Assembly (NCBI GenBank): GCA_903931945.1
Contig: CAIZEI010000202.1
Coordinates: forward strand, 1-64,000
Direction: 5' to 3'
Source: an uncultured Hyphomicrobiales bacterium
GTDB lineage: Bacteria; Pseudomonadota; Alphaproteobacteria; Rhizobiales; Beijerinckiaceae
Length of the DNA: 64,000 nucleotides
A model generated the notes under the pieces. That model saw only the letters and a list, made by a program, of their open reading frames with translations. It searched no databases and was not told the DNA's origin. Below are positions 1-64,000 of the stretch, piece after piece. Position 1 is the stretch's first letter, and each line of letters starts with the position of its first letter. Position numbers and translations under genes: made by a program.

Positions 1-989
1 ATCGAAGGCAAAACCCGGTTGGGCGGTCGGTGCCCATCCCAGAATGTCTTAATATTGATGATGACCTTTTCGCCCATATCGACGCGGCCTTCATGTGTCG
101 CCGAGCCCATATGCGGCAGCAGCGTTACCTTGCCGGATTTGGCGAGACGCTGAAGTTTTGGCGAAACGGCGGGTTCATGTTCGAACACGTCTAGCCCGGC
201 GCCGGCCAGTTCGCCCGCTTCCAGCATTTTGGTCAACGCCTGCTCGTCGATGATTTCGCCGCGCGCGGTGTTGACGACAATCGCGCGGGCGGGCAACACT
301 TTCAAGCGCCGCGCCGATAGCAGGTGATAGGTCGCGGGCGTATGCGGGCAATTCACGGACACGATGTCCATGCGCGCCAGCATCTGGTCGAGCGATTCCC
401 ACCAGGTCGCCTCCAGCGCCGCCTCGATGGCGGGGGCGACCCTGTGCCGGTTGTGATAATGGATCGAGAGACCGAAGGCGCGGGCCCGTTTGGCCAAAGC
501 CTGACCGATGCGCCCCATGCCAACGATGCCAAGACGCTTGCCGGTGATGCGGCTGCCCAGCATCCAGGTTGGCGACCACCCCGACCAGTCGCCCGCCGGA
601 ATGATCCTGGCGCCCTCGACCACGCGGCGCGCGACAGCCAGTATCAGCGCCATTGTCATATCGGCGGTGTCTTCGGTCAGGACCCCCGGCGTATTGGTGA
701 CAGTAATGCCTTTGGCGGCGGCGGCGACGACATCGATATTATCGACGCCATTGCCGAAATTGGCGATGAGTTTCAATTGTTCGCCGGCGCGTGCGATCAG
801 GCTGGCGTCAATGCGATCGCTCACCGAGGGCGCCAGAACGTCAGCAACGCTCATGGCTTCGGCCAATTGGTCGGGGCTCATGGGAGTGTCGTCAACATTC
901 AACCGCGTCTGGAAAAGCTCGCACATCCGTGTTTCCACCGAGTCTGGCAGCCGGCGGGTGACAACAACGAGGGGTTTGGCTTTGCTCAT
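1..989 (-). CDS. D-isomer-specific 2-hydroxyacid dehydrogenase (glyoxylate/hydroxypyruvate reductase type), C-terminus cut by window edge
   Basis: A soluble NAD(P)H-dependent dehydrogenase that probably interconverts hydroxypyruvate or glyoxylate and D-glycerate or glycolate. The reading frame stays open for 329 codons to the left edge. The visible tail RPPNRVLPS is near the usual end of the family, so only a few residues should be missing. The Rossmann motif GIVGMGRIG lies near residue 155. The catalytic triad is recognisable: Arg in NTARGE (about 242), Glu in VFEHEP (about 269) and His in PHMGSAT (about 293). The ATG at 989 has a strong ribosome binding site, GGGAGGAG. It is transcribed away from the next gene. 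The exact substrate cannot be told from sequence. Confidence 0.88.
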   Translation of the reverse strand, partial: MSKAKPLVVVTRRLPDSVETRMCELFQTRLNVDDTPMSPDQLAEAMSVADVLAPSVSDRIDASLIARAGEQLKLIANFGNGVDNIDVVAAAAKGITVTNTPGVLTEDTADMTMALILAVARRVVEGARIIPAGDWSGWSPTWMLGSRITGKRLGIVGMGRIGQALAKRARAFGLSIHYHNRHRVAPAIEAALEATWWESLDQMLARMDIVSVNCPHTPATYHLLSARRLKVLPARAIVVNTARGEIIDEQALTKMLEAGELAGAGLDVFEHEPAVSPKLQRLAKSGKVTLLPHMGSATHEGRVDMGEKVIINIKTFWDGHRPPNRVLPS

Positions 990-1306
990 CCGAATCTCCT
1001 CCCGCCTTTTACCGGGAATTCATAGCGCGCGGTATGCCTGATTTCCATTGTGCACGCTCAACCCCGGTCGGAATTCCAGGAAACGCCTCATGTCGGGTCC
1101 CGGACAAATGGCGATTTGCAAATGAAACGGGGAAGGCGTTCGTTGGCGCAGCAAAAAGGCCATCATAACTATTTTAAATTCAAGTATCTGTTTTCAGCCG
1201 TATTCATCAGGTTTTAACTGTGTCCACCGCACTAATGGGAAGAAATGACAACTGTCCTCCAAAGCGCGGCGATGCATCCGGGCGCGGGACAACAAGGCGT
1301 GTTGCA

Positions 1307-1858
1307 ATGCGGCTCAGGTTTTTCCGTCCAGCGCTGAATTTTTTTCGCGCGGCGTTTGTTTTTGTCGCCATCGGCGCAATTGCGCCTGGCGCGCTGTCAG
1401 CGATGGCCGCCTCGAGGGAGGCTTTGGGCACATCCACCGGCCTGCCCATTCCCCGTTATGTCAGCCTCAAGTCCGATCGGGTGAATTTGCGCGAAGGCCC
1501 TTCGATGGATCATCGGACCGCCTGGATTTTCCAGCGCGCAGGTCTGCCTGTAGAAGTGATGGCCGAGTTCGACGCTTGGCGCCGGATTCGCGATTCGGAG
1601 GGCACGGAAGGCTGGGTGCAGAAATCGCTCCTGTCGGGGCGGCGCACAGCGCTTGTGGCGCCCTGGAAGAAGCAGGAAGTTCTGCCGATACGCGCCAAAC
1701 CGCAGGCGAGCGCGGATCTTGCTGCCAATGTTCAGGCCGGCGTTCTGGCGAATATCAAATCCTGCGAGAGCGGCTGGTGCCGCATTTTTGGCGACGGATT
1801 CGACGGCTATATCGAGCAAACCAGCCTGTGGGGCGTTTATCCCGACGAGAAGCTTTAG
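1307..1858 (+). CDS. Secreted SH3-domain protein
   Basis: A small exported protein (about 184 aa) of the bacterial SH3-like family, often linked to cell-wall binding. From the ATG at 1307 the first 35 residues form a signal peptide: basic MRLRFFR, then a hydrophobic stretch, then ALSAMAA. An SH3-like segment follows, with VNLREGPS, an alternating hydrophobic core and GWVQKSLL, and then a second SH3-like segment ending in DGYIEQTSLWGVYP. The frame also opens at an ATG at 1220, but the 29 extra residues would sit in front of the signal peptide, so I prefer 1307 (AAGG nine bases upstream). It is followed by fabA after a 144 bp gap. Partner and ligand are unknown. Confidence 0.72.
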   Translation: MRLRFFRPALNFFRAAFVFVAIGAIAPGALSAMAASREALGTSTGLPIPRYVSLKSDRVNLREGPSMDHRTAWIFQRAGLPVEVMAEFDAWRRIRDSEGTEGWVQKSLLSGRRTALVAPWKKQEVLPIRAKPQASADLAANVQAGVLANIKSCESGWCRIFGDGFDGYIEQTSLWGVYPDEKL

Positions 1859-2002
1859 AAGAGTTCGTCCCGCACGCAACGTCCCGCGCAGGCTGCGACG
1901 CCCCGGCGCTTTCGGCCCGGAAATTCATGTGTTAGGAAGCCGACTTGGGAGCTGGCGGGGAACGTCTGCCAAGCGCCGCTTCGGCGAAAGGAACTGGCGA
2001 CG

Positions 2003-2527
2003 ATGAGCGAACGCCGCTCGAGTTTTGAATTTGAGGATTTGCTGGCCTGCGGCCGTGGCGAATTGTTCGGTCCCGGCAATGCGCAACTGCCGCTGCCGCC
2101 CATGCTGATGTTCGACCGCATCGCTGAAATATCGGAGACCGGCGGCGCCAACGGCAAGGGTCTGATCCGCGCTGAATTTGCGATTCGGCCCGATCTCTGG
2201 TTTTTCGGCTGTCATTTCAAGGGCGATCCTGTGATGCCGGGCTGCCTTGGCCTTGACGCGCTCTGGCAACTGGTTGGCTTTTATCTGGGTTGGCTGGGGT
2301 CGCCCGGTCGCGGTCGGGCGCTCGGCGTCGGCGAAGTCAAATTTTCTGATCAGGTGCTGCCAAGCGTCCAGAAAGTGGTCTATGGCGTTGACTTCAAGCG
2401 TGTTTTTCGTGGCAAACTGGTGTTGGGCATTGCCGATGGCTGGCTCGAGGCGGACGGCAGGCGCATCTATGAAGCCAAAGATCTGCGTGTTGGACTGTTT
2501 CAGGCGGGCGCGCCCGCAGCGCCCTGA
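2003..2527 (+). CDS. fabA: 3-hydroxydecanoyl-ACP dehydratase/isomerase FabA
   Basis: Dehydrates 3-hydroxyacyl-ACP and isomerises trans-2-decenoyl-ACP to the cis-3 form, the branch point to unsaturated fatty acids in the cytoplasm. The 174 aa length is normal. The active-site block [12 protein letters not shown] carries His71, and Asp85 lies in CLGLD, matching the catalytic His/Asp pair of the E. coli enzyme. The ATG at 2003 follows GGCGACG with AAAGGAAC further up. fabB follows about 105 bp downstream and fabI after that, the usual alphaproteobacterial order fabA-fabB-fabI. A Fur/Irr-type regulator, often upstream of this cluster in Rhizobiales, is absent here. Confidence 0.96.
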
Positions 2528-2632
2528 TTAGGCCTTCAATCGGGTTCAATCTGACGGGCGAGGCGCCAGCTTCCGGGAGCTGCGAGCCGTCACTGCAATG
2601 TTGTGGCCGGCTCGGCCTGACAGGAGAGTATT

Positions 2633-3856
2633 ATGAGACGCGTCGTCGTTACAGGAATGGGGATCGTCTCCTCAATTGGCAATAATGCGCACGAGGTCAC
2701 AGCTTCGTTGCGGCAGGCCAGATCAGGCATTGTCAAAGCTGAAAAATACGCCGAGCTCGGTTTTCGGTGTCAGGTGCATGGCGCGCCGACGCTTGTGCCC
2801 GAAGAGGTGGTTGACCGCCGGGCGATGCGTTTTCATGGCGGCGGCACCGGCTGGAATCATGTCGCGATGGACCAGGCCATTGCCGAATCGGGTCTGACGC
2901 CGGCTGAAATCTCGCATGAGCGCACCGGAATTATCATGGGCTCGGGCGGACCCTCTGCCAGAACGCTGGTGGAATCGGCGGATATCACGCGGACAAAGGG
3001 TCCAAAACGTGTCGGGCCGTTTGCCGTGCCCAAGGCCATGTCCTCGACGGCTTCCGCGACGCTGGCGACCTGGTTCAAGATCAAGGGCGTCAATTATTCG
3101 ATCTCGTCGGCCTGCGCGACCTCCAGTCATTGCATCGGCAACGCGGCCGAAATGATCCAGTGGGGCAAACAGGATGTGATGTTCGCCGGCGGCTGCGAAG
3201 AACTCGACTGGACCCTGTCGGTTCTGTTTGACGCCATGGGCGCGATGTCGAGCAGCTACAATGCAACGCCGGCCACCGCCTCCCGCGCTTACGACAAGAG
3301 CCGCGATGGCTTCGTGATTGCGGGCGGCGCAGGCGTGCTCGTGCTGGAGGAATTGGAACACGCACGGGCGCGCGGCGCCAAGATCATCGCAGAGCTCGTT
3401 GGCTACGGGGCGACGTCGGACGGCTACGATATGGTCGCCCCTTCAGGCGAAGGCGCCATGCGTTGCATGCGGCAGGCGCTAGCAACCGTGAAAACGCCGA
3501 TCGATTACATCAATCCGCACGCAACCTCGACGCCGGTCGGCGATCTCAAGGAAATCGAAGCCATGCGCGAGGTCTTTGGCGTTGGCGAGAAATGCCCGCC
3601 AATCTCGGCGACAAAATCGCTGACGGGGCATTCGCTCGGCGCGGCGGGTGTGCAGGAGGCGATTTATTGCCTGCTGATGATGCGCCACAGCTTTATGGCG
3701 GAAAGCGCGCATATTGTTGATCTCGATCCCGCCTTTGCCGACATGCCTATTTTGCGTCAGCGGCGCGACGATGCGAAGATCGGGACAGCGCTCTCAAATT
3801 CGTTCGGCTTTGGCGGCACCAACGCCACGCTGGTTTTCAAACATCCAGACGCCTGA
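2633..3856 (+). CDS. fabB: 3-oxoacyl-ACP synthase I FabB (KAS I)
   Basis: Condenses acyl-ACP with malonyl-ACP and is required to elongate the cis-3-decenoyl-ACP made by FabA. The 407 aa length is typical. The Cys-His-His triad is visible: Cys161 in [10 protein letters not shown], His296 in [11 protein letters not shown] and His333 in [12 protein letters not shown]. The C-terminal [11 protein letters not shown] is the conserved end of the thiolase fold. The ATG is preceded by a good ribosome binding site (AGGAGAG). It lies between fabA and fabI and is probably co-transcribed with one or both. Confidence 0.97.
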
Positions 3857-3954
3857 CGGACGAGCGGATATTTATTAATAATTTGTGTTTTCAGGTCTGC
3901 CCGCGAGCTTGCTAGGGTTCGGGCGGAACGCGCGAGAAATTGGAAAGAGATGGA

Positions 3955-4782
3955 ATGACCGGGGCTTTGATGCTGAAAAAACGCGGCCTTGTCATGGGCG
4001 TCGCAAACAACCATTCCATCGCCTGGGGCATTGCGCAGGCGCTTGCCGCACAGGGCGCAGAACTGGCATTCACCTATCAGGGCGAGGCGCTTGGCAAGCG
4101 TGTCAAACCGTTGGCGGCGAGCCTTGGATCGCGGGTCGTGTTGCCCTGTGACGTTGAGGATATTGCTTCTGTCGATGGCGTGTTTTCGGCCTTGCAGGCA
4201 ACATGGGGGACGATTGATTTTGTCGTCCACGCCATTGGATTTTCCGACAAGAATGAGCTGAAAGGCCGTTATATCGATTCAACCTCGCGCGAGAATTTTT
4301 CACGCACGATGGTGATTTCCTGCTTTTCGTTTACGGAAATCGCGCAGCGCGCAGCGCGGTTGATGCCGCATGGCGGTTCGCTGCTAACTCTGACCTATGG
4401 CGGCGCAACGCGCGTTATGCCCAATTACAATGTCATGGGCCTGGCAAAGGCGGCGCTCGAAGCCAGTGTTCGTTATCTCGCCGCTGATCTTGGCCCCGAC
4501 GCCATTCGCGTCAACGCGATTTCCGCCGGCACGATCCGCACGCTTGCAGGCGCAGGCATTGCGGAGGCGCGCGCGATGTATAATTTCCAGCGCGCGCATT
4601 CGCCGTTGCGGCGTTCCCTCACCATAGAAGATGTGGGCGGCGCGGCGCTCTATCTGCTGTCCGATCTTGCCTCCGGCGTGACGGGCGAGGTGCATTTCGT
4701 CGATGCGGGATACAATGTCATTTCAATGCCGCGCCCGGACGATCTGAAAGCCGAGGCAGCAAGGGAGGAAGCGGGCGACTGA
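3955..4782 (+). CDS. fabI: Enoyl-ACP reductase FabI (NADH-dependent, SDR superfamily)
   Basis: Catalyses the last reduction of each fatty-acid elongation cycle. From the ATG at 3955 (AAAGAGA just upstream) the protein is 275 aa. An in-frame TTG at 3940 would add five residues and is less likely. The N-terminus has the FabI-type nucleotide loop GVANNHSIAWGIA. The catalytic Tyr148, Tyr158 and Lys165 appear in LTYGGA and NYNVMGLAK, with the Y-x6-K spacing of FabI. The substrate-loop region AGTIRTLAGAGI is intact. It is third in the fab cluster, about 100 bp after fabB. Confidence 0.95.
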   Translation: MTGALMLKKRGLVMGVANNHSIAWGIAQALAAQGAELAFTYQGEALGKRVKPLAASLGSRVVLPCDVEDIASVDGVFSALQATWGTIDFVVHAIGFSDKNELKGRYIDSTSRENFSRTMVISCFSFTEIAQRAARLMPHGGSLLTLTYGGATRVMPNYNVMGLAKAALEASVRYLAADLGPDAIRVNAISAGTIRTLAGAGIAEARAMYNFQRAHSPLRRSLTIEDVGGAALYLLSDLASGVTGEVHFVDAGYNVISMPRPDDLKAEAAREEAGD

Positions 4783-4902
4783 AAGATGGTTCGCGCGATG
4801 AACGCACAATGAATGCGCCAGCCACATCCCGTTCAGACGGCGCGCGCTAATCTCCCACCATCGATCAACGGATATCGCCGCGGATCCGAGATGGAGGGTA
4901 AC

Positions 4903-5232
4903 ATGACTTCGATCATCCGTAAGAGCCTGACTGCTGCCGTCGCCGCCGTGAGCCTTGGGGCCATGGTCGCAGCCACAGCCACTCCCGCCGCCGCCTGGGG
5001 TCGCCATTGGGGCGGTGGATGGGGCCCCGGCATTGCCGCCGGCGTTCTGGGCGGACTGGCTGTCGGCGCTTTTGCCGCAGGTTCGCGCGCCCCGGCCTAT
5101 GCAGAGCCCGTTTATGCCGAGCCTGGCCCCTATGACGCCGGCTATGGCCCTGTCTGCCACAAGGAATGGCAGCCCGTGTATCGCGGGGATGGCGTCTATA
5201 TCAGGGATCGGCTGGTCCGCGTCTGCGATTAG
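4903..5232 (+). CDS. Small exported Gly/Ala/Pro-rich protein of unknown function
   Basis: A 109 aa protein with a clear signal peptide: basic start MTSIIRK, a hydrophobic Ala/Val core and an ATPAAAW cleavage region. It is followed by Trp/Gly-rich and Tyr/Pro/Glu-rich stretches and a conserved-looking C-terminus CHKEWQPVYRGDGVYIRDRLVRVC with two Cys. Small secreted proteins of this sort are common in Hyphomicrobiales but have no assigned role. The ATG at 4903 has GGAGGG five bases upstream. It ends just before a bidirectional terminator. I cannot name a function. Confidence 0.72.
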   Translation: MTSIIRKSLTAAVAAVSLGAMVAATATPAAAWGRHWGGGWGPGIAAGVLGGLAVGAFAAGSRAPAYAEPVYAEPGPYDAGYGPVCHKEWQPVYRGDGVYIRDRLVRVCD

Positions 5233-5250
5233 CAGGCTGCTGATAAACAA

Positions 5251-5282
5251 AAAGCCCGCCGGTTTTGCGCCGGCGGGTTTTG
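5251..5282. terminator. Bidirectional intrinsic terminator
   Basis: A stem CCCGCCGG/CCGGCGGG (5255-5262 with 5270-5277) with a 7-base loop. T-rich sequence lies on its plus side (TTTT) and an A-run on its other side gives a T-run for the minus strand. It lies between the convergent small secreted gene and the L,D-transpeptidase gene, so it can end both. Confidence 0.8.
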
Positions 5283-5304
5283 CTTTCGGGAGTCTAACTT
5301 CCGT

Positions 5305-6753
5305 TCAGCGGGCGATTGGATAAAAGGCCCGGAATCCCTCGGGCGGCGCGTCATGCGCGCCAGCCATAATCTCAGGCAGCGGTTTCAGGGACGCATGGGG
5401 TTTGACAGCGGACAGATTTTGCGCGTGGCGTTTGGGCGGCAGGGGAACGTTCGCAGGCTCGGGGTCGTTTGGAACAAGCGCCGGTTCGGCTGCGGCTGCG
5501 GTGGGCGGCTTGATCCCGAGCCAGCGCTGATAGAAAGGCGCATCCTCCGTCGCCGGGGCGCTGGCGACGGTATCTGGCGCATAGGACGCAACGCCCGAGG
5601 GCTTTCCCGCAGGCGCAGGAGACTTCGCCATCGTGCTGACGCCGCTGACCGCTGGCGTCGCCAGCTTTCCGGCGCCGGCCTTGGCGGGCGCAACGCCCGC
5701 AACCTGAACCGCCTCGACGACAGCTCGTCCTTTTTCATCGATTGGAATTTCGACCGGCCCGCGCGCAATCGCGTCCGGGCGGCTGGTTGGCAAAGCGTGG
5801 GTTGTAAACGCCGGGTTCTGCCCACCGTCTTCATAAACCACTTTCACCGGTTTGACGCCTTTGGCGATGAGTTCGGCGACCTGAGCATCGTCAAGCCGTT
5901 GCTTTTCAGCAACGCGCGCCTTGAGATCGGGATCGTCCTGCATCGGCGGGCAAGCTTCATTTGCGTCCAGACGGGCATTGGCTTTGGGCGCCGCGCCGAA
6001 AACATATTTCCCGTCGCAAACGGCGATACGGGTTTCCTGTTTCGTCACCTCGAACTGATCGGCGCCTTCCTTGATCGTCTTCCAGAAACGGATATTGGGA
6101 TCGAAGCGGTGCTTGGCGAGATTTTCCGCCGTCATACGGAAGGGCAGGGACTGGAACTGGATGCCGCGCTGGCCGCCGCCAAACGCCTCGCGCGCGATGG
6201 CGTAGATTTCTGCAATCTGTTCGTCCGTCATCGAGAAACAACCGGCAGACGAGCAATCGCCATGCACCATGATGGCGCCGCCTGTGTAATTGTGCGCGCG
6301 GTCGTAGGCGTTGGGATAGCCGACGTTAAACGACAGGTAATACGCGGAATTTGGATTCATCTGGCCGGGCGTGATTGTGTAGAAGCCCTCTGGAACCTGC
6401 CGGTCGCCCTCTTTGGTCTTGGGGCCGAGTTGCCCGGACCAACGGCACATCGGATAGGTCTTCAGATGGACGTACTGGCCCTGATGGTCGAGCTTCCAGA
6501 TTTCGAATTCAGCCTCTTTCTTGTACGCCCGAATCAGAATCGGCGCATGCGAATCTGTGCCTTTTTCGTGCATCATTGCGACGACATCGTCAGGAATGGG
6601 ACGATAGGCGCGGGCGTTGCCGAGCTGGCCAGATGAATCCTGACAGGCGGTCAGGACGCTTCCGGCAGCCAGAGCCAGGACAAAATGGCGGAGCCGGGAA
6701 AAGAGGTCCTGCAGACCAGCTCGTGAAACACGCAGCATAACGTTTCGTTCCAT
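5305..6753 (-). CDS. L,D-transpeptidase family lipoprotein (YafK/YkuD-type murein cross-linking enzyme)
   Basis: A probable periplasmic enzyme that forms 3-3 peptide cross-links or attaches proteins to peptidoglycan. The N-terminus is basic and hydrophobic and ends in a lipobox LTAC (Cys37), so it is likely lipid-anchored. The YkuD catalytic motif is intact: His164 in MVHGDCSSAGCFSM and Cys172. The catalytic domain covers about residues 65-250 and resembles YafK more than the classical ErfK group. The last 200 residues are a Pro/Ala/Lys-rich low-complexity tail ending in FRAFYPIAR. The 482 aa length is longer than stand-alone YafK because of that tail. It is convergent with the small secreted gene. 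Confidence 0.85.
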   Translation of the reverse strand: MERNVMLRVSRAGLQDLFSRLRHFVLALAAGSVLTACQDSSGQLGNARAYRPIPDDVVAMMHEKGTDSHAPILIRAYKKEAEFEIWKLDHQGQYVHLKTYPMCRWSGQLGPKTKEGDRQVPEGFYTITPGQMNPNSAYYLSFNVGYPNAYDRAHNYTGGAIMVHGDCSSAGCFSMTDEQIAEIYAIAREAFGGGQRGIQFQSLPFRMTAENLAKHRFDPNIRFWKTIKEGADQFEVTKQETRIAVCDGKYVFGAAPKANARLDANEACPPMQDDPDLKARVAEKQRLDDAQVAELIAKGVKPVKVVYEDGGQNPAFTTHALPTSRPDAIARGPVEIPIDEKGRAVVEAVQVAGVAPAKAGAGKLATPAVSGVSTMAKSPAPAGKPSGVASYAPDTVASAPATEDAPFYQRWLGIKPPTAAAAEPALVPNDPEPANVPLPPKRHAQNLSAVKPHASLKPLPEIMAGAHDAPPEGFRAFYPIAR

Positions 6754-6895
6754 ACTGTCCCGACCAATATCAGCAGCGGCAGGCTGAACTCCCGACCGTT
6801 GCTAATGGTTTACCTTTTTTACCGTTACCCGGATGTTACCGCAATGGGGGTGGTTCGTTAAACAGGGTAAAGGAACCTTTAACCCAATCCCGGTC

Positions 6896-7855
6896 TCACG
6901 CCTTTCGGCCCATGGCCAGGAATTTGTTGGCGCGGGCGGTGCGGATGTCGTCTGCAGACATCCCCTTGAAGGCCGCAAAAGCCGCCGCGATCGCATCTCC
7001 TGCTGCGGCGACGGCGGCGCCGGGGTCGCGGTGCGCTCCGCCAGGGGGTTCAGGTACGATGGCGTCGATAATGCCAAATCCGAGAAGGTCCTGCGCCGTA
7101 ATCTTCATGTTCAGGGCGGCATCCTGTCGCCTGGCGGCGTCGCGCCACAAAATCGACGCTGACGCCTCGGGCGAGGCCACCGTATAGATCGAATGTTCCA
7201 GCATCAGCACGCGGTTGGCAGTAGCAATGGCCACGGCGCCGCCAGACCCGCCCTCGCCGATAATGACGGCGACATTGGGCGAACCCAGCGCCAGGCAGGC
7301 CTCCGTGGAACGCGCGATGGCTTCTGCCTGTCCGCGTTCTTCCGCATCGATGCCGGGAAAGGCGCCGGCAGTGTCAATCAGGCTGATCACAGGCACGTCG
7401 AACTGATTGGCAAGATTCATCAGTCGAACGGCTTTACGATACCCTTCGGGGCGCGCCATGCCAAAGTTATGCCGAATGCGGGATTCGGTGTCGGCGCCCT
7501 TCTCTTGCCCGATCACAAAAACGGAGTCGCCGCGAAACCGTCCCAGGCCACCCGTGATCGCCGCATCGTCGGCAAATGCCCGGTCGCCCGCAAGCGGCGT
7601 AAAATCCGTGATCAACCCTGCGATATAATCGCTGAAATGGGGGCGTTGCTGATGCCGGGCAACCTGAGTCTTCTGCCATGGCGTCAGCGCCGCATAGAGC
7701 TCAGCCAACGCATTCTGCGCCTTGATTTCGAGTCGGGTCAGTTCTTCGCCAATGGCCACGCCATCGCCGCTGTTGGAGATTGTGCGGAGCTCCTCGACCT
7801 TCGCCTCAAGTTCGGCAACAGGTTTTTCAAAATCGAGATAGGTGCGAAGGCTCAT
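6896..7855 (-). CDS. accA: Acetyl-CoA carboxylase carboxyltransferase subunit alpha
   Basis: Forms the heterotetrameric carboxyltransferase with AccD and transfers CO2 from biotin to acetyl-CoA, giving malonyl-CoA for fatty acid synthesis. The 319 aa length and the whole sequence are typical: N-terminal YLDFEKPVAELEAKVEEL, the crotonase-like core PEGYRKAVRLMNLA and DTAGAFPGIDAEERGQ, and the oxyanion region IIGEGGSGGA. The start ATG at 7855 has only a weak upstream ribosome binding site. It stands alone here, with no accD or folC next to it. Confidence 0.97.
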   Translation of the reverse strand: MSLRTYLDFEKPVAELEAKVEELRTISNSGDGVAIGEELTRLEIKAQNALAELYAALTPWQKTQVARHQQRPHFSDYIAGLITDFTPLAGDRAFADDAAITGGLGRFRGDSVFVIGQEKGADTESRIRHNFGMARPEGYRKAVRLMNLANQFDVPVISLIDTAGAFPGIDAEERGQAEAIARSTEACLALGSPNVAVIIGEGGSGGAVAIATANRVLMLEHSIYTVASPEASASILWRDAARRQDAALNMKITAQDLLGFGIIDAIVPEPPGGAHRDPGAAVAAAGDAIAAAFAAFKGMSADDIRTARANKFLAMGRKA

Positions 7856-8134
7856 AAATAAATATCTCTGGGCCGGGCGACTGGCGGGCGAACGCCCCGC
7901 GCGGGGGCCTCAAAAGCGGGCGGACCCTGTCGATTTTGCACCGCGAAGTCAAGTTTCGGCGTTGACAGTTTTGGACGTGGCCGGCGGTTCATCCGATCTG
8001 CTTTCCGGCTTGCGCAACAAGTCAGTCGATGTCCATTCGCTCGAAGAGCGGCGCCTGAAACAAGAACCGGCAGGCGCCGGAATTTTCTGGATGGACTATG
8101 GATCGATTGAGGGCCGTGCTGGTATGATGCCGCC

Positions 8135-8692
8135 ATGAATGAGCCCAACTGCCCGCCCCTTGCCGCCGAAATCCTCGCATTCTGGCGGAATGCAGGTCCA
8201 GAACGCTGGTTCGGCAAGGATGAAGCCTTCGATCGTGTGGTGAAGGAAAAATTCCTCGACGCGCAGGAACATGCGGCGCGCCGTCGATTTGACGCATGGA
8301 TGAATAGCCCGGAGGGCGCACTGGCGCTCATTGTTTTGCTCGATCAATTCCCGCGCAATATGTACCGTGGGACCCCACTGGCCTTTGCGAACGATGGACT
8401 GGCGCGCGAATATGCATCCGAGGCGATTCGCAAAGGCTTGGACCGGACGTTTGAAAATCCGGTCCGTCGTTTTTTCTATATGCCGATGATGCACTCCGAA
8501 GCCCTGGCCGATCAGGATATATGCATTGCAAAATGCGTTGACGCCCATGACGCGGAAGGCGTGAAGTTTGCGCAAATTCATCGCGACATCATCGCGCGTT
8601 TCGGTCGATTCCCGCATCGCAACGCCATCCTCGGCAGGATCAGTTCGTCCGAGGAACAGGCCTTTCTCGACGCCGGCGGGTTTGCAGGCTAG
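8135..8692 (+). CDS. DUF924 family protein
   Basis: A 185 aa cytoplasmic helical protein of the DUF924 family, whose biochemical role is not established. Family hallmarks are EILAFW near the N-terminus, WFGKD, LIVLLDQFPRNMYRGTPLAFA and RRFFYMPMMHSE, then FGRFPHRNAILGR near the C-terminus. The length is normal. It is divergent from accA across a gap of about 280 bp in which I see no other gene. It is convergent with clpA. Confidence 0.88.
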   Translation: MNEPNCPPLAAEILAFWRNAGPERWFGKDEAFDRVVKEKFLDAQEHAARRRFDAWMNSPEGALALIVLLDQFPRNMYRGTPLAFANDGLAREYASEAIRKGLDRTFENPVRRFFYMPMMHSEALADQDICIAKCVDAHDAEGVKFAQIHRDIIARFGRFPHRNAILGRISSSEEQAFLDAGGFAG

Positions 8693-8811
8693 AGCGTTTT
8701 TCAGCGAAGCGGCAACCGGTTCGGGCCAAGAAAGCGCGTTAAAACCGGCGCTCCAGTCCAGGCAAACAAACTCGATCGCACGGCGATCCCGCGCCCCGGC
8801 GATCGAATCCG

Positions 8812-11295
8812 TCAATTCTTCAACGGCACCTTTGGCACAAGACCGCCGCCTGCCGGGCCGTCATTTTCATCATCTTTGCTTTCATCGTTGTTGCTTTCGG
8901 ACCTGCGCGACCGGGCCCGACGCACCTCGGGCTCGGGGCGCACGCGCTTTTTGGTGGATTCCACCACTTCCTTGTCGGGTTTGGGCAGAGCCGGTCCTTC
9001 GGGGAAGATGAAGGCAAGTTTCTTGACGCCCTCTTCCTCCGCCACGACCACGCGCACCGTGCCGCCGCCTTTCAGGCGCCCGAACAGAACTTCGTCGGCG
9101 AGCGGAGTCTTGATATGCTGCTGGATGACGCGCGCCATTGGCCGAGCGCCCATTGCTTCGTCATAGCCATGCTCGATAAGCCAGTCGCGCGCCTGATCCG
9201 ACAGTTCAATCGAGACATTGCGATCCGACAGCTGCGCATCGAGCTGCATGATGAATTTATCGACGACCTTGGCGATGACCTCGCGGGGGAGATGTCCGAA
9301 AGGCACAATCGCGTCAAGACGATTGCGAAATTCAGGCGCAAACAGCCGGTTGATAGCCTCAAGATCTTCGCCTTCGCGCTTGTGGCGCGTAAAACCGAAT
9401 GCCGCCTTGGCCATATCCGAAGCGCCCGCATTGGTTGTCATGATCAGGATGACATTGCGAAAATCGATCTGCTTGCCATTGTGATCGGTGAGTTTGCCGT
9501 GATCCATGATCTGCAAAAGGATATTGTAGATATCGGGGTGGCCTTTTTCGATTTCGTCGAGCAGAAGGACGCAATGGGGATGCTGATCGATGGCGTCGGT
9601 CAGCAATCCCCCCTGATCGAAGCCGACATAGCCGGGCGGCGCGCCAATGAGGCGGCTGACGGTGTGCCGCTCCATATATTCGGACATATCAAAACGCGTC
9701 AGCGTCACGCCAAGCGCCAGCGCGAGCTGCTTGGCGACCTCGGTTTTACCGACGCCCGTCGGACCGCTGAACAGATAGCAGCCGATCGGCTTTTCGCCAT
9801 CGCGCAGGCCCGCCCGCGCCAGTTTGATCGCGGAGGTCAACGATTTGATCGCCCCGTCCTGTCCGTAGACAACCCGATGCAGGGTTTCTTCCAGATGTTC
9901 CAGAACCTCTGAGTCGTCCTTCGATACGGTTTTTGGCGGAATGCGCGCCATCGTAGCTATGGTCGCCTCGATTTCCTTGATGCCGATGGTTTTCTTGCGC
10001 CGGTTCTCTGGCACCAGCATTTGCGACGCGCCGGTCTCATCGATAACATCGATGGCTTTATCGGGCAGCTTGCGATCGTGAATATAGCGCGCCGACAATT
10101 CCACAGCCGCCTTCACGGCTTCATTGGTGTATTTGATCTTGTGGAAGTCCTCGAAATAGGGCTTCAGCCCTTTCATGATTTCGATCGCATCGGGAACAGT
10201 GGGCTCGTTCACGTCGATCTTCTGGAACCGGCGCACGAGCGCACGGTCCTTCTCGAAATACTGGCGGTATTCCTTGTAGGTCGTCGAGCCGATGCAGCGC
10301 AAAGCGCCCTGCGCCAGCGCGGGTTTCAGGAGGTTCGATGCGTCCATTGAACCGCCCGAGGTCGCGCCTGCGCCAATGACAGTGTGGATTTCGTCGATGA
10401 AGAGAATCGCATTCTTGTGCTGCTCGATTTCTTTCATCACCTGCTTCAGGCGTTCTTCGAAATCGCCGCGATACCGCGTGCCGGCGAGCAATGTGCCCAT
10501 ATCGAGGGCAAATACTGTGGCGTCGGCCAGCACCTCAGGCACTTCGCCTTTGACGATCATGCGGGCGAGCCCTTCGGCGATGGCGGTCTTGCCGACGCCC
10601 GGATCGCCAACATAAAGCGGATTGTTCTTCTGGCGCCGGCAAAGCACCTGAATCGTGCGCTGCACCTCGGCCTCGCGACCGATCAGTGGATCGATGCGTC
10701 CATCGCGCGCTTTCTTGTTCAGATTGACGCAATAGGCGTCAAGCGCGCTTTCTTTCTTTTTACCGTCGCCTGAGGGTTCGCGCTGCTCGCGCGGCGCCTG
10801 TGGCTCCTGTTCGTCATTGGCGCCGCGCGGCGCCTTGGACTGGACGGACAGGCCGGGCTGTTTGGCAATGCCATGCGAGATGTAATTGACCGCATCGTAG
10901 CGGGTCATGTCCTGCTCTTGCAGGAAATAGGCGGCGTGGCTCTCGCGTTCGGCGAATATCGCCACCAGCACATTGGCGCCCGTGACTTCCTCGCGGCCTG
11001 ACGACTGCACGTGAATGACCGCGCGCTGAATCACACGCTGGAAACCCGCAGTGGGCTTGGGATCCTCGCGGCCATCGCTGACCAGATTTTCAAGTTCATG
11101 GTCGATATAGGCGACGAGGCTTTTCCGCAGCGCGGCTATATCGACCGAGCAGGCGCGCAACACAGCCGCCGCGTCGGTATCCTCGATCAGGCTAAGCAAA
11201 AGATGCTCCAGCGTTGAATATTCATGCCGGCGCTGACCGGCGAGAGCCACGGCGCGATGAAGGGTCTGCTCAAGATTGCGGGAGAAAGACGGCAT
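8812..11295 (-). CDS. clpA: ATP-dependent Clp protease ATP-binding subunit ClpA
   Basis: The AAA+ unfoldase that feeds substrates, including N-end rule substrates delivered by ClpS, to ClpP. The Clp_N repeat domain occupies about residues 1-145, followed by a charged linker. The first AAA module has Walker A GDPGVGKT near residue 230. The second has GPTGVGKT in the C-terminal half, then DMSEYMERHT and the arginine-finger region EFRNRLDAI. The tail of about 55 residues is unusually Lys/Arg/Asp/Glu/Asn-rich. The ATG at 11295 gives the standard start MPSFSRNLEQ; an in-frame GTG at 11307 adds only four residues. clpS lies 75 bp upstream on the same strand, so the two are likely co-transcribed. 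Confidence 0.96.
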   Translation of the reverse strand: MPSFSRNLEQTLHRAVALAGQRRHEYSTLEHLLLSLIEDTDAAAVLRACSVDIAALRKSLVAYIDHELENLVSDGREDPKPTAGFQRVIQRAVIHVQSSGREEVTGANVLVAIFAERESHAAYFLQEQDMTRYDAVNYISHGIAKQPGLSVQSKAPRGANDEQEPQAPREQREPSGDGKKKESALDAYCVNLNKKARDGRIDPLIGREAEVQRTIQVLCRRQKNNPLYVGDPGVGKTAIAEGLARMIVKGEVPEVLADATVFALDMGTLLAGTRYRGDFEERLKQVMKEIEQHKNAILFIDEIHTVIGAGATSGGSMDASNLLKPALAQGALRCIGSTTYKEYRQYFEKDRALVRRFQKIDVNEPTVPDAIEIMKGLKPYFEDFHKIKYTNEAVKAAVELSARYIHDRKLPDKAIDVIDETGASQMLVPENRRKKTIGIKEIEATIATMARIPPKTVSKDDSEVLEHLEETLHRVVYGQDGAIKSLTSAIKLARAGLRDGEKPIGCYLFSGPTGVGKTEVAKQLALALGVTLTRFDMSEYMERHTVSRLIGAPPGYVGFDQGGLLTDAIDQHPHCVLLLDEIEKGHPDIYNILLQIMDHGKLTDHNGKQIDFRNVILIMTTNAGASDMAKAAFGFTRHKREGEDLEAINRLFAPEFRNRLDAIVPFGHLPREVIAKVVDKFIMQLDAQLSDRNVSIELSDQARDWLIEHGYDEAMGARPMARVIQQHIKTPLADEVLFGRLKGGGTVRVVVAEEEGVKKLAFIFPEGPALPKPDKEVVESTKKRVRPEPEVRRARSRRSESNNDESKDDENDGPAGGGLVPKVPLKN

Positions 11296-11369
11296 GGCGA
11301 CTCTCACACTTGGGGTTCAGGGAAACGGGAGCAAGAGCCGCGCCAGTCTGGCGGGCGATGCGGCGGGAC

Positions 11370-11696
11370 TCACTTCTGTTCCATAATGCACTGCAGGGGA
11401 TGCTGGTGTTTGCGCGCGTAATCCATCACTTGCATCACTTTTGTCTCTGCGACCTCAAATGTGAATACACCGCATTCGCCAACGCCGTTTTGATGGACAT
11501 GCAACATGATGCGCTGCGCTTCATCCATGCCTTTGTTGAAATATTTACGCAGCACAACGACAACGAACTCCATCGGTGTGTAATCGTCATTGAGTAACAG
11601 AACACGATACATACTGGGCTTTTTTGCGACCGTTTTGGTGCGGGTGATGACATCCGCGCCAGCCCCGTTTCCGCCCTTGCCGGGGTCGCGCGCCAT
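11370..11696 (-). CDS. clpS: ATP-dependent Clp protease adaptor ClpS
   Basis: Adaptor that binds N-degron substrates and docks on the ClpA N-domain. The ClpS core is complete: [17 protein letters not shown], the helix with [15 protein letters not shown], and the C-terminal [14 protein letters not shown] start it at the ATG at 11696, giving 108 aa. The frame continues upstream to a start at 11828, adding 44 Arg/Ser-rich residues not typical of the family. The first 20 residues are a flexible Gly/Lys tail as in other ClpS proteins. It is followed directly by clpA. Confidence 0.93.
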
Positions 11697-11920
11697 CTCG
11701 AGGGGCAATACAGCTGTATCGGCATTCCTCTTTGCCGAGGAGAATAAAAACGATGCAATGCGCTTCAGCCCGGTCACAACCCTGCTCCGCCTCGTGTTGC
11801 TCGTTCCGCCGCTCGCGTCCCGACGCATTGTCGTTCCTATAGTTTAGGCGCCCGCATCGCGCTTCGCCAGTGGGCGGACAGTGTGCCGCTAAAAATTATC
11901 TTGTGCAATCGCCTCTTGAA

Positions 11921-11950
11921 AAACAAAAAGCCCGGCATGAAAGCCGGGCT
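11921..11950 (-). terminator. Intrinsic terminator of the phasin gene
   Basis: Read on the minus strand this is an 8 bp stem AGCCCGGC/GCCGGGCT with a 6-base loop followed by TTTTTGTTTTT. It lies 50 bp downstream of the phasin stop codon. Confidence 0.85.
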
Positions 11951-11999
11951 GATCGAATATTTGAACGCTGTGACGCGACAGAAGCAACCCTGCGCAGCC

Positions 12000-12341
12000 T
12001 TACTTGGCGGCAGCCTGAACCTTGGCAAAAGCGTCTTCGACGGGTTTGTAGGCTTCCTTGGCGATGGCGGTGTAGAGCTCGCCCATCTTGGTGGCCTGAG
12101 CGACGAAACTCTCATAAGCCGACTTGGCGAATTCGGACTGAACTTCAATCGCCTTGTCGAGGGTCTTCACGCCAGCCAGTTTTTCGAACAGGCCGTTCGA
12201 GGCCTCGAGGGACTTCTTGGAGAAATCGCCGGTCTCGGTGGCGATCTGCTGGAAACCCTTGGTCAGGGCGGAGGCGGAAACCTTGGCGGCTTCCAACTGG
12301 TCTTTGCCGAACTGCTGCATGTCTTCCATGTTTTTGAACAT
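12000..12341 (-). CDS. Phasin family protein
   Basis: A 113 aa amphipathic helical protein of the phasin family, which coats polyhydroxyalkanoate granules. The sequence MFKNMEDMQQFGKDQLEAAK opens the Phasin_2-type domain, followed by long Ala/Lys/Glu helices and a C-terminal Ala-rich tail. The ATG at 12341 has AAAGG 11 bases upstream; the frame runs further up to 12443 but those residues do not match the family. A strong terminator follows. The 3-oxoacid CoA-transferase at 31-32 kb would fit polyhydroxybutyrate turnover in the same cell, but the PHB synthase is not in this window. Confidence 0.9.
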   Translation of the reverse strand: MFKNMEDMQQFGKDQLEAAKVSASALTKGFQQIATETGDFSKKSLEASNGLFEKLAGVKTLDKAIEVQSEFAKSAYESFVAQATKMGELYTAIAKEAYKPVEDAFAKVQAAAK

Positions 12342-12615
12342 TGCTGCTACCTTTGCTGGGCCGGTGGCCAGGGAATTTGCGCGGGGAGCTGAAGTCCCTG
12401 CCGTTTGCGCTTCCGATATGTGCGCTGCACAATAATTTGTCAAGGGAATTTTTGCATCGCAGCATTTCAGGCGGCGATGGCGCGGGGTTGCCCGCGCGGC
12501 CCGCCGTTAAGACTCCCGTAACCGCGATCGCATAGTGTTGGAAACTGTGATGGCGAAACCACAATTGCGCGAAAACAAGCGCGAATTGTGGATTTGAGGG
12601 GCCTCGGGTGCAGGA

Positions 12616-14163
12616 ATGCGTGAAAAATTGCAGTGTCGTGAGTCTGTGATCAGGGCGATTTCCATCTTGGCCTTTAGCTTGGCCTTTACTGCTGTCGATC
12701 CAGCGCAGGCGCGTCGACATCACCGCCCCGGCCATGCGCGCCACGCTGCAGCGCCCTACTCGCCGCCTTATTCAGCCATGGTTATCGACGCGAATTCAGG
12801 CCGGGTTCTCCATGCGGTCGATGAAAACGAATTGCGTCATCCCGCCTCTATAACCAAGGTCATGACGCTCTATATGCTCTTCGAGCAGCTTGATCGCGGC
12901 AAAATGAGCCTCGCCGATCAACTCACCGTATCGGCGCACGCCGCCTCGATGGAGCCTTCGAAACTGGGATTAACCCCGGGGGCGACCATTTCTGTCGAGA
13001 ACGCAATCAAGGCCATATGCACCAAGTCGGCCAACGACATGGCTGTGGTGGTTGCAGAAGCGATCGGCGGCAGCGAAGATCATTTTGCGGAAATGATGAC
13101 CGCCAAAGCGCATTCGCTGGGCATGTCGCGCACGAATTACGCAAATGCGTCCGGGCTCCCTGATGATGATCAGGTTACCACGGCGCACGATCTGATCATT
13201 CTCGGACGCTCCATCCTCGAGCGCTTCCCCCGATACTACAGCTATTTTTCGACACATCAGTTCAATTTCGCCGGGCGCACCATTCGCAACCACAATCACC
13301 TGCTGGGGCGCATTGAGGGCCTGGACGGCATCAAGACCGGCTATACGCGCGCATCGGGCTTCAATCTTCTGTCCTCCGTCAAGCGTGGCGAGCGCCGGAT
13401 TGTGTCGGTCGTGCTTGGCGGACGAAGCGCCGGCGTTCGGGACAAGATCATGTCCGATCTGATCGAACAGAACATCGGCAAAGGTTCGACGACGCATACT
13501 GCCAGAAATGTCGAAGAGCCGGCATCCGTTGAACATGCCGAGGCGCCCAAAGCTGAGGTTCGCAAACCTGAACCGGTGCATGCTGAGGCGGAGGAAGCGC
13601 CCGCGCCCGTCAAGGCCGATCCACCCAGGCCCTGGCCATTGACCGGGGTCGCCGAAAAACCGCATCCCGCAGTTGTCGCGAACCCCACCAAATCCATTGC
13701 CGACGAGCGCACAGCGAGCATTCCAGAGGCCAAACGTCAGACATTTGAGGGCTCGACCCGCGCTGTCGCAGCCAGTCCCTCGACAACGGGCGCGGTCACA
13801 GGCGGGATGCGTTGGGTCGCCGGCCCCCCGGGAGCGTCGGCAAAACCGGTCCGCGGGGATGAGCGGGTCGCGAAAGCCGAACCTGTGAAGGAGGCGCCCG
13901 CCGCCAAAGCCGAACCCGTCCATACAGGCATCATGATTCAGATCGGCGCGTCGGACGATGCCGGCAAAGCCAACGAACTGCTCGCCAGGGCCAAGAGCAG
14001 CCACGCGCCGCTCGCCGGAGCCACTTCGTTCACTGAAAAAGTGCGCAAGGGCTCGGAAACCCTTTGGCGCGCGCGCTTTGCAGGCCTGACCGAGACCCAG
14101 GCCGACACCGCCTGCAAATCGCTGAAGCGGTCGGGGTTTTCCTGCTTCACAACGAGAAATTAA
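12616..14163 (+). CDS. D-alanyl-D-alanine carboxypeptidase with C-terminal SPOR domain
   Basis: A periplasmic low-molecular-weight penicillin-binding protein that trims the terminal D-Ala of peptidoglycan stem peptides. A signal peptide ends near AVDPAQA. The serine-protease-like PBP motifs are present: SxxK as SITK, SxN as SAN and KTG as IKTGYTRASG. After the catalytic domain (to about residue 295) comes a long Pro/Glu/Ala/Lys linker. The last 80 residues are a SPOR domain (MIQIGASDDAGKANELL to CKSLKRSGFSCF), which targets septal denuded glycan. The 515 aa length fits the alphaproteobacterial DacC/DacF-SPOR architecture. It is divergent from the phasin gene. A GTG at 12646 is an alternative start directly before the signal peptide. 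Confidence 0.92.
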   Translation: MREKLQCRESVIRAISILAFSLAFTAVDPAQARRHHRPGHARHAAAPYSPPYSAMVIDANSGRVLHAVDENELRHPASITKVMTLYMLFEQLDRGKMSLADQLTVSAHAASMEPSKLGLTPGATISVENAIKAICTKSANDMAVVVAEAIGGSEDHFAEMMTAKAHSLGMSRTNYANASGLPDDDQVTTAHDLIILGRSILERFPRYYSYFSTHQFNFAGRTIRNHNHLLGRIEGLDGIKTGYTRASGFNLLSSVKRGERRIVSVVLGGRSAGVRDKIMSDLIEQNIGKGSTTHTARNVEEPASVEHAEAPKAEVRKPEPVHAEAEEAPAPVKADPPRPWPLTGVAEKPHPAVVANPTKSIADERTASIPEAKRQTFEGSTRAVAASPSTTGAVTGGMRWVAGPPGASAKPVRGDERVAKAEPVKEAPAAKAEPVHTGIMIQIGASDDAGKANELLARAKSSHAPLAGATSFTEKVRKGSETLWRARFAGLTETQADTACKSLKRSGFSCFTTRN

Positions 14164-14196
14164 GTCGAGCTGCGTGCATTCAAGCGTGAGTGGAGT

Positions 14197-14889
14197 TTAG
14201 AGATGGCGGCGCGTCAATATGTCCCTGGCTTCGTTTACCCTGGCCGCCAGAGCCGTCGTCCCGCCCTGATCGGGGTGGAGTTTCTTCATCAACGAGCGAT
14301 GCGCGTTCGCGATGTCGGCGCTCGAAGCTCCCTTCTCAAGCCCCAGGGTCTCATAAGCCTCATCCTCGCTCATTTTTCCGCCGCTGCGCGCCCGGCCCCG
14401 CGCGTTGAAATCGCGCTCGCCTGCCGCACGCCAGCCGGGGAAACGGCGGTCGAGATAAAACTCGATTAGTTTGGCTCCATTGGGATCCGAACTTCGCGCC
14501 TCCCGGCAGAGCGCCTCGCATTCCGCGCGCGACAGGTCCTCCATCCTGCGTCCTTCGAAGGCGCCGGCAAGCACCAGGCCAGAAGCAAAATCGGGCGCCA
14601 TCTCCACGATCGCCGCGCGCAGTTCCGACGGCGGCCGACCGGCGTTCCGGAACAGGCCCGACCAATGCGGCGCGGCGCTGAATCCCAGCAGATACAGGCC
14701 CAGTCCGCCAAGGCCGAGCGCCACTTCGCCCTGACCTCGCAGCAAAAGAAAGACCGCCGCGCCAAGCGATCCATAGCCGCAGACGGTGCGCATCAGGCGG
14801 TCTTTGGCGCCAGGCGTCAGGCCCTTGAAAAACCCGGAGCCCCAGAAGACGATGGCGAGAACCACAAGAACGATCAAAACGTGGGGCAT
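14197..14889 (-). CDS. Membrane-anchored J-domain (DnaJ-like) protein
   Basis: A 230 aa protein with two N-terminal hydrophobic segments (about residues 3-22 and 37-70) and a C-terminal J domain of about 60 residues. The J domain has the HPD tripeptide in MKKLHPDQGG, preceded by EAYETLGLEKGASSADI. This is the DjlA/TIM14-like layout, so it should recruit DnaK to the inner membrane. The middle region is of unknown fold. It lies directly downstream of the CinA-type gene (8 bp gap), so the two are probably one operon. Confidence 0.82.
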   Translation of the reverse strand: MPHVLIVLVVLAIVFWGSGFFKGLTPGAKDRLMRTVCGYGSLGAAVFLLLRGQGEVALGLGGLGLYLLGFSAAPHWSGLFRNAGRPPSELRAAIVEMAPDFASGLVLAGAFEGRRMEDLSRAECEALCREARSSDPNGAKLIEFYLDRRFPGWRAAGERDFNARGRARSGGKMSEDEAYETLGLEKGASSADIANAHRSLMKKLHPDQGGTTALAARVNEARDILTRRHL

Positions 14890-14897
14890 GGCCGGGC

Positions 14898-15392
14898 CTA
14901 AAGCTGACCTGACCCGCTGAGGGCTTCATTGAGCAGTCCCAGCGCGGCGCAGGCGAATGCGTCCATATTTGCGGCGCGGTCCGAAGAACCTGTCTCCAGC
15001 GTGCGGGCGGCGCGCGTGGGGCCGTTAAGGCCAAAGCATACATGGCCCGGCGCATCGCCATAGCGATTTCCGGTCGGGCCAGCCGCCCCGGTTTCGCCCA
15101 GTCCCCAGGAAGCGCCAAAACTGCGCCTGACGCGCTCGGCGAGGAACAGCGCGTAGGCTTCGCTCGATGCGCGCATATGCTCCATATCTTCGGACTGGAT
15201 CCCCAGCAAAGCCTGACGCGCGACGGCCGTATAGATAATCCCGCCTCCGAGGAAATAGGCTGAAGCGCCCGGCACGGCCAGCAGGGAGGCCGAGATCAGT
15301 CCGCCTGCCGACGATTCGGCAACGGCGACCGTTTCCTTCCGCTCAATCAATTTGGCGGCGACTTGCCGGGCCAATTCTCGCAATTCTGACAT
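14898..15392 (-). CDS. CinA C-terminal domain protein (nicotinamide-nucleotide amidohydrolase type)
   Basis: A 164 aa stand-alone CinA C-terminal domain. Proteins of this type (PncC) deamidate NMN to nicotinate mononucleotide in pyridine-nucleotide salvage. Hallmarks are VAVAESSAGGLISASL with the nucleophile-region Ser, the GGGIIYT strand, and GLGETGAAGPTGNRYGDAPG, the conserved substrate loop. The length is right for the single-domain form. The ATG at 15392 has GGGGAT upstream. It is followed by the J-domain gene. Confidence 0.9.
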   Translation of the reverse strand: MSELRELARQVAAKLIERKETVAVAESSAGGLISASLLAVPGASAYFLGGGIIYTAVARQALLGIQSEDMEHMRASSEAYALFLAERVRRSFGASWGLGETGAAGPTGNRYGDAPGHVCFGLNGPTRAARTLETGSSDRAANMDAFACAALGLLNEALSGSGQL

Positions 15393-15695
15393 CGATATCC
15401 CCGAGGCTGAATATCAACCATAGCGCGAAGCGATCGCCCTGTCGCGGGGCGCGTCCGACGCTGCGCCGGATGGCCGATCGGGAACGCTACGTCAACTTGC
15501 CATCGCAACGTAAGGCGGTTGTTATGGATAACGCAAAGCCGCCAACGGGTAGGTCGGTCGAATTGGCGTAGCGACGACAAAAGTAAAGTTTTCTTAAGGT
15601 CCAGCCCATCCTTTTCGATAGAAGGCCTATCCCGAAACAGTGCGGACCTGATCGCAATTGTTCCGGTCGCGGCCTGGCGAAGCAGGATGAGTCCA
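15393..15695. other. Divergent intergenic region without a recognisable gene
   Basis: About 300 bp between the divergent CinA-type gene and the 2OG-oxygenase gene. The oxygenase frame is open through part of it but has no family resemblance there. No clear promoter boxes, hairpins or small genes stood out. Confidence 0.4.
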
Positions 15696-16721
15696 ATGCT
15701 TGTAGATACGCGCACGAACGGGGCTGCCGGCGAGAGCTGGGCGCCGCTGCTTCAATCGGTCGACAAGCAATGCGAACGGCTGCTGAGTCTCCCCTCCGAA
15801 ATCGCATTGCGCGCCATGAATCCGCCGGTCTGGGTTGCCGAAGCCCGGCCAGCAAAGCCTGTGCTGGATCATCGAGCCGAATGCATGGCGCCGACATTGG
15901 CGCAATCGGACGCCAGCCTGCTCAATGATCTCGTTCGCGACGGGATTTGCTTGACGTCCCTGCAAGCTCTCGGGCTGGAAGGAACCGCCGATATGATGGC
16001 CGGGGCGGATGATCTCAGCGACCTCCTCGCGCGTCGCGCCGGGACAGCCGGCTTTATGGCCAAACATACGATAACGGCTCATGCGACGGAATTGCTGGAA
16101 CGCGATTCGATCCTGCGCTGGGGCCTGCAGGACCGGCTCCTCAATCTGGTGGAAGCCTATCTTGGCGTGCCGGCGGCGTACGATGGCGCGCTGATGTATC
16201 ACAGCCGTCCGGATGGTCAGGAGCAGGGCATCCGCAAATGGCATAGGGACCGCGAGGATGAGAAGGTCGTCAAAATCGGCATTTATGTCAGCGATGTCGA
16301 GGAAGACGATGGCCCCTTCCAGGTCTTCAGGCCCGAATTGCAGGCGCAGATCGAAAAGCGACTGAGCTGGCGCTACGCCAAACTGACCCAACAGGGTCTC
16401 GATATCGCGATCCGCGATCGGGACTGGAGCTGGGGCGTGCGGACAGTCACAGGACAGGCCGGCACGGTTTTTATCTGCGATGCCGCGCGCGCGCATCATC
16501 GGGGCAAACCGCCGACGCGAAATGCGCGCACCGCCATCTTCCATTCCTATTTTTCACGCACGCCGCGCCATCCTTTCTATTGCGAGCGTTCAAATATGAC
16601 ACGGCGGGAACTCGCGGAATTTGCTGCAACACTCCCTTCGCGTGCGCGCGATTGCGCGCTGTGGCGCGAGCAACTGCCCTTGAGCCAGCGTTTGATCCCG
16701 CGCAACAGGCTCACCATTTAG
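15696..16721 (+). CDS. Putative 2-oxoglutarate/Fe(II)-dependent oxygenase (PhyH-like), substrate unknown
   Basis: A 341 aa protein with a double-stranded beta-helix iron site: HxD in KWHRDRED (His183, Asp185) and a distal His in ARAHHRGKPP (about 267/268), with an Arg about ten residues later that could bind 2-oxoglutarate. This spacing resembles the phytanoyl-CoA dioxygenase family. The N-terminal 120 residues are not recognised. The ATG at 15696 follows AGCAGG with good spacing. The gene is convergent with and overlaps by 11 bp the end of an ABC permease gene. Sulfonate or phosphonate oxygenation would fit a NitT/TauT neighbour, but that is inference. Confidence 0.65.
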   Translation: MLVDTRTNGAAGESWAPLLQSVDKQCERLLSLPSEIALRAMNPPVWVAEARPAKPVLDHRAECMAPTLAQSDASLLNDLVRDGICLTSLQALGLEGTADMMAGADDLSDLLARRAGTAGFMAKHTITAHATELLERDSILRWGLQDRLLNLVEAYLGVPAAYDGALMYHSRPDGQEQGIRKWHRDREDEKVVKIGIYVSDVEEDDGPFQVFRPELQAQIEKRLSWRYAKLTQQGLDIAIRDRDWSWGVRTVTGQAGTVFICDAARAHHRGKPPTRNARTAIFHSYFSRTPRHPFYCERSNMTRRELAEFAATLPSRARDCALWREQLPLSQRLIPRNRLTI

Positions 16722-17511
16722 GCGGAGTTTCATTCAACGCCGGGCCGGGCCGCCATTTCATCAGGCGCCGCTCGAACAAAGTGACGGCGTAATCTACGAT
16801 CAACACGAAGGCGGACAGCACAACCATGCCGGCAAAGACGCCCGTGACATCGAACGTGCCTTCCGCCTCGTGAATCACATAGCCAAGACCTGACGCCGCG
16901 CCGAGATATTCGCCAACGACTGCGCCGACGAGCGCGAAACCAACGGACGTATGCAATGAGGAAAACATCCACGACAGCGCCGAAGGCCAATAAACGTGGC
17001 GTAAAAGTTGACGCTCATTCATCCCCAGCATCCGCGCGTTCGCAAGTATGACCGGGCTCACTTCCTTGACGCCCTGATAGACATTGAAAAACACGACGAA
17101 GAAAACCAGTGTGACGCCAAGCGCCACTTTCGACCATATGCCGAGCCCGAACCACAGCATGAAGATCGGCGCCAGAACGACGCGCGGCAGCGCATTCGCC
17201 ATTTTGACATAGGGGTCGAAGACGGCGGCCACAAGCGGCTGACGCGCAAACCAGAACCCGACGGCGACGCCAGAACCGGCGCCGATGACGAACGCCAGAA
17301 GCGTTTCTTCCAGCGTGATCCAAAGATGTTTCCAGATCATGCCAGTGACGAAAAACTTCCAGATTTTCAGCGCGACATCAACCGGCGTCGAAAAGAAAAA
17401 GCGGATGTTTTTAACATCGCCCAGAACCTGGTAGGTCGTTGCAATGTGCCATGCGCCGATAAGCGCGACAGCGACCAGAACCTGCAGCGTCAGCAGAACA
17501 AGGCGGTTCAT
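16711..17511 (-). CDS. ABC transporter permease, NitT/TauT (SsuC) family
   Basis: An inner-membrane permease of the nitrate/sulfonate/taurine uptake family (266 aa, about six membrane helices). The EAA-type cytoplasmic loop that contacts the ATPase is seen as GVKEVSPVILANARMLGMNERQL. The stop codon of the ATPase gene overlaps its start by 4 bp (ATGA-type), so translation is coupled. No substrate-binding protein is adjacent, which leaves the ligand open. Confidence 0.88.
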   Translation of the reverse strand: MNRLVLLTLQVLVAVALIGAWHIATTYQVLGDVKNIRFFFSTPVDVALKIWKFFVTGMIWKHLWITLEETLLAFVIGAGSGVAVGFWFARQPLVAAVFDPYVKMANALPRVVLAPIFMLWFGLGIWSKVALGVTLVFFVVFFNVYQGVKEVSPVILANARMLGMNERQLLRHVYWPSALSWMFSSLHTSVGFALVGAVVGEYLGAASGLGYVIHEAEGTFDVTGVFAGMVVLSAFVLIVDYAVTLFERRLMKWRPGPALNETPPKW

Positions 17512-18362
17512 GCGGACGCCCCGGCTTGCAGGACGCCGTCGCCCTGCTCGCCAAAGGCCTTCATGACTTCGGTTCGCAAATCATTCCAGATGGCGCGTTG
17601 CAGGGCATGAAACGCTGGATCGAGCCGGATATCGGCGACGTTGCGCGGACGCGGCAGGTCGATCGGATGTTCCGAGACGATGCGGGCGGCGGGGCCAGCT
17701 GACATCACGACAACACGGTCAGCCAGCGCGATGGCTTCATCGAGATCGTGGGTGACAAACAGCACCGCCTTGCGGTCGGCCTGCCAAAGCTGGAGCAACA
17801 GATCGCCCATCAGGCCGCGCGTCTGCGCGTCGAGCGGGCCGAAGGGTTCATCCATGAGCAATATCGAGGGGTCGCGGATCAACGTCTGCGCCAGCGCCAC
17901 GCGCTTTTTCTGCCCGCCGGAGAGCTGGTGCGGATAGCGCGCAGCGAATCCTGCAAGACCCACCCGCGCCAGCCATTGCTGCGCGCGGTCCTCCGCCTCC
18001 GCTCGCGCGACGCCCCTGACTTCAAGCGCCACAGCGACATTGGCGAGCGCTGTCTTCCAGGGCATCAGCGCGTCTTGCTGAAAGAGATAGCCGGCCTCGT
18101 GCGTGACGCCGTTGACTACGCGTCCCAGTGTCAGCGCCCGCCCTTGTGCAGGTCGCAGCAATCCTGCGACTGCATTCAACAGAGTCGATTTACCGCAGCC
18201 GGTCGGGCCGACGATGGCGACAAACTCGCCAGACGCAACGCGAAGATTGACTTTGGCGACGGCGGCATAGGCGTTTGCGCCGGTTCCAAAATAGACGCTC
18301 AGGTTTTCAAGCGCGATAGCTTCCCGCGGCGGTGAACCGGTTTGGGCGGCGGCGTTGGACAC
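17508..18362 (-). CDS. ABC transporter ATP-binding protein, NitT/TauT (SsuB) family
   Basis: The cytoplasmic ATPase of the transporter whose permease gene overlaps its 3' end. Walker A is GPTGCGKST, the signature is LSGGQKKR, Walker B is [12 protein letters not shown] and the switch His is in [10 protein letters not shown] start it at a GTG at 18362, which has AAAGGGGGAT upstream; this gives about 284 aa, normal for the family. The frame extends upstream to 18518 but those residues overlap the ilvC end and do not match the family. It sits directly downstream of ilvC. Confidence 0.9.
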
Positions 18363-18495
18363 GCGGGCGATCCCCCTTTGCGCTCGCACGCTGGCCGAAG
18401 AACAGGGGACTTGCAAGGTGCGATCCCGTGCGCCCGAAATAAAGACGCCGCGCCGGTCCCTGCCAGCGCGGGATTTGAGTTGGCCGACGAAAGCC

Positions 18496-19611
<1,116 letters not shown>

Positions 19612-19956
19612 TCATTGTGCTGGGTCCAGGCAAACGATCGACGCCAGTCGCTCGTGTAGAATTTCAACGTCCGATTGCGGACGTTTTCCCGCGACCCGGG
19701 AGACGATCCGGCGTTTATCGACGGATTTTAGTCGATCAAGAATAATCGCGCCGTCTATGCCGCAATTGTCGGGCAAATCGATATGAAATGGCCATGTTTT
19801 TCGGCTGCGCGTAATGGGGCAAACCAGCACAAAGGATGAGCGAGTGTTATAAGGCGACACTGACATGACCAGCGCCGGCCGCCGTCCGCCGTGTTCATGG
19901 CCGAAGGCCGGCTCGAAATCGACCCAGACGAGATCGCCAGCGCAAAGGTTGTCCAT
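19612..19956 (-). CDS. mazF: MazF/PemK-type toxin (sequence-specific endoribonuclease)
   Basis: A 114 aa toxin of the MazF/PemK family. The fold-defining sequences are DLVWVDFEPAFGHEHGGRRPALVMS (conserved Gly/Arg/Arg/Pro), the central VCPITRS and a C-terminal RLKSVDKRRI. The ATG at 19956 follows AGGTGA closely; a GTG at 19962 overlapping the antitoxin stop is the alternative, so translation is coupled to the antitoxin. It lies between mazE and ilvC on the same strand. The toxin looks intact while the antitoxin is split (see next entries). Confidence 0.85.
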   Translation of the reverse strand: MDNLCAGDLVWVDFEPAFGHEHGGRRPALVMSVSPYNTRSSFVLVCPITRSRKTWPFHIDLPDNCGIDGAIILDRLKSVDKRRIVSRVAGKRPQSDVEILHERLASIVCLDPAQ

Positions 19957-19958
19957 GC

Positions 19959-20141
19959 TCACCTGGCTTTTTCATCCTCGTTGTAAGGTGGCCAAGGGGC
20001 TTCAGCGTTCGACCAATCTTCCAGCGGCGGCTGGTTCTCCCAGCCAATCCGGTCGCATTCGGCCAGCAGTTCCATCAACAAGGCATGCCCCTGCAAGGGC
20101 TCGACGACCTTGATCGGAACTTCGCCGTTCTCAACCGTCAC
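19959..20141 (-). CDS. C-terminal part of a MazE-type antitoxin (separate or frameshifted reading frame)
   Basis: A 60 aa frame starting at a GTG at 20141. It contains VTVENGEVPIKVV, the second half of the MazE swapped-hairpin domain, followed by a Trp/Pro/Asp-rich acidic tail like the toxin-wrapping tail of MazE. The first half of the domain is in the previous frame and stops at 20138, overlapping this start as GTGA. A GGGAGG sits 6-11 bases before the GTG, so independent initiation is possible. A 1-base deletion in an original single gene is the other explanation. Confidence 0.65.
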   Translation of the reverse strand: MTVENGEVPIKVVEPLQGHALLMELLAECDRIGWENQPPLEDWSNAEAPWPPYNEDEKAR

Positions 20142-20239
20142 ATCGACCTCCCGACCTGACTTAGGCCGAGTTCGGCGACGATGGCTTTAGGCAGAGGCAG
20201 GGCGGCGCTATTGCCCCATTTGGCGACCTGGACTCGCAT
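20138..20239 (-). CDS. mazE: N-terminal part of a MazE-type antitoxin (short frame)
   Basis: A 33 aa frame with the AbrB/MazE DNA-binding start MRVQVAKWGNSAALPLPKAI and the usual VAELGL. It then leaves the family pattern at SQVGRSM and stops. The expected continuation (a Gly-Arg-Glu-Val-Asp-Val-Thr-Val stretch) is found in the next frame. The ATG has AGGAG eight bases upstream. It is too short to appear as a normal gene call but its family resemblance is strong. Confidence 0.65.
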   Translation of the reverse strand: MRVQVAKWGNSAALPLPKAIVAELGLSQVGRSM

Positions 20240-20283
20240 GGCCGGACTCCTGTAGAGCCAATGTTATCTTTTGCGACGGAAAT

Positions 20284-20853
20284 CTACATCCCCGCCGCGC
20301 CGCGCGTGATGGCCGCGACCCCGGTGCGCGAGACTTCCACCAGCCCGATGGGGCGCATCAGTTCGACGAAATCATTGATCTTTCCGGGCGCGCCGGTCAG
20401 CTCAAAGATGAAGCTCTCGATTGTGGCGTCGATGACCCGGGCCTTGAAGGCTTCGGCGAGACGCATGGCTTCCATGCGGTTATCGCCCCTGCTTCGCACC
20501 TTGACCATCGCGAGTTCGCGTTCGATGGCGCGGCCATGGAGTGTGAGGTCGGTGACCCGATGGATCGGCACGAGGCGCTCGAGTTGATGGGTGATTTGCT
20601 CGATGGCCTCGGGCGGGCCGGAGGTGACGATGGTGATGCGCGACAGGCTCTCGGCGTGCGCAACCTCTGCAACCGTCAGGCTCTCGATATTGTAGCCGCG
20701 TCCGGAAAAGAGACCGACCACGCGGGCAAGAACCCCGGGCTCGTTATCGACGAGCACGGACAGCGTGTGGCTCTCGCTGTTGGATTTGCCCAGAGCCGAG
20801 GAATAGGGCGAGGGCGGGATGACAGGGGCTGGGGCATGGGTCGGGGCGTTCAT
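20284..20853 (-). CDS. ilvH: Acetolactate synthase small (regulatory) subunit
   Basis: The ACT-domain subunit that activates and confers valine feedback inhibition on the large subunit IlvI. The N-terminal ACT domain is HTLSVLVDNEPGVLARVVGLFSGRGYNIESL, followed by the C-terminal domain with RELAMVKVR and ELTGAPGKINDFVELMRP. The ATG at 20853 has AAGGAA at good distance, giving 189 aa. An in-frame codon at 20874 is less likely. It lies between vapC upstream and mazE downstream on the same strand. Confidence 0.96.
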   Translation of the reverse strand: MNAPTHAPAPVIPPSPYSSALGKSNSESHTLSVLVDNEPGVLARVVGLFSGRGYNIESLTVAEVAHAESLSRITIVTSGPPEAIEQITHQLERLVPIHRVTDLTLHGRAIERELAMVKVRSRGDNRMEAMRLAEAFKARVIDATIESFIFELTGAPGKINDFVELMRPIGLVEVSRTGVAAITRGAAGM

Positions 20854-20873
20854 GGGTATTTCCTTCGATTGCA

Positions 20874-21278
20874 TCAGGCGGGAGAGCGCACAGGGATGTG
20901 TGGTGAAACGCGAGCGGCGGATTTGACAAAGTCGGGATCAAAAGTGCCAAGTGAATCGGCTTTGGACGCCAGAGCGAGGTGCAACGCATCTGCGAAATCA
21001 AGGCCGGAACGGCGCCAGCCAATCGCGCGCTCGACGATATCAGGCTCCGCGAGCCGAACATTCGCGAGCCCTCGAAGCTGGTCGAACGCATCCATGATCG
21101 AGGCGCTGGAGTGCTTGTAGACGCGCCGAAGCACCCATTCGCATTCCAGCATCACCGTTGTGGTTATGTATATCTCCTCTTCGCGAATGACCCTTGAGGC
21201 GATCGCGAATTCCGCGTCATTGTCCTGCAGGAGGAACCGGACGACGAGATTCGTGTCAATCGAAATCACTTTTGCCAT
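20874..21278 (-). CDS. vapC: VapC-type PIN-domain toxin
   Basis: A 134 aa PIN-domain ribonuclease. The acidic metal site is seen as Asp8 in SIDTNLVVRFLLQDN, Glu in MLECEWVL, Asp in LDFADALHLALA and Asp in TFDPDF. Its start overlaps the end of the antitoxin gene by 13 bp, the usual coupling. It is co-directional with, and ends 20 bp before, ilvH. The length is normal and all acidic residues are present, so it is likely functional. Confidence 0.9.
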   Translation of the reverse strand: MAKVISIDTNLVVRFLLQDNDAEFAIASRVIREEEIYITTTVMLECEWVLRRVYKHSSASIMDAFDQLRGLANVRLAEPDIVERAIGWRRSGLDFADALHLALASKADSLGTFDPDFVKSAARVSPHIPVRSPA

Positions 21279-21535
21279 TCCCGACGAAAGGACTCGGTCA
21301 ACTCTCGATCAATGTCCTCGAGCGTCTTTGGCGGCTCGTTATATTTCAGGCAACCTGCGACGCGATCAACTTCCTCGCTGGTCGGCAAACGACGCGGCGG
21401 GATTTTTCTACGCAGGGTGACGCTATCCTCGCCCTGCAGAATCTCAAGGTCCGTGCCCTCCGGCCAATGGAGCGCGTCTCGCACCGGCTTCGGGAGCACC
21501 ACTTGCCCCTTGCTGGAAAGCCTGGTCGCAGGCAT
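21266..21535 (-). CDS. vapB: VapB-type AbrB/SpoVT-fold antitoxin
   Basis: An 89 aa antitoxin with the AbrB DNA-binding domain MPATRLSSKGQVVLPKPVRDAL and an acidic, toxin-binding C-terminus ending in TESFRREWQK. The ATG at 21535 has AAAGGA at good distance. It pairs with the overlapping vapC and lies 77 bp downstream of the ilvI stop codon. The module sits where ilvI and ilvH are normally adjacent. Confidence 0.88.
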   Translation of the reverse strand: MPATRLSSKGQVVLPKPVRDALHWPEGTDLEILQGEDSVTLRRKIPPRRLPTSEEVDRVAGCLKYNEPPKTLEDIDRELTESFRREWQK

Positions 21536-21612
21536 GATATTATCCTTTATTTGCAGAGGTAAGACTACCGTCTTACCAACGGGCCGACAACGCCCGGCGC
21601 TGGACGCGCTCC

Positions 21613-23385
21613 TCACACCAGCGCCTTGCCCTTTTCATCGATGATGGCGCCGATATCGACGCCGGCGTCATCGCCAAGCTCGGCCAGGATCATGTCGTTA
21701 TGCGCCTTGCCCGACGGGATCATCGGGAAGCAATTTTCTTCAGCTTCCACCCGGCAATCGAAGATCACCGTGTTGGGCGTATCGATCATTTCCCTGATGG
21801 CGCGATCGAGATCGGCGGGGTCCGAACAACGGATGCCATGCGCGCCATAGGCTTCGGCCAGCTTGACGAAATCGGGCAGCGAATCCGTGTAGCTCTCCGC
21901 ATATCGCCCGCCGTGCAACAATTCCTGCCACTGCCGCACCATGCCCATATACTGGTTGTTCAGAATGAAAATCTTGATCGGCGTGCGATATTGCCGGGCC
22001 GTCGACATCTCCTGAATGTTCATCAGAATAGAGGCATCGCCCGCGATATCGATGACAAGGGCTTGAGGATGCGCCATCTGCACGCCAATGGCTGCGGGCA
22101 GGCCATAACCCATCGTGCCGAGTCCGCCCGACGTCATCCAGCGGTTGGGTTCGTCGAAATGAAAATATTGCGCAGCCCACATCTGGTGCTGGCCGACTTC
22201 GGTCGTAATGTAGGTGTCGCGCCCTTTTGTCAGTTCATAGAGGCGCTGGATTGCATATTGCGGTTTGATCGTGGTTTTTGAAGCCCGGTAGGCGAGCGAT
22301 TTGCGTGCGCGCCACACATCGATCTGCTTCCACCAGTCCGCAAGCGCAGCCTTGTCAACGCTCGCGCCGCTCGCCTTCCAGACACGCAGAAGGTCCTCAA
22401 GCACCAGCGCGCAATCGCCGATGATGGGCAGATCGACGCGCACATTCTTGTTGATGGAGGAGGGGTCGATATCAATATGGATTTTCTTCGAGCCCGGCGA
22501 GAAAGCATCGAGGCGACCGGTGATGCGATCATCGAAACGCGCGCCGACGCAGATCATCAGATCGCAATCGTGCATGACGTGATTGGCCTCGTATGTGCCG
22601 TGCATTCCGAGCATCCCGAGCCAGTTTTTGCCTGAAGCGGGATAGGCGCCCAGACCCATGAGGGTTGATGTGATCGGAAAACCCGTCAGGGCGACGAGTT
22701 CGCGGATCAGTTCAGAGGCCTTCGGGCCTGAATTGATAATGCCGCCGCCGGTATAGAAAACCGCCTTTTTCGCCTTCGCCATGAGGGCTGCGGCGTCCTC
22801 GATCCTGCCCGCATCGCCCTTCAGCTGGGGCTGGTAGGTTTTGTGGCGGGAAATCACCGGCATTTCATATTCGCCGGTGGCGAATTGAATGTCCTTGGGC
22901 AGATCGACCACGACCGGGCCGGGCCGACCGGACCGCGCAACATAGAAAGCTTCGTGCAGGATGCGCGGCAAGTCCTCGATATTGCGCACGAGGTAATTGT
23001 GCTTGGTGCAATGCCGCGTGATGCCAACGGTGTCGCATTCCTGGAAGGCGTCCGAGCCGATCAGATGCGTCGGCACCTGCCCCGTGAAACACACAAGCGG
23101 GATCGAATCCATCAGGGCGTCGGTGAGGCCCGTGACGGCGTTGGTCGCGCCTGGACCGGAGGTGACGAGCAGCACGCCAACCTTGCCGGTCGAGCGCGCA
23201 TAGCCTTCGGCCGCGTGGGCGGCGCCGCCCTCCTGCCGCACCAGAACATGGCGCACGGCGTTCTGCTGGTAGATCGCGTCATAGATCGGCAAAACCGCGC
23301 CGCCGGGATAGCCGAACACCGTGTCGACGCCCTGATCCTTCATGGCTTCGACCACCATTTCCGCGCCGGTCATTTGCTTCGGCAT
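21613..23385 (-). CDS. ilvI: Acetolactate synthase large (catalytic) subunit
   Basis: Thiamine-diphosphate enzyme that condenses pyruvate with pyruvate or 2-oxobutyrate, the first common step to Val, Leu and Ile. The 590 aa length is typical. The cofactor-activating Glu is in VRQEGGAAHAAEGYAR, the glycine-rich start is TVFGYPGGAVLPIYD, and the ThDP/Mg motif is IAGDASILMNIQE. The ATG at 23385 has GGAG upstream. It follows an attenuator with an Ile/Val-rich leader peptide, so translation of that peptide probably controls it. Confidence 0.97.
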   Translation of the reverse strand: MPKQMTGAEMVVEAMKDQGVDTVFGYPGGAVLPIYDAIYQQNAVRHVLVRQEGGAAHAAEGYARSTGKVGVLLVTSGPGATNAVTGLTDALMDSIPLVCFTGQVPTHLIGSDAFQECDTVGITRHCTKHNYLVRNIEDLPRILHEAFYVARSGRPGPVVVDLPKDIQFATGEYEMPVISRHKTYQPQLKGDAGRIEDAAALMAKAKKAVFYTGGGIINSGPKASELIRELVALTGFPITSTLMGLGAYPASGKNWLGMLGMHGTYEANHVMHDCDLMICVGARFDDRITGRLDAFSPGSKKIHIDIDPSSINKNVRVDLPIIGDCALVLEDLLRVWKASGASVDKAALADWWKQIDVWRARKSLAYRASKTTIKPQYAIQRLYELTKGRDTYITTEVGQHQMWAAQYFHFDEPNRWMTSGGLGTMGYGLPAAIGVQMAHPQALVIDIAGDASILMNIQEMSTARQYRTPIKIFILNNQYMGMVRQWQELLHGGRYAESYTDSLPDFVKLAEAYGAHGIRCSDPADLDRAIREMIDTPNTVIFDCRVEAEENCFPMIPSGKAHNDMILAELGDDAGVDIGAIIDEKGKALV

Positions 23386-23430
23386 TGTCTGACTCCGTCT
23401 GGTCTTTCGTTACGGGGGGAATTCCGGGCA

Positions 23431-23455
23431 ATAAAAAAGGCCCACTCGGGGGCCT
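23431..23455 (-). terminator. Attenuator terminator upstream of ilvI
   Basis: On the minus strand AGGCCC and GGGCCT form a 6 bp GC-rich stem with a 6-base loop, followed directly by TTTTTT. It lies between the leader peptide and ilvI, the position of a classical attenuator. An alternative partner for its arm, an upstream GGCCCCCG copy, lies about 30 bases earlier in the transcript. Confidence 0.8.
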
Positions 23456-23485
23456 GTGTCAGCGCCAATGGCGAGATGCGGGGGC

Positions 23486-23545
23486 CTATCCCCGTCCCGT
23501 CTCTGGCGCTGTCCGTACTACGATAATCTTCGCGCGCATGCGCAT
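23486..23545 (-). CDS. ilv leader peptide with tandem Ile-Ile-Val-Val codons
   Basis: A 19-codon frame reading MRMRAKIIVVRTAPETGRG. The four consecutive codons ATT ATC GTA GTA are the regulatory amino acids of the downstream ilvI/ilvH/ilvC genes. The first ATG touches GGAG, and the second (23539) has it at better spacing. The segment CAGCGCCA within the peptide region can pair with TGGCGCTG (about 23458-23470), giving the alternative hairpin to the terminator. This is a textbook ribosome-stalling attenuator layout. Confidence 0.82.
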   Translation of the reverse strand: MRMRAKIIVVRTAPETGRG

Positions 23546-23699
23546 CTCCAATAATTGACCGGCATTGTTAATCCGGTCAGAGAGGGGCGTCAAGAGCCGG
23601 TTTCGGGGAGCGGGTTGCAGGGATTGTCACTGGCGACCTTGCGAGACTGCCCGTCACGTTCTAACGTGGGCGACAGAATTCATCCGGGGGGAGAAAATC

Positions 23700-24638
23700 T
23701 TGCGAACACCGATCGTTGCTCTGGCTCTGGCGCTGTCTCTTGCACCCTTGGCGTCCTTTGCCGCCGACAAACCCGACTGGGCTTTTCCTGTGACCGACAA
23801 GGTCCAGCCCCCGTCCAAAGACGACCCGGCTGCGCTGAGAACGGGGCCTGACAGTCCGCTCAAACTGACGCGCGCGCAGATCGACGATCTGTTCGGTCCG
23901 CCGGACTGGCGACCGGAAATGCATCCCCCCATGCCGCAGGTTGTCGCGCATGGCCGCGCGCCAAATGTGCGGGCCTGCGGGTCCTGTCATTTGCCCACGG
24001 GCAACGGCCATGACGAATCCGCCTATGTCGCGGGCCTGCCCGCCGCCTATTTTATTCGCCAGATGCAGGATTTCAAAAGCGGCGCGCGCAAGGGTTCAGG
24101 CTCGATGACGGCAATCGGCAAGGATATTTCCGACGAGGAAATCAAATCCGCCGCTGATTATTTTGCATCCGTTACGCCGCGCAAATGGGTTCGCGTGGTC
24201 GAAACCGATACCGTGCCCAAGACCTACATTGCGGGCGGCAACAAACGCCTGGCGCATCCTGATGGCGGGAGCGAGCCGATCGGTCAACGCATCATCGAAA
24301 TTCCGGAAGATGAAAACCTCGTGCTGAACCGCGATCCGCTGAAGGGCTTTGTCGCCTATGTTCCCAAAGGCGCCCTTGGCAAGGGCGAAGCGCTATCGAA
24401 CGGCGGGGATGGCAAGACGGTCGCTTGCACAATCTGTCATGGTCCAGGCCTGACGGGTCTGGCCGACATCCCGCCTCTGGCCGGGCGCACGCCGAATTAT
24501 CTTGTCCGCCAGCTGTTCATGATCCAGAGCGGCGAACGCGCTGGCCCTTCCTCGCCGTTGATGGCGCAGGTGGTCGCAAAGCTTTCGGTCGAAGATATGC
24601 TCGATCTGGCTGCCTACGCCGCGTCCTTGACGCCGTGA
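23700..24638 (+). CDS. Exported dihaem c-type cytochrome
   Basis: A periplasmic electron carrier with two haem c sites, CGSCH (about residues 93-97) and CTICH (about 243-247), each in a class-I cytochrome c-like domain with LAAYAASL-type C-terminal helices. A TTG at 23700 with GGGGGAG upstream gives 312 aa starting directly with the signal peptide MRTPIVALALALSLAPLASFA. The longer frame from 23565 has no signal at its start. It resembles cytochrome c4/c553-like proteins annotated in alcohol or sulfur oxidation, but no partner dehydrogenase is adjacent. It is divergent from ilvI and convergent with rlpA. Confidence 0.85.
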   Translation: MRTPIVALALALSLAPLASFAADKPDWAFPVTDKVQPPSKDDPAALRTGPDSPLKLTRAQIDDLFGPPDWRPEMHPPMPQVVAHGRAPNVRACGSCHLPTGNGHDESAYVAGLPAAYFIRQMQDFKSGARKGSGSMTAIGKDISDEEIKSAADYFASVTPRKWVRVVETDTVPKTYIAGGNKRLAHPDGGSEPIGQRIIEIPEDENLVLNRDPLKGFVAYVPKGALGKGEALSNGGDGKTVACTICHGPGLTGLADIPPLAGRTPNYLVRQLFMIQSGERAGPSSPLMAQVVAKLSVEDMLDLAAYAASLTP

Positions 24639-24657
24639 GCCGGTTTTAAAGGATATA

Positions 24658-24684
24658 CCCCCGGCCCGCACGGGCGAGCCGGGG
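24658..24684. terminator. Possible hairpin terminator between convergent genes
   Basis: CCCCGGC at 24659-24665 pairs with GCCGGGG at 24678-24684, with an inner CCG/CGG. It lies between the cytochrome c and rlpA stop codons. No clean T-run follows on either strand, so the call is weak. Confidence 0.4.
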
Positions 24685-24692
24685 TTCCTGCG

Positions 24693-25175
24693 TTAAAGGC
24701 CCGCGACGCGATAGCTGACCCGCGCGGTTCCCGAATGAAGCATACCGAGCGCGCGCGCCGCGCCGCGCGACAGGTCGAGCGAACGTCCAGTCGAGGCAGC
24801 GGGGCCGCGATCGTTGACCCGCACAATGACGCTGCGGCCATTGGCGCTGACGAGAAGCCGAGTTCCCAGCGGCAGGCTACGATGCGCTGCGGTCAACGCG
24901 TCGGGCCGGAATAATTCGCCCGAAGCTGTGTGTCGCGCCAGATGTTCGCCGCCGCCATACCAGGAGGCGCGTGTTGTGCCGCCGGCGCCCGAAACGCGTC
25001 GCGCAGCGCTTGCCAGGGGCGGAGCCTTCACGCCAGAGGCGGCAATATTTGGCGCCAGCGAACTGGCGACAGGCCCGCCGGTTGTTCTGAAAAAATCCGC
25101 CAGCGATTCATCGGCCTTGGCATAAGATGTTGCGACGCAAACAAGGGCTATAGATGTGAGTGTGCGAAACTTCAA
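24693..25175 (-). CDS. rlpA: RlpA-like double-psi beta-barrel protein (septal lytic transglycosylase family)
   Basis: An exported 160 aa protein whose C-terminal 90 residues are the RlpA double-psi beta-barrel. It shows ASWYGGGEHLARHTASGE, the core ALTAAHRSLPLGTRLLV and VRVNDRGP, then the family end LDLSRGAARALGM. RlpA proteins cleave denuded glycan or act as rare lipoproteins at the septum. The N-terminus has a signal peptide ending near SYAKA. There is no SPOR domain, which is common for short alphaproteobacterial members. It is convergent with the cytochrome gene. Confidence 0.87.
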   Translation of the reverse strand: MKFRTLTSIALVCVATSYAKADESLADFFRTTGGPVASSLAPNIAASGVKAPPLASAARRVSGAGGTTRASWYGGGEHLARHTASGELFRPDALTAAHRSLPLGTRLLVSANGRSVIVRVNDRGPAASTGRSLDLSRGAARALGMLHSGTARVSYRVAGL

Positions 25176-25355
25176 AACGAATACCTCTGATCTGTTTGGG
25201 GGTGTGAGCGCAGCAAATTGCTGTTCAACTCGTGGGGATGGTTTTAAAAACGAAATGGGGCGATAAAAAGGTCAATAAATACTTATTTATCAATTTAAAT
25301 TGAATATATAAAATAATCTATATTTAATTGTGTCGAAATTGTGACGCTTGCCGCG

Positions 25356-26165
25356 TTAGCCCCGGTCGCCTGTCACTTTGCCGAGCAACACATTGCCGAG
25401 CCCGGCCAGGACGAAAACCACAATCAACAGGCCGTACAGCGAGGGAATGTCGAAATGCGAATAGATCTGCATCACCATCGAGCCCAGACCATGATTGGAA
25501 AGGCGGGTTTCCGCCAGCAACGCGGTGATAACCGCTGTGCCGAAGCCAAGCCTGACGCCATTCAGCACAGGCGCGCGCATGGCTGGCAGGTAGATTTTCA
25601 GAGCCATTTGCCAGGTTGTCGCGCGAAAGCTGCGTCCGACCCGGATCAACACAGGATCGATGCCGCGCATTCCCGCCGCCGTTGACAGCGCGACTGTGAA
25701 AAAACACGACAAGGCGCCAAGCGCGATCTTCGAGGCGACGCCGACGCCAAACCACATGATCATAACGGGAAAAAAGATAATGCGCGGCGTTGGCGCGAGA
25801 TAATAGACATAGGGTTCATAGGCGCGCGACAGGAACCGGTTTGCGCCCAGCGCGATGCCGACGACAACGCCGGCTGCTCCGCCGATGGCCAGAGACGCTG
25901 CGACTTCCCAGGCGGTCACTTCAAGGTTGGCGTAAAAAGCGGGATTGATCAGTAATCGTCCAATGGCCGCAAAAATCGCCAGCAGCGACGGCACGACATC
26001 GTGCAACAGGAGGCCAGACCGCGAGACGGATTCCCAGATCGTCGCGGCGGCGACAACAAAGCCGATGCGGATCGCGTGGGTTGCGCGAATGGAGACGCGC
26101 CCCTTCGCCCCCCAGCTTGTGGTCGCGGTCAGAGGCCGGTCCCCTATCTTGCCGGTTGCAGCCAT
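25356..26165 (-). CDS. ABC transporter permease, NitT/TauT family (second permease)
   Basis: A 269 aa membrane permease of the SsuC-like family with about six hydrophobic segments and the ATPase-contacting loop TAAGMRGIDPVLIRVGRSFRATT. Its start overlaps the end of the first permease gene by 22 bp. Two different permease genes with a single ATPase gene suggest a heterodimeric channel. It is the last gene of the three-gene set; a 180 bp AT-rich stretch without genes separates it from rlpA. Confidence 0.87.
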   Translation of the reverse strand: MAATGKIGDRPLTATTSWGAKGRVSIRATHAIRIGFVVAAATIWESVSRSGLLLHDVVPSLLAIFAAIGRLLINPAFYANLEVTAWEVAASLAIGGAAGVVVGIALGANRFLSRAYEPYVYYLAPTPRIIFFPVMIMWFGVGVASKIALGALSCFFTVALSTAAGMRGIDPVLIRVGRSFRATTWQMALKIYLPAMRAPVLNGVRLGFGTAVITALLAETRLSNHGLGSMVMQIYSHFDIPSLYGLLIVVFVLAGLGNVLLGKVTGDRG

Positions 26166-26911
26166 GATTCCAACCGCTCCAGCGCGACGAAAAAGATCAC
26201 GCTCACCATCACGACAAAGCCGATGGCCGCATAGGTGCCTGGCAGATCGTAGCGCTCCGCCAGATCGTTGATGAGCTGGCCAAGTCCGCCCAGATTGATC
26301 AGGAATTCAATGCCGACCACACTGATGAGCACAAAGGTCCAGCTCAGCCGCACGCCGGTGAAAATCAGCGGCAGGGCGGAGGGAAGCAGGATTTTCCAGA
26401 ACATCTGACGATCGCTCATTTTCAGGCTTTTGCCGACGTTGATGAGCACCTGCCGCGTCCCTGCGAAGCCCTCGGTCGTCTTGAGGATCATCGGGGCGAG
26501 GCCGGTGATCGCCGACATCACAATGACCGTTGTGGCGGAGCGACCGAACATCACGAGAAACAACGGAAACGCCAGCACCAGCGGCGCGGCGGCGGCGGCG
26601 GCGACCCAATCCTCAATGGCGGCGCGCAGCGTGCGCCAGCGATAGAGCGCAGCGCCAATCGGCACGCCGATCAGGATGGTGAAAAAACCGGAGACCAGGA
26701 CTTCGAACGCCGTCTCCCATGTGCGCGCCAGAACGTCTTCTTCGTCGATAATGCGCCCAAAGCTGAGCAGAACCTCGCTTGGCGGCGGCACAATGAACCG
26801 GTTGATGAGGCCAACGCGCAGCAGTCCTTCGAGCCCCAGCATCACAGCCACGATTGTGCCCGCACCCACAGCGATTGGCAGCGCGCGCCCGGCTTTGCGG
26901 CCCTCAGCCAT
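26144..26911 (-). CDS. ABC transporter permease, NitT/TauT family (first permease)
   Basis: A membrane permease of about 255 aa starting at the ATG at 26911, which overlaps the end of the ATPase gene by 8 bp. The EAA-like loop is seen as GTRQVLINVGKSLKMSDRQM. The frame is open further upstream to 27064 but lies inside the ATPase gene there. It differs clearly in sequence from the second permease. It is likely translated in a coupled way with both neighbours. Confidence 0.87.
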   Translation of the reverse strand: MAEGRKAGRALPIAVGAGTIVAVMLGLEGLLRVGLINRFIVPPPSEVLLSFGRIIDEEDVLARTWETAFEVLVSGFFTILIGVPIGAALYRWRTLRAAIEDWVAAAAAAPLVLAFPLFLVMFGRSATTVIVMSAITGLAPMILKTTEGFAGTRQVLINVGKSLKMSDRQMFWKILLPSALPLIFTGVRLSWTFVLISVVGIEFLINLGGLGQLINDLAERYDLPGTYAAIGFVVMVSVIFFVALERLESWLQPAR

Positions 26912-27851
26912 GACCGCGCGCGCCTCGCGTGCGTTGCTCGGTGTCGGCCATGCCCCGTGTCGCCTCTTCGCGCAGGTCCGCCCAGATTTCAGCGACATAG
27001 TGTCCAAACGCGTCGCTTGAAACAACATCGGACGTGCGTGGTCGCGGCAGATCGATATTGACAATGCGCTTCACCCTGCCTGGCCGGTAGGTCATCACGA
27101 CGATGCGGTCTGAAAGCTGGACAGCCTCAGTGAGATTGTGCGTGATCAGGAGCGTTGTCTGTTGCAATTCCTGCTGAATCTGGGTGATCTTGTCGCCGAG
27201 CAGCAATCGGGTCTGTTCATCGAGCGCGGCGAAGGGCTCGTCCATCAACAGGATATGCGGTTTCGACACGAGAGTGCGCGCAATCGAGACACGCTGCTTC
27301 ATGCCGCCGGAGAGTTCCGAAGGCATACGCTTTTCAAACCCGGCGAGCCCGACCAGTTCAATGAAATGGCGGGCCTGCTCCGTGCGGATGGCTTTGGGAA
27401 GCCCCATCAGCTCCAGTGGAAACGCCACATTGTCCAGCACGTTGCGCCAGGGGAAGGTGGATTCCTCCTGAAACACCATGCCGATCGCAGGGTGCGGACC
27501 CGCAACGCGGTCGCCCTCGACCAGCACATTGCCGTTATAATCATCGAGCAATCCGCCGATAATGTTGAACAAGGTGGATTTGCCGCAGCCAGACGGGCCA
27601 ATCACCGCGACAAATTCGCCGGGATGAACATCAAATGAGACGTGATCGACTGCAACGACGGCGCCTTCGCCTTCGCCAAACCGTTTGAAGACCTTGTCGA
27701 TTTGCAATTGCGGTCGCGCCTGAGCCACCGCTGCGGGCGCAAGAGCATTTCGAACTTCAGGCATTGGCGCGGCGTTTCCCGTTCTCTTGAATCCCGGCGT
27801 TGCTTGCGAGCCGTTCCGCGTTGCGAGCAGCGTATTATTTGAAAACGGCAA
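26904..27851 (-). CDS. ABC transporter ATP-binding protein, NitT/TauT family
   Basis: ATPase subunit for the two permeases downstream. Walker A is GPSGCGKST, the signature is LSGGMKQR, Walker B is [12 protein letters not shown] and the switch His is in LITHNLTEA. The full frame starts with a TTG at 27851 preceded by GGGGA; an ATG at 27764 is an alternative that removes 29 poorly conserved residues. The SsuA-like binding-protein gene lies about 2 kb away on the other strand and may be its partner. No substrate is evident. Confidence 0.9.
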   Translation of the reverse strand: MPFSNNTLLATRNGSQATPGFKRTGNAAPMPEVRNALAPAAVAQARPQLQIDKVFKRFGEGEGAVVAVDHVSFDVHPGEFVAVIGPSGCGKSTLFNIIGGLLDDYNGNVLVEGDRVAGPHPAIGMVFQEESTFPWRNVLDNVAFPLELMGLPKAIRTEQARHFIELVGLAGFEKRMPSELSGGMKQRVSIARTLVSKPHILLMDEPFAALDEQTRLLLGDKITQIQQELQQTTLLITHNLTEAVQLSDRIVVMTYRPGRVKRIVNIDLPRPRTSDVVSSDAFGHYVAEIWADLREEATRGMADTEQRTRGARGHG

Positions 27852-27933
27852 GTTTTCCCCGAGGCAGAGCTAGCGGGGCGCGGGCGGCTTTGTCAACGGC
27901 GGCAGACGTGCGGGCCTCGTGCAGCCCGCCTGC

Positions 27934-29643
27934 TCAATTTACGCCAGACACGGCGACGGTTTCATAAAGGCCGGCGCGACGCTCCAGGGGGGCTGCGCCG
28001 GAGAAGCTGTCGGTTCCACCGATTGGCGTTGAGAAAATCAGCGCGCTGACATCGCTGCGTCTGGCGCGGCGAAGTCCTGTGATTGTGGGCGCGAGTGCGG
28101 CGGGGTCTGCGTTGGCGATTGTGGCGGGGCTCGTCAGGATCCGGAAATTGGCGCGGTCGAGTCTTGCGGCGGGCTCTGCTGGAGCGCCGCTCGCGACATC
28201 GCTGCGGAGTCCCGGATTGCGGCTGGCGGCGGCAATAGACCGGGTGAGAACGGGTTTGGGCGCCGGGTTTGTTGCGCCCGCTCCGATTCCGGGAACAGCG
28301 CCGGCATAGGCCAGGGCGCCCATACTGGCTATGACGGGCGCCGCGCCGCCCGTGGTGATGACATTGGGCAAGGCTGCAGGCGCGGCTCGGGCTCCGTCCA
28401 GCGACGCCACCAAATTGCCCGGACGCACAGGCGGCAGCGGCGCGACGGGAGGCGCTGCCGCATTCAGGGCCAATTGCGTCGGGCGGCGCGGCGGCATGGG
28501 CGCGCCCGGCGGCTCGACAGGGTTTGCGTCAACTGGCGCTGCAGCCGCCACTGTCGCTGGCGCGGTTTCTGGCAGGACGGTGGGCTTTAACAGCTGCGGC
28601 GGCGCTGCCGCAACCGGGGGGGCGACCGGCGCCGGGGCGGCATTTTCGCTCGGCGCGCGCCGCGCCGCCTCTGTCAGGAAGAAAGCGGCTGGACTTGTGT
28701 CGTCCGCGACCGCCGCTGGAGGCGCGCCTGGCCGGTTGTAGGCGCCGGCGGAGGCCAGCCGCGTCGCTGCGTTCGTGTAACGGGATCTTTCGATAAACTC
28801 GGCGACGCGCGAGCTGCCGCCAGGGCGCGGACCAGCGCCCGAAGGAGCGACAGCGACAGTCTCCTCTTCGTCGCCGCCGCCGAACAGCATTGCAAAAAAG
28901 CCTTTGGACTTGACTTGCGCGACGGTCGGCAGGCTCACCCCGTTGCGGGCCTCGACCTCGGCGCGGGCTTCCTCATACCGGGCAAGGGGCTGGCCATCCG
29001 CCGGAATGTGAACGGTCTTGCCATCGGGGAAGAGATTGACCAGCTGCGCGCGGCTCATGCGGGGCCAGGCGCGAACGCCGCCGACATCCATGTGCACGAA
29101 AGGACTGCCGGACGTCGGATAATAACCGACGCCGCCGCGTTGCAGATGCATGGCGATTTCACGGACCCGCGACATCGGCACATCGGTGTAGTGCATGTCC
29201 ATCGCCTTGCCGAGCATGTGCTGCGAGAACTCGGCGACAAGGCGAGAACGGCTGCGCAACATGGCGTTGGTTTCGGGCGAGCGATAGGCGGACAGGATGA
29301 CAATCGGCTCTTGTGAACCACTTTCGCGATAGGTCTCCCACACTGCGTCAAACAGCCGCGGGTCCATTTTCGTGGGTTCGTTGTTGCGCCAGTCGCGCAG
29401 GAAATAGTTCAGTTTTTCCAGCGTTGCCAGATCATAGGCGCCATTGACGCGAAACGTGGCGCTGATGCTTTCACCTGTATGCGAGTGATAAAGCGTGATG
29501 GTGCGGGTGTCGCCATTGGCGACGGCGCTTTCGGTCTGTGCGGGGGCAAACCCCGCAAGCGCCAGCGCGAAAACGCAGCATTTGACCAAAAATGGCCGGC
29601 GCGGCGCAAGTTTCAAGAGAGTGGATTTCAGCAAACTGAACAC
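27934..29643 (-). CDS. DUF882 family protein (YcbK-like, peptidase M15-fold) with long Ala/Pro tail
   Basis: An exported or membrane-anchored protein whose N-terminal half is the DUF882/YcbK domain, a zinc peptidase-like fold linked to peptidoglycan metabolism. It shows LYHSHTGE, ILSAYRSPETNAMLR, the metal residues His142 and Asp149 in SQHMLGKAMDM, and His184 in PFVHMD. The remaining 350 residues are low-complexity Ala/Pro/Val-rich. It starts at a GTG with AAAGGGCGA directly upstream; residues 20-36 are a hydrophobic signal. The protein is much longer than the domain needs because of the tail. Substrate is unknown. Confidence 0.85.
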   Translation of the reverse strand: MFSLLKSTLLKLAPRRPFLVKCCVFALALAGFAPAQTESAVANGDTRTITLYHSHTGESISATFRVNGAYDLATLEKLNYFLRDWRNNEPTKMDPRLFDAVWETYRESGSQEPIVILSAYRSPETNAMLRSRSRLVAEFSQHMLGKAMDMHYTDVPMSRVREIAMHLQRGGVGYYPTSGSPFVHMDVGGVRAWPRMSRAQLVNLFPDGKTVHIPADGQPLARYEEARAEVEARNGVSLPTVAQVKSKGFFAMLFGGGDEEETVAVAPSGAGPRPGGSSRVAEFIERSRYTNAATRLASAGAYNRPGAPPAAVADDTSPAAFFLTEAARRAPSENAAPAPVAPPVAAAPPQLLKPTVLPETAPATVAAAAPVDANPVEPPGAPMPPRRPTQLALNAAAPPVAPLPPVRPGNLVASLDGARAAPAALPNVITTGGAAPVIASMGALAYAGAVPGIGAGATNPAPKPVLTRSIAAASRNPGLRSDVASGAPAEPAARLDRANFRILTSPATIANADPAALAPTITGLRRARRSDVSALIFSTPIGGTDSFSGAAPLERRAGLYETVAVSGVN

Positions 29644-29954
29644 TCGCCCTTTGCGTTAGCCGCTGCCGCAAAGGGCGGCAACAACAGGATGAAACCCCGG
29701 TCGTCTCAACATGCGATGGCGTCAGCCGGTCTTCCCAGCACCCGGCCTGAACGACGCATACACCAACACAGCCCCCGTTTCCAGCCCGGGGTTTGACCAT
29801 TACGCTTCAGCTATGGCTAGCAAGACCACCGATTTGCGGCATCATTGTGGAGGGCGAGCTGCAGATTCACAGTTTTGAACATTTTCTGTCAGTGGCCCGG
29901 TTCCCACGTCGCCGGAAAACGCTCTACACTGCGACAACGAACGGGGAGGGCGCG
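29644..29954. other. Divergent intergenic region
   Basis: About 310 bp between the divergent DUF882 and binding-protein genes. It should hold both promoters. TACACT at 29925-29930 is a possible -10 box for the binding-protein gene but no good -35 partner is present. No gene is supported. Confidence 0.35.
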
Positions 29955-30983
29955 ATGAGACGTCTGCATTCTTTGACTGCGCTTCTGGCAATGCTCGCCA
30001 CGGGCGCTGCATGTGCGGCAGATCAGGTCGATATCGCCTATATCGGCGGCACAGCCGATGTTGGATTCTATATCGCCGACGCCCGGGGCTACCTGAAACA
30101 GGAGAATATCGAAGCCAAATTCACCGTTTTCGATTCGGCGGCCCGGATGGTCGCCCCGCTGGCGACAGGCGAAATCGATGTCGGATCAGGCACCGTTGGC
30201 GCTGGCACCTATAACGCGCTTGAGCGGGGCATCACCATGCGCGCAGTCGCCGACAAGGCGCGCAACAAGGGCGTCTATTCCTATCAGGCGCTGGTGGTGC
30301 GCAAGGCCCTGTGGGACAGCGGACAGGTGCGCGCGCTGAAAGACCTGAAGGGCCGCAAATTCGCCATGACAGCGCAGGGCGGCAATGAAGCCGCCGTTCT
30401 CGACGACGCCTTGCGAACCGTTGGCCTTACAGTTGCCGACGTTGATCAGACCAGTCTCTCCATGCCGCAGCAGGTCGTTGCTTTCGCCAATGACGCCATT
30501 GACGCAAGCTTCCTGCCTGAACCGTTTTTGCACGCCGCCATTGCCTCGGGCGCGGTGGTCAGCATGACGCCTGCGTCCAGTCTGCGCGATGATGATGTGA
30601 CGGGCGTGATCATCTACAGCGATGCGTTGATCAGGAACCGGCCTGCCGTCGCGACCCGCGTGATGAAGGCCTATATCCGGGGCCTGCGCGATTATGTTGA
30701 CACCCTTAAAGACGCGCGTCTGGCCGGTCCTGGCGCCGAAGATGTCATCGATATTATTTCGCGATATTCCGTGGTCAAGGACAAGGCCGTTCTGCGAACC
30801 ATCATTCCGCATTTCGTCGATCCGGATGGCGAGGTCGGCGCGGAAAGCCTCAGGAAGGACTGGAATTTTTACAAGGCGGGCGGTTTTATCAATGGATCCG
30901 TGACGGTGGATCAGTTGATCGACAATAGCTGGGCCGCCGCAGCGGTGAAAGAGCTTGGCTCCTACAAGGCGAAGACGCCGTGA
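29955..30983 (+). CDS. ABC transporter substrate-binding protein, NitT/TauT (SsuA) family
   Basis: A periplasmic binding protein of 342 aa. The ATG at 29955 has GGGGAGGG upstream and opens a signal peptide (MRRLHSLTALLAMLATGAACA). The mature part shows the NMT1/SsuA-like pattern: VDIAYIGGTADVGFYIADARGYLKQE, MVAPLATGEIDVGSG, then LKDLKGRKFAM. It may serve the two-permease transporter 2 kb upstream or the permease/ATPase pair at 16.7-18.4 kb, as both lack an adjacent binding protein. The ligand is not deducible from sequence. Confidence 0.87.
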   Translation: MRRLHSLTALLAMLATGAACAADQVDIAYIGGTADVGFYIADARGYLKQENIEAKFTVFDSAARMVAPLATGEIDVGSGTVGAGTYNALERGITMRAVADKARNKGVYSYQALVVRKALWDSGQVRALKDLKGRKFAMTAQGGNEAAVLDDALRTVGLTVADVDQTSLSMPQQVVAFANDAIDASFLPEPFLHAAIASGAVVSMTPASSLRDDDVTGVIIYSDALIRNRPAVATRVMKAYIRGLRDYVDTLKDARLAGPGAEDVIDIISRYSVVKDKAVLRTIIPHFVDPDGEVGAESLRKDWNFYKAGGFINGSVTVDQLIDNSWAAAAVKELGSYKAKTP

Positions 30984-31069
30984 GCTGACAGGGGTAAAAG
31001 CGGCAAACAGAATATCGCCGGCATGTGGCGCGCTGGAAAGCCAGCCCCCAGACGCTCAGCTGCGTTGCG

Positions 31070-31717
31070 TCAAACGCCCGCTGCGACCGTGTAGGCGGCT
31101 TCGGTCTTCGACTTGATGTCTTCCAGGCTGACGCCATCGGCGCGTTCGATCAGCGTCATACCGCCGGCGCCGGATTTGTCGATGCTGAAAACGCCAAGGT
31201 CAGTGATCACCAGATCGACGCAGGCCGCGCCGGTGAGCGGCAGGTTGCAGCGATGCAGCAGCTTGGCGCCATCCTTGGCGGAATGCTCCATCACGACGAC
31301 GACCTTCTTGACGCCGGCGACAAGATCCATCGCGCCGCCCATGCCCTTGACCATCTTGCCGGGTATCATCCAGTTGGCGAGATCGCCATTTTCGGCAACC
31401 TGCATTGCGCCCAAGATGGACAGGTCAATGTGGCCGCCGCGGATCATGGCGAAGGAATCGGCCGACGAAAAATAGCTTGTCGTCGGCAAGGCCGTGACTG
31501 TCTGCTTGCCGGCGTTGATGAGATCGGAATCTTCTTCGCCTTCAAAGGGGAATGGCCCCATTCCGAGCATTCCGTTCTCGCTTTGCAGCTGAACGCTCAT
31601 GCCTTCAGGAATGAAGTTCGAAACCAGCGTCGGGATGCCGATGCCAAGATTCACATAAAAACCATCGCGCAATTCCCTGGCGGCGCGGGCGGCCATCTGG
31701 TCACGGGTCCAAGCCAT
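31070..31717 (-). CDS. scoB: 3-oxoacid CoA-transferase subunit B
   Basis: Beta subunit of a succinyl-CoA:3-ketoacid (or 3-oxoadipate) CoA-transferase. The catalytic Glu that forms the CoA thioester is Glu47 in [12 protein letters not shown], the hallmark of the family I B subunit. [13 protein letters not shown] and [10 protein letters not shown] are further signatures. The 215 aa length is normal. It follows the A subunit gene by 12 bp. Acetoacetate activation during ketone or polyhydroxybutyrate use is the likely role; 3-oxoadipate cannot be excluded. Confidence 0.92.
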
Positions 31718-31729
31718 GCTCGTTCTCCC

Positions 31730-32440
31730 TCAAGCTTTCTTGCGTGTGGTGCGATGCTCGATATGCTTGATGGCGTCAGGCACATGCACAATGCGTTGAA
31801 CGTAAATGCCGGGCGTAATGATATGGTCGCCATCGATCTGGCCGGGCTCGACGAGATGCTCGACCTCGGCGACAGTGATTTTCGCAGCAGTCGCCATCAT
31901 CGGGTTAAAATTGCGGGCTGTCTTGCGATAGACAAGATTGCCCTCCGTATCGCCCTTCCACGCATGGACGATCGAGACATCTGCGACAAGGCCGGTTTCC
32001 ATAATGTATTTCTGGCCGTTGAACTCCCGGACATCCTTGCCCTCGGCGATGATCGTGCCATAGCCTGTCTTGGTGTAGAAAGCAGGAATGCCCGCGCCGC
32101 CAGCGCGGATGCGCTCGGCCAAAGTGCCCTGCGGGTTAAATTCCAGCTCCAGCTCGCCGGCCAGAAACTGCTGCGCGAAGAGTTTGTTCTCGCCGACATA
32201 GGAGGAGATCATCTTCCTGATCTGCCTGGTTTCCAGCAACAGGCCAAGGCTGAGGCCATCGACGCCCGCATTGTTGGAGACCACCGTCAGGTTCCTCACG
32301 CCGGCGTCGCGGATCGCCAGAATCAGCGTTTCAGGGATGCCGCACAGGCCAAAGCCCCCGGACATGATGGTCATGCCATCCTTGAGAATCCCGGCCATAG
32401 CGGCCCTTGCGTCGGGATAGACCTTTGTCATGGCGCCCAT
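31730..32440 (-). CDS. scoA: 3-oxoacid CoA-transferase subunit A
   Basis: Alpha subunit of the same CoA-transferase. Signatures are MSGGFGLCGIPETLI, GLLLETRQIRKMISSYVGENK and KYIMETGLVADVSIVHAWKGD. The 236 aa length is typical. The frame starts at 32440 with GGAG just upstream; MTKVYPD at 32431 is the more usual family start but with longer spacing. It forms a two-gene operon with scoB. No regulator or transporter is adjacent. Confidence 0.93.
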   Translation of the reverse strand: MGAMTKVYPDARAAMAGILKDGMTIMSGGFGLCGIPETLILAIRDAGVRNLTVVSNNAGVDGLSLGLLLETRQIRKMISSYVGENKLFAQQFLAGELELEFNPQGTLAERIRAGGAGIPAFYTKTGYGTIIAEGKDVREFNGQKYIMETGLVADVSIVHAWKGDTEGNLVYRKTARNFNPMMATAAKITVAEVEHLVEPGQIDGDHIITPGIYVQRIVHVPDAIKHIEHRTTRKKA

Positions 32441-32845
32441 TGCTCCAGATGAATTGTCCTCCCTTATCGCGGGCGGACGAGAAATCCAAGGGGCAGGTTG
32501 CGAAATGCGTTTCAGTCAGCCTGATATTGGCGGCTCGGATGCCTTTTCCCCAGTTGGCGGCTTCATCCGGATTGGCTCTTGCACAGGCGATCCATTCGGG
32601 CGGAGCCTTTGTCGGGAACGAACGCGCCGCCGCCAAGACGTTGGCGTGCGGGCGACGCTTGCGAGGCGCATGACGTCATTTGGAAAATCGAGATTGAGGC
32701 GCCCGGAAAGCGGAGCATTGACCGCGTTCAGCTCGCCGGGACGCACTAGAATTCCCCGAGTGGTCAACAAGTCGTCACGCCGCGCCCAAAGTCTTGGCGT
32801 GATTGCCTCAGGCTGCAATTTATGTAATGCAATTAAGGCTTTAAA
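32441..32845. other. Intergenic region without a supported gene
   Basis: About 400 bp between scoA and tRNA-Lys. Several reading frames of 100-150 codons are open in it on both strands, but none resembles a known family and none has a convincing ribosome binding site. It should contain the scoA promoter. Confidence 0.35.
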
Positions 32846-32921
<76 letters not shown>

Positions 32922-33146
32922 GAGCCTGATACCCGGACATCACCATTTCTGACGGCGACACATTCGGCGCCCCGCAGACCGTTGACGGCGCGCGATTGCT
33001 CCACCAACGATGCGAGCGCGTATAGGGTATGCGGCAAGGCTTGTCTACTGCCTTTGGTCGATCTTTTCCTCCAGCTTGCGTGTCGCCACGCTCGGACCTA
33101 CCCTCGGCGTCCGGCCAATCGGGACGAATAAACACAGGAGGGCGGC

Positions 33147-33902
33147 GTGAGGCGATGTCCGGCGGCTCTGGCCTGCGTTCTGTTCACCGCAACTTTAGCG
33201 CGAGGCGCGGAATTGAACGTCATCTCTCAGGCCAATAGCGCGGTTGCGTTGAAGCAAATCGCTGCGCAATTTGAAAGAACCTCCAGTGTGCAGGTTTCAC
33301 TGGCGCTCGGCAATCCGGGGGTGACGCTGGAGCGATTGCGCAAGGGCGAGCCCGCCGATGTCGTCATCGTCACGACGACCATTCTCGACGCCGTGATTGG
33401 CGAAGGCCATATCCAGCCGGCGACGCGGGTCGAAATCGCCCGTGGGCAGATTGGTCTTGGCGTAGCGGCGGGAGCCGAAAAGCCCGCCATGACCGACAGG
33501 GCTTCGTTCATCGCGCTGGTGCGCAAACTCAATACGATTGGCCTTGTCGATCCGGCCAGCGGCGGCGGCACCTCGCCGCCCTTCATCAAGGCTGTCGAGG
33601 CGCTTGGCATGGCCGCCGAAATCGCGCCGAAATATCGTTTCTACAAGGGCGCGGGCGATGCAGTCGCCGACGCCATCGCGCGCCATGAGGTTGAAGCGGG
33701 CGTCACCGCGACGAGCGAGCTTGCGCCAAACAGGCAGGTGCAACTGGTTGGCGCGATCCCGCCCGATGTGCTGGACTGGAAAAGCACGACGTCGGCGGCG
33801 GTTGGCGCGCATGCAAAAGCCCCGGCCGACGCGGCGAAATTCATCGCGTTTTTGCAAACGCCGTTTGCGCGCGCAGCGTTCAGGGCGATCGGGCTGGAGT
33901 AA
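33147..33902 (+). CDS. ModA-like extracellular substrate-binding protein
   Basis: A 251 aa periplasmic binding protein of the molybdate-type family. It starts at a GTG with AGGAGGG upstream and a short signal peptide ending in LARGA. The fold signatures include ELNVISQANSAVALKQIAAQFE, RLRKGEPADVVI and the central LVDPASGGGTS. No ModB or ModC gene is adjacent, so it is an orphan, and such orphans can bind other small anions. It is convergent with a Rieske oxygenase gene, with only 7 bp between them. Confidence 0.8.
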   Translation: MRRCPAALACVLFTATLARGAELNVISQANSAVALKQIAAQFERTSSVQVSLALGNPGVTLERLRKGEPADVVIVTTTILDAVIGEGHIQPATRVEIARGQIGLGVAAGAEKPAMTDRASFIALVRKLNTIGLVDPASGGGTSPPFIKAVEALGMAAEIAPKYRFYKGAGDAVADAIARHEVEAGVTATSELAPNRQVQLVGAIPPDVLDWKSTTSAAVGAHAKAPADAAKFIAFLQTPFARAAFRAIGLE

Positions 33903-33909
33903 GCGCCTC

Positions 33910-35160
33910 CTATTCAAACCCCATCGCGGCGCGAAAGGCCTCGCGCACCTCTTTGGGTTGCCCGTAGCAATGCCGGTGGTCGAGCAGCCGCAGCTTTAAA
34001 AACGGATGTTTCTTCCATTGTTCGATGGTCATCTCGCCGCCGCCGGTGGTGCGACCGACCAGTTGCAGCGGCACGCATCTGGCAAGCTCGGGATCGCGGA
34101 TGACGCCCTTCGGGTCCAGGCCCTCCTCGATCCGTTTCATATCGTCAAAATAGCGCTTGCGCATCATCAGGATGCCGCGGTCGCTCGCCGCCAGAAATTC
34201 CTTCGTGCGGTCGGCGATGCGGCCCTGACCGACCCAGGCGACAATATCCTGATTGATGACGTGGCTGGTGATCCAGCGGCCTGTCTCGTCCATGATCGGG
34301 CTTTCCCACACCGGCACGCTGTTCTGCACGAAAGGTTTGGCGTCGCGGGGCGGCTGCGCATGGAACCAGGCGAGACTGAGCGTGTTCTCATCATCGACCG
34401 GCACGCGCCATTCGAAATGCTCGCCAAGATAAAAGCCGATGGGCCAGAGCGCGAGGCGACCGATGGTCCAGAGCGGCGAATTCTCCTCCTGCCCCTCGCG
34501 GATGCGGCGATAGGCGTGGCCAAATTCGACCTCGTCAAATGCGACCTGCAAATGCTTTGTCGAATATTCGAAACTGTCGTTGAGCCGCTGGCTCCAGTTG
34601 TCATGCATCCATTCAAAATGCACGGGATCGCAGGAGTTTTCCTGGCATTGAAACCAGTTGCAGGGAATATCCGAGCGCACAATCTCGCGAAACCCGCCCT
34701 GCCAGGTGAAGGGCGCCCAGACCGGCAGTTCGGGAACCGGCGCGGGCCCCATATAGGCGAACAAAAGGCCGGCGCATTCCTTCACCGGATAGGCCTTGAC
34801 CTTCACCTGCGATTTCAGATTCTGTTGCGGGTAGGCCGTATCGTCATAGGGAATTTCCGTCACCGCTCCGTCATGGTTCATCAGAAATCCATGATAATTG
34901 CAGCGCAACCCGCATTTTTCGACAAAGCCGTAGGACAGATCGGCGCGCCGGTGCGGGCAATGGCGGTCGATCAGTCCGTAATGGCCATCAAGATCGCGAT
35001 AGACCACAAGGTCTTCGCAGAGCAGGCGTACGGCTTTGGCCGGCGTTTTGTCGAGTTCGCTCGCGCCGCAAAAGGGAATCCAGTAACGCCGCAGCAATTT
35101 TCCCATCGGCTTGTCGGGGCCGACCTCGGTCAGCGCGCGATTCTGTTCGGCGGTCAGCAT
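33910..35160 (-). CDS. Rieske [2Fe-2S] aromatic-ring-hydroxylating oxygenase, alpha subunit
   Basis: A terminal oxygenase of the phthalate-4,5-dioxygenase-like type. The Rieske cluster motif is C-x-H (Cys68, His70 in RHCPHRRAD) and C-x2-H (Cys87, His90 in RCNYHGF). The mononuclear iron site is D-x2-H-x4-H in CDPVHFEWMHD (Asp178, His181, His186). The ATG at 35160 gives MLTAEQNRALTEVGPDKPMG, the usual family start, and 416 aa; a GTG at 35178 would add six residues. A small cytochrome c gene lies just upstream on the same strand. No reductase or small subunit gene is present here. Confidence 0.92.
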   Translation of the reverse strand: MLTAEQNRALTEVGPDKPMGKLLRRYWIPFCGASELDKTPAKAVRLLCEDLVVYRDLDGHYGLIDRHCPHRRADLSYGFVEKCGLRCNYHGFLMNHDGAVTEIPYDDTAYPQQNLKSQVKVKAYPVKECAGLLFAYMGPAPVPELPVWAPFTWQGGFREIVRSDIPCNWFQCQENSCDPVHFEWMHDNWSQRLNDSFEYSTKHLQVAFDEVEFGHAYRRIREGQEENSPLWTIGRLALWPIGFYLGEHFEWRVPVDDENTLSLAWFHAQPPRDAKPFVQNSVPVWESPIMDETGRWITSHVINQDIVAWVGQGRIADRTKEFLAASDRGILMMRKRYFDDMKRIEEGLDPKGVIRDPELARCVPLQLVGRTTGGGEMTIEQWKKHPFLKLRLLDHRHCYGQPKEVREAFRAAMGFE

Positions 35161-35195
35161 TTCTGGCGTTCCCTGCACATTCGTTGCAACCGGTT

Positions 35196-35552
35196 TTATT
35201 TCCGCGAGGCGAGATAGGCAACCACATCCTCAACGTCTCGATCGTCGGCCAGTCCGTCAAACGGCATACGCGTGCCCGCCACGACGCTGCGGGGGTTGTG
35301 AATGAAGGCGCCAAGATGCGCTTCGTCCCAGACGAAGCCGGCGCGCGCCATGGGGCCGGAATAGCGAAAATCCTCGCGCGTTCCCGCGACCCGGCCGACG
35401 ACGCCGATCAGGCTGGGGCCAAGATCGCCCGGCCTGTCGCCATGGCAGGCGGCGCAGGCCTTGAACGTCTCCTGCCCGCGCGCGGCGTCGCCTGCGAAAG
35501 CGGGCAGGGTGAATGCGGCGATGAGTGCACAGGCGACGGCGATGGCGCGCAC
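35196..35552 (-). CDS. Small periplasmic class I cytochrome c
   Basis: A 118 aa c-type cytochrome with a signal peptide (MRAIAVACALIAAFTLPAFA), haem motif CAACH (Cys33-His37), LGPSLIGVVGR and the axial Met in GTRMPF, like cytochrome c2/c550 proteins. It starts at a GTG with the strong GGGAGGAG upstream. It lies 35 bp before the Rieske oxygenase gene, so the two are likely co-transcribed. Whether it donates electrons to that enzyme is speculative, because one partner would be periplasmic and the other cytoplasmic. Confidence 0.88.
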   Translation of the reverse strand: MRAIAVACALIAAFTLPAFAGDAARGQETFKACAACHGDRPGDLGPSLIGVVGRVAGTREDFRYSGPMARAGFVWDEAHLGAFIHNPRSVVAGTRMPFDGLADDRDVEDVVAYLASRK

Positions 35553-36124
35553 GAAAACTCCTCCCGGATGCTTGGGCCGGACTGTGCGGCGATGCGCTGC
35601 GGGGTGTCAATGCGGGGGCGCGGGAGTGGCGATGATTGCGTCATCGACAGGCTGACCGGCAGGCTGAAGCGGCTTGCGGCTGCGGTTTACGGAGGCGTGC
35701 GTTCGTACGTGAAGTGGGGCGCGGGAACGCCGCGCCGGGGGTCACGGAAGTCGCGAACTTCGATAAATCAAACAAACGCCACTGCTGCAATGGTTATCGC
35801 CACTTTTTACCATTTTACCTTGATTGTGGCTATTTGCTGAATTCAAGCCGCCGCCATGTCGGCGATCTTCCGGTTTCAGACATGCCGGGGCGCTGGCGCA
35901 GCGGGCGGCGCTATTCCGCCATGCGCCAGTTACGGACATAGGACTTCGGCACTCGAGACAAGCTCTGGCGATCCGCATCACGCAACCAAGAAGCCTTGCG
36001 CCAGACCGCTTTTGACAAAGACTTATTGATATCTTACCAAACCGTTATCCAGCGCATTCATCCACTTGTAACGCCGGTACTGGGGCTGCCCCGAAACAGC
36101 TCCCAGAAAGAGGAGCAATGAGCC
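35553..36124. other. Intergenic region, partly AT-rich, without a supported gene
   Basis: About 570 bp. The first part is GC-rich like the genes around it, and about 35760-36060 is clearly AT-richer. TTGACA at 36012-36017 is a possible -35 box for the PEP-CTERM-like gene; the region 17 bases on (TACCAA) is a weak -10 candidate. Open frames in it do not resemble proteins. Confidence 0.35.
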
Positions 36125-36748
36125 ATGGCGGGCAATTTCCGGTATTTTTTGATCGCCTGCCTCGCATGGACAGCTTCAACGGTTGCGGGCATGCAACCGG
36201 CATCGGCGCAGACCTATAATTTCGCCTTGCCCGGCGCGGGCTGGAGCATTGCGTCGGGCCTGGTCACGTTCAGCGGCAACACCGTCACCGCAATCTCGGG
36301 GACCGCCTCGGGCCTTGCCACCCAGGGCATCGCCGATGGCGCATTTAGCTGGACGACCATTGGCAGTTCGTTTTCGTACCTTGGCTCAACGACCGATTAT
36401 TATGTAGACGTCGCATTAACGACAGGCCCCACATCACCAGAGATATTTTTTGGCGATGGAGGGTCGTTCACAACAAGGTGCGGGGGAGGACCAATTCCAA
36501 CTTGCAACCGATATGGCGGAGCGGCTGCATCCGGCGTCGACATAGCTGGACCGCCCGCATCAAACATCTTCATCGCCACCTGCTGGCAGGCCTGTGCGCT
36601 CACAGCGGCAAGTCCCGCCCCGGTCCCCGGCGCGGGAACCTTGTCGTGGCTGGCGTTAGCGCTTGGCGTTGTCATTGTTCGCCGCAAGGCCATTTCGGCG
36701 ACGTTGCGCTCCGCTTATTCGCGGATCGCGGCGCGTGCATCCACGTAA
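36125..36748 (+). CDS. Exported protein with PEP-CTERM-like C-terminal sorting signal
   Basis: A 207 aa protein with an N-terminal signal peptide ending in QPASA, a Thr/Ser/Gly-rich beta-type middle with four Cys, and a C-terminus ASPAPVPGAGTLSW-LALALGVVIV-RRK. This Pro-motif, hydrophobic helix and Arg/Lys cluster is the three-part layout of PEP-CTERM (exosortase-dependent) proteins, in a variant form with PVPGAG. No exosortase is in the window. The ATG follows GAGGAG at somewhat long spacing. The function of the mature part is unknown. Confidence 0.72.
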   Translation: MAGNFRYFLIACLAWTASTVAGMQPASAQTYNFALPGAGWSIASGLVTFSGNTVTAISGTASGLATQGIADGAFSWTTIGSSFSYLGSTTDYYVDVALTTGPTSPEIFFGDGGSFTTRCGGGPIPTCNRYGGAAASGVDIAGPPASNIFIATCWQACALTAASPAPVPGAGTLSWLALALGVVIVRRKAISATLRSAYSRIAARAST

Positions 36749-37062
36749 TCAAAATCTCGCGCCATTTCCCGCGTCGTTTTCGCGATTGAGCATGACCGTT
36801 CAGGGTCAAACTCGGCCATCGGCAGTCAAAAACTCGCCCCGCGCACCGCGTCGCCTTTACCCCTGACTGCGGACATAAGCGCCCACAAAATAGCCGAACG
36901 GGCGCGCTTCAAGAATCCTGTGGGTCGCAAGGCGAATATCGCGCCGCTTTGGAAAAGGGCTCTGCTCCACAGCAGGGACGACCCCTATCAACAATCGAAA
37001 AGGCCCCGCTGGCAAAAGCAAAGCGAGGCCCATTTGAAAGAGCGGCAATTCGTCAAAGTGGG
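36749..37062. other. Intergenic region without a supported gene
   Basis: About 310 bp between the convergent PEP-CTERM-like and lipocalin-like genes. A minus-strand frame of 63 codons (36857-37048) is open but does not resemble a protein family. No clear terminator hairpin with a T-run was found. Confidence 0.3.
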
Positions 37063-37578
37063 TTACTTGACCCTTTTTAGCCCAAGTTCGATTGTCCCGC
37101 CCGTAGTCGAGGCGGGATTGCGGTATTTCATTTCGTCCCCGCTGATTGCGGTCACTATCCGCTTTTGTGGCGCTCCGATTTGATTGGTGAACGACGTACC
37201 TTCGAGGTTGAGATTCAGAGTTTTGCTCGCCTCATCAACGGTGAAGGTGCCGTAGTACGCGATTGCGCCCTTCGCAATGGCCATTGCCTCGTCCGGCGTC
37301 GGCTTCACACGATCATTCGAGGCTACCTTCGGCAAGTCCGACCGTAAGATGATGAGCGAGAAACGACCATTGGAGTCGAACGTATTGACGCCCTTCGGAT
37401 TGGTCCCGAACTGTTGCTCCTTTCGCCCATCTGGATACGTCAACTCCCAAGAGGCAACCGACCAAGTGCCGACGATTTGTTCCTTAAGCGTCTTTTGCTG
37501 CGCGAGTGCGCTGCCTGTCAGAATGGCAAGCGCCAACGCCGAAATTGCGGACAGACTCATGATGTTGCGACGGTTCAT
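37063..37578 (-). CDS. Exported lipocalin-like domain protein
   Basis: A 171 aa protein with a signal peptide (hydrophobic ALALAILTGSALA) and a lipocalin-like domain: QIVGTWSVASWELTYPDG, NPKGVNTFDSNGRFSLI and GTFTVDEASKTLNLNLEGTS. It ends with MKYRNPASTTGGTIELGLKR. Members of this family are small beta-barrels of unknown ligand. The ATG at 37578 has GGGAGAAG upstream. The frame runs up to 37809 but that extension has no resemblance to the family. Confidence 0.78.
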   Translation of the reverse strand: MNRRNIMSLSAISALALAILTGSALAQQKTLKEQIVGTWSVASWELTYPDGRKEQQFGTNPKGVNTFDSNGRFSLIILRSDLPKVASNDRVKPTPDEAMAIAKGAIAYYGTFTVDEASKTLNLNLEGTSFTNQIGAPQKRIVTAISGDEMKYRNPASTTGGTIELGLKRVK

Positions 37579-38084
37579 GATGCTTCTCCCTGAGTTCGAA
37601 TTCGCGCTTTTAAGCGCTGTGATCGTTACTAGGCTTGAATGGTAACCGTCTGAAGACGGCGGCTGCCATCGACGTTCGCGTTGCGATTTAAGTATCAGGA
37701 CTTCGGCCTTGCCAGCGGTTCGCAAACGATTTCTGCGTCCTAAAAGGAGCCTATACCCATAACGAAGCTTTTGGAAATGGCGTTTTGCCGCCGCCGAGCG
37801 CTTGCTCAAAAACCCGCCCGTGGCGTCCGCTGCGGTGGGTAGAGCGTCAATTCTCGAGGGAGTTCGCCGCTCTCGCCAATTGAAGGTTGGAGGCGAGGCG
37901 GCGTATCGCGGGCGATCAGGAGAGATTCATCCGCGAAGGGGGGCAAGGTAGGAGCGTCTGGGATGCGCGGTAAGCCGGGGACGCGGTGCGCCACGCCGGA
38001 TGATTGCAAGTGTCAACGTGGCATTCGCGTGACACCTGCGGGCGAGCGTGACCATATGGCCGTGCTTCATCAATACGCTCGACG

Positions 38085-38227
38085 GTCATGGGCAAAAACA
38101 CCAACCATAGCGCCACGCGCGCGCCATTTCCTTCACGACGGCAAAGTCGCCGAATGGATCGGGCTGCACGTCGAGCCGCCAGAAGCGCCGCATGTTGAGG
38201 GCGTCGTCGATGCGCATCAGGCGCATG
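38085..38227 (-). pseudogene. Remnant of a WGR-domain protein
   Basis: On the minus strand from an ATG at 38227 the frame reads MRLMRIDDALNMRRFWRLDV, then QPDPFGDFAVVKE, close to the start of stand-alone WGR-domain proteins of Rhizobiales (typically RIDPALNMRRFY and QPDLFGG). After KE the reading leaves the family and stops, while a Trp-Arg-containing continuation lies in another frame. The expected C-terminal half is not recognisable. It is therefore probably a decayed gene beside the recombinase region. Confidence 0.5.
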
Positions 38228-38231
38228 GCCA

Positions 38232-38636
38232 TCATCCACGATCGCCAAGCGCAAATTTTTTCTTCACCGCCTGCACAAACGCTCCGGCCTGCTCAACCGA
38301 CCATACCGCGTCCCCAACACTGACGGAATCGCCGCTGTCATCGGCCAACAGACGAAGAGACTGCACCCTGTTCAAATTGCCGCCATGCTCGGCGTCAAGC
38401 ATCCTGGTGCGCACAAGATGCTGCCCGAACATCGCGGTCAACCCGTTATGCGTTTTGACTGGAGAATCGGATAGTTCCATGCCCGCCGCGCGTAGCGCTG
38501 CATGCGCGGCGTCAAACATCGCGTAGTAGGCGCGGTTGCAAGCGCCGTCGGTATCGCCTGCGCTTAATAACAAACGCGCGCCGGATAAGGCCGTCTCCGC
38601 CTTGCTGATGTAACCTGATGGCGTGAATGCGGTCAC
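38232..38636 (-). CDS. HEPN-domain protein (putative toxin of a HEPN/MNT pair)
   Basis: A 134 aa alpha-helical HEPN protein. The core helix is CNRAYYAMFDAAHAAL, similar to UPF0332/HEPN proteins in which the pattern R-x4-6-H forms the RNase or AMP-acceptor site. Here the residue after AYYAMF is Asp42 rather than His, and the nearest His is His45. It starts at a GTG that overlaps the stop codon of the recombinase-MNT gene (GTGA), so it is translated with it. HEPN and MNT genes next to each other form type VII-like toxin-antitoxin pairs. The WGR remnant lies just downstream. Confidence 0.8.
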   Translation of the reverse strand: MTAFTPSGYISKAETALSGARLLLSAGDTDGACNRAYYAMFDAAHAALRAAGMELSDSPVKTHNGLTAMFGQHLVRTRMLDAEHGGNLNRVQSLRLLADDSGDSVSVGDAVWSVEQAGAFVQAVKKKFALGDRG

Positions 38637-39547
38637 AGGTGGACGCCTTCACGCAAAATGTTCTTGATCAAGGCCGGATTGCTGAATGTTTCCGGTCGCT
38701 CGATCTCGTCCCGCCACAATGGCAAAGCTTGAACCATCACGCCGGTCTCCATCATCACATCAAAGGCAATGCCAGCCATGTCCCTCACGGCTGCCGAGCG
38801 ACCGCCATGCTCGCCATCGAGAACAATGGCAATATCGGCGTCGCTTTCCGAAGTGTGTGTGTTTCGCGCGCGACTGCCAAACAAAATTGCCTCGCGCACG
38901 GGATAACGGCCTTCAAGATGGCGCAGGAAGGAACGAGCCGCGCGTTCGGTTTCAGAATCGAGCGCAGGTCTTGCGGACGCTGTTACAGGCGTCGCCTTTT
39001 CCGCCAGCCGTGAAACCGTGCTCTGGCTGATATTGAATTGCCGCGCCAGGTCGGCTTGCGTCGCCGCGCCGTCGGCAAGGGCTGTCAGCGCCTCACGCTT
39101 CTGGTGCGGCGTGAGCTTGGGTGGCCGCCCCATTCGGACGCCCCGCGCGATCGCCCGTTCGCGGCCTTCGCTGGTGCGAGCGCGGATAAGCTCGCGCTCG
39201 AACTCGGCCAGCCCGCAAAGCACCGTGAGCATCAGACCTCCGCGCGGCGTCGTGGTGTCCGCCCAGCTTTCGCCAAGCGACCGGAATCCGGCGCCGGCCT
39301 TCGCTATTGTATCGAGGATGTTCAAGAGGTCGCGCGTGGATCGCGCCAGCCGGTCAAGGCGGGTGACAAGCAAAGTGTCGCCCGGCTCAAGAGCCTTGAT
39401 CGCCCGCCCCAGTTCGCGCCTATCGGTCCTGGCTCCGCGCGCCGTTTCGCGGAATACGTGCGCGGCTCCGACCGCCGTCAACGCTGCGACCTGAGCGTCG
39501 TTCGTCTGTCCGTCGGCGCTTACTCTCGCATAGCCATAAATCGCCAT
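38633..39547 (-). CDS. Fusion of serine recombinase (resolvase/invertase) and MNT nucleotidyltransferase
   Basis: A 304 aa protein with two normally separate parts. Residues 1-140 are a serine-recombinase catalytic domain: YARVS with Ser10, DRLARS with Arg66 and Arg69, and GLAEFERELI. Residues 145-182 are the resolvase helix-turn-helix (TQADLARQFNISQSTVSRL). After a linker (about 183-205), residues 206-304 form a minimal nucleotidyltransferase: GSRAR (224-228) and SDADIAI with Asp236/Asp238. This MNT domain is the usual antitoxin partner of HEPN toxins, and the HEPN gene follows with a 4 bp overlap. The reading frame is continuous, with no sign of a stop between the parts. Recombination target is unknown. 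Confidence 0.88.
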   Translation of the reverse strand: MAIYGYARVSADGQTNDAQVAALTAVGAAHVFRETARGARTDRRELGRAIKALEPGDTLLVTRLDRLARSTRDLLNILDTIAKAGAGFRSLGESWADTTTPRGGLMLTVLCGLAEFERELIRARTSEGRERAIARGVRMGRPPKLTPHQKREALTALADGAATQADLARQFNISQSTVSRLAEKATPVTASARPALDSETERAARSFLRHLEGRYPVREAILFGSRARNTHTSESDADIAIVLDGEHGGRSAAVRDMAGIAFDVMMETGVMVQALPLWRDEIERPETFSNPALIKNILREGVHL

Positions 39548-39575
39548 GCCCGCATCATACCAATATCGCCTATTA

Positions 39576-39594
39576 ATGCAAGTATATTATGCAT
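39576..39594. promoter_or_regulatory. Inverted repeat upstream of the recombinase-MNT gene
   Basis: ATGCA at 39576-39580 and TGCAT at 39590-39594 flank nine AT-rich bases. It lies 29 bp before the start codon in an otherwise GC-rich area. It could be a recombinase-binding subsite, an autoregulatory operator or part of the promoter. Confidence 0.4.
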
Positions 39595-39684
39595 ATTCCA
39601 GCCCACTGAAGAGGTTGGGCGCAGCGCCCATGCATAGGTCTTCACAATCGAGGATTTTCGGATTCCGCAATCCTCCGGCGCTAA

Positions 39685-41202
39685 CTAGCTGCGCGGCAAC
39701 GCCGGAGGCGGGCCTGCGCCGCGTCGCGCGTATTTTGGCAGGCTGACGAGCGCGCGCAGCCCTGCGTCGAAATCGGGGTCGAGCGTCATGGCGCCGCCAT
39801 GCAGGTCTGCGATTTTCCGGCATTCGGCCAGTCCCATGCCTTCGCCCGGGATCGACGCCGGCGCATTAAGCCGTTCGAAGAAGTGAAACGCGCGGCGGCG
39901 CAAATGCGGCGGCACGCCTGGCCCATCATCGGTGATGCGGGTCAAAACGCCCTGCGCTTCCTCGTAGCAGTCGATCATGATGTTCGATCCTGCGCCGGCG
40001 TATTTGATCGCATTGTCGATCAGGCGGCGGAACAGGCCGGACACCAGCGTCAGATCGGCCTCGACGCTGAGCGTTTCGCGGATCACCAGATTGACGCGGC
40101 TTTGCGACAGCGCGTCCCGCAGCTCTGTGGCCGCAGCCTTCACGGCGTCGCCAATGTCGAATTTTGAAAGAGCGATCTCGCGTTCGGACAAGCGCATGTA
40201 GCGATCCAGCGCGGCCATCATGCGGTCGATCCGGTCGACGCAGGAGCGGATTTGCGTCAGATAGTCCTGGCTGCGGGCATCCAGACCGGCCATGTTCGAA
40301 TCCAGCAGAAATCGTGAAAAAAAATCGATCTGCCGCAGCGGCGCGCGTAAATCGTCGGCCACAGCCCGTCCCAGATTGTCCATTTCGGCCGAGAGCTTGT
40401 GCAGGTCCTCGACCCGCGCGCGCAGATTTTCCGCCTTGCGCATGGCGTCGGTGACATCCTCGCAAAACAGGATCGTTCCTGCGACCTGATGGTCGGCGCC
40501 GCGCCAGGGCGCCTGCGCCAGACGCTTCCAGACCGCGCGACCGCGGAAGCTGGATTTCTCGATCTGCGTTGAAGGCACGCCGCCGTCCATCGCAAAGCGC
40601 AAGCGTGCGGCGACATGGGGCCATGTCAGCGGCGAAGCGGTTTCGACGCCGGGCTCCGCGACAAAGGGGTCTCCGTGCTCTTCCTTCCAGCGCTCGGATG
40701 TCAAAACGACCTGAAGATCCGCGTCGAGCATGGCCACGGCGGCGGGGACGTGGCGGACGAACAGCGCCATCATTTCAGCCTGTTCGGCGATCCTGGCCTG
40801 CTGTTCGGCAATCTTCTCCTCAAGCAGGCGTTTTTCGCGCAAACCTTGCGTTGCAGCCCAATGGTCGAACACCCGTTCGGACGCCGACCGCGACAGGGCG
40901 ACGAATTGTTCTGTGGCGTCCATCCAGATCACGTCGATATCGATCGGCGCCTGATCGATGCCGCCGATCGAAAGGCCGGCGAGCGACAGCGGGCCCCCGC
41001 TGGCCCTGACATCGGCAATGGCTTGCGTCATGCCGGAAAATACGGCGGAGTCTTCGATGGGTCGTCCCGGCGCGGGCGCCCAGGAGCTCGCTGAACCCGC
41101 CACAGAAATCACTGTTCCGTCGGCGGCAAACACACATGTTCCCAGAATTCCGCGTTCGTAGAACGCATTGAGCAGGGAGGCGTTTGCGGGACTGGCGGTC
41201 AT
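39685..41202 (-). CDS. Sensor histidine-kinase-like protein lacking the phospho-acceptor His
   Basis: A 505 aa soluble protein with an N-terminal PAS-like segment, a central coiled coil (about 120-145), a second PAS segment (about 146-255), a dimerisation helix pair and an HATPase domain. The H-box reads AVADDLRAPLRQ where family members have S-H-D-L-R, so the phospho-acceptor position (283) is Asp. The N-box (LIDNAIKYA), G1 (DDGPGV) and G2 (GEGMGLAECRK) are intact, so ATP may still bind. It lies 49 bp after the small-GTPase gene in the same operon. It may act as a pseudokinase or scaffold. No response regulator is nearby. Confidence 0.83.
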   Translation of the reverse strand: MTASPANASLLNAFYERGILGTCVFAADGTVISVAGSASSWAPAPGRPIEDSAVFSGMTQAIADVRASGGPLSLAGLSIGGIDQAPIDIDVIWMDATEQFVALSRSASERVFDHWAATQGLREKRLLEEKIAEQQARIAEQAEMMALFVRHVPAAVAMLDADLQVVLTSERWKEEHGDPFVAEPGVETASPLTWPHVAARLRFAMDGGVPSTQIEKSSFRGRAVWKRLAQAPWRGADHQVAGTILFCEDVTDAMRKAENLRARVEDLHKLSAEMDNLGRAVADDLRAPLRQIDFFSRFLLDSNMAGLDARSQDYLTQIRSCVDRIDRMMAALDRYMRLSEREIALSKFDIGDAVKAAATELRDALSQSRVNLVIRETLSVEADLTLVSGLFRRLIDNAIKYAGAGSNIMIDCYEEAQGVLTRITDDGPGVPPHLRRRAFHFFERLNAPASIPGEGMGLAECRKIADLHGGAMTLDPDFDAGLRALVSLPKYARRGAGPPPALPRS

Positions 41203-41251
41203 TCCGGTTTCCGGGCGCTACGTGGGTCAGGTTCCCCCGCCCGCAAAAACA

Positions 41252-41749
41252 TCAAAGCCCCCGGCGCCATATGGCGGCGCCGAGGGATGCAAACATTTCG
41301 CTCACCCCGGCCCCGGTGAGAGCGCTCGTGATCAGCGCCGGTCGACCGGCTGTGAGAACCTGCGGACTGTCAACGACGAGGTCGGCCTTGTTGATGGCGC
41401 AAGCGACAGGACGCCCGGGAAAGCGCTCCTCAAAGGTTTCGGCAAGCTGCCGCATGTGTTCGATGCTGGCGCGCCGGGTGGCGTCCGAAACAATGACGGC
41501 TCCAGCCGCTCCGAGCACGTAGCTGGTGCGGAACAGGGCCTGGCCGAAATCGCCGTCCGTATCCCACAGCACAAGCCGCATGACTTCGGAATTGCAATCG
41601 TCGGGCAGAGTGATCTCGTGGGTTAACACATTGACGCCAACGGTTGTCTTGTAATCAGTCTCGAAGCGATCGAGAGTCAGCCGCCTCGATAGCGATGTCT
41701 TGCCAACGCCGATGGCGCCAAGCAGCATGATCTTTGCAGAACGGGTCAT
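41252..41749 (-). CDS. Ras/Rab-like small GTPase
   Basis: A 165 aa single-domain GTPase. G1 is GAIGVGKTS (11-19), the switch I Thr is in KTTVGVN, G3 is DTDG in LWDTDGDFG (63-66) and G4 is NKAD (120-123). The final SAL resembles G5. Length and motif spacing are those of bacterial Ras/Rab/Arf-like proteins. The residue after DTDG is Asp, where Ras has Gln at the catalytic position. Its start overlaps the stop of the OmpA-like gene by 4 bp. Bacterial GTPases of this group are typically encoded beside Roadblock-type regulators, which the upstream gene appears to contain. Confidence 0.88.
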   Translation of the reverse strand: MTRSAKIMLLGAIGVGKTSLSRRLTLDRFETDYKTTVGVNVLTHEITLPDDCNSEVMRLVLWDTDGDFGQALFRTSYVLGAAGAVIVSDATRRASIEHMRQLAETFEERFPGRPVACAINKADLVVDSPQVLTAGRPALITSALTGAGVSEMFASLGAAIWRRGL

Positions 41750-43536
41750 GGCTTGATTTCTCCCGCGCCGGCAAGTTCGAACGCCACGCGGCGATTGCGC
41801 TTCCGCACGCTGGGCGCGGACGGAGCGATCGGGTTCGTTGCGGCGCGACCGACACTGACCAGCCTGTCACGCGACACGCCGCGCGCGACCAGCAGTTCTA
41901 TCACGCTGTCAGCCCGTTGGCTGGAAACGCGTTTATTTTTCTGCAGCGAACCAAGATCGTCCGCGTAGCCGACAACGCGCAGCGACTCGCTGCTTTGTTG
42001 CAGCAATGCGGCGATCGCGTCGAGCAGCTGGTCCGCCTCTGGCGTCAGGATCGGCGCGTCCGCATCGAATGGGATAAAAAAACCATTGATGAGATCGGCG
42101 AGTCTCGCGCGTGGCGTGTTGGCGCGCGCCTCGGCGGCGGCAATCCTGCCCGTCGCCTCCGCCAGCTGTTTCTGCAAGGCTGCAATTTCAGCTTTCTGAG
42201 CTTGCGACGACCGGGCCTGCGAGTCCTGCATATCGGCCAGCGCCGATGCGCTGGCGCTGGACGTCCCGAGGGCGTCAATATTTGCCTCGAGCAACGCAAG
42301 TCGGGGCGCAAGACTTGAGATCGCTGCTTTCTGCGGATCCATTTCCGCTGCGAGGGAAGCCTCCGTGGCGATCACTGCGACCCGTGAGGCGAGGCTATAA
42401 TTCCCGGCTGCCGCGCGCAGCGCGGCCATGGCCGCCTCGACGTCCGATGTGGTGGGCGCGAGGCCGCGCAATTCGACGCTCGCCTTCGGGTGGTCGATCA
42501 GGATCGAAAGTGGATAGGCCGCGAGCCCGGTCCTGGTTTCGATAGTGCTTTCGAGCGCCGCGTGAAGCTGATGTTCGCGCCACCCGCGCAGACCGGTGCG
42601 TACTGCGAACGCCAGCGCCGCCAGCGCCAGCAATCCTATGACAACCCGCATGGGCCAACCCAGCCGCCTGGGTTTGGCGGGCGACCGGCGCATCAACGCG
42701 GCCATGATGAAATCGCCAAAAACCGCGTCGTTCGCAATGCCGTTCTGGTTGAATTGGTCCAGCCAGGCGTAACAATCCTGATCAAACAGGGCCTTTTGCG
42801 CGGCGCGCAGCGGCGCCGTGAATTCGCAGGCGAAGATGTGCGTGGGCGATGCGCGCACGTGAAAATCGCGCCCGCCAAAATCCAGCGTGCGCAGATCGCC
42901 GCCGCCGCCGCCCAGCGCATCACGGGCAAAGCCCGTCAACGCCGCCAGCAGGCCGCTGATGAGATCGCCTTTTTCTTCAGGCAGCCCGTCCGCGCGCCAG
43001 GACGCGAGCAATTCGCCGCTGTCGCGTTCGAGAAACAGCGCGCGCGTCAGGCGCGGCTGGCCAGACCCGGCCAACGCCAGTTCGCCAATCGGGCGTCCGG
43101 TCATCCGCGCCTTGAATCTCAGGATCCAGCGATCCAGAGAGGTCAGCGCGTCAAGACGCTCATTCATTGCGGCCATCATGTCGCGGATAGCATTTGTGAC
43201 AGCCGCAACCACAAGCTGGCCGGTGAGCGGGTAAAGCGCCTCGACCATCATGTCTCTGGAATTTTTGATTTCGTTCTGGATCGCCGCAACCACTACGGGA
43301 GCAATCGCCTGCGCGAGTTCCCGATGCCGGGCGACTTCTGCGCGCTGCAGCGCCTCGACCAGAATTTCGGCCGTCGCCGCCTCAAGGCTCTGGGCGTTGC
43401 CGACCCTTTTGTCGAGCGCGCCGACAGAGGTCTCCACCGCGTCAAGCCGCGCCGACTCCCGCTGAAACAGAAGCGTCCTGAGCTGCCCGAGCCCATCCGA
43501 CCCCTCGTTCGCCGGCTTCAGAGGCGACTGCAACAT
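41746..43536 (-). CDS. Inner-membrane protein with Roadblock-like region and C-terminal BON/OmpA-like domains
   Basis: A 596 aa protein with several regions in order. Residues 1-145 form a long helical/coiled-coil region. Residues about 160-245 have a Roadblock/LC7-like pattern (ALFLERDSGELLASW, a helix, then HIFACEFTAPLR). One membrane helix follows at 297-313. Then come a BON-like segment (about 330-385), a coiled coil (about 400-460) and an OmpA/MotB-like peptidoglycan-binding domain (IPFDADAPILTPEADQLLDAIA, SQRADSVIELLVARGV, RKRNRRVAFEL). It would link a cytoplasmic GTPase-regulating part to the cell wall. It sits between the coiled-coil gene and the GTPase gene. The Roadblock assignment is by eye only. 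Confidence 0.75.
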   Translation of the reverse strand: MLQSPLKPANEGSDGLGQLRTLLFQRESARLDAVETSVGALDKRVGNAQSLEAATAEILVEALQRAEVARHRELAQAIAPVVVAAIQNEIKNSRDMMVEALYPLTGQLVVAAVTNAIRDMMAAMNERLDALTSLDRWILRFKARMTGRPIGELALAGSGQPRLTRALFLERDSGELLASWRADGLPEEKGDLISGLLAALTGFARDALGGGGGDLRTLDFGGRDFHVRASPTHIFACEFTAPLRAAQKALFDQDCYAWLDQFNQNGIANDAVFGDFIMAALMRRSPAKPRRLGWPMRVVIGLLALAALAFAVRTGLRGWREHQLHAALESTIETRTGLAAYPLSILIDHPKASVELRGLAPTTSDVEAAMAALRAAAGNYSLASRVAVIATEASLAAEMDPQKAAISSLAPRLALLEANIDALGTSSASASALADMQDSQARSSQAQKAEIAALQKQLAEATGRIAAAEARANTPRARLADLINGFFIPFDADAPILTPEADQLLDAIAALLQQSSESLRVVGYADDLGSLQKNKRVSSQRADSVIELLVARGVSRDRLVSVGRAATNPIAPSAPSVRKRNRRVAFELAGAGEIKP

Positions 43537-43538
43537 TG

Positions 43539-43901
43539 CTATTTCCTGCCGGGTCCCTCAGCGAGCTTGCTGACATGCGCGCCAAGATCGGCAATGGCCA
43601 GTCCAATTGCCGCGATGGTCGTGGAATGCCGGCGCTCCGTTTCCACCGCCATCTGATCCATCCGCGCTTCAACCGCTGCAAAGCGTTCCAGCATTTCACG
43701 CCGGAGCGTGTCAATTGTCTGGTTCAATTCGGCGTCGCGCTGTTCATTGCTGCGCTGCGTATGCCCAAACAGCAGTTCTCGCACCTGATCAATCGTGGGA
43801 TCGACGGGCATGGGTCCGTTTTTTTCCATATTCAAATCGTCCTTGTGTTCCAAAAGCGCGGCGCGCCGCGCCGGATGCGTTTTTTTAGCGGCATTGCTCA
43901 T
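43539..43901 (-). CDS. Coiled-coil protein of unknown function, first gene of the GTPase operon
   Basis: A 120 aa protein starting at the ATG at 43901, with GGGAG eight bases upstream. It has a basic N-terminus (KKTHPARRAALLEH), a Pro/Asp segment and a helical C-terminal half (RDAELNQTIDTLRREMLERFAAVEARMDQMA) typical of a short coiled coil. No transmembrane segment is seen. It ends 2 bp before the OmpA-like gene, so it belongs to the operon. I do not recognise the family. The frame is open to 43952 on weaker starts. Confidence 0.65.
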   Translation of the reverse strand: MSNAAKKTHPARRAALLEHKDDLNMEKNGPMPVDPTIDQVRELLFGHTQRSNEQRDAELNQTIDTLRREMLERFAAVEARMDQMAVETERRHSTTIAAIGLAIADLGAHVSKLAEGPGRK

Positions 43902-44024
43902 CGGTAAAACTCCCGGTTGCAATTTCTTATCCGTTTCTTGCCGTAAGGCCAATAGCAGGGCTTGACCCGGATGCGCGTATCGGATTGTTCGCTTTCAGTA
44001 AGCTTAATTTGCAAGAGGCCGCGC

Positions 44025-44594
44025 GTGACGCAGAAACCGGATCAACCACCGCCTGTTCCATTATGGGCCATTTACCGGGTTTTCTTCGAGATCGGGATAT
44101 TGAGCTTCGGCGGTGGCCTGGTGAGCTGGATTCACCGCGAAACAGTGACGAAGCGCAACTGGATCGCGCAGGAGGAGTTTCTCTCCGGCGTTGCGCTGGG
44201 GCAAATCCTGCCGGGCGTCAACTCCACCAATGTCGGCATTTTCGTGGGCCAGCGCCTGCGCGGCGCAGCAGGCGCAGCGACAGCATTGACCGCCATGCTG
44301 ACCGGGCCTTTCTTCGGCGTGCTGTTGGCAGCGATGGCCTACCGCTGGCTGCTGGCGCTCCCCGGCTTCGGCGCCGTGGTCGCCGGCGTCGCCGCCGCCG
44401 CCATCGGAATGCTGCTGCGCATGGGGCTTGAGGCGAGCCGCACGGCGGCGCGCGGGCCGGTCTCGATCCTCGTTATAGCGGTCACTTTTATCGCTGTAGG
44501 CGTGCTGCGGTGGCCGATGCTGGCGGTTGTTGGCGCTATGGCGCCGCTCAGCATCGCCGCCTGCTGGCCGCGCGCAAATGATATGGCGTCCTGA
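44025..44594 (+). CDS. chrA: Chromate transporter family protein, N-terminal half protein
   Basis: A membrane protein of about 190 aa corresponding to one half of CHR-family transporters. Hallmarks are YRVFFEIGILSFGGGLVSWIHRE, RNWIAQEEFLSGVALGQILPGVNSTN and later hydrophobic helices. In the short-chain CHR type two such half-proteins are encoded in tandem and act together. The GTG at 44025 has AGAGG upstream; an ATG at 43962 is an alternative. The second half gene follows with overlap. The physiological substrate may be chromate or another oxyanion. Confidence 0.82.
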   Translation: MTQKPDQPPPVPLWAIYRVFFEIGILSFGGGLVSWIHRETVTKRNWIAQEEFLSGVALGQILPGVNSTNVGIFVGQRLRGAAGAATALTAMLTGPFFGVLLAAMAYRWLLALPGFGAVVAGVAAAAIGMLLRMGLEASRTAARGPVSILVIAVTFIAVGVLRWPMLAVVGAMAPLSIAACWPRANDMAS

Positions 44595-45141
44595 GATGCG
44601 CGATAACATCTATTTCGATCTCATTGTATTGCTTGCGCCGCTGTCGCTGGCCGCCGTGGGCGGCGCGACGGGCCTTTATGCGCCCTTCCAGCACGAGATG
44701 GTGGAGCTGCGACATTGGGTCACGCCCCGCGAATTTTTCGATTTGTTTGCAGTCGCGCGGCTCGCGCCCGGCCCCAGTTCCATGCTGGCGCCGATGATCG
44801 CGTTCAAATTTGCAGGCTTCGCCGCTGCTCTGGTGGCTGCTTTGGCGCTCTATCTGCCCTCTTCGGCGCTGGTCTATGCCGTATCCCTGGTGTGGTCGCG
44901 TTATCGCGACCGGCCCTGGCGCAAGGCGGTGGAGCAGGGGCTCGCGCCTGTTGCTGCGGGCCTCGTGCTGGCGGGCGTGCTGAGCCTGTTGCGCGTGGTC
45001 GATGGCGGGCCGATTGCCTGGGCGACGGTTATCGCCGCCGCCGCTCTGTTGATCTGGAAGCCGAAGCTGCACCCGTTGCCTCTGCTGGGCGCGAGCGCCG
45101 CGATTTTTCTGGTCGCGCATTTTCTGGGCGCGCCGGTGTGA
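44578..45141 (+). CDS. Chromate transporter family protein, C-terminal half protein
   Basis: The partner of the preceding half-transporter, about 187 aa with five to six membrane helices. It shows LSLAAVGGATGLYAPFQHEMV, WVTPREFFDLFAVARLAPGPSSM and APMIAFKFAGF, the second-half CHR signatures. The ATG at 44578 overlaps the end of the first gene; an ATG at 44596 is also possible. Its last 113 bp overlap the 3' end of prmB on the other strand, which is unusually long for a convergent pair. Confidence 0.82.
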   Translation: MIWRPEMRDNIYFDLIVLLAPLSLAAVGGATGLYAPFQHEMVELRHWVTPREFFDLFAVARLAPGPSSMLAPMIAFKFAGFAAALVAALALYLPSSALVYAVSLVWSRYRDRPWRKAVEQGLAPVAAGLVLAGVLSLLRVVDGGPIAWATVIAAAALLIWKPKLHPLPLLGASAAIFLVAHFLGAPV

Positions 45142-46036
45142 AGGCCTCCGCAGGCAGGTAGAAGACTTCGCCGACGCTTTCTTCGGTGTCGAGCCACAAA
45201 AACGGCAGGTCGGGATATTCAGCTTCAAGAATGTCGCGGTCCTCGCCGATTTCGCAGATCAGGCCGCCGCCCGGTTCAAGGTGGGCGCCCGCCTGCGCCA
45301 GAATGCGCCGCACGATGTCAAACCCGTCCACCCCGCCGGCGAGCGCCATCACGGGCTCATGGCCGAATTCGGCTGGCAGGTCCGCCATCACGGATTCAGC
45401 GACATAGGGTGGGTTGGTGATGATGAGATCGTAACGCCGGCCTTTCACCGGCGCAAAAAGATCGCCCTCGTGCAGCGTCACGCGATCGGCAAGACCGTAA
45501 TCCCCGACATTGCGGCGCGCGACTTCGAGCGCATCGGGCGAGAGGTCCGTTGCGTCAATCCGGGCGTGCGGGAAGACGCCCGCCGCCAGCAGCGCAAGGC
45601 AGCCAGAGCCGGTGCAGAGATCGAGCGCGCTGGATATATCATCGGGGTCGGCGATAAGCGCGCCCTCGCCGCCCACCAGCGCCTCGCTGCGCAAAAGTTC
45701 GCCGATGAACGAGCGTGGCACGAGCACGCGTTCATCGACATAAAACGGCGCTCCGCCAACATAGGCCTTGTGCAACAGATAGGCGGCGGGCTTGCGGGTT
45801 TCCACGCGCGCCTCGATCAAGGCCGACAGACGTTCGCGTTCATCGGGCAACAGCCGCGCATCCAGAAAGGGCTCCAGCTGATCGATGGGCAGATGCAGGC
45901 CCTCAAGAATGAGATAGGCGGCCTCGTCAAGCGCCGATGTCGCGCCATGGCCGAAGAACAGCCCGGCTTGCGTAAAACGGCTGATCGCCCGGCGCAGAAA
46001 ATCGCGCGGCGTGAAGAGATGTTCGGCATCGGTCAT
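45029..46036 (-). CDS. prmB: Ribosomal protein uL3 glutamine methyltransferase PrmB
   Basis: An S-adenosylmethionine-dependent methyltransferase that modifies a Gln of ribosomal protein L3. The HemK-family NPPY motif is in LIITNPPYVAES, the SAM-binding loop is LDLCTGSGCLALLAA, and an N-terminal helical domain includes KPAAYLLHKAYVGG and the conserved FYVDERVLVPRS. The ATG at 46036 (AGGA upstream) gives 335 aa. The last 35 residues are an Arg/Ala/Ser/Pro-rich tail beyond the domain. That tail is encoded opposite the chromate transporter gene. Confidence 0.92.
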   Translation of the reverse strand: MTDAEHLFTPRDFLRRAISRFTQAGLFFGHGATSALDEAAYLILEGLHLPIDQLEPFLDARLLPDERERLSALIEARVETRKPAAYLLHKAYVGGAPFYVDERVLVPRSFIGELLRSEALVGGEGALIADPDDISSALDLCTGSGCLALLAAGVFPHARIDATDLSPDALEVARRNVGDYGLADRVTLHEGDLFAPVKGRRYDLIITNPPYVAESVMADLPAEFGHEPVMALAGGVDGFDIVRRILAQAGAHLEPGGGLICEIGEDRDILEAEYPDLPFLWLDTEESVGEVFYLPAEAFTPARPENARPEKSRRSRPAEATGAASASRSTERRRR

Positions 46037-46122
46037 AGGCGCGTCCTGCAATTGTCGGGCGAGCGATAGACGATTGGCGGCGCAATGCCAAACGGGGAAG
46101 CGCTGGCGAGGTCCTGCCTGCG

Positions 46123-46551
46123 TCAGATCACTGTCAGGTGTTTTCGCCCTTGCTTGACGGCATCGACTGACAATCGTCGATCCAGGGTCGCCAGCTTGCC
46201 ATTCTTCGACGCAGCAAGCGCCAGCAGGCAGGAATCGGTTACCTGACCCGATGTCAACAGTTTTTGGCTGTCCAGAAACGTGCTGCTTCGCGCGCAGATG
46301 TCGTCGGGCCAGAAGACATGGCCGGGCAGCGCTGTCAGCGCAACCAGAAGCGGAATTGCCGCTGCCGGCGAGCCCGTCGAATTTGGATATTTCGGATTTC
46401 CGACAATGCGGATCAGTCCGTTTTCAGTGACGGGGCAGGTTGCCCAGTTCTGACGACCCTCAAGCGCAAACCAGTCATGCGCGGCGTCATGATTGACATG
46501 CGCGGGATCGATCAAGGCGATCAGGACATTGACATCGAGCAGATAGGTCAA
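46123..46551 (-). CDS. vapC: VapC-like PIN-domain toxin
   Basis: A 142 aa PIN-domain protein of the TA_PIN group that includes Rhizobial VapC proteins. It has Asp in YLLDVNVLIALID, VTENGLIRI, VTDSCLLALAA and LATLDRRL as the acidic metal site. It starts at a TTG that overlaps the antitoxin stop (TTGA), so translation is coupled. The length and motifs are complete. It is convergent with nothing; prmB follows downstream on the same strand 72 bp beyond. Confidence 0.87.
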   Translation of the reverse strand: MTYLLDVNVLIALIDPAHVNHDAAHDWFALEGRQNWATCPVTENGLIRIVGNPKYPNSTGSPAAAIPLLVALTALPGHVFWPDDICARSSTFLDSQKLLTSGQVTDSCLLALAASKNGKLATLDRRLSVDAVKQGRKHLTVI

Positions 46552-46775
46552 GGCTGTTCATCGCGCAGATCGTTGACGAGATCGAGCGTTACGGGAATGC
46601 CCGTCGCGCGCTGCGCGAGCAGGGGCACGCCGTTACGCGATCCCGTTGCGGCGGGTTTGCGCAGGCCGGTTCTGGCGAGATCCGACATAACCTCGCCAAT
46701 TGTTTTGCCCCTGTCGCGCGCGATGGCGCGCGCCGCCATCAGCACATCGTCGGCCAGATCGATCGTGGTTCGCAC
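46548..46775 (-). CDS. vapB: VapB-like ribbon-helix-helix antitoxin
   Basis: A 75 aa antitoxin starting with the ribbon-helix-helix pattern VRTTIDLADDVLMAARAIA and a second helix KTIGEVMSDLARTGL, followed by an unstructured toxin-binding tail. The GTG at 46775 has TGGAGA at good spacing; an earlier codon at 46793 would lie inside a heptamer repeat tract. It is followed by the overlapping PIN toxin gene. The repeats just upstream may affect its expression. Confidence 0.8.
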   Translation of the reverse strand: MRTTIDLADDVLMAARAIARDRGKTIGEVMSDLARTGLRKPAATGSRNGVPLLAQRATGIPVTLDLVNDLRDEQP

Positions 46776-46786
46776 AATACATCTCC

Positions 46787-46821
46787 ACATCAAACATCAA
46801 ACATCAAACATTAAACATCAA
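46787..46821. repeat. Five tandem heptamers ACATCAA upstream of vapBC
   Basis: Five head-to-tail 7-bp units, four identical and one with a single C-to-T change, occupy 46787-46821. They lie 12 bp before the vapB start codon, in its leader or promoter. The surrounding DNA is GC-rich, which makes the tract stand out. Confidence 0.9.
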
Positions 46822-47094
46822 TATAGACGATGAACGGGTGGAGTTCAAGAGTCGCCGCGGGCGGCAGGGCGCGCCACCGTTTTGCCATTCGCGAGCCGCG
46901 GCGCCCGCCCAGGCGTAGCAAGAAGCGTAAGAAACCTGCCGCTTGCTCCCGCGCGCCAAGCCTGCTATCAGCCGCCTCTCACATGTGGGAGGCTCGCCCG
47001 GTCGCCAATTTCCGGGAGTTCGCGCCGCACCACAAACTGCAACCGCTGACGGTGGCTCGCTTTTGCCGCCGCTCGCGCTTTATGGAGCAGACAA

Positions 47095-47541
47095 ATGGCG
47101 AAAAAGATCGTCGGTTATATCAAACTGCAAGTGCCGGCGGGCGCGGCCAATCCTTCGCCGCCCATCGGACCCGCGCTCGGTCAGCGCGGCCTCAACATTA
47201 TGGAATTCTGCAAGGCCTTTAACGCGCGCACGTCGCAGATGGAGCCGAAGTCGCCGATTCCGGTTGTGATCACAGCCTATCAGGACCGGTCGTTCACCTT
47301 CGAAATGCGCCAGCCGCCGGTCACCTTCTGGCTGAAGAAGGCCGCTGGTCTGAAAATCGGCAAGAAGCCAGCGTCCGGCTCCAAGACGCCCGGTCGCGGC
47401 TTTGTCGGCAAGGTGACCAAAGCGCAGCTGCGCGAGATCGCCGAAAAGAAAATGCAGGATTTGAACTGCCACACGGTGGAAGCCGCCGTGGCGATGATCA
47501 ATGGCTCCGCCCGCGCTATGGGCCTGGAAGTGGTGGAGTAA
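47095..47541 (+). CDS. rplK: 50S ribosomal protein L11 (uL11)
   Basis: A 148 aa ribosomal protein at the GTPase-associated centre. It begins [16 protein letters not shown] with the proline-rich [14 protein letters not shown]; the C-terminal RNA-binding domain ends with [12 protein letters not shown]. The ATG at 47095 has GGAGCAG upstream. It overlaps none but is followed after 4 bp by rplA. In most alphaproteobacteria secE and nusG lie directly upstream; here a vapBC pair is upstream instead. Confidence 0.98.
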
Positions 47542-47545
47542 GACC

Positions 47546-48259
47546 ATGACCCATATCGGAAAACGCATCAAAGCCGCACGGGTTGGCGTCGAACGCATCA
47601 AGCTTTACCCGATCGATCAGGCAATCAAGCTCGTCAGGGAACGCGCCAAGGCGAAGTTCGACGAAACCATCGAAATCGCGATGAACCTTGGCGTCGATCC
47701 CAAACACGCCGACCAGATGGTTCGTGGCGTGGTCAATCTGCCCAATGGCACAGGCCGCACCCAGCGCGTGGCCGTGTTTGCGCGCGGCGCCAAGGCTGAG
47801 GAAGCAAGAGCGGCGGGCGCAGACATTGTCGGCGCCGAAGAACTCGTCACGCTCGTTCAGGGCGGCACGATCGATTTCGACCGCTGCATCGCGACGCCCG
47901 ACATGATGCCGCTCGTCGGTCGTCTCGGCAAGGTGCTCGGCCCGCGCGGCCTGATGCCGAACCCGAAGGTCGGAACTGTGACAATGGACGTGAAATCGGC
48001 GGTCGTCGCCTCCAAGGGCGGCGCCGTCGAATTCCGCGTCGAGAAGGCGGGGATTGTTCAGGGCATGGTTGGCAAGGCCTCGTTCGGCGACGAAAAGCTG
48101 ATCGAGAATATCAAGGCTTTCGTCGACGCCGTCGCCAAGGCCAAGCCGCAAGGCGCCAAGGGCACCTATATCCAGCGCGTCGCGATTTCCTCGACCATGG
48201 GGCCGGGCGTCAAGGTGGAGCCGGCGACGGTCGCCACACAGGGCCAGACGGGCGCCTGA
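47546..48259 (+). CDS. rplA: 50S ribosomal protein L1 (uL1)
   Basis: A 237 aa L1-stalk protein that can also act as a translational repressor of its own operon. The sequence is typical: [31 protein letters not shown] and MLPLVGRLG-type [26 protein letters not shown]. The ATG at 47546 lies 4 bp after the rplK stop. A strong terminator follows, so rplK-rplA form their own transcript here. Confidence 0.98.
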
Positions 48260-48283
48260 GCGGTCATTCTGTCAGGGATTTGG

Positions 48284-48313
48284 CCCCGTTCGCCATTGGC
48301 GAGCGGGGTTTTT
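48284..48313 (+). terminator. Intrinsic terminator after rplA
   Basis: CCCCGTTCGCC (48284-48294) and GGCGAGCGGGG (48298-48308) form an 11 bp stem with a 3-base loop, followed by TTTTT. It lies 25 bp after the rplA stop codon and separates rplKA from the downstream genes. Confidence 0.92.
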
Positions 48314-48318
48314 CGTAT

Positions 48319-49506
48319 TCAGGCCCGGGCCTGCGCTGTCGAGGACTTTTGCGCCGGTCTGGCTGGCGTTGACAAGATCAGCCGGCGGCACGGACCTTCG
48401 ATCCATTGGCGATTGGCGGCGGCGGCGATGAGACAGACAGCGAAAACGACAGAAAACCATGCGGTCTCGCCCCAATAATAGATGAAGGCGCGCATGATGA
48501 TCTGATGCAGCATGTAAAATGAAAAGCTGATCTCGCCGAGCCACACCCAGTTGCGTGCGCATAATGACTGACTGATCGCCCCGCGCGCATTGGCGAAAGC
48601 CACGATTGTCAGAGCGAATATCCAGCTTCCGCCAGAAGATAGAGCCCAAAGGCTCCAGGCGTTCCCGGCAGTCCGGGCGAGTGCGGCGCAGCCGACGAAA
48701 ATCCAGGCCGCCACGCCGGCAAGGGCCAATGTTTCCATCAGGGTCCAGGCCGTTCGTGACAGCAGGCTGGCGCGGACGAATCGCCGCCAAAGCAGGTAAC
48801 TCGCCATGCCGAGGACGAAATCGAAACCGCGGGTCAGCGGGCTGGCGTAGGACAGCAGATAGAGATTGGGGACGTTGGCGCGCGTGGGCTCAATGGCCCA
48901 GCCTGCTGCGCTCGCGAGCGTATAGGCGATCGCTGAGAGAATGGCTGCGCCAGCCAGTTTCCATGGCCAGTTTGTCTGGAACCCCGCAAGGAGAAACGGA
49001 AACGCGAGATAAAAGAACATCTCGGTCGAGAGGCTCCAGCTGACCCCGTTCCAGGCGTACTGGATGGGCACATTCGGAACCAGGGAATCCACCAGCAGAA
49101 GTTTGGCCAGCAATGCCGCAAACGTCGCATCGCGATCCGGACCGGCATAGACGATCAAACGCCACGGAAGGAGGGCAGCGAGCAAAACCAGCGCCGAGAT
49201 ATGGGTGGGGTAAAGTCTTGCAAGCCGAAGCCGCATGAAGCGGGCGGCGGTCAAGCCGGGCTGGCCGCTATAGACATGGGTCAGTATGAAGCCGGACAAA
49301 ACAAAGAAAAACGAAACGCCCTACCGTAGCCCCACTGCGGGCAATTGTCCCCAGGGAGAATGGAAATTCTCCTGGAAGTGCAGCATGGCAATCATCGCGG
49401 CGGCGAAAAACCGCAGGCTTGTCAAAGCTTTGAGGTCAGCTGGCACTGCGTTTTCCCGTTTATTCAGGAACAAAATGCCACGCCGGCGTTGCAGCGCCGT
49501 AAACAA
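48319..49506 (-). pseudogene. Acyltransferase family 3 (OafA-like) membrane protein, interrupted by an in-frame TAG
   Basis: Together the frame encodes about 395 codons of a polytopic O-acyltransferase. The N-terminal block ALTSLRFFAAAMIAMLHF is the first helix with the conserved Arg and His. The rest follows after a TAG at 49321-49323 with VSFFFVLSGFILTHVYSG, RARLARLYP-like RLRLARLYPTHISALV and SWSLSTEMFFYLAFP. Both halves are in the same frame, and the stop lies where Gln is usual (LRQGVSFFFVLSG), one base change from CAG. The second part could start at a TTG at 49299, but without the first helix it is unlikely to work. It is inserted between rplA and rplJ in opposite orientation. Confidence 0.8.
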
Positions 49507-49998
49507 ACGGCGGCAGATTTCAAAATGTCACAAAAACTTTCTGAAAAGCCCTTGCGCAGCGTATTGAGAATGGATAGAAGACGCGTGCGGGGTCGATTGC
49601 ATTTGCGGCCCCTTGATCAAAATTCAGCTTGCTTGTGACGCCTGCCGTTTTGCGGTGGATAGCATAAGCCAGAAAGGCCGGCGGACCCGGGGTCACCCTC
49701 GTGTCCCGTCCGGCCATGTCCTGTCCGAGACTGCCGGCGCCCGGCGTGATTCCTTCGGGATCATCAAGGGCTTAATCTTGTCGGCCCCTTCAATTGGGGG
49801 GCGAAGGCCAGCATAGACGGGGAAAGACCGGATGTGAGGACCGCTTGCGGTTCTGGTGTTGGTTCGACCCCTCTGTCCGTAGCGACCCCAATGGGTTGCT
49901 TCGGGGGCAGGTACCCGGTGTCGCGGGCGAACGCTCAGGCGTGACCTCGCGGCTCAATCAACCGGCGGAGCTTCATTCCGCCAAGTGGAGAGAGCACT
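49507..49998 (+). promoter_or_regulatory. rplJ upstream region with probable long structured leader
   Basis: About 490 bp without a gene. The first part holds the divergent start region of the acyltransferase. From about 49660 the sequence is rich in G/C inverted segments, for example CCGGCGCCCGG and a run GGATGTGAGGACCGCTTGCGG. In bacteria the rplJ mRNA has a leader that binds L10-L12 and represses translation, and this position fits. I did not fold it in detail. Confidence 0.45.
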
Positions 49999-50514
49999 GT
50001 GGACAGAGCGGAGAAAAAAGAGGCAGTCGCGGAACTGGCGGGGATTTTCAAGAAATCCCAGGTCGTTATCGTGGCCCACTACTCCGGCATGACCGTTGCC
50101 CAGATGCAGAATTTGCGTAAGCAGATGCGCGCAGCTGGCGCCACCGTTCAGGTCGCCAAGAACCGCCTCGTCAAAATCGCTCTCGAAGGCACTGGTGTCG
50201 CCGACATCGGCCCCCTGATGAAGGGGCCGACGCTGATCGCCTATTCGGACGATCCAGTGGCTGCGCCAAAGGTTGCCGTGGCTTACGCAAAGGAAAACGA
50301 CAAGCTCGTGATCCTCGGCGGCGCCATGGGGAAAACCGCACTGAACCCGGATGGCGTCAAGTCGCTTGCGACCCTGCCGTCTCTGGACGAACTGCGCGCC
50401 AAGCTCGTGGGCCTGCTTCAGGCGCCCGCGACCAAGCTCGCCCAGCTCTCCACCGCGCCGGCCGCCAAGCTCGCGCGCGTGTTCGCTGCCTATGCCGATC
50501 GAGATGCGGCCTGA
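49999..50514 (+). CDS. rplJ: 50S ribosomal protein L10 (uL10)
   Basis: A 171 aa stalk-base protein that binds L7/L12 dimers through its C-terminal helix and can repress its own mRNA. It starts at a GTG with GGAGAGAG upstream. Typical segments are [35 protein letters not shown] and the C-terminal [24 protein letters not shown]. rplL follows after 56 bp. Confidence 0.97.
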
Positions 50515-50570
50515 CGCGGCCAACCAGCATCATATCCCAACCGACATCATTCACATCAAGGACTGAAAAC

Positions 50571-50945
50571 ATGGCCAATCTGGAAAAAATCGTTGATGAA
50601 CTGTCAAGCCTGACCGTTCTCGAAGCCGCCGAACTTGCCAAACTGCTCGAAACCAAGTGGGGCGTTTCCGCCGCCGCCGCTGTGGCTGTCGCCGCGGGTC
50701 CCGCCGCCGCTGCTGCTGCGCCCGTGGAAGAGCAGACCGAGTTCACTGTTCTGCTTGCCGCCGCCGGCGACAAGAAAATCGAAGTCATCAAGGAAGTGCG
50801 CGCCATCACCGGTCTTGGCCTCAAGGAAGCCAAGGACCTGGTCGAAGCCGCTCCGAAGGCTGTCAAGGAAGGCGTGTCGAAGGAAGACGCAGCCAAGTTC
50901 AAGGCGCAGCTTGAGAAGGCCGGCGCGAAGGTCGAGCTTAAGTAA
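50571..50945 (+). CDS. rplL: 50S ribosomal protein L7/L12 (bL12)
   Basis: A 124 aa stalk protein with an N-terminal dimerisation domain ([24 protein letters not shown]), an Ala/Pro hinge and the C-terminal factor-binding domain ([35 protein letters not shown]). The length is normal for alphaproteobacteria. The ATG at 50571 has a usable but modest ribosome binding site. It is followed by a stable hairpin and rpoB. Confidence 0.98.
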
Positions 50946-50983
50946 TCGCGTTGTCCGCCCTGGCGGATATCTGAAATATCGTG

Positions 50984-51010
50984 ACGGTCCCGGGTTGTTC
51001 CCGGGGCCGT
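50984..51010 (+). promoter_or_regulatory. GC-rich hairpin between rplL and rpoB
   Basis: ACGGTCCCGGG and CCCGGGGCCGT pair over 11 bp (one G-T wobble) with a 5-base loop. No T-run follows. In this position partial terminators or RNase processing sites often lower rpoBC expression relative to rplJL. Confidence 0.55.
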
Positions 51011-51167
51011 TGCGGCGTTCAAAGCGTCTGGACATTGGATCCGGGCGCCAGTTCCCGCCAGCGGCGGGATTAAGTCCGGGGCCCAGCCCCAGTGAAAACC
51101 GTCGTGAGACGGACAATTTCGGTGGGTCCATTCCGGCTACCCCCGCACGCGAGGCACGAGGAGCGAC

Positions 51168-54100
51168 ATGGCGCAGACGTTGGCTCAGACATTTACCGGC
51201 CGCAAGCGTATTCGCAAGGTGTTCGGACATATCCGCGAAGTCGGTGAAATGCCGAACCTGATCGAAGTTCAGAAAGCCTCATACGATCAGTTCTTGCTTG
51301 TGAACGAGCCGAAAGGCGGTCGTCCGGATGAGGGGCTGCAATCTGTTTTCAAATCGGTGTTTCCGATTTCAGACTTTGCCTCGACCGCGCTTCTGGAGTT
51401 CGTGAAATACGAATTCGAGGCGCCGAAATTCGACGTCGACGAATGTCGCCAGCGCGGGATGACCTTTGCCGCGCCGCTGAAAGTCACGCTGCGCCTCATC
51501 GTATTCGATGTGGATCCGGAGACGCAGGCCAAATCCGTCAAGGACATCAAGGAACAGGATGTCTATATGGGCGACATGCCGTTCATGACCATGAACGGCA
51601 CGTTCGTTGTCAACGGCACCGAGCGCGTGATTGTCTCGCAGATGCACCGTTCGCCGGGCGTGTTCTTCGATCATGACAAGGGCAAATCGCATTCGTCGGG
51701 CAAACTGCTGTTCGCCGCCCGTATCATTCCCTATCGCGGGTCGTGGCTCGATCTCGAATTCGACGCCAAGGATATCGTTCACGCCCGCATCGATCGTCGC
51801 CGCAAGCTTCCGGTGACCTCATTGCTTTATGCGCTGGGCATGGACGGCGAGGAAATTCTCAGCACGTTTTACGGCTCGATTACCTATACGAAGATGAAGG
51901 ACGGCTGGCGGATTCCCTATGACCCCGAGCGCATGAAGGGCATCAAGGCCACTGTCGATATGATTGACGCCGACACCGGCGAAATCGCAGTGGAGGCCGG
52001 CAAAAAACTGACGGTGCGCGGCGCGCGCCAGCTTCTCGAAAAGGGCCTCAAGGCGCTGAAGGCGCAGGACGACGATCTGTACGGCCAGTATATCGCCGAA
52101 GATCTCTACAATCCTGCGACCGGTGAAATCTTCGCCGAGGCAGGCGATGAAATCACCGCCAAGTCGCTGGCGCTGTTGCTGGAAGCCGGTTTTGAGACGC
52201 TTCCGGTTCTCGATATCGACCATATCAACATCGGGCCTTACATCCGCAACACGCTGGCTGCGGACAAGAATTCCTCGCGCGAGGAAGCCCTGTTTGACAT
52301 CTACCGCGTGATGCGACCGGGCGAGCCGCCGACCATCGACACCGCCGAGGCGATGTTCCACTCGCTGTTTTTCGATTCCGAGCGTTACGATCTCTCGGCG
52401 GTCGGTCGCGTGAAAATGAACATGCGCCTCGATCTCGACGCAGCCGACACCGTGCGCATCCTGCGCAAGGAAGACATTCTGGCTGTTGTGAAGGCGCTTG
52501 TCGGTCTGCGCGACGGACGCGGCGAAATCGATGACATCGATCATCTTGGCAACCGGCGCGTGCGTTCTGTCGGCGAGCTGATGGAAAATCAGTACCGTCT
52601 TGGCTTGCTGCGCATGGAGCGCGCAATCAAGGAGCGCATGTCCTCCGTCGATATCGACACGGTCATGCCGCAGGATCTGATCAACGCCAAGCCGGCCGCT
52701 GCCGCAGTGCGCGAGTTCTTTGGCTCATCGCAGCTTTCACAGTTCATGGACCAGACCAATCCGCTGTCGGAAATCACCCACAAGCGTCGTTTGTCGGCGC
52801 TTGGTCCGGGTGGTTTGACGCGCGAGCGCGCGGGCTTCGAAGTCCGTGACGTGCATCCCACGCATTATGGACGCATCTGCCCGATCGAGACGCCGGAAGG
52901 CCCGAACATTGGCCTGATCAATTCTCTGGCGACTTTTGCGCGGGTCAATAAATACGGCTTCATCGAAGCGCCCTATCGCCGCGTCAAGGATGGCAAGGTC
53001 ACCGACGACGTTGTCTATCTCTCGGCGATGGAAGAATCCAAACATCATGTCGCGCAGGCCAATGCCGCCATCGATCCGCAGGGCATGCTGGCTGACGATC
53101 TGGTTGTGACGCGCCATGCTGGCGATGTCGTGACGACGCAGCGTGAACGCGTTGATTTTATGGACGTGTCCCCCCGCCAGCTTGTGTCGGTGGCCGCCGC
53201 GCTCATTCCGTTCCTTGAAAACGATGATGCGAACCGCGCGTTGATGGGTTCGAACATGCAGCGTCAGGCGGTGCCGCTGGTGCGTAGCGATGCGCCGCTT
53301 GTCGGCACAGGCATGGAGGCGGTGGTTGCGCGTGATTCCGGCGCCGCAATTTCCGCTCGCCGCACAGGCATCGTCGATCAGGTGGATGCGACGCGTATCG
53401 TCGTTCGGGCGACCGAAGAAGCCGACCCGTCAAAACCCGGCGTCGATATCCATCGGTTGATGAAGTATCAACGCTCCAACCAGTCGACCTGCATCAATCA
53501 GAAACCGCTGGTGAAAGTGGGCGATTTTGTCCGCCAGGGCGACATCATTGCCGATGGTCCGTCGACTGATCTTGGCGATCTCGCGCTCGGTCGAAATGTG
53601 CTCGTCGCCTTCATGCCGTGGAATGGCTACAACTTCGAGGATTCGATCCTGCTCAATGAACGCATCGTCAAGGACGATGTGTTCACCTCCATCCACATCG
53701 ATGAATTCGAGGTGATGGCGCGCGACACCAAGCTGGGTCCGGAAGAAATCACGCGCGACATTCCGAACGTCTCGGAAGAGGCGCTGCGGAATCTCGACGA
53801 AGCCGGCATTGTCTATATCGGCGCGGAAGTGCAGGCCGGCGATATTCTGGTCGGAAAGATCACGCCCAAAGGCGAAAGCCCGATGACGCCGGAAGAAAAA
53901 CTTCTGCGCGCCATTTTCGGCGAAAAAGCATCGGACGTGCGCGACACGTCAATGCGCGTACCTCCCGGCGTGCAAGGCACGATCGTCGAGGTGCGTGTGT
54001 TCAACCGCCACGGCGTTGACAAGGACGAGCGCGCGCAGGCTATCGAGCGCGAGGAAATCGAACGTCTCGCGAAGGATCGTGACGACGAACTCGCCATCCT

Positions 54101-55298
54101 TGACCGCAACGTTTACACGCGTCTCTCCGGTCTGCTCGTCGACAAGGTCGCCCTTGGCGGTCCGAAGGGCTTCAAGAAAGAAACCAAACTCACCCGCGAA
54201 ATCATCGAGGAATATCCGCGCTCGCAATGGTGGGCGTTCGCTGTGGCCGAGGATCGCCTGATGGGCGAGATTGAAGCCATGCGCAAGCAATATGACGAAG
54301 CCAAGAAGGGGCTGGAAAGCCGCTTCCTTGACAAGGTCGAAAAGCTGCAGCGCGGCGACGAACTGCCGCCCGGCGTGATGAAAATGGTCAAGGTGTTCGT
54401 CGCGGTGAAACGCAAGATTCAGCCGGGCGACAAGATGGCCGGACGGCACGGCAACAAGGGCGTGGTTTCCAAAATTGTGCCGACCGAAGACATGCCTTTC
54501 CTCGAGGATGGCACTGCCGTCGATATCGTTCTGAACCCGCTGGGCGTGCCCAGCCGCATGAATGTCGGGCAGATCCTGGAAACGCATCTGGGATGGGCCT
54601 GCGCCGGTCTTGGCAAGCAGGTTGGCGAGGTTGTCAACGCCTATATGAAGACCAAGAACATCCGGCCCCTGCGCGAAAAGCTGGCTGGCATTTACGGCAA
54701 ACACGAAACCATCGACGCGCTCGACGATGCGTCGTTGGTCGAACTTGGCCAGAACTTGCGGCGCGGCGTGCCCATCGCCACGCCGGTGTTCGACGGCGCG
54801 CGTGAAAAAGACATTGTCGAAATGCTTGAGATGGCGGGTCTGCACGGCTCCGGCCAATCGACCGTTTACGACGGGCGGACGGGCGACCAGTTCGACCGGA
54901 AAGTGACTGTTGGTTACATCTACATGCTGAAGCTGCATCATCTTGTCGATGACAAGATTCATGCGCGTTCGATCGGCCCTTATTCGCTCGTCACCCAGCA
55001 ACCTCTGGGCGGCAAGGCGCAATTTGGCGGGCAGCGCTTTGGCGAGATGGAGGTCTGGGCGCTCGAAGCCTATGGCGCGGCTTACACGTTGCAGGAAATG
55101 CTGACCGTGAAATCCGACGACGTCGCGGGCCGCACCAAGGTTTACGAATCCATTGTGCGGGGCGACGATACGTTCGAGTCCGGCATTCCGGAAAGCTTCA
55201 ACGTGCTCGTCAAGGAAATGCGGTCGCTGGGTCTGAATGTCGAACTCAATTCGACGAAGCCGCCGCCCGAACTTCCGCCTGCCGAGGCGGCTGAATAG
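51168..55298 (+). CDS. rpoB: DNA-directed RNA polymerase subunit beta
   Basis: A 1376 aa polymerase subunit with the rifampicin-pocket region [39 protein letters not shown] intact as in sensitive strains (Ser/Asp/His/Ser positions are normal). Other conserved regions are [27 protein letters not shown]-type [17 protein letters not shown], and the C-terminal [25 protein letters not shown]. The ATG at 51168 has GAGGAG upstream. The 222 bp gap to rplL holds a hairpin. rpoC follows after 147 bp containing a palindromic repeat. Confidence 0.99.
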
Positions 55299-55306
55299 GT
55301 TCGTGT

Positions 55307-55400
55307 GGCGAATTGTGAATAGCAAATTGTGAATAGCGGATGGCGAATAGATGCGAACGACCAGTGAGGGTTCTTCGCCAATTGCTATTCGCTACTCGCC
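55307..55400. repeat. Palindromic repeat in the rpoB-rpoC intergenic region
   Basis: The left arm contains two near-copies of AATTGTGAATAGC, one from about 55311, the other from about 55326, followed by GGCGAATAG. The right arm CGCCAATTGCTATTCGC is largely the reverse complement of the left. Together they can form a long imperfect hairpin. It is AT-rich compared with the genes on both sides. Similar short GAATAGC/GCGAATAG repeats are seen in intergenic DNA of several Hyphomicrobiales. Confidence 0.7.
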
Positions 55401-55445
55401 CCTAGATTTCAATCGGGTCTAGCGCCCGCGCTCGAGGAGCATCCA

Positions 55446-59651
<4,206 letters not shown>

Positions 59652-59674
59652 TAAGCCCTGCGCTGCATACATCA

Positions 59675-59702
59675 GGGGTCGCCTTCGGGCGGCCCCTTTT
59701 TT
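59675..59702 (+). terminator. Intrinsic terminator after rpoC
   Basis: GGGGTCGCC (59675-59683) and GGCGGCCCC (59688-59696) form a 9 bp stem with a TTCG loop, followed by six T. It lies about 24 bp after the rpoC stop codon and ends the rplJL-rpoBC transcript. Confidence 0.93.
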
Positions 59703-59728
59703 GTCCGCGAACGCATCTGGTTCCGGGG

Positions 59729-61540
59729 CTATTTCACCGCATAGACGCGATAGGGCGTCTCAGGCGCCTGAACGGGGCGCAGCCAGACCGGCGCTTCGCC
59801 CTTCAGCAACGCGGCGGCCAGGCTTTCGGGCGCGCGCGCTGCGATGATCGCCAGTTCCTTATTGCCGCCGCAGACAAAGATGTACTGCGCGCCTGACGCG
59901 GCGACGATGGCTTGCGCCGCAGCGGGCGTCGCCGAAAATGCGTCGATGGCGAGGCGATTGCCGTGATTGTTGCGATGATAGCTTGCCGTCACGACTGAAT
60001 GTGGCGTGTGCTCGAGAATATAGGCGCCCGCTTCGATCGACGCCAACGCGAGCCCGGCTGGAAGCCGCGCCAAAGGCGCGAAGCTGCTGGCCTCAAGACA
60101 CGCTTTTGGGCCGCTGCCGGCGTCCGCCCGCTCGGGGTAAAGCGCGGGCGCCATGGCCCAGCCAATTTGCGAGAGCGGCAAGGTCGCGCAGAGCGCAACC
60201 GCCGTCGCCGTCGACTTCTGCCATTTGCGGACGACAAGCCAATCGCCGAGTTGCACCACGAAATATGCGCAGCCGGTCAGGACGAGCGGCGCGAGCGAGG
60301 TTGCGGCGCGGATCATGAAGGCCGTGCCCAGACACCCCATCGCAGACAAAGCGAACAGAAAGATAAAACGGTCGCGCGCCGTATGTCTGGATTGCGCGAT
60401 GGCGACCGCCAGCCCGGCGAGGCCCAGCAAGGCGGGTAGAAGGATCGTTTGAATCGATTTCGGAAACAGGGCAAAATGCCGCAAAGCCGTTCTGGCCTCG
60501 CCTACATTGCTCAGCCAGATGTCGCGCACCGCCGGGTCAAGGCCTTCGAACGGGTCGATCAGACAGTGTCCGGACCAGGCGAGCAATGGCGCGCCGATCA
60601 GTGCGCCAAGGGCGCCGGCGGCGCACAGCCGGCCGGCAATTGTGGCTTCGAACCTTCGGGCTGCAGCGAGGCCCGCGCTCAGGAGCGCCGCGCCGAAAGC
60701 AATCGCCACATAGGAAGCGGAGAAGGCGTCGCAGGACGCAATGGACCAGCGCGAGGGGGCGTTGAAAAGCGCAAAGCACAGGGGAATCGCGACCGCCAGC
60801 CCGCCGGCAAACCAGAGCAGCAACGGGCGCGCCAGGCGTCCCCTCGCAATCCAGAGCAAGGGCGGTGCGGCAAACACTGCGCATATGAACAGCAGATTCT
60901 CGATGCTGATCGATAACGACACTGCAATGCAGGTTGCCGATACCGCAGCCATGCGCGCGCGCGAGGCGCACAATGCCGAGGCCATCGACGCCGTCATCAA
61001 CACGAGCAGGATGATTTGTGCGGAGTGGTGATCGACCCGCCCCGGAACAAATTGCCCGAGCATGAACCCGGAAAGAACGGTGAGCGCGACAACTGGCGCA
61101 ACGCCTTTGTCGCCGAACAGGATGCGGCCAAGCCAGGCTGAACCGGCCAGCAACGTCGCTTGCAGACACAGTGGAAAGCAAATCCGCGCCAGTCGTTCGG
61201 CAACCTCGCCGGTCGCAAAAAGCTGGAAACACCGCAGCAGCAGCGCAAGCGGCAGATCGACCACGCGCGACCAATGCATGAACGATCCCTGCGGCGGATC
61301 GAGTCGCCATTGCGTCAGGTCGTACCAGCCCTGTCCACCCAGAAAATCACGCACTTCGACCATGCGCATGGCGTCGTCAGAATCGTAGAAATTGCCTGTC
61401 GTCCAGATATCGGCGACGCGCGGCGCACAAAGCGCCAGGCAAAGGGCAAAGCCCGCCATGACTGTCAGAACCATCTGTTCGCGCGCGGAAAGTCCGGGCA
61501 GGCGCGCGGCTGCAGGCGGAGCGATATCGGCGCTGGTCAT
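59729..61540 (-). CDS. Large multi-pass membrane protein, probable GT-C-type glycosyltransferase-like (STT3/ArnT-like), function unknown
   Basis: A 603 aa protein with about 12 hydrophobic segments. It starts at an ATG at 61540 with GGAG upstream. The first external loop has YDSDDAMRMVEVRDF, QGWYDLTQWRLDPPQGSFMHWSR, an acidic pair (Asp-Asp) in the position of the DxD-like loop of GT-C enzymes. GQFVPGRVDHHSAQ in a later loop carries Arg-Val-Asp-His-His. The C-terminal 130 residues are a soluble domain. I cannot name its sugar or lipid substrate. It is convergent with rpoC and divergent from the panE-like gene. Confidence 0.7.
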   Translation of the reverse strand: MTSADIAPPAAARLPGLSAREQMVLTVMAGFALCLALCAPRVADIWTTGNFYDSDDAMRMVEVRDFLGGQGWYDLTQWRLDPPQGSFMHWSRVVDLPLALLLRCFQLFATGEVAERLARICFPLCLQATLLAGSAWLGRILFGDKGVAPVVALTVLSGFMLGQFVPGRVDHHSAQIILLVLMTASMASALCASRARMAAVSATCIAVSLSISIENLLFICAVFAAPPLLWIARGRLARPLLLWFAGGLAVAIPLCFALFNAPSRWSIASCDAFSASYVAIAFGAALLSAGLAAARRFEATIAGRLCAAGALGALIGAPLLAWSGHCLIDPFEGLDPAVRDIWLSNVGEARTALRHFALFPKSIQTILLPALLGLAGLAVAIAQSRHTARDRFIFLFALSAMGCLGTAFMIRAATSLAPLVLTGCAYFVVQLGDWLVVRKWQKSTATAVALCATLPLSQIGWAMAPALYPERADAGSGPKACLEASSFAPLARLPAGLALASIEAGAYILEHTPHSVVTASYHRNNHGNRLAIDAFSATPAAAQAIVAASGAQYIFVCGGNKELAIIAARAPESLAAALLKGEAPVWLRPVQAPETPYRVYAVK

Positions 61541-61708
61541 CGGCAGGTCTCCGCGCGCACATTCGCATGGCGGAGTGAATGCGATGTTAACCCTTCCCAT
61601 CCCCCCGGCGCGGGAGACCACGCGAAAAGACAGGAGGCGGGCGTCTTGAATCCATGTAATCTCTCGGCGACAGAAAGACCTCCCAAGGTAAAAATCAGGA
61701 GAGACCGA

Positions 61709-62689
61709 ATGAAAATCTGTGTCTATGGCGCGGGAGTAATCGGCGGCATTCTGGCGAGCGCGCTGGCGCGAGCGGATCATTCTGTCAGCGTGATCGCGCG
61801 CGGAGCGCATCTTGCCGCGATCCAGCGGTCAGGCCTGACCATTGTGACGCCGGAGGATCGCGTCAACACGCGACTTCCCGCATCGCTCAACCCGGCTGAT
61901 TTTGGCGTGCAGGATCTTGTGATCGTTGCAACAAAAACCTCCGCCTTTCGGGATGTCGTCAAAGGCGTCGGTTCGCTGATCGGGCCTGACACGCTGGTCG
62001 CTTTTGCCGTCAACGGGATCTTCTGGTTTTATGGCGACGGATTTTCGCCGCCGGGCGCGGCGATCGATATGCAACGGCTCGATCCGGATGGCGCCCTGCA
62101 TCGGGTTGTCGGTTCTGAACGGGCGCTTGGCATGGTGTGCTGGGGCGGCGGCGAGATTCACGAGCCCGGCGTTGTCCACGCCACCCGCGCGGGCGGGCGC
62201 TTTGTCGCCGGCGCGGGGACGCCCGGCTCGATTGCGCGCGCTCGAACCCTGATCGAGGCGCTGCGCGTGAGGGATATCGATATCGAGGCCACAGGCGACA
62301 TTCGTCGGCACATGTGGCTCAAGTTCTTTGGCATCGCCGGAAACTTCGCGACCTGCGCCCTCACAGGCGGGACGATTGCCCAAGTGCATGGCGAGGGCGC
62401 TGTGCAGGACGTTGCGCTGGCGCTTGCTTCGGAGGCCCATGCGGTCGCCCGCGCGCATGGTTTTCTCGATCTGGGATTTGACGCCGGCAAACTGCGCGCC
62501 AATCCGTCGACATCGCCGCATAAGCCCTCGATGTTGCAGGACCTTGAACGCGGCCGCGAGATCGAACTCGAATCCACCTATCTCGTGTTGCAGGACCTCG
62601 CGCAGCAGGCCGGTGTTGCAACCCCGACGCTTGATGTCGTGGCGCCGCTGTTGACCCTGCGCGCGCGTCTGGCGGGCTGTTTGCGGTAG
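61709..62689 (+). CDS. panE: 2-dehydropantoate 2-reductase (ketopantoate reductase family)
   Basis: An NADPH-dependent reductase of 326 aa for pantothenate synthesis or a related 2-oxo acid. The nucleotide loop is CVYGAGVIGGILASALARADHSVSVIAR at the N-terminus, the catalytic Lys is in HMWLKFFGIAGNF, and the C-terminal domain has NPSTSPHKPSMLQDLERGREIELES as in PanE. The ATG at 61709 has AGGAGAG at good spacing. The open frame extends upstream to 61160 but those residues lie opposite the membrane-protein gene. Members outside pan operons may reduce other substrates. Confidence 0.85.
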   Translation: MKICVYGAGVIGGILASALARADHSVSVIARGAHLAAIQRSGLTIVTPEDRVNTRLPASLNPADFGVQDLVIVATKTSAFRDVVKGVGSLIGPDTLVAFAVNGIFWFYGDGFSPPGAAIDMQRLDPDGALHRVVGSERALGMVCWGGGEIHEPGVVHATRAGGRFVAGAGTPGSIARARTLIEALRVRDIDIEATGDIRRHMWLKFFGIAGNFATCALTGGTIAQVHGEGAVQDVALALASEAHAVARAHGFLDLGFDAGKLRANPSTSPHKPSMLQDLERGREIELESTYLVLQDLAQQAGVATPTLDVVAPLLTLRARLAGCLR

Positions 62690-62785
62690 GCTTGGTCATC
62701 GAGGGATCGTGGCCGGCGAAAGCATTGCGCTGGGCGCTCGCGCGCCTTGCCCGTGGCAGGGCAATCGGGCTCAGGAATCAATCCC

Positions 62786-62839
62786 TCTCCCTCATGGTGA
62801 GGAGGCCCCGGAACGGGCCGTCTCTAACCACGAGGGAGA
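62786..62839. repeat. Palindromic intergenic repeat, copy 1
   Basis: TCTCCCTC at the left and GAGGGAGA at the right close an imperfect stem with an inner GGCCC/GGGCC. The pattern CCTCATGGTGAGGAG is similar to short dispersed repeats common in Rhizobiales chromosomes. Confidence 0.65.
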
Positions 62840-62864
62840 AGATTTAACACCTTTTTTGCCTGCC

Positions 62865-62912
62865 CCCTCGTGCTTCGAGATGCGCCTTTCAGGCGCTCCT
62901 CAGTATGAGGAG
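62865..62912. repeat. Palindromic intergenic repeat, copy 2
   Basis: CCCTCG at the left and CAGTATGAGGAG at the right flank an inner perfect GCGCCT-TTC-AGGCGC hairpin (62882-62896). The sequence is similar in layout to copy 1 but in the opposite orientation. Confidence 0.65.
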
Positions 62913-63062
62913 ACCGTCACACGATTCCCCTGTTGCCTGTCGAGAGCGCGCTTGACCGCATAGCGCTCTATCCCCTAAGTGAGCCCGCTGAAACGCTGCT
63001 GTCGCTTGCGTGGCTCGCGAATGGCGTTTTCAGAGCCGGGCCATCCTCCGGTTCATCGGTAT

Positions 63063-63137
63063 TGGGGCGTCGCCAAGTGGTAAGGCAGCGGATTTTGATT
63101 CCGCCATACGGAGGTTCGAATCCTCCCGCCCCAGCCA
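63063..63137 (+). tRNA. tRNA-Gln (anticodon TTG)
   Basis: Acceptor TGGGGCG pairs with CGCCCCA, followed by discriminator G and an encoded CCA. The D-arm is GCCAAGTGGTAAGGC, the anticodon stem GCGGA/TCCGC encloses TTTTGAT, so the anticodon is TTG for CAA codons. The TPsiC-loop is GGTTCGAATCC. The total is 75 nt including CCA. An integrase gene starts 118 bp downstream. Confidence 0.97.
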
Positions 63138-63255
63138 AGACCAGCCGATTTTCGCGTAAGTCATTGATTTTACTAGGGCGCACTTGCCTGGGTGGGACTC
63201 CATCCGAGCAATTGTGCCCAGGCCTGTCGCACGCGCCTGTCCCCGGAGAATCGGA

Positions 63256-64000
63256 ATGGGATTGTGCGAAAATGTTTACCGGCGTGGTGGAGTCTATTGG
63301 TGGCGACGACGGCTCGGCCTTGTTGCGGTTGGCGAGCCTGCGTACATCCGCATCAGCTTGAAGGTCCGCCACCCACAACGCGCGCGAGAACTTGGCCGGC
63401 TTGTCGGCGTCGAAGCGGATCGCTTGCGGAGTCAGGGTATGTTGAATTCTTCCCAGCAGAAGGCGCTGCTGAAGACCTTCATCGACGGCCAGCTTGGTCA
63501 TTTTGATGGTGTCATGGGTCTCTTCGCGCACCAGGACGCAGGCAACGCGAGCATCGCCGAAACGCGCGCGGAGCGTATTGCCGGCGAACGCACCATGGCC
63601 GCCGTTTACGCGGCATTGGGCTCCCGCGGGGTGGCTGCTGAGATCGACGAGGCGGAAGCGGCGGCTCTAGCCGCGCAAGGCCACGATTCCAAGGCGATCG
63701 ACGCGATCGCCGAGCGCGTGCGATATTTTCGCGATTGCCTACCTCGCATGACCGCTGACGGCCAAATCGGCGCCGAGGGACCTAATGGCCTCCTTGGACC
63801 CGGGAACCTCGATTTCCGTAAGGCGCTCGGGGAGATTGATGCCGAGGCGACGAACGCCAACGTTGATCACGCGCGTCGCCTGTGGCTGCAGGCCGTGTCC
63901 GTCGTCCTGAACGATACGGATCGACGCCACACACCACTCGACGTCAGTCAGGCCGATGCGATCTACCGGGCAATGTCGGGGAACGCTGTGATCCTCGCGC
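63256..64000 (+). CDS. Site-specific (phage/ICE-type tyrosine) integrase, N-terminal part, runs off the right edge
   Basis: The frame from the ATG at 63256 (GGAGAATCGG upstream) is open for 248 codons to the edge. The start VYRRGGVYWWRRRLG, then AYIRISLKVRHPQRARELGRLVG, is the N-terminal pattern of phage-type integrases (Arg-rich strand, then the basic RISLRT-like motif). Residues about 50-245 are helical and would be the core-binding domain. The catalytic domain with the Arg-His-Arg-Tyr residues lies beyond the window, so the class is not proven. Position directly after a tRNA is typical for such integrases. The codon usage is not strikingly different from the neighbours. Confidence 0.72.
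   Translation, partial: MGLCENVYRRGGVYWWRRRLGLVAVGEPAYIRISLKVRHPQRARELGRLVGVEADRLRSQGMLNSSQQKALLKTFIDGQLGHFDGVMGLFAHQDAGNASIAETRAERIAGERTMAAVYAALGSRGVAAEIDEAEAAALAAQGHDSKAIDAIAERVRYFRDCLPRMTADGQIGAEGPNGLLGPGNLDFRKALGEIDAEATNANVDHARRLWLQAVSVVLNDTDRRHTPLDVSQADAIYRAMSGNAVILA

Follow-up and report, generated by a model that had tools for sequence, protein, structure and literature searches.

A predicted longin-like domain encoded next to a Rup-type small GTPase in a conserved gene module of alphaproteobacteria

Organization of the locus

The locus is situated on the reverse strand of the window, i.e., the entire stretch of 64,000 nucleotides that was analyzed, and consists of four genes, here designated D, C, B and A in the direction of transcription. 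Gene D (43539..43901, (-)) is the first gene of the core, an open reading frame (ORF) for a protein of 120 aa that looks coiled-coil-like by eye. Gene C (41746..43536, (-)) encodes a protein of 596 aa, in which a cytoplasmic helical region and a longin/Roadblock-like domain are followed by a transmembrane (TM) helix, a linker and a periplasmic OmpA-like domain, this topology being a prediction. Gene B (41252..41749, (-)) specifies a Ras/Rab-like GTPase of 165 aa and of the Rup type, with a G3 motif (DTDGD) that lacks the catalytic Gln. Gene A (39685..41202, (-)) encodes a protein of 505 aa with an N-terminal region shared with other proteins, a PAS_4 domain, HisKA-like helices without the His and a HATPase_c domain.

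The gene spacing reported in the initial annotation is exact, with a gap of 2 bp between D and C, an overlap of 4 bp between C and B (ATGA) and a gap of 49 bp between B and A. It is less certain that all four genes form the single operon proposed there, as the conserved core is D-C-B and the end of B (41258..41286, (-)) contains a strong stem-loop whose T tail is weak. The stem-loop is a consensus match only, from a scan that returned 10 terminator-like sites compared to 4.8 (sd 2.2) in shuffled sequences, and 0 promoter-like sites compared to 0.9. It could possibly act in attenuation ahead of A.

Several other genes in the window can be assigned. A chromate transporter gene (43962-45141, (+)) is divergent from the operon, and is followed by a second ORF, which appears by eye to encode the other half of the transporter. 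At 46123-46793 (-), a PIN-domain protein is encoded with a small upstream partner without a Pfam match, a pair that is presumably VapBC-like. A HEPN/MNT-like pair is found at 38232-39547 (-), in which the MNT part is joined to a recombinase: the HEPN gene is overlapped by a gene that combines a serine resolvase with HTH_7 and a nucleotidyltransferase domain (304 aa). Of at least 5000 plasmid records with a match, only 7 cover 80% or more of the fusion, and two full-length matches, at 72%, are from Sphingobium and Rhizorhabdus.

The GTPase B

B matches the Pfam Ras family (9e-19), and nearly all of the best 60 of its 567 solved-structure matches are Rab/Ypt proteins. The complete set of G motifs previously read from the sequence was recovered, namely G1 (GAIGVGKT), G2 (Thr36), G3 (DTDGD), G4 (NKAD) and G5 (SA). 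The window's genome contains one match to B. Across 106 distinct, aligned B homologues, deviations from the G1 motif, the G2 Thr, DxxG, NKxD and SA are very rare. The G3 motif is readable in 105 of these, the 106th being cut by a contig end, and its Asp (WDTDGD in B) is present in 105/105. The residue following the G3 Gly is Gln in none of the 105, but D (73), E (14), N (10), S (3), I (2), G (1), K (1) or A (1). As B lacks the G3 glutamine, its GTP hydrolysis should depend on a partner.

In MglA, the G3 Asp is replaced (by Thr in Myxococcus MglA). Both the G3 Asp and the Rab-like best matches place B in the Rup rather than the MglA type, and membership in the MglA/MglB systems, with which the initial annotation compared the pairing, was rejected on the G3 motif.

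Domain architecture of the membrane protein C

The domain of C that precedes the membrane helix (residues 160-286; 42679..43059, (-)) is predicted to fold in the order b-b-a-b-b-b-a-a (DSSP: E-E-H-E-E-E-H-H). A short helix (residues 150-156) is modeled directly before the first strand, with a pLDDT of about 65. The structure model yields a Roadblock/longin-type domain where a Roadblock-like region had been anticipated, at about residues 150-250. All 50 structural matches listed for the domain are Roadblock/longin proteins by title or by the fold of the subunit, most of them belonging to complexes of GTPases or of trafficking, and a PAS or GAF sensor is named in none of these 50 titles. The longin matches mostly extend to model residue 280-290, whereas MglB chains are matched from chain residue 25-27 on, leaving their first helix unmatched, and end at model residue 264-267. 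Longin domains are defined, in the available text of PMC10933270, by the absence of the N-terminal helix and the presence of an extra C-terminal helix. The predicted model of the C domain appears to have both features, and the order of its elements resembles that of longins and not that of MglB.

Similarity to canonical Roadblock proteins was also assessed by profile comparison. An hhalign comparison of 34 rows of C 150-292 with 19 canonical Roadblock domains (from 19 of 30 loci) returned a probability of 0.3 and an E-value of 0.24, while 20 column-shuffled controls ranged from 0.0 to 0.7 and the B and D profiles gave 0.5 and 0.7, respectively. Roadblock homology by sequence alone was rejected since the value for C falls within the range of the shuffled controls. 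The anticipated Roadblock relationship therefore stands for the predicted fold and fails for sequence similarity, so that the superfamily assignment of C is one of predicted structure. Robl_LC7 has no Pfam match in C, nor in any of the 11 scored candidates in the window's genome (0/11), and neither a longin nor a Roadblock family is among the first 25 of the 31 Pfam families listed for 34 C homologues.

The remainder of C agrees with the earlier description as an inner-membrane protein with an OmpA-like end, its orientation being predicted. A single hydrophobic, TM-like stretch is found around residues 294-316 (42589..42657, (-)), with basic residues on its N-terminal side and a Kyte-Doolittle value of 2.21 at residues 298-316. 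A 19-residue hydropathy peak above 1.6 is present in 37/37 aligned C proteins, including that of the window. The OmpA-like domain (residues 490-582; 41791..42069, (-); Pfam, 6e-17) retains Asp526 and Arg541, which we take to be the peptidoglycan-binding pair and which are conserved in 36/37 and 37/37 aligned C proteins, respectively. The OmpA-like end of C probably grips peptidoglycan. Searches of Pfam, NCBIfam and PDB sequences did not return a useful match to the N-terminal region of C, and no plasmid-borne relative of its first 300 residues was found in 72,556 plasmid records (E 1e-5).

Conservation of the gene neighborhood

The gene neighborhood was examined in sets of 40, 80 and 20 loci, the last being phylum-wide and the first two sharing genomes, so that their counts are not to be summed. 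A match to the D homologue profile is present upstream of C in 38/40, 75/80 and 20/20 loci, C and B are adjacent on one strand in 34/40, 74/80 and 18/20, and all three genes occur together in 32/40, 71/80 and 18/20. In the 80-locus set, 6 C genes are without B, 5 of which are located where a contig edge ends the sequence. The 20 loci beyond the order carry D, C and B together in the 18 cases given above, followed mostly by another gene. At four loci of family f31 (L081-L083 and L085), the GTPase gene is found on the opposite strand, at 0.7-0.9 kb from C.

A whole-genome search with C at E <1e-60, which requires more than the OmpA end alone, gave matches in 21/149 genomes of the family, the window's own included, and other families of the order also carry matches. 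Phylum-wide, a profile of the first 300 residues matched in 51/398 genomes, one of them marginally (G752, 8e-4). Another genome scan found 108 relatives, of which 80 were kept; these include Bradyrhizobium, Mesorhizobium, Rhodoblastus, Methylocystis, Hyphomicrobium, Pelagibius and uncultured Rhizobiales, the latter being closest to the window. The expectation that the gene set recurs across several genera was borne out for the D-C-B order, which is kept in many genera (71/80 loci). Two genomes of the family have a second, weaker copy of C (G100:C47 and G071:C40), which covers the domain region in part, as well as the OmpA end.

This kind of neighborhood was first thought to be a different assembly, but had been described in 2014 by Wuichet and Sogaard-Andersen for the Group 1 Rup GTPases as a coiled-coil gene, a DUF-TM-OmpA gene and a histidine kinase (HK) or GGDEF-EAL gene (PMC4316618). 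Mesorhizobium loti is named as a carrier in the available part of that text, and a locus of an M. loti strain (L146) contains the same genes, with B and C being 48% and 38% identical to those of the window. Together, the Rup signature, the published neighborhood and the likeness to L146 place the locus in this known kind.

The kinase-like protein A and other fourth genes

A contains a PAS_4 domain (residues 150-253; 40444..40755, (-); Pfam, 2.6e-9) and a HATPase_c domain (residues 390-490; 39733..40035, (-); Pfam, 2.5e-15) with the N, G1 and G2 boxes kept, while HisKA stays just below threshold (26.4 bits vs a cut-off of 26.9). An alignment with related kinases confirmed that A is a His-less kinase, with Asp283 (40354..40356, (-)) at the position where its relatives carry the phospho-acceptor His. 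The alignment was evaluated for 24 kinases, i.e., 26 rows minus two opposite-strand rows that both have the His. The acceptor position is occupied by D, N, D, E, N and K in the window's A and five close relatives, and by H in 18/18 others, whereas N397, G427, G429, G455 and G457 (A numbering) are kept in 24/24. In a maximum-likelihood tree, a branch supported at 100/100 sets the six His-less kinases apart, and these are nested among His-bearing kinases, so that the loss requires one change (midpoint root; long branches elsewhere, above all that of L079). The acceptor His seems to have been lost once, followed by drift of the residue with the ATP motifs kept. Given the lost acceptor and the retained ATP-site motifs, A most likely works via ATP-dependent conformation and protein contact rather than phosphotransfer.

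Alternatively, D-C-B could be the working unit and A an independent kinase gene in decay that happens to lie downstream. Bradyrhizobium, Mesorhizobium and Rhodoblastus loci in which D-C-B has no kinase-like gene beside it, the stem-loop at the end of B and the drift at residue 283 are all consistent with this reading. Decay is nevertheless unlikely, since the ATP-site motifs persist in 6/6 His-less kinases, the other five of which are 41-65% identical to the window's A, and since all six have the same position, the same N-terminal region and an open frame.

The fourth gene of the neighborhood is variable. A scan of 54 fourth-gene proteins, i.e., the window's A and 53 of 66 next ORFs (13 were dropped as their genome was already represented), found HATPase_c in 24, Guanylate_cyc in 12, GGDEF in 3 and EAL in 3, with the other 15 having none of these among the families shown. 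The fourth gene is a class III adenylate/guanylate cyclase at, for instance, loci L208, L210, L215, L223, L225 and L226. In 47 of the 74 B-bearing loci of the 80-locus set, no same-strand ORF of at least 250 aa follows B, and A is thus not a constant part of the module. The N-terminal regions of the fourth-gene proteins align and mostly have a Gln in common (Gln119 in A; 40846..40848, (-)). Among 31 such regions, one of which (row L212) is not from an output protein, this column contains Gln in 24, R in 5, K in 1 and E in 1, and in several Hyphomicrobium kinases a Gln is found one residue later.

Proposed mechanism

We consider it probable that the locus encodes a Group 1 Rup-type GTPase module in which C serves as a wall-anchored longin platform for B, with A as an exchangeable output or regulator. 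C would span the inner membrane and hold peptidoglycan with its OmpA-like end, and could thereby carry the state of the wall or envelope across the membrane to the longin-type platform. B would dock on the cytoplasmic longin-type domain, where it may be held, exchanged or made to hydrolyze GTP. The N-terminal helices of C would help to build the platform, as might D. In the place of A, which would act as the output or regulator, a histidine kinase, a GGDEF-EAL protein or a class III cyclase is found elsewhere.

Residues 160-286 of C could instead be a general PAS-like relative with a role in dimerization or ligand binding and no contact with B, which would then act on A or another target. Longins and Roadblock proteins do belong to a broad PAS/GAF-like group, as stated in the available text of PMC3521125 and PMC4917890, and the lack of a sequence link between the C domain and Roadblock proteins suits this reading. 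We nonetheless give it a minor chance, since the 50 listed structural matches are of Roadblock/longin type throughout, mostly from GTPase or trafficking complexes and without a PAS/GAF sensor title, and since the GTPase gene adjoins C far more constantly than the output gene does.

A conservon-like system, i.e., a four-protein actinobacterial G protein system, is more doubtful still. The combination of a GTPase, a kinase-like protein, a small-fold regulator and a protein of unknown function is shared, and the analogy was drawn for the Group 1 Rup neighborhood by the 2014 authors themselves (PMC4316618). The GTPase family differs, though, and the conservon sets are described without an OmpA anchor in the texts available. 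In addition, CvnA8 autophosphorylates at His183 according to the available text of PMC13343842, and A without its His differs from it in this respect. Membership was rejected on these three grounds and the conservon is retained as an analogy only. It is very improbable that the module is a polarity system of the MglA/MglB type in which the wall anchor carries an MglB-like Roadblock; this reading was rejected on the G3 Asp that MglA lacks, with the Rab-like best matches, the unmatched first helix and earlier stop of MglB in the model, the missing sequence link to Roadblock and the absence of Robl_LC7 from the scored candidates of the window's genome also arguing against it.

If the conserved domain of C is indeed of the longin type, the missing partner of Rup has a candidate. 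A longin-type platform would mean a longin-Rab-like pair in bacteria, bearing on the origin of eukaryotic trafficking switches. As a tentative and rather doubtful extension, Group 1 Rup might represent a true bacterial longin-Rab-type switch pair, tied to the wall here and distributed over alphaproteobacteria and other classes. The longin platform would then accompany the GTPases described as the prokaryotic ones most similar to eukaryotic Rab/Ras/Rho proteins. The pairing would reach beyond eukaryotes and Asgard archaea, where the bacterial pair might be one of its sources, with the present clade signaling via a non-autophosphorylating kinase. The His-less kinase would itself be an example from nature of a histidine kinase retained for a role other than phosphotransfer.

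Comparison with known systems

The closest known system is Group 1 Rup, which likewise combines a Ras-like GTPase without the G3 Gln with a coiled-coil gene (D by eye), a DUF-TM-OmpA gene and an output gene. According to the available part of the 2014 text, Group 1 Rup proteins closely resemble Rab/Ran/Ras/Rho, and the missing Gln was expected to come from an unknown GTPase-activating protein; the Rup clade is not coupled to MglB homologues (PMC4316618). The same part of the text gives the DUF without a fold assignment, and GGDEF-EAL or HK proteins as outputs; at the present loci, the DUF is predicted to be longin-like, and class III cyclases and a His-less kinase are found as well. For the invariant Gln published for the N-terminal region of the outputs, the Gln119 column, with Gln in 24/31, is a candidate. 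The additions made here are thus the longin-like fold beside a Rup GTPase, the cyclase outputs, which do not appear in the available part of the 2014 text, and the His-less clade. In the open-licence PMC papers found, no Rup partner is said to have a longin or Roadblock domain, subscription journals being outside this scope. The available text of PMC4917890 tabulates a pooled 'Longin/Roadblock' category as present in bacteria and places the PAS/GAF superfamily, including longins, in all domains of life.

Like the module, MglA/MglB combines a small GTPase of bacteria with a partner from the Roadblock superfamily. Here, in contrast, the GTPase is of the Rup type, and the presumed partner has a longin-like order and is predicted to be anchored to the membrane and probably to the wall. 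The actinobacterial conservons (CvnA-D) also combine a kinase-like protein, a Roadblock-fold protein and a GTPase in one operon, but employ an MglA-family GTPase and a canonical Roadblock protein. With the OmpA-like wall anchors MotB, Pal and YiaD, C has only the C-terminal OmpA-like part in common. The best structural matches to C are the eukaryotic/Asgard longin platforms, i.e., TRAPP Bet5/Trs23, Mon1-Ccz1, Ragulator and GATOR1. C differs from these in being bacterial and, by prediction, anchored to the membrane and wall, with no Pfam longin among the families shown for its homologues, but shares with them the predicted longin/Roadblock fold, which in those platforms partners Rab- or Rag-type GTPases.
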